Below are positions 1 through 6,558 of a stretch of DNA of 6,558 bases, piece after piece (position 1 is the stretch's first letter; each line of letters opens with the position of its first letter). Made by a program: the position numbers and the translations under genes. Below the pieces are notes generated by a model. It searched no databases. It was not told where the DNA came from and was given only the letters and a program-made list of their open reading frames with translations. Where the stretch lies: contig JAFNAH010000078.1 of assembly GCA_017860075.1 (NCBI GenBank), positions 1 to 6,558 on the forward strand, given 5' to 3'. The stretch is from Acidobacteriota bacterium. GTDB taxonomy: Bacteria; Acidobacteriota; UBA6911.

Positions 1-2
1 TC

Positions 3-869
3 GTGCCTTTCGGGACCATACGGGTTGGTGTGCCGGCTGAGTTCTTTATTGAGAAATTCAGTGACATCGCGGCGTTCAAGAAGGGCAAGGAGGTGCTGCA
101 GATAGGCAAGTTTCATTCACCTCCCCGGCTTGAGGACCTCGACTCGTTGACGTTGGGGCCGGATGAGGTTGAGACCCTCAGGCGATGCCGTGTCGGGAGT
201 TGCGGTCTGAAGATGACCGCGGAGATGATCTCCCGGCTTCAGAGGGAAGTGAACTGGTCCGCACCGGACTGGCAGCGGCTGGCCATGATTGCCTATCGAC
301 GGCTTCTGTTCGATTACGTAAATGCCTACCTCCAGAAAGGACCCTCTGCGCTGGCTGTTTACCAGGACAAGCCGGAGCCTCTCCGCCTGGCTGATGAGCT
401 GAGGTCGATAGTCAAGGCCTCGCCCTACCTCGAGCAGTACCTTCCCGAACTGAACCATCACCTGGTTTCATTTCCCGACAGGCGGGTGCCTGACAGCGAG
501 CATTTCCTTTACTGGTCCCAGGAAAAATTCGGATTCAAACCGGTGGTGAGCGTGACCGACGTCAGTATCTGCCGCGTCGTGCGGGGCGACCAGATATCCT
601 ACGTGGTCGCCTCGATGCAGATCTACGCGGATCACTACTTCACAGGCTCTCTGGGTCTGGCGGCGTTTGTCGACAAGAACCGCGGGCGCCCGGGCTCCGA
701 TACATACCTGATATACCTGAACCGGACTCGGGTGGACCTGCTGCAGGGAGCTTTCAGCGGCTTGAAGCGTTTCTTCATCAGGCGGCGGTTGTTGGATGGA
801 ATGGAGAAGTACCTCCGGCTGGTAAAGCAGCGGCTCGAGGCCGAGTACCGGTCCGGCAAACGGGCATAG
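3..869 (+). CDS. Conserved-looking hypothetical protein, probably 5'-truncated by the window edge
   Basis: I do not recognise a named family. The frame is open from the first base, and the GTG at position 3 has no visible upstream context, so the true start probably lies outside the window; 288 residues are readable. No long hydrophobic segment is seen in this part. A CX4C pair lies at residues 62 and 67 (CRVGSC). Around residues 86-112 is a segment rich in Arg, Tyr and Leu that looks helical. The C-terminal half alternates hydrophobic and polar residues (about 180-245, with aromatic-rich stretches such as FLYWSQEKFGF near 168), suggesting a beta-rich globular domain, and ends in a basic amphipathic helix (FFIRRRLLDGMEKYLRLV, about 260-277). 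It is on the opposite strand from the peptide-export operon and converges on it, so I see no reason to assign it to that system. The reading frame is well supported; the function is unknown. Confidence 0.75.
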   Translation: MPFGTIRVGVPAEFFIEKFSDIAAFKKGKEVLQIGKFHSPPRLEDLDSLTLGPDEVETLRRCRVGSCGLKMTAEMISRLQREVNWSAPDWQRLAMIAYRRLLFDYVNAYLQKGPSALAVYQDKPEPLRLADELRSIVKASPYLEQYLPELNHHLVSFPDRRVPDSEHFLYWSQEKFGFKPVVSVTDVSICRVVRGDQISYVVASMQIYADHYFTGSLGLAAFVDKNRGRPGSDTYLIYLNRTRVDLLQGAFSGLKRFFIRRRLLDGMEKYLRLVKQRLEAEYRSGKRA

Positions 870-872
870 GAA

Positions 873-1025
873 TCACACCGCCAGACACGCGACGAACATC
901 ACCGCTGCAAGGATCAGCAGGACACTCAAGCCAAGAAGGATCGCGTGCAGCCACCACGGCGGGCCGGCCGGCATTCCTTCCGCCGTCTCCGTCAGACCGG
1001 GTATTTCACAGTCGGGCCGGGTCAT
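873..1025 (-). CDS. Small single-helix membrane protein, candidate immunity peptide or exporter accessory
   Basis: This is a 50-residue ORF whose ATG (1025-1023) overlaps the TGA of the upstream exporter gene as ATGA. It has no Shine-Dalgarno site of its own, so translation is probably coupled to the exporter. The first 24 residues are polar and net acidic (D5, E7, E13, E16 against R3). After GPPWW (21-25) and H27 comes an uninterrupted hydrophobic helix of about 20-22 residues reaching the C-terminus (AILLGLSVLLILAAV and following), with a Cys at 47. The topology fits an inner-membrane protein with one helix. A start further upstream is possible only at TTG (1076) and would overlap the exporter more deeply, so ATG 1025 is preferred. 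I infer an immunity protein or small exporter partner from its place as last gene of a bacteriocin-type operon; no sequence family is recognised. It could also be a chance ORF, but the ATGA overlap and clean helix argue against that. Confidence 0.62.
   Translation of the reverse strand: MTRPDCEIPGLTETAEGMPAGPPWWLHAILLGLSVLLILAAVMFVACLAV
1022..1025 (-). other. ATGA stop/start overlap
   Basis: The exporter TGA (1024-1022) and the ATG of the 50-aa membrane protein (1025-1023) share three bases. This arrangement normally gives termination-reinitiation coupling, so the small protein would be made in proportion to the exporter. Confidence 0.7.
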
Positions 1026-3223
1026 ATCGTCAATGCGGCGCGGTGGCTCATCGTGTCGACAGTGTTGGCGGCGCAATCAGGAGCGGATTGCCACAGGCGC
1101 CAGTAAGAACCATGGGCGTCGAGCAGTTCCTCGTGGCTGCCCTGCTCCAGGATCCGGCCCTCGCGGAGCACCGCTATCCGGTCCGCATGGCTTGCGACGG
1201 CCAAACGGTGCCCGATCAGGATGATAGTCTTGCGCTGCTTCAGGCTCTGCAGCAGTCTCAGGATGTGCCGCTCGGCATCCGGGTCGAGATGGCTTGTGGC
1301 TTCATCAAGGACCAGGATCGGTGGATCTGAAACAAGCGCGCGTGCGATCGCCAGGCGCTGCCGCTGGCCGGAGCTGAGCGCCAGACCCCGCTCGCCGACC
1401 CTTGTGCCCAGGCACTGCGGCAGTCGTGAGACGAATTCCTCGAGCCCCACCGCACGAACGGCCCGGACCGCTGCCTCCATTTCACCTCGATGATCTCCGG
1501 GCATCAGGTTTTCCTCGATTGTGCCGCTGAAGAAGAAGGCATCCTGGTCCACATAGCCGATTTGCGAACGCAACGAGTCAAGGTCGAACTCGCGCAGGTC
1601 ATGTCCGTCTATCCTTATCTGTCCGGCCTGGGGGTCATAGAACCTCATCAGCAGCCTGGCGAGCGTGGATTTCCCGCTGCCGCTCTCTCCTACGATGGCA
1701 AGGAGCGAATGGGGTGGAATGGAAAGCGTGATCTCGCGGAGGACCGGCTCGCGCGTTCCATAGCGGAATGCGACCTTCTGGAGGTCGATTCTTCCCGTGA
1801 TACCAGAGGTGGGAACGGGGTTGCCCCGGTCTTCCGCAGACTCAGGTCGAAGATCCAGGATGTCATACAGGCGCTCGGCCGCGATCCACGCATCCTGAAT
1901 TTGCTGATTCAGATCCGCGAGCCGGTTCAAAGGCTGCAACATGTAGAGGAGAACGGAATAGCAGGCAACCATCTGGCCGGGCGTCAACTTGCCTCCCAGC
2001 ACCAGCCAGCCGGCGTTCCACAGCAGGGCGACGAGGGCGAGCGACGTCACGATTTCGCCCGCCGAACCGGAAGCCACTCCCCATAGTGCTGCACCAAATG
2101 TCTCCCGCAGAAGACGCACGAGGGCGGCCTCTGCCTTCTGCCCCTCCTTCTTCTCGGTTCTGAAGGCCTTGATCGTGGCGATCCCGGCAATGCTCTCCAC
2201 CAGGCGGGATTGCAGTTCTGCCGCCAGTTCCAGGGCCGATCGCTGTGCGCGCCTCAGCGGGCGGCTCGCCACGAAGAGTACCGATGCCATCACGGGCACA
2301 GCCAGCAGGACCGACCAGGCGAGCCTGCTGTTGAAGCAGAGCAGGACGGTGAACCCGGCAGCCATTGTGGCGGCATCGATCAGCAGAGTCAGTGTCGAGC
2401 TGCAGATCATCATGCGGACCTTGACCGCGTCAGCGAGCCGCGAAAGGATTTCCCCGCTTGCTCGAGTTTCGAAGAACTCCAGCGGCATGGCAAGCACGCG
2501 GCGATAATAGGTGAGCATGAGAGAAAGGTCCACAGCGCGGCTCACATATGCGGACAGTGCGCCGCGGACTGCACCAAAAGCAGCTCGGATCAGGACCAGG
2601 ATCAGAAGTCCCGCGCTCAGCCAGCGAAATAGCCACTCGTCTCGAGTGACGAGTACCCGGTCCAGGAGCACTCGCAGGTAGAGGCTCGTTCCCAGGCCGA
2701 GCAGGGTGAGAAACACGGTTGCCAGGAAAGTCTCGAAGAGCAGGAGGCGGTTTTTGCTTAGGAGGAGGAACAACCCGCGGCGCCTGCCGGAACATGCATT
2801 GCCTCTTTGAAAGGTCGGAGCCGGAACCAGCAGGATGAGGACTCCGCTCCAGATAGTCCTGAACCGGTTGAGGGGATGACGGACGATTCCCCGGGCGGGA
2901 TCGGCGACCGTTACAATGCCGGCTGCAACCCGGAGGATCGTGACATAGTGCAGCAGCCCTGCCTGAGTTGTATGGGCGATGCAGGGCAAGGGAACCTGTG
3001 CGAGCGCTTCCACGCTCCCCCGGACCCCGCGTGCCTCAAACCCCAGCCTTTGAGCGGCCTCCACGAGGCCCAACACATTTGTCCCGCGCCTGTCCGTGCC
3101 TGCGTATTGACGAATCAGGGCGATCGGGATCTTGAGGCCGTGGACACGCGCCACCGTCGCAAGGCAGGCCGCCCCGCAGTCAGTGAGGTCGGTCTGCCGG
3201 ACACATACGTAGGGCTTTATCAT
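1022..3223 (-). CDS. Peptidase C39 domain-containing ABC transporter (peptide leader protease and exporter)
   Basis: This 733-residue protein has the full architecture of a peptidase-containing ABC transporter, which cuts double-glycine leaders and exports the core peptide. The N-terminal C39 peptidase (about 8-135) carries the catalytic set: Cys16 in TDCGAAC with the usual preceding Gln (Q10), His92 in LLHYVTIL, and Asp108 in VADPARG. A six-helix exporter core follows, with hydrophobic segments near 160-183, 198-219, 276-297, 301-320, 391-411 and 418-432. The ATPase has Walker A GESGSGKST (512-520), Q-loop Gln560, signature LSSGQ (616-620), Walker B ILVLDEAT (636-643) and H-loop His672. The signature is LSSGQ rather than LSGGQ, a mild variant. 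I chose ATG 3223 because it begins a typical C39 N-terminus (MIKPYVCVRQ) 13 bases after the ATPase stop; the longer frame from 3295 would add 24 unrelated residues and overlap the ATPase gene. No good Shine-Dalgarno precedes it. All catalytic residues are intact, so it is probably functional. Its substrates are most likely the two precursors in the same operon. Confidence 0.95.
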   Translation of the reverse strand: MIKPYVCVRQTDLTDCGAACLATVARVHGLKIPIALIRQYAGTDRRGTNVLGLVEAAQRLGFEARGVRGSVEALAQVPLPCIAHTTQAGLLHYVTILRVAAGIVTVADPARGIVRHPLNRFRTIWSGVLILLVPAPTFQRGNACSGRRRGLFLLLSKNRLLLFETFLATVFLTLLGLGTSLYLRVLLDRVLVTRDEWLFRWLSAGLLILVLIRAAFGAVRGALSAYVSRAVDLSLMLTYYRRVLAMPLEFFETRASGEILSRLADAVKVRMMICSSTLTLLIDAATMAAGFTVLLCFNSRLAWSVLLAVPVMASVLFVASRPLRRAQRSALELAAELQSRLVESIAGIATIKAFRTEKKEGQKAEAALVRLLRETFGAALWGVASGSAGEIVTSLALVALLWNAGWLVLGGKLTPGQMVACYSVLLYMLQPLNRLADLNQQIQDAWIAAERLYDILDLRPESAEDRGNPVPTSGITGRIDLQKVAFRYGTREPVLREITLSIPPHSLLAIVGESGSGKSTLARLLMRFYDPQAGQIRIDGHDLREFDLDSLRSQIGYVDQDAFFFSGTIEENLMPGDHRGEMEAAVRAVRAVGLEEFVSRLPQCLGTRVGERGLALSSGQRQRLAIARALVSDPPILVLDEATSHLDPDAERHILRLLQSLKQRKTIILIGHRLAVASHADRIAVLREGRILEQGSHEELLDAHGSYWRLWQSAPDCAANTVDTMSHRAALTI

Positions 3224-3236
3224 TTCGGGATAACGG

Positions 3237-4025
3237 TCACAGCCATTCGAGTCGTGTGCCGTGCTCTCCGACAAGCGCCAGATAAAGAGCTTCAAGAGAA
3301 TGGAACCTTTGCCCGTGCGATGCCAACTCTATGCCTGCTGCCAGGTGGCTCAGGCTGCCGTGCCAGACAAGCCTGCCCGCCTTGATGATGGCGACCTCGT
3401 CGCAAAGCCGTTCGACCGTTTCCAGCGCATGCGAAGTCAGGAATACCGTACGTGCGGTCGCTGCGAACTGCCGGAGCCATGTCTTGAGCATGGCAGCGGA
3501 TGCAGGATCGAGGTCTGCAAAAGGCTCATCCAACAGGAGAAGGTCGGGCCTGTGGATTATTGCCGCTGCAAATGCCACCTTTCTCCTCATACCGCTGCTG
3601 TATTCCGCGAGCGGGCGCCTAAGGGCGCTCGACAGGTCGAGCACCTCGATCAGTTCGTCCACTCTCCGGCGAATCGTCGCGCGGTCGAGTCCGTACATGC
3701 GCGCGTTGAAGGTGAGAAACTCCCCGGCCGTGAGGTGATCGAACAGCGCGAGCCTTTCCGGCATAACACCGATGCGCCTCTTCAGCTCGACGGAGTCGCC
3801 GGTGAACTGCTCGCCCAGCAGTCTTATGGTGCCCGTGGTCGGTTCAATCAAGCCACTCAGGCACCCGATGGTTGTGCTCTTGCCGGCGCCATTGGGGCCG
3901 AGGAAAGCCACGAGACGGTTCCTTGGAACCTCCAGGCACAGGTCGGCAACCGCGGTGACGGTGGCGTATCTTTTCGTCAAGTGCTCGATAGCGAATGCAG
4001 GGTCGCGGTCAGATTCGTCGGCCAC
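3237..4025 (-). CDS. ABC transporter ATP-binding protein (ABC-2 type exporter ATPase)
   Basis: This 262-residue stand-alone nucleotide-binding subunit probably powers the permease encoded just upstream. Visible motifs are Walker [10 protein letters not shown] (43-51), the Q-loop region GVMPE with Glu90 where Gln is commonest, signature EYSSGMRRK (141-149), Walker B LLLLDEPF (162-169) with catalytic Glu167, D-loop around 171-174, and switch His199 in TSHALE. The YSxGM signature and GVMPE form are usual in drug- or antibiotic-efflux and Nat/Ccm-like ATPases that pair with ABC-2 permeases. The start is GTG at 4025-4023, preceded by GAGGAAGAAG, which contains a reasonable ribosome binding site. 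The gene lies 62 bases after the permease stop and 13 bases before the C39 exporter, so it is within one operon. In bacteriocin loci such ATPase/permease pairs often give producer self-protection; that role here is inference. Confidence 0.93.
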
Positions 4026-4073
4026 CTTCTTCCTCGCAAACCGTCAAGCTGGTTGATTGAATTTTATCCGGGC

Positions 4074-4087
4074 CCGCCTGCAGGCGG
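4074..4087. repeat. 14-bp perfect palindrome directly after the permease stop codon
   Basis: CCGCCTGCAGGCGG abuts the permease TGA (4090-4088). As a hairpin it is a five-pair stem with a TGCA loop, so it is short. It is followed on the minus strand by GCCCGG and then ATAAAATT, not a T-run. It occupies the 62-base gap before the ATPase gene and may be a weak read-through terminator, a stability element or a protein-binding palindrome. Confidence 0.35.
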
Positions 4088-5743
4088 TCAGGCGCGATCC
4101 TCTCCGGACACCACACCCGTCAGCAGATCACGCCGGGCGGTCATGGCTCTCGAAACGAGTCTGAATGAAATCAGGTACAGTGAAGCACACACAACCGGCA
4201 CAACGGTGAAGCCCCACCAGGATGCCAGCAACAGCGCACAGGGGACGGATTTCTCCACGACGAAGGCTGTGGCCAGGGCGAGGGCAATCCCGAGCCCGAT
4301 CCCCAGCGTGGCGCCGAATGAGAGTTCGTTCCCCACGACCCCTCGGAAGTTGCTCTTCCGCGGATATGCGACGGAAGTCCACAGGCCGAGGGCGTTGAAG
4401 AAGAAGAGCCCTGCGGCAGCACTGGAGCCAAGGATAACCACAGCGCGGGCATCCGCCGGGAATCCCGCCATGAGCGGCACGCCCGCGATCGCAACCAGGC
4501 CGAGCGCGCCGCCCGATAGCAACGAGGCAACGCTCGCCGCCCGCAAGGCAGAAACTGCGGGTATGGGGAGAAGCCAGTAACGACGCACACCGTCGCCGTC
4601 ATAGCCGAACTGGTTCAGCGTGATTGAAGCGGTTGCCAGGATCGCAGACAGAAACATGAGCGCCGCGGTCTCGAGGAAGGCCATGTAGGGACCGCCTCCT
4701 CTACTCATGAAGCGCGGCAGCAGCAGTGCCAGGGGGACTGTGCCTGCGAAACTGAACCGGACGCGATCACAGCGCAGGTGATAGCGCAGTGCCTTGCCGA
4801 CGAGCGGCCCGAAGGAGCCGCTGAAGAGACCTTCCATCCTGTCGCACAGGATACCGAAGGCATCCGAGACTGCAGTCACGGGCGTGTCGGAGAGCGCGCG
4901 ACGTTCGGCGCAGACAAGCGCTGAGGCCAGGAAGCCGGCCCAGAGCAGAAGCGTCGTGACGTCCGGCAGCGCTGATGGAGAATCGAGCCCCCCGAGAAGG
5001 GAAGCCGCAGCCCCCGGCGGCAGCAGCCTCAGCACCAGGTCCGCCTCGCGCCATCCGGAGGCGTTCGATGGGTCGGCCCCTGACACGGCCAGGAGTCCGG
5101 CAGCCACGAACAGGAGGAACGCTGTGGCACCCAGGATCGTCCCCCCACCGCGGCGGGACAAGATCAGATCCGCAACCGAGAGCAGCACCACTGAGGAGAG
5201 GTAGCAGATGCCGATGAAAAGGAGAGCGACCGGCACCGTCAGCAGCGCTCTGTATGGCCCGGCCGCACTGTATCCCGCGGCCACCCAGATGGTTGAGACG
5301 GCAAGGAAGAGCCAGACCGGATCGAGTAGTCCGGAAACATGCCTCAAGCTTAACCGGCCCATGCGCGTCAACGGGTAGCGCCTCAGGACGGCATCCATGG
5401 AAGATTGCCTTGCCCCTCTCCCCAGCACCAGGTTGAGACTGGCACCGAACCCCCAGATCCCGGAGAGTATCCACCGGGCAGTCGCCTCGTCGCGCTCCCG
5501 TACCTTGGAGAGTGCAGCGGTCTCGGATCCGGCGAGGATCAGCAGCAGAAACAGCGACCCGCCGAGGACATACCCGGATGCGAAGAGAGCTCTCCTGCCG
5601 GTGCTGGTTCGGGCCTGCGCCCAAAGCAATAGCTGGCGCAGGCGGATAAGGGTCCAAAGCATCTGAAGTATCGGGGATCCGCCCGGATTTCCGGCCCTGT
5701 TGTGGAACCGGGATGCCCCGCGTTCATTCCCTGTCGATGACAT
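4088..5743 (-). CDS. Polytopic membrane protein, probable ABC-2-like transporter permease
   Basis: This protein is about 551 residues long with some 12 hydrophobic segments, near residues 51-71, 91-109, 142-160, 167-193, 201-221, 261-278, 331-346, 355-376, 400-427, 433-460, 474-496 and 502-528. It has no ATPase motifs of its own, and the next gene encodes a matching ATPase, so I read it as the membrane subunit of an ABC exporter. The motif LNQFGYDGDGVRRYWLLP (376-393), between two helices and followed by a basic residue-bearing loop, resembles the conserved cytoplasmic loop I associate with large ABC-2-type permeases. Start choice is uncertain. ATG 5743 has GGTGA five bases upstream and gives a 27-residue polar extension; ATG 5662 (MLWTLIRLRQ) starts directly at the conserved-looking region but lacks a Shine-Dalgarno; a GTG at 5752 is also in frame. 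The role as immunity pump or second exporter is inferred from context. Confidence 0.85.
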   Translation of the reverse strand: MSSTGNERGASRFHNRAGNPGGSPILQMLWTLIRLRQLLLWAQARTSTGRRALFASGYVLGGSLFLLLILAGSETAALSKVRERDEATARWILSGIWGFGASLNLVLGRGARQSSMDAVLRRYPLTRMGRLSLRHVSGLLDPVWLFLAVSTIWVAAGYSAAGPYRALLTVPVALLFIGICYLSSVVLLSVADLILSRRGGGTILGATAFLLFVAAGLLAVSGADPSNASGWREADLVLRLLPPGAAASLLGGLDSPSALPDVTTLLLWAGFLASALVCAERRALSDTPVTAVSDAFGILCDRMEGLFSGSFGPLVGKALRYHLRCDRVRFSFAGTVPLALLLPRFMSRGGGPYMAFLETAALMFLSAILATASITLNQFGYDGDGVRRYWLLPIPAVSALRAASVASLLSGGALGLVAIAGVPLMAGFPADARAVVILGSSAAAGLFFFNALGLWTSVAYPRKSNFRGVVGNELSFGATLGIGLGIALALATAFVVEKSVPCALLLASWWGFTVVPVVCASLYLISFRLVSRAMTARRDLLTGVVSGEDRA

Positions 5744-5856
5744 GCAGGTCACCCGAAATGCCGCCCGTTGGACTCATTCCTGCGGCGCTCTGGATCATTT
5801 CCACTCGCTGTGTCAACGTGTGCCCGATTTGCCCGCTGCGGCAGGAGCGGAGAATG

Positions 5857-5886
5857 GCCGGGGGTAGTACGGTCAATACCCCCGGC
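5857..5886. repeat. Perfect 10-bp GC-rich inverted repeat upstream of the permease
   Basis: GCCGGGGGTA (5857-5866) and TACCCCCGGC (5877-5886) are exact reverse complements separated by a ten-base spacer. In the RNA of the operon this is a very stable hairpin between precursor B and the permease. No T-run follows on either strand, so a classic intrinsic terminator is not supported. An attenuator, an mRNA-processing or stability element, or an operator is possible. The surrounding 253-base gap (5744-5996) holds this element, the neighbouring 5892-5904 palindrome, and no gene I can support. Confidence 0.6.
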
Positions 5887-5891
5887 TGTCT

Positions 5892-5904
5892 CCCCGAATC
5901 GGGG
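5892..5904. repeat. Second GC-rich palindrome next to the 10-bp inverted repeat
   Basis: CCCCGAATCGGGG is a 13-base palindrome about a central A: five G/C pairs with a three-base AAT loop, or six pairs about the centre. On the minus strand it is encountered just before the larger hairpin at 5857-5886, so the two would form tandem stems in the leader of the transport genes. Confidence 0.45.
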
Positions 5905-5996
5905 GCAGGTGCATGAACCTCGCCCCGCGTCCTATCGGTAGACGTGAGGCTGCCATACTGGATGCTCTGCCAGGTCGGATGGGATCAGTTGCTCAA

Positions 5997-6179
5997 CTAT
6001 GGCTGAAAACAGCCGACGTTGTAGGCGGCAATCATGCCGCCCGCGACTGCCCACCATTGCCCGGCGAGAAACGCGGCCGCGGTCAGCCCTCCGAGCATAG
6101 CGCACGTGTATCGTTCCACCCCTCCTTCAATGCTGAGCATTTCCTGTGCGGTCAAGCCTGCGAGAACTTCTCCTTCCAT
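5997..6179 (-). CDS. Double-glycine leader peptide B, bacteriocin-like precursor (60 aa)
   Basis: This is a precursor peptide with a 20-residue leader, MEGEVLAGLTAQEMLSIEGG, and a 40-residue core. The leader has the bacteriocin/ComC-type pattern: hydrophobic residues spaced before the cut (L9, M14, I17), acidic residues between, and GG at -2/-1. The core begins VERYTC, contains Gly/Ala-rich hydrophobic stretches (LGGLTAAAFLAG, then QWW, then AVAGGMIAAYN) and ends VGCFQP. Only E2 and R3 are charged, and Cys6 and Cys37 are the only cysteines. ATG 6179 is chosen because AAAGGAG lies eight bases upstream (6194-6188); an in-frame ATG at 6200 and a TTG at 6275 have no ribosome binding site and would spoil the leader. 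The C39 exporter downstream is the expected processing enzyme. The product is probably a membrane-active antimicrobial; a signalling peptide is possible. I do not recognise the core family. Confidence 0.85.
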   Translation of the reverse strand: MEGEVLAGLTAQEMLSIEGGVERYTCAMLGGLTAAAFLAGQWWAVAGGMIAAYNVGCFQP

Positions 6180-6194
6180 TTCACCATCTCCTTT
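6180..6194 (-). promoter_or_regulatory. Ribosome binding site that fixes the precursor B start
   Basis: The minus strand reads AAAGGAGATGGTGAA immediately before ATG 6179. AAAGGAG (6194-6188) is eight bases from the start. The alternative in-frame ATG at 6200 has no such site, so the 60-aa precursor with a leader of the same length as its paralogue is preferred. Confidence 0.75.
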
Positions 6195-6279
6195 CGTCAT
6201 CAATTCCCGTGTTTCCTGGCTGATGCCTGGCCTGTGCGGGCGCCCTCCTGCTGTGAGGCTCAATACCGAGGGCAAGGAC

Positions 6280-6319
6280 GAGGGCTGCCCCGGATCGAAG
6301 AACGACGATTCCGGCCCTC
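6280..6319 (-). repeat. Imperfect stem-loop between the two precursor genes
   Basis: The outer arms GAGGGC and GCCCTC are perfect complements. Inside them CGGA-TCG pairs with CGA-TCCG with a single bulged base, around an eight-base loop; one side has an extra five bases (GGGCA on the minus strand). No T-run follows, so it is not a standard terminator. It lies in the 174-base gap (6180-6353) between precursors A and B, which otherwise holds only the precursor B ribosome binding site. It could adjust mRNA stability or read-through. Confidence 0.4.
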
Positions 6320-6353
6320 TGTGTTCGTGGTTTGGAGTGGCACCCGGCCTGCC

Positions 6354-6524
6354 CTAGCAGTAGTTGTAGATGAAAAAGAGACCCGCGGTGGCGGCCATGG
6401 CGTTCATGGATGCGAATCCGAGAACGGTCATAACTCCGCCCCCCCAGCAGTAGAATTGGGATGTTCCGCCGGAGAGCGCCTGCATCTCTTCAAACGTGAG
6501 GTTGTCGAGAACGGTATCCTGCAT
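6354..6524 (-). CDS. Double-glycine leader peptide A, bacteriocin-like precursor (56 aa)
   Basis: I found this short gene by translating the right end directly. Its 20-residue leader is MQDTVLDNLTFEEMQALSGG and its core is 36 residues. The ATG at 6524 has an excellent Shine-Dalgarno (AGAGAGGAGG followed by AAAA and ATG), and the frame ends with TAG at 6356-6354. The core starts TSQFYCWGGG, continues with a hydrophobic Ala/Met/Gly-rich stretch (VLGFASMNAMAATAG) and ends LFFIYNYC, so the last residue is Cys36. It has no Asp, Glu, Lys, Arg or His at all, which is unusual for a bacteriocin. It is a paralogue of peptide B: the leaders agree at M1, V5, L6, L9, T10, E13, M14, G19 and G20, and both cores have Cys6, Phe17, Gly28 and Tyr33-Asn34. 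It is presumably cut after GG and exported by the C39 transporter in the same operon. It may act alone or jointly with peptide B. Confidence 0.85.
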   Translation of the reverse strand: MQDTVLDNLTFEEMQALSGGTSQFYCWGGGVMTVLGFASMNAMAATAGLFFIYNYC

Positions 6525-6540
6525 TTTTCCTCCTCTCTCA
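6525..6540 (-). promoter_or_regulatory. Strong ribosome binding site of precursor A
   Basis: On the minus strand, GAGAGAGGAGGAAAA directly precedes ATG 6524. GGAGG (6533-6529) is an ideal Shine-Dalgarno core four bases from the start. This decides that the 56-aa frame is translated. Only 18 further bases lie before the window edge, and I see no convincing promoter in them. Confidence 0.8.
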
Positions 6541-6558
6541 GGATTGAGATTTCGAACT

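Follow-up and report, generated by a model that had tools for sequence, protein, structure and literature searches.

A candidate gallocin-A-type two-peptide bacteriocin of predicted disulfide-closed helical hairpins in an Acidobacteriota genome

Two short precursors with double-glycine (GG) leaders, encoded side by side in an Acidobacteriota contig, are best explained, in a reading that we favor with some reserve, as a class IIb two-peptide bacteriocin of the gallocin A type, the two components of which are predicted to form disulfide-closed helical hairpins. The kind itself, that is, two-peptide bacteriocins of low charge with two cysteines per peptide, is already known from gallocin A, ABP-118, brochocin C and thermophilin 13. 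New here are cores that are more conserved than their leaders, an adjacent ABC permease/ATPase pair, and a second pair of two-cysteine GG peptides in the same family. The whole stretch of DNA that was analysed (the window) is 6,558 nucleotides long, and its genes for peptide A, peptide B, permease, ATPase and C39-ABC exporter follow one another in this order on the minus strand. The features considered are listed below.

6354..6524, minus strand: precursor of peptide A, with a 20-residue GG leader and a 36-residue core that carries Cys6 and Cys36 and has no Asp, Glu, Lys, Arg or His
5997..6179, minus strand: precursor of peptide B, with a 20-residue GG leader and a 40-residue core that carries Cys6 and Cys37 and the charged residues E2 and R3
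4088..5752, minus strand: ABC permease of 554 aa with about 11 hydrophobic segments and no Pfam or NCBIfam match
3237..4025, minus strand: drrA-like ABC ATPase (PF00005, 7.9e-29; TIGR01188, 1.4e-63, 215 bits, the cut-off of 312 not being reached)
1022..3223, minus strand: C39 peptidase-ABC exporter (PCAT; PF03412, 8e-33; PF00664; PF00005)
873..1025, minus strand: possible membrane peptide of 50 aa with one C-terminal hydrophobic stretch, its ATG overlapping the exporter stop codon (ATGA)

The coordinates, GG leaders, cores, cysteines and charges of A and B given in the original prediction were re-read from the translations and found as claimed, with 0 charged residues in core A and 2 in core B of the window sequences. 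Ribosome-binding sites lie 5' of gene A (GAGGAGG) and of gene B (AAGGAG), and given these sites together with the existence of relatives, chance open reading frames were rejected as an explanation of A and B. The two leaders are clearly related by sequence, since 9 of their 20 positions are identical where 1.9 would be expected (20000 shuffles, p = 5e-5). Aligned without gaps, the cores have 8 identical residues in common compared with an expectation of 3.1 (shuffles, p = 0.008), the p value rising to 0.06 when the best-scoring one among nine offsets may be chosen. BLASTP aligned the precursors without gaps over 54 residues including the leader, with 17 identities and an E value of 2e-7 for this single comparison, and the profiles of the two families, built from leader and core, matched each other with a probability of 94 and a pairwise E value of 9e-8. 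With core-only profiles, the other core scored no higher than shuffled sequence by local profile score. Given that the leaders are related and that the cores have conserved columns in common, the two cores are probably related as well.

The exporter combines C39, membrane and ATPase domains with the Cys, His and Asp motifs of a PCAT (CGAAC at 16, HYV at 92 and DP at 108) and scored 488.6 bits against TIGR01193, under the cut-off of 523.85. Its gene begins 13 nt past the end of the ATPase gene on the same strand, and it is the sole C39 match (E <= 1e-8) in the source genome, which is 84% complete. It is predicted from its sequence to cut after GG and to export both A and B. The ATPase is the likely partner of the permease, and, judging from their position and type, the two proteins probably serve self-protection (immunity) of the producer. 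Relatives of the permease were found in 4 other genomes of the 396 searched in the phylum. At three of these loci (L019-L021) the frame beside the permease relative reads, from its first residues, as an ABC ATPase, and two pattern scans around the permease relatives at L019-L022 found no GG peptide up to 1.5 kb away. Because the permease recurs beside an ATPase with no GG peptide seen within 1.5 kb, the ABC pair looks recruited. The window's type of permease with an ABC ATPase exists, at L019-L021, outside the window locus. The 50-aa open reading frame, which had no relative in 14 other genomes of the family, is a candidate accessory or immunity peptide and, in the latter role, a rival to the permease/ATPase pair.

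No HlyD or thioredoxin protein was found among the six window open reading frames scanned, the contig ending 34 nt before gene A, and scans of Rfam and for promoters and terminators returned nothing. A 288-aa open reading frame at window positions 3-869 on the plus strand is convergent with the exporter gene and has no Pfam, NCBIfam or PHROG match. A prophage or plasmid origin was considered and rejected, as no related locus was found in viral contigs (with the permease and query A1) or in plasmids (for B or A), and as A, B, the permease and the frame at 3-869 matched no PHROG.

Relatives of the peptides were recovered from 5.8 billion proteins: a profile built jointly from 32 sequences yielded 44 protein clusters, 24 of the A type and 20 of the B type, compared with 21 and 15 clusters, respectively, in earlier single-family searches of the same proteins. 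These counts include the window's own clusters, P0019 (A) and P0004 (B), whose representatives each differ from the window by one residue over the shared part, and they also keep P0031 and P0046 despite an automatic leader/core split that is off or an absent GG, P0046 being without GG. Among genomes, convincing matches were confined to the source genome itself, both for peptide B (15 family and 396 phylum genomes) and for peptide A (38 class and 396 phylum genomes), and a related-locus search of genome contigs with queries A1 and A2 found none. Weak matches in G145, G166, G012, G314 and G179, with E values of 0.002 or weaker in frames of at least 267 residues, were set aside.

Conservation was counted in 25 A-type and 21 B-type rows, window sequences included, anchored on the first cysteine. 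That cysteine is present in 25/25 A and 21/21 B rows and the second one in 24/25 and 21/21, P0019 being the sole exception, so that the predicted conservation of Cys6 and the last cysteine was borne out among the relatives. Both lie near the N and C ends of the mature peptide (24/25 A, 21/21 B), at a spacing of 30 in 24 A rows and 31 in 21 B rows. C6, G10 and A24 occur in every row of both families, T13 in 24/25 A and 21/21 B rows, and G28 in 25/25 and 19/21. The YN motif that the original prediction had listed as shared is invariant in B (Y33-N34 in 21/21 rows) and only partly kept in A, where Y33 occurs in 21 of the 25 rows and N34 in 14. P0019 equals window A from its start methionine on, except at the C-terminal residue, which is Phe where window A has Cys; if real, it would be a natural single-cysteine variant.

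Mean pairwise identity over the 31 residues from the first cysteine reached 85% in A and 83% in B, compared with 45% and 56% for the respective leaders, a contrast that is possibly inflated because the search favors relatives sharing five-residue words. The cores of both families are better conserved than their leaders, unlike those of diversifying bacteriocins. This far stronger conservation of the cores in both families, along with a charge near zero, would suit peptides that leave through the C39 transporter as a signal or as a surface or biofilm component of the producer rather than as a toxin, and a cyanobacterium is said to use GG peptides for biofilm (PMC4997328). However, a signal or surface role sits poorly with two different cores of predicted two-helix fold, with an adjacent ABC permease/ATPase and with traits that closely match those of gallocin A, and we consider it unlikely.

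A role as partners in one bacteriocin is favored by the genomic pairing of A and B. The two GG-leader precursors lie side by side in the window, and their co-occurrence recurs among the relatives: in six cases the longest contigs of an A-type and a B-type cluster are of equal size (39496, 10334, 2913, 1853, 28879 and 1944), and one of these cases, P0026/P0045, carries the neighboring tags VE398_00415/VE398_00410 in an Acidobacteriota MAG. The proposal of a two-component pair, made earlier alongside that of a redundant one, is supported by these six cases. If A and B were instead two separate, redundant single-peptide bacteriocins, each active alone, one could understand why each has a complete leader, ribosome-binding site and cysteine pair, and why some long contigs list A only (A-type contigs of 405005, 139910, 40203 and 12366 had no equal-sized B-type match). 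The recurrence of A with B and the neighboring tags count against such independence, which we hold to be improbable.

AlphaFold models of both precursors consist of two helices joined by a short turn near residue 40. The model of A (22 sequences) has helices at 23-38 and 42-55, with a mean pLDDT of 72.7 and a pTM of 0.47, and that of B (16 sequences) has helices at 20-39 and 42-55, with a mean pLDDT of 77.1 (93 in 31-50) and a pTM of 0.53. In precursor numbering, cysteines 26 and 56/57 are about equidistant from the turn in these models; hairpin packing of the helices would therefore bring the two cysteines together at the open end. Searching the PDB by sequence with A and B gave nothing credible, and a fold search with the B model found none in the PDB and no E value below 3 in a viral library.

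Either a disulfide from Cys6 to the C-terminal cysteine or a link between the peptides had been foreseen in the original prediction. The former is supported, as a prediction, by the near-invariant cysteines, the two-helix models and the precedent of gallocin A, and such an intramolecular bond fits better than the latter. On the strength of the models, A and B are predicted to be helical hairpins, each probably closed by an intramolecular disulfide. Two cysteines in each peptide would also allow them to serve modification or an inter-peptide disulfide between A and B, and 7 of 22 A-type rows matched TIGR04149 (rSAM-modified) weakly, the best at 0.015. By contrast, no modifying enzyme was found among the six open reading frames scanned, both cysteines of a peptide are placed about equally far from the turn by the models, and the bond in gallocin A is intramolecular; a modified or heterodimeric form appears very improbable. 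The identification of A and B as lantibiotic or rSAM peptides was rejected on the same absence of a modifying enzyme among the scanned frames and on the weakness of the TIGR04149 matches.

Gallocin A of Streptococcus gallolyticus (GllA1/GllA2) is described, in excerpts of its report, as a two-peptide bacteriocin of low charge, each peptide of which has two cysteines (PMC10100652). Its disulfides were found by LC-MS, reducing agents abolish its activity, and its peptides were modelled as hairpins; the same excerpts propose it as the founder of a class IIb subtype with disulfide hairpins and name ABP-118, brochocin C and thermophilin 13 as modelled relatives with similar traits (PMC10100652). 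Like gallocin A, the window has a pair of GG-leader peptides, each with two cysteines, little charge and a predicted two-helix hairpin form, and ABC export with cleavage after GG, the last being predicted in the window. It differs from gallocin A, which has a Gram-positive host and peptides of 42 and 60 aa, and the likeness considered is one of traits. The gallocin locus, as excerpted, encodes the thioredoxin-like BlpT and GIP, a small immunity peptide for which a hairpin was modelled (PMC10100652), whereas the window has an ABC permease/ATPase. A and B would belong with the gallocin A group by trait rather than by established descent. The earlier statement that the cores could not be placed in a described family stands for their sequences, which have no Pfam match, and not for their kind, for which a class IIb subgroup is described in the excerpted source (PMC10100652).

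At the level of sequence, four cores scanned alone against Pfam gave no match, and the core sequences matched no model in any library scanned. Whole precursors behaved differently between families. The lactobin A/cerein 7B model (TIGR03949) and Bacteriocin_IIc (PF10439) weakly matched many B-type rows over leader and core and few A-type rows, with curated cut-offs not reached wherever a score was shown. At E <= 0.1, TIGR03949 matched 13/16 B-type rows (best E 7.9e-5) and 3/22 A-type rows, and PF10439 matched 6/16 and 2/22, all weakly. Window B scored 18.4 bits against TIGR03949 (cut-off 21.5) with no match for window A, and neither window peptide matched PF10439. The best B-type row against PF10439, P0013, which bears a precomputed label for that family, scored 25.7 bits and did not reach the gathering cut-off of 27.1; its leader alone scored 16.5 bits and its core alone nothing. 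The similarity behind these weak matches sits largely in the leader.

ABP-118 (Ligilactobacillus salivarius UCC118, pMP118) resembles the window in its PCAT and in its pair of GG peptides, both of which have two cysteines, and its beta peptide has W-AVAGG in common with B; a thioredoxin-family gene is present in the ABP-118 stretch. The ABP-118 peptides reach PF10439 at 51.8 and 58 bits, but the window peptides do not, and the core of ABP-118 beta alone scores 22.4 bits against this model where that of P0013 scores nothing. The B-core profile gave the ABP-118 beta core 4.2 bits, a score equalled in 21 of 2000 shuffles, and no signal was obtained with this profile against ABP-118 alpha or with the A-core profile against alpha and beta.

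Brochocin C and thermophilin 13 have Gram-positive producers, and all the described disulfide-hairpin pairs that we found come from Gram-positive bacteria; the window pair comes from Acidobacteriota. Among the matches listed from the open-licence literature, no class IIb bacteriocin from Acidobacteriota was found. Moraxella catarrhalis McbC and gonococcal NapABC, compared by description only, are like the window in their GG leaders, dedicated secretion genes and Gram-negative hosts (excerpts of PMC2761928 and PMC11798529). McbC is described there as a 101-residue precursor (PMC2761928) and the Naps as cationic (PMC11798529), and these excerpts mention no cysteines, hence no two-cysteine pair (PMC2761928, PMC11798529).

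Killing, disulfides and immunity are what we infer for A and B, and a gallocin-A-type system would operate as follows. The C39-ABC exporter would cut each precursor after GG and export the core; outside the cytoplasm, Cys6 would join the C-terminal cysteine within each peptide and close the open end of the two-helix hairpin. The nearly uncharged hairpins could then pack via their small-residue faces (A24xxxG28 in both), and A and B together would insert into and permeabilise the membranes of neighboring cells, where we infer pore formation. The permease/ATPase pair would protect the producer by removing the peptides from its membrane. A bolder possibility, which we advance tentatively and think rather doubtful, is that the disulfide-hairpin two-peptide membrane agents of this Gram-negative phylum form a separate branch, convergent or very ancient, with cores frozen by selection, leaders drifting and an ABC pair replacing the small immunity protein; they would act on an invariant target, whether a lipid or a universal receptor, or on kin of the producer. 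As excerpted, the basis of the disulfide-hairpin subtype is gallocin A together with three relatives that were modelled (PMC10100652); if the present reading is true, this class IIb kind extends to Acidobacteriota. The alignments of 25 and 21 core sequences supply conservation data, and the roles of the cysteines and of the small-residue faces become directly testable.

A strict scan for GG pairs covered 128 loci including the window (1.29 Mb, overlaps counted), among them 80 regions around C39 matches, drawn from 67 genomes of the phylum out of 130 that have a C39 match. It found the window pair and one other pair, L057, and no match in the reversed sequences; its filters were chosen with A, B and the two L057 peptides already known. 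On the ABP-118 stretch, used as a control, it found alpha and missed beta; other pairs may therefore have been missed. The position of the second pair is as follows.

G010:C156:8000-18055, 1372-8040, minus strand: L057 locus, from another genus of the same family

L057 comprises a PCAT, a 219-aa membrane protein, a thioredoxin-like protein (CxxC motif; Pfam E value 0.0023, below the cut-off), two GG peptides and an ABC permease/ATPase. As in the window, a PCAT, two two-cysteine GG peptides and an ABC permease with its ATPase lie on one strand, and the L057 PCAT is 29% identical to the window exporter. The L057 permease could not be aligned with that of the window by BLASTP, and a thioredoxin-like gene is present in L057. 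This permease was found in 1 of 317 phylum genomes, G010 itself. The two GG genes overlap, and their core cysteines lie at 5 and 40 in one peptide and at 10 and 30 in the other; in peptide 1 they lie asymmetrically on the two sides of the likely turn. Judged by sequence, the L057 peptides are not alignable with the window pair beyond the two-cysteine GG pattern, and neither the A nor the B core profile recognises their cores. Weak matches of L057 peptide 2 in G001 and G006 (E 0.08 and 0.09 among 15 family genomes) were taken as chance, the frame in G001 holding stops. Another C39 exporter locus, L061, may encode an eight-cysteine GG peptide at 15092-15364 on the minus strand.
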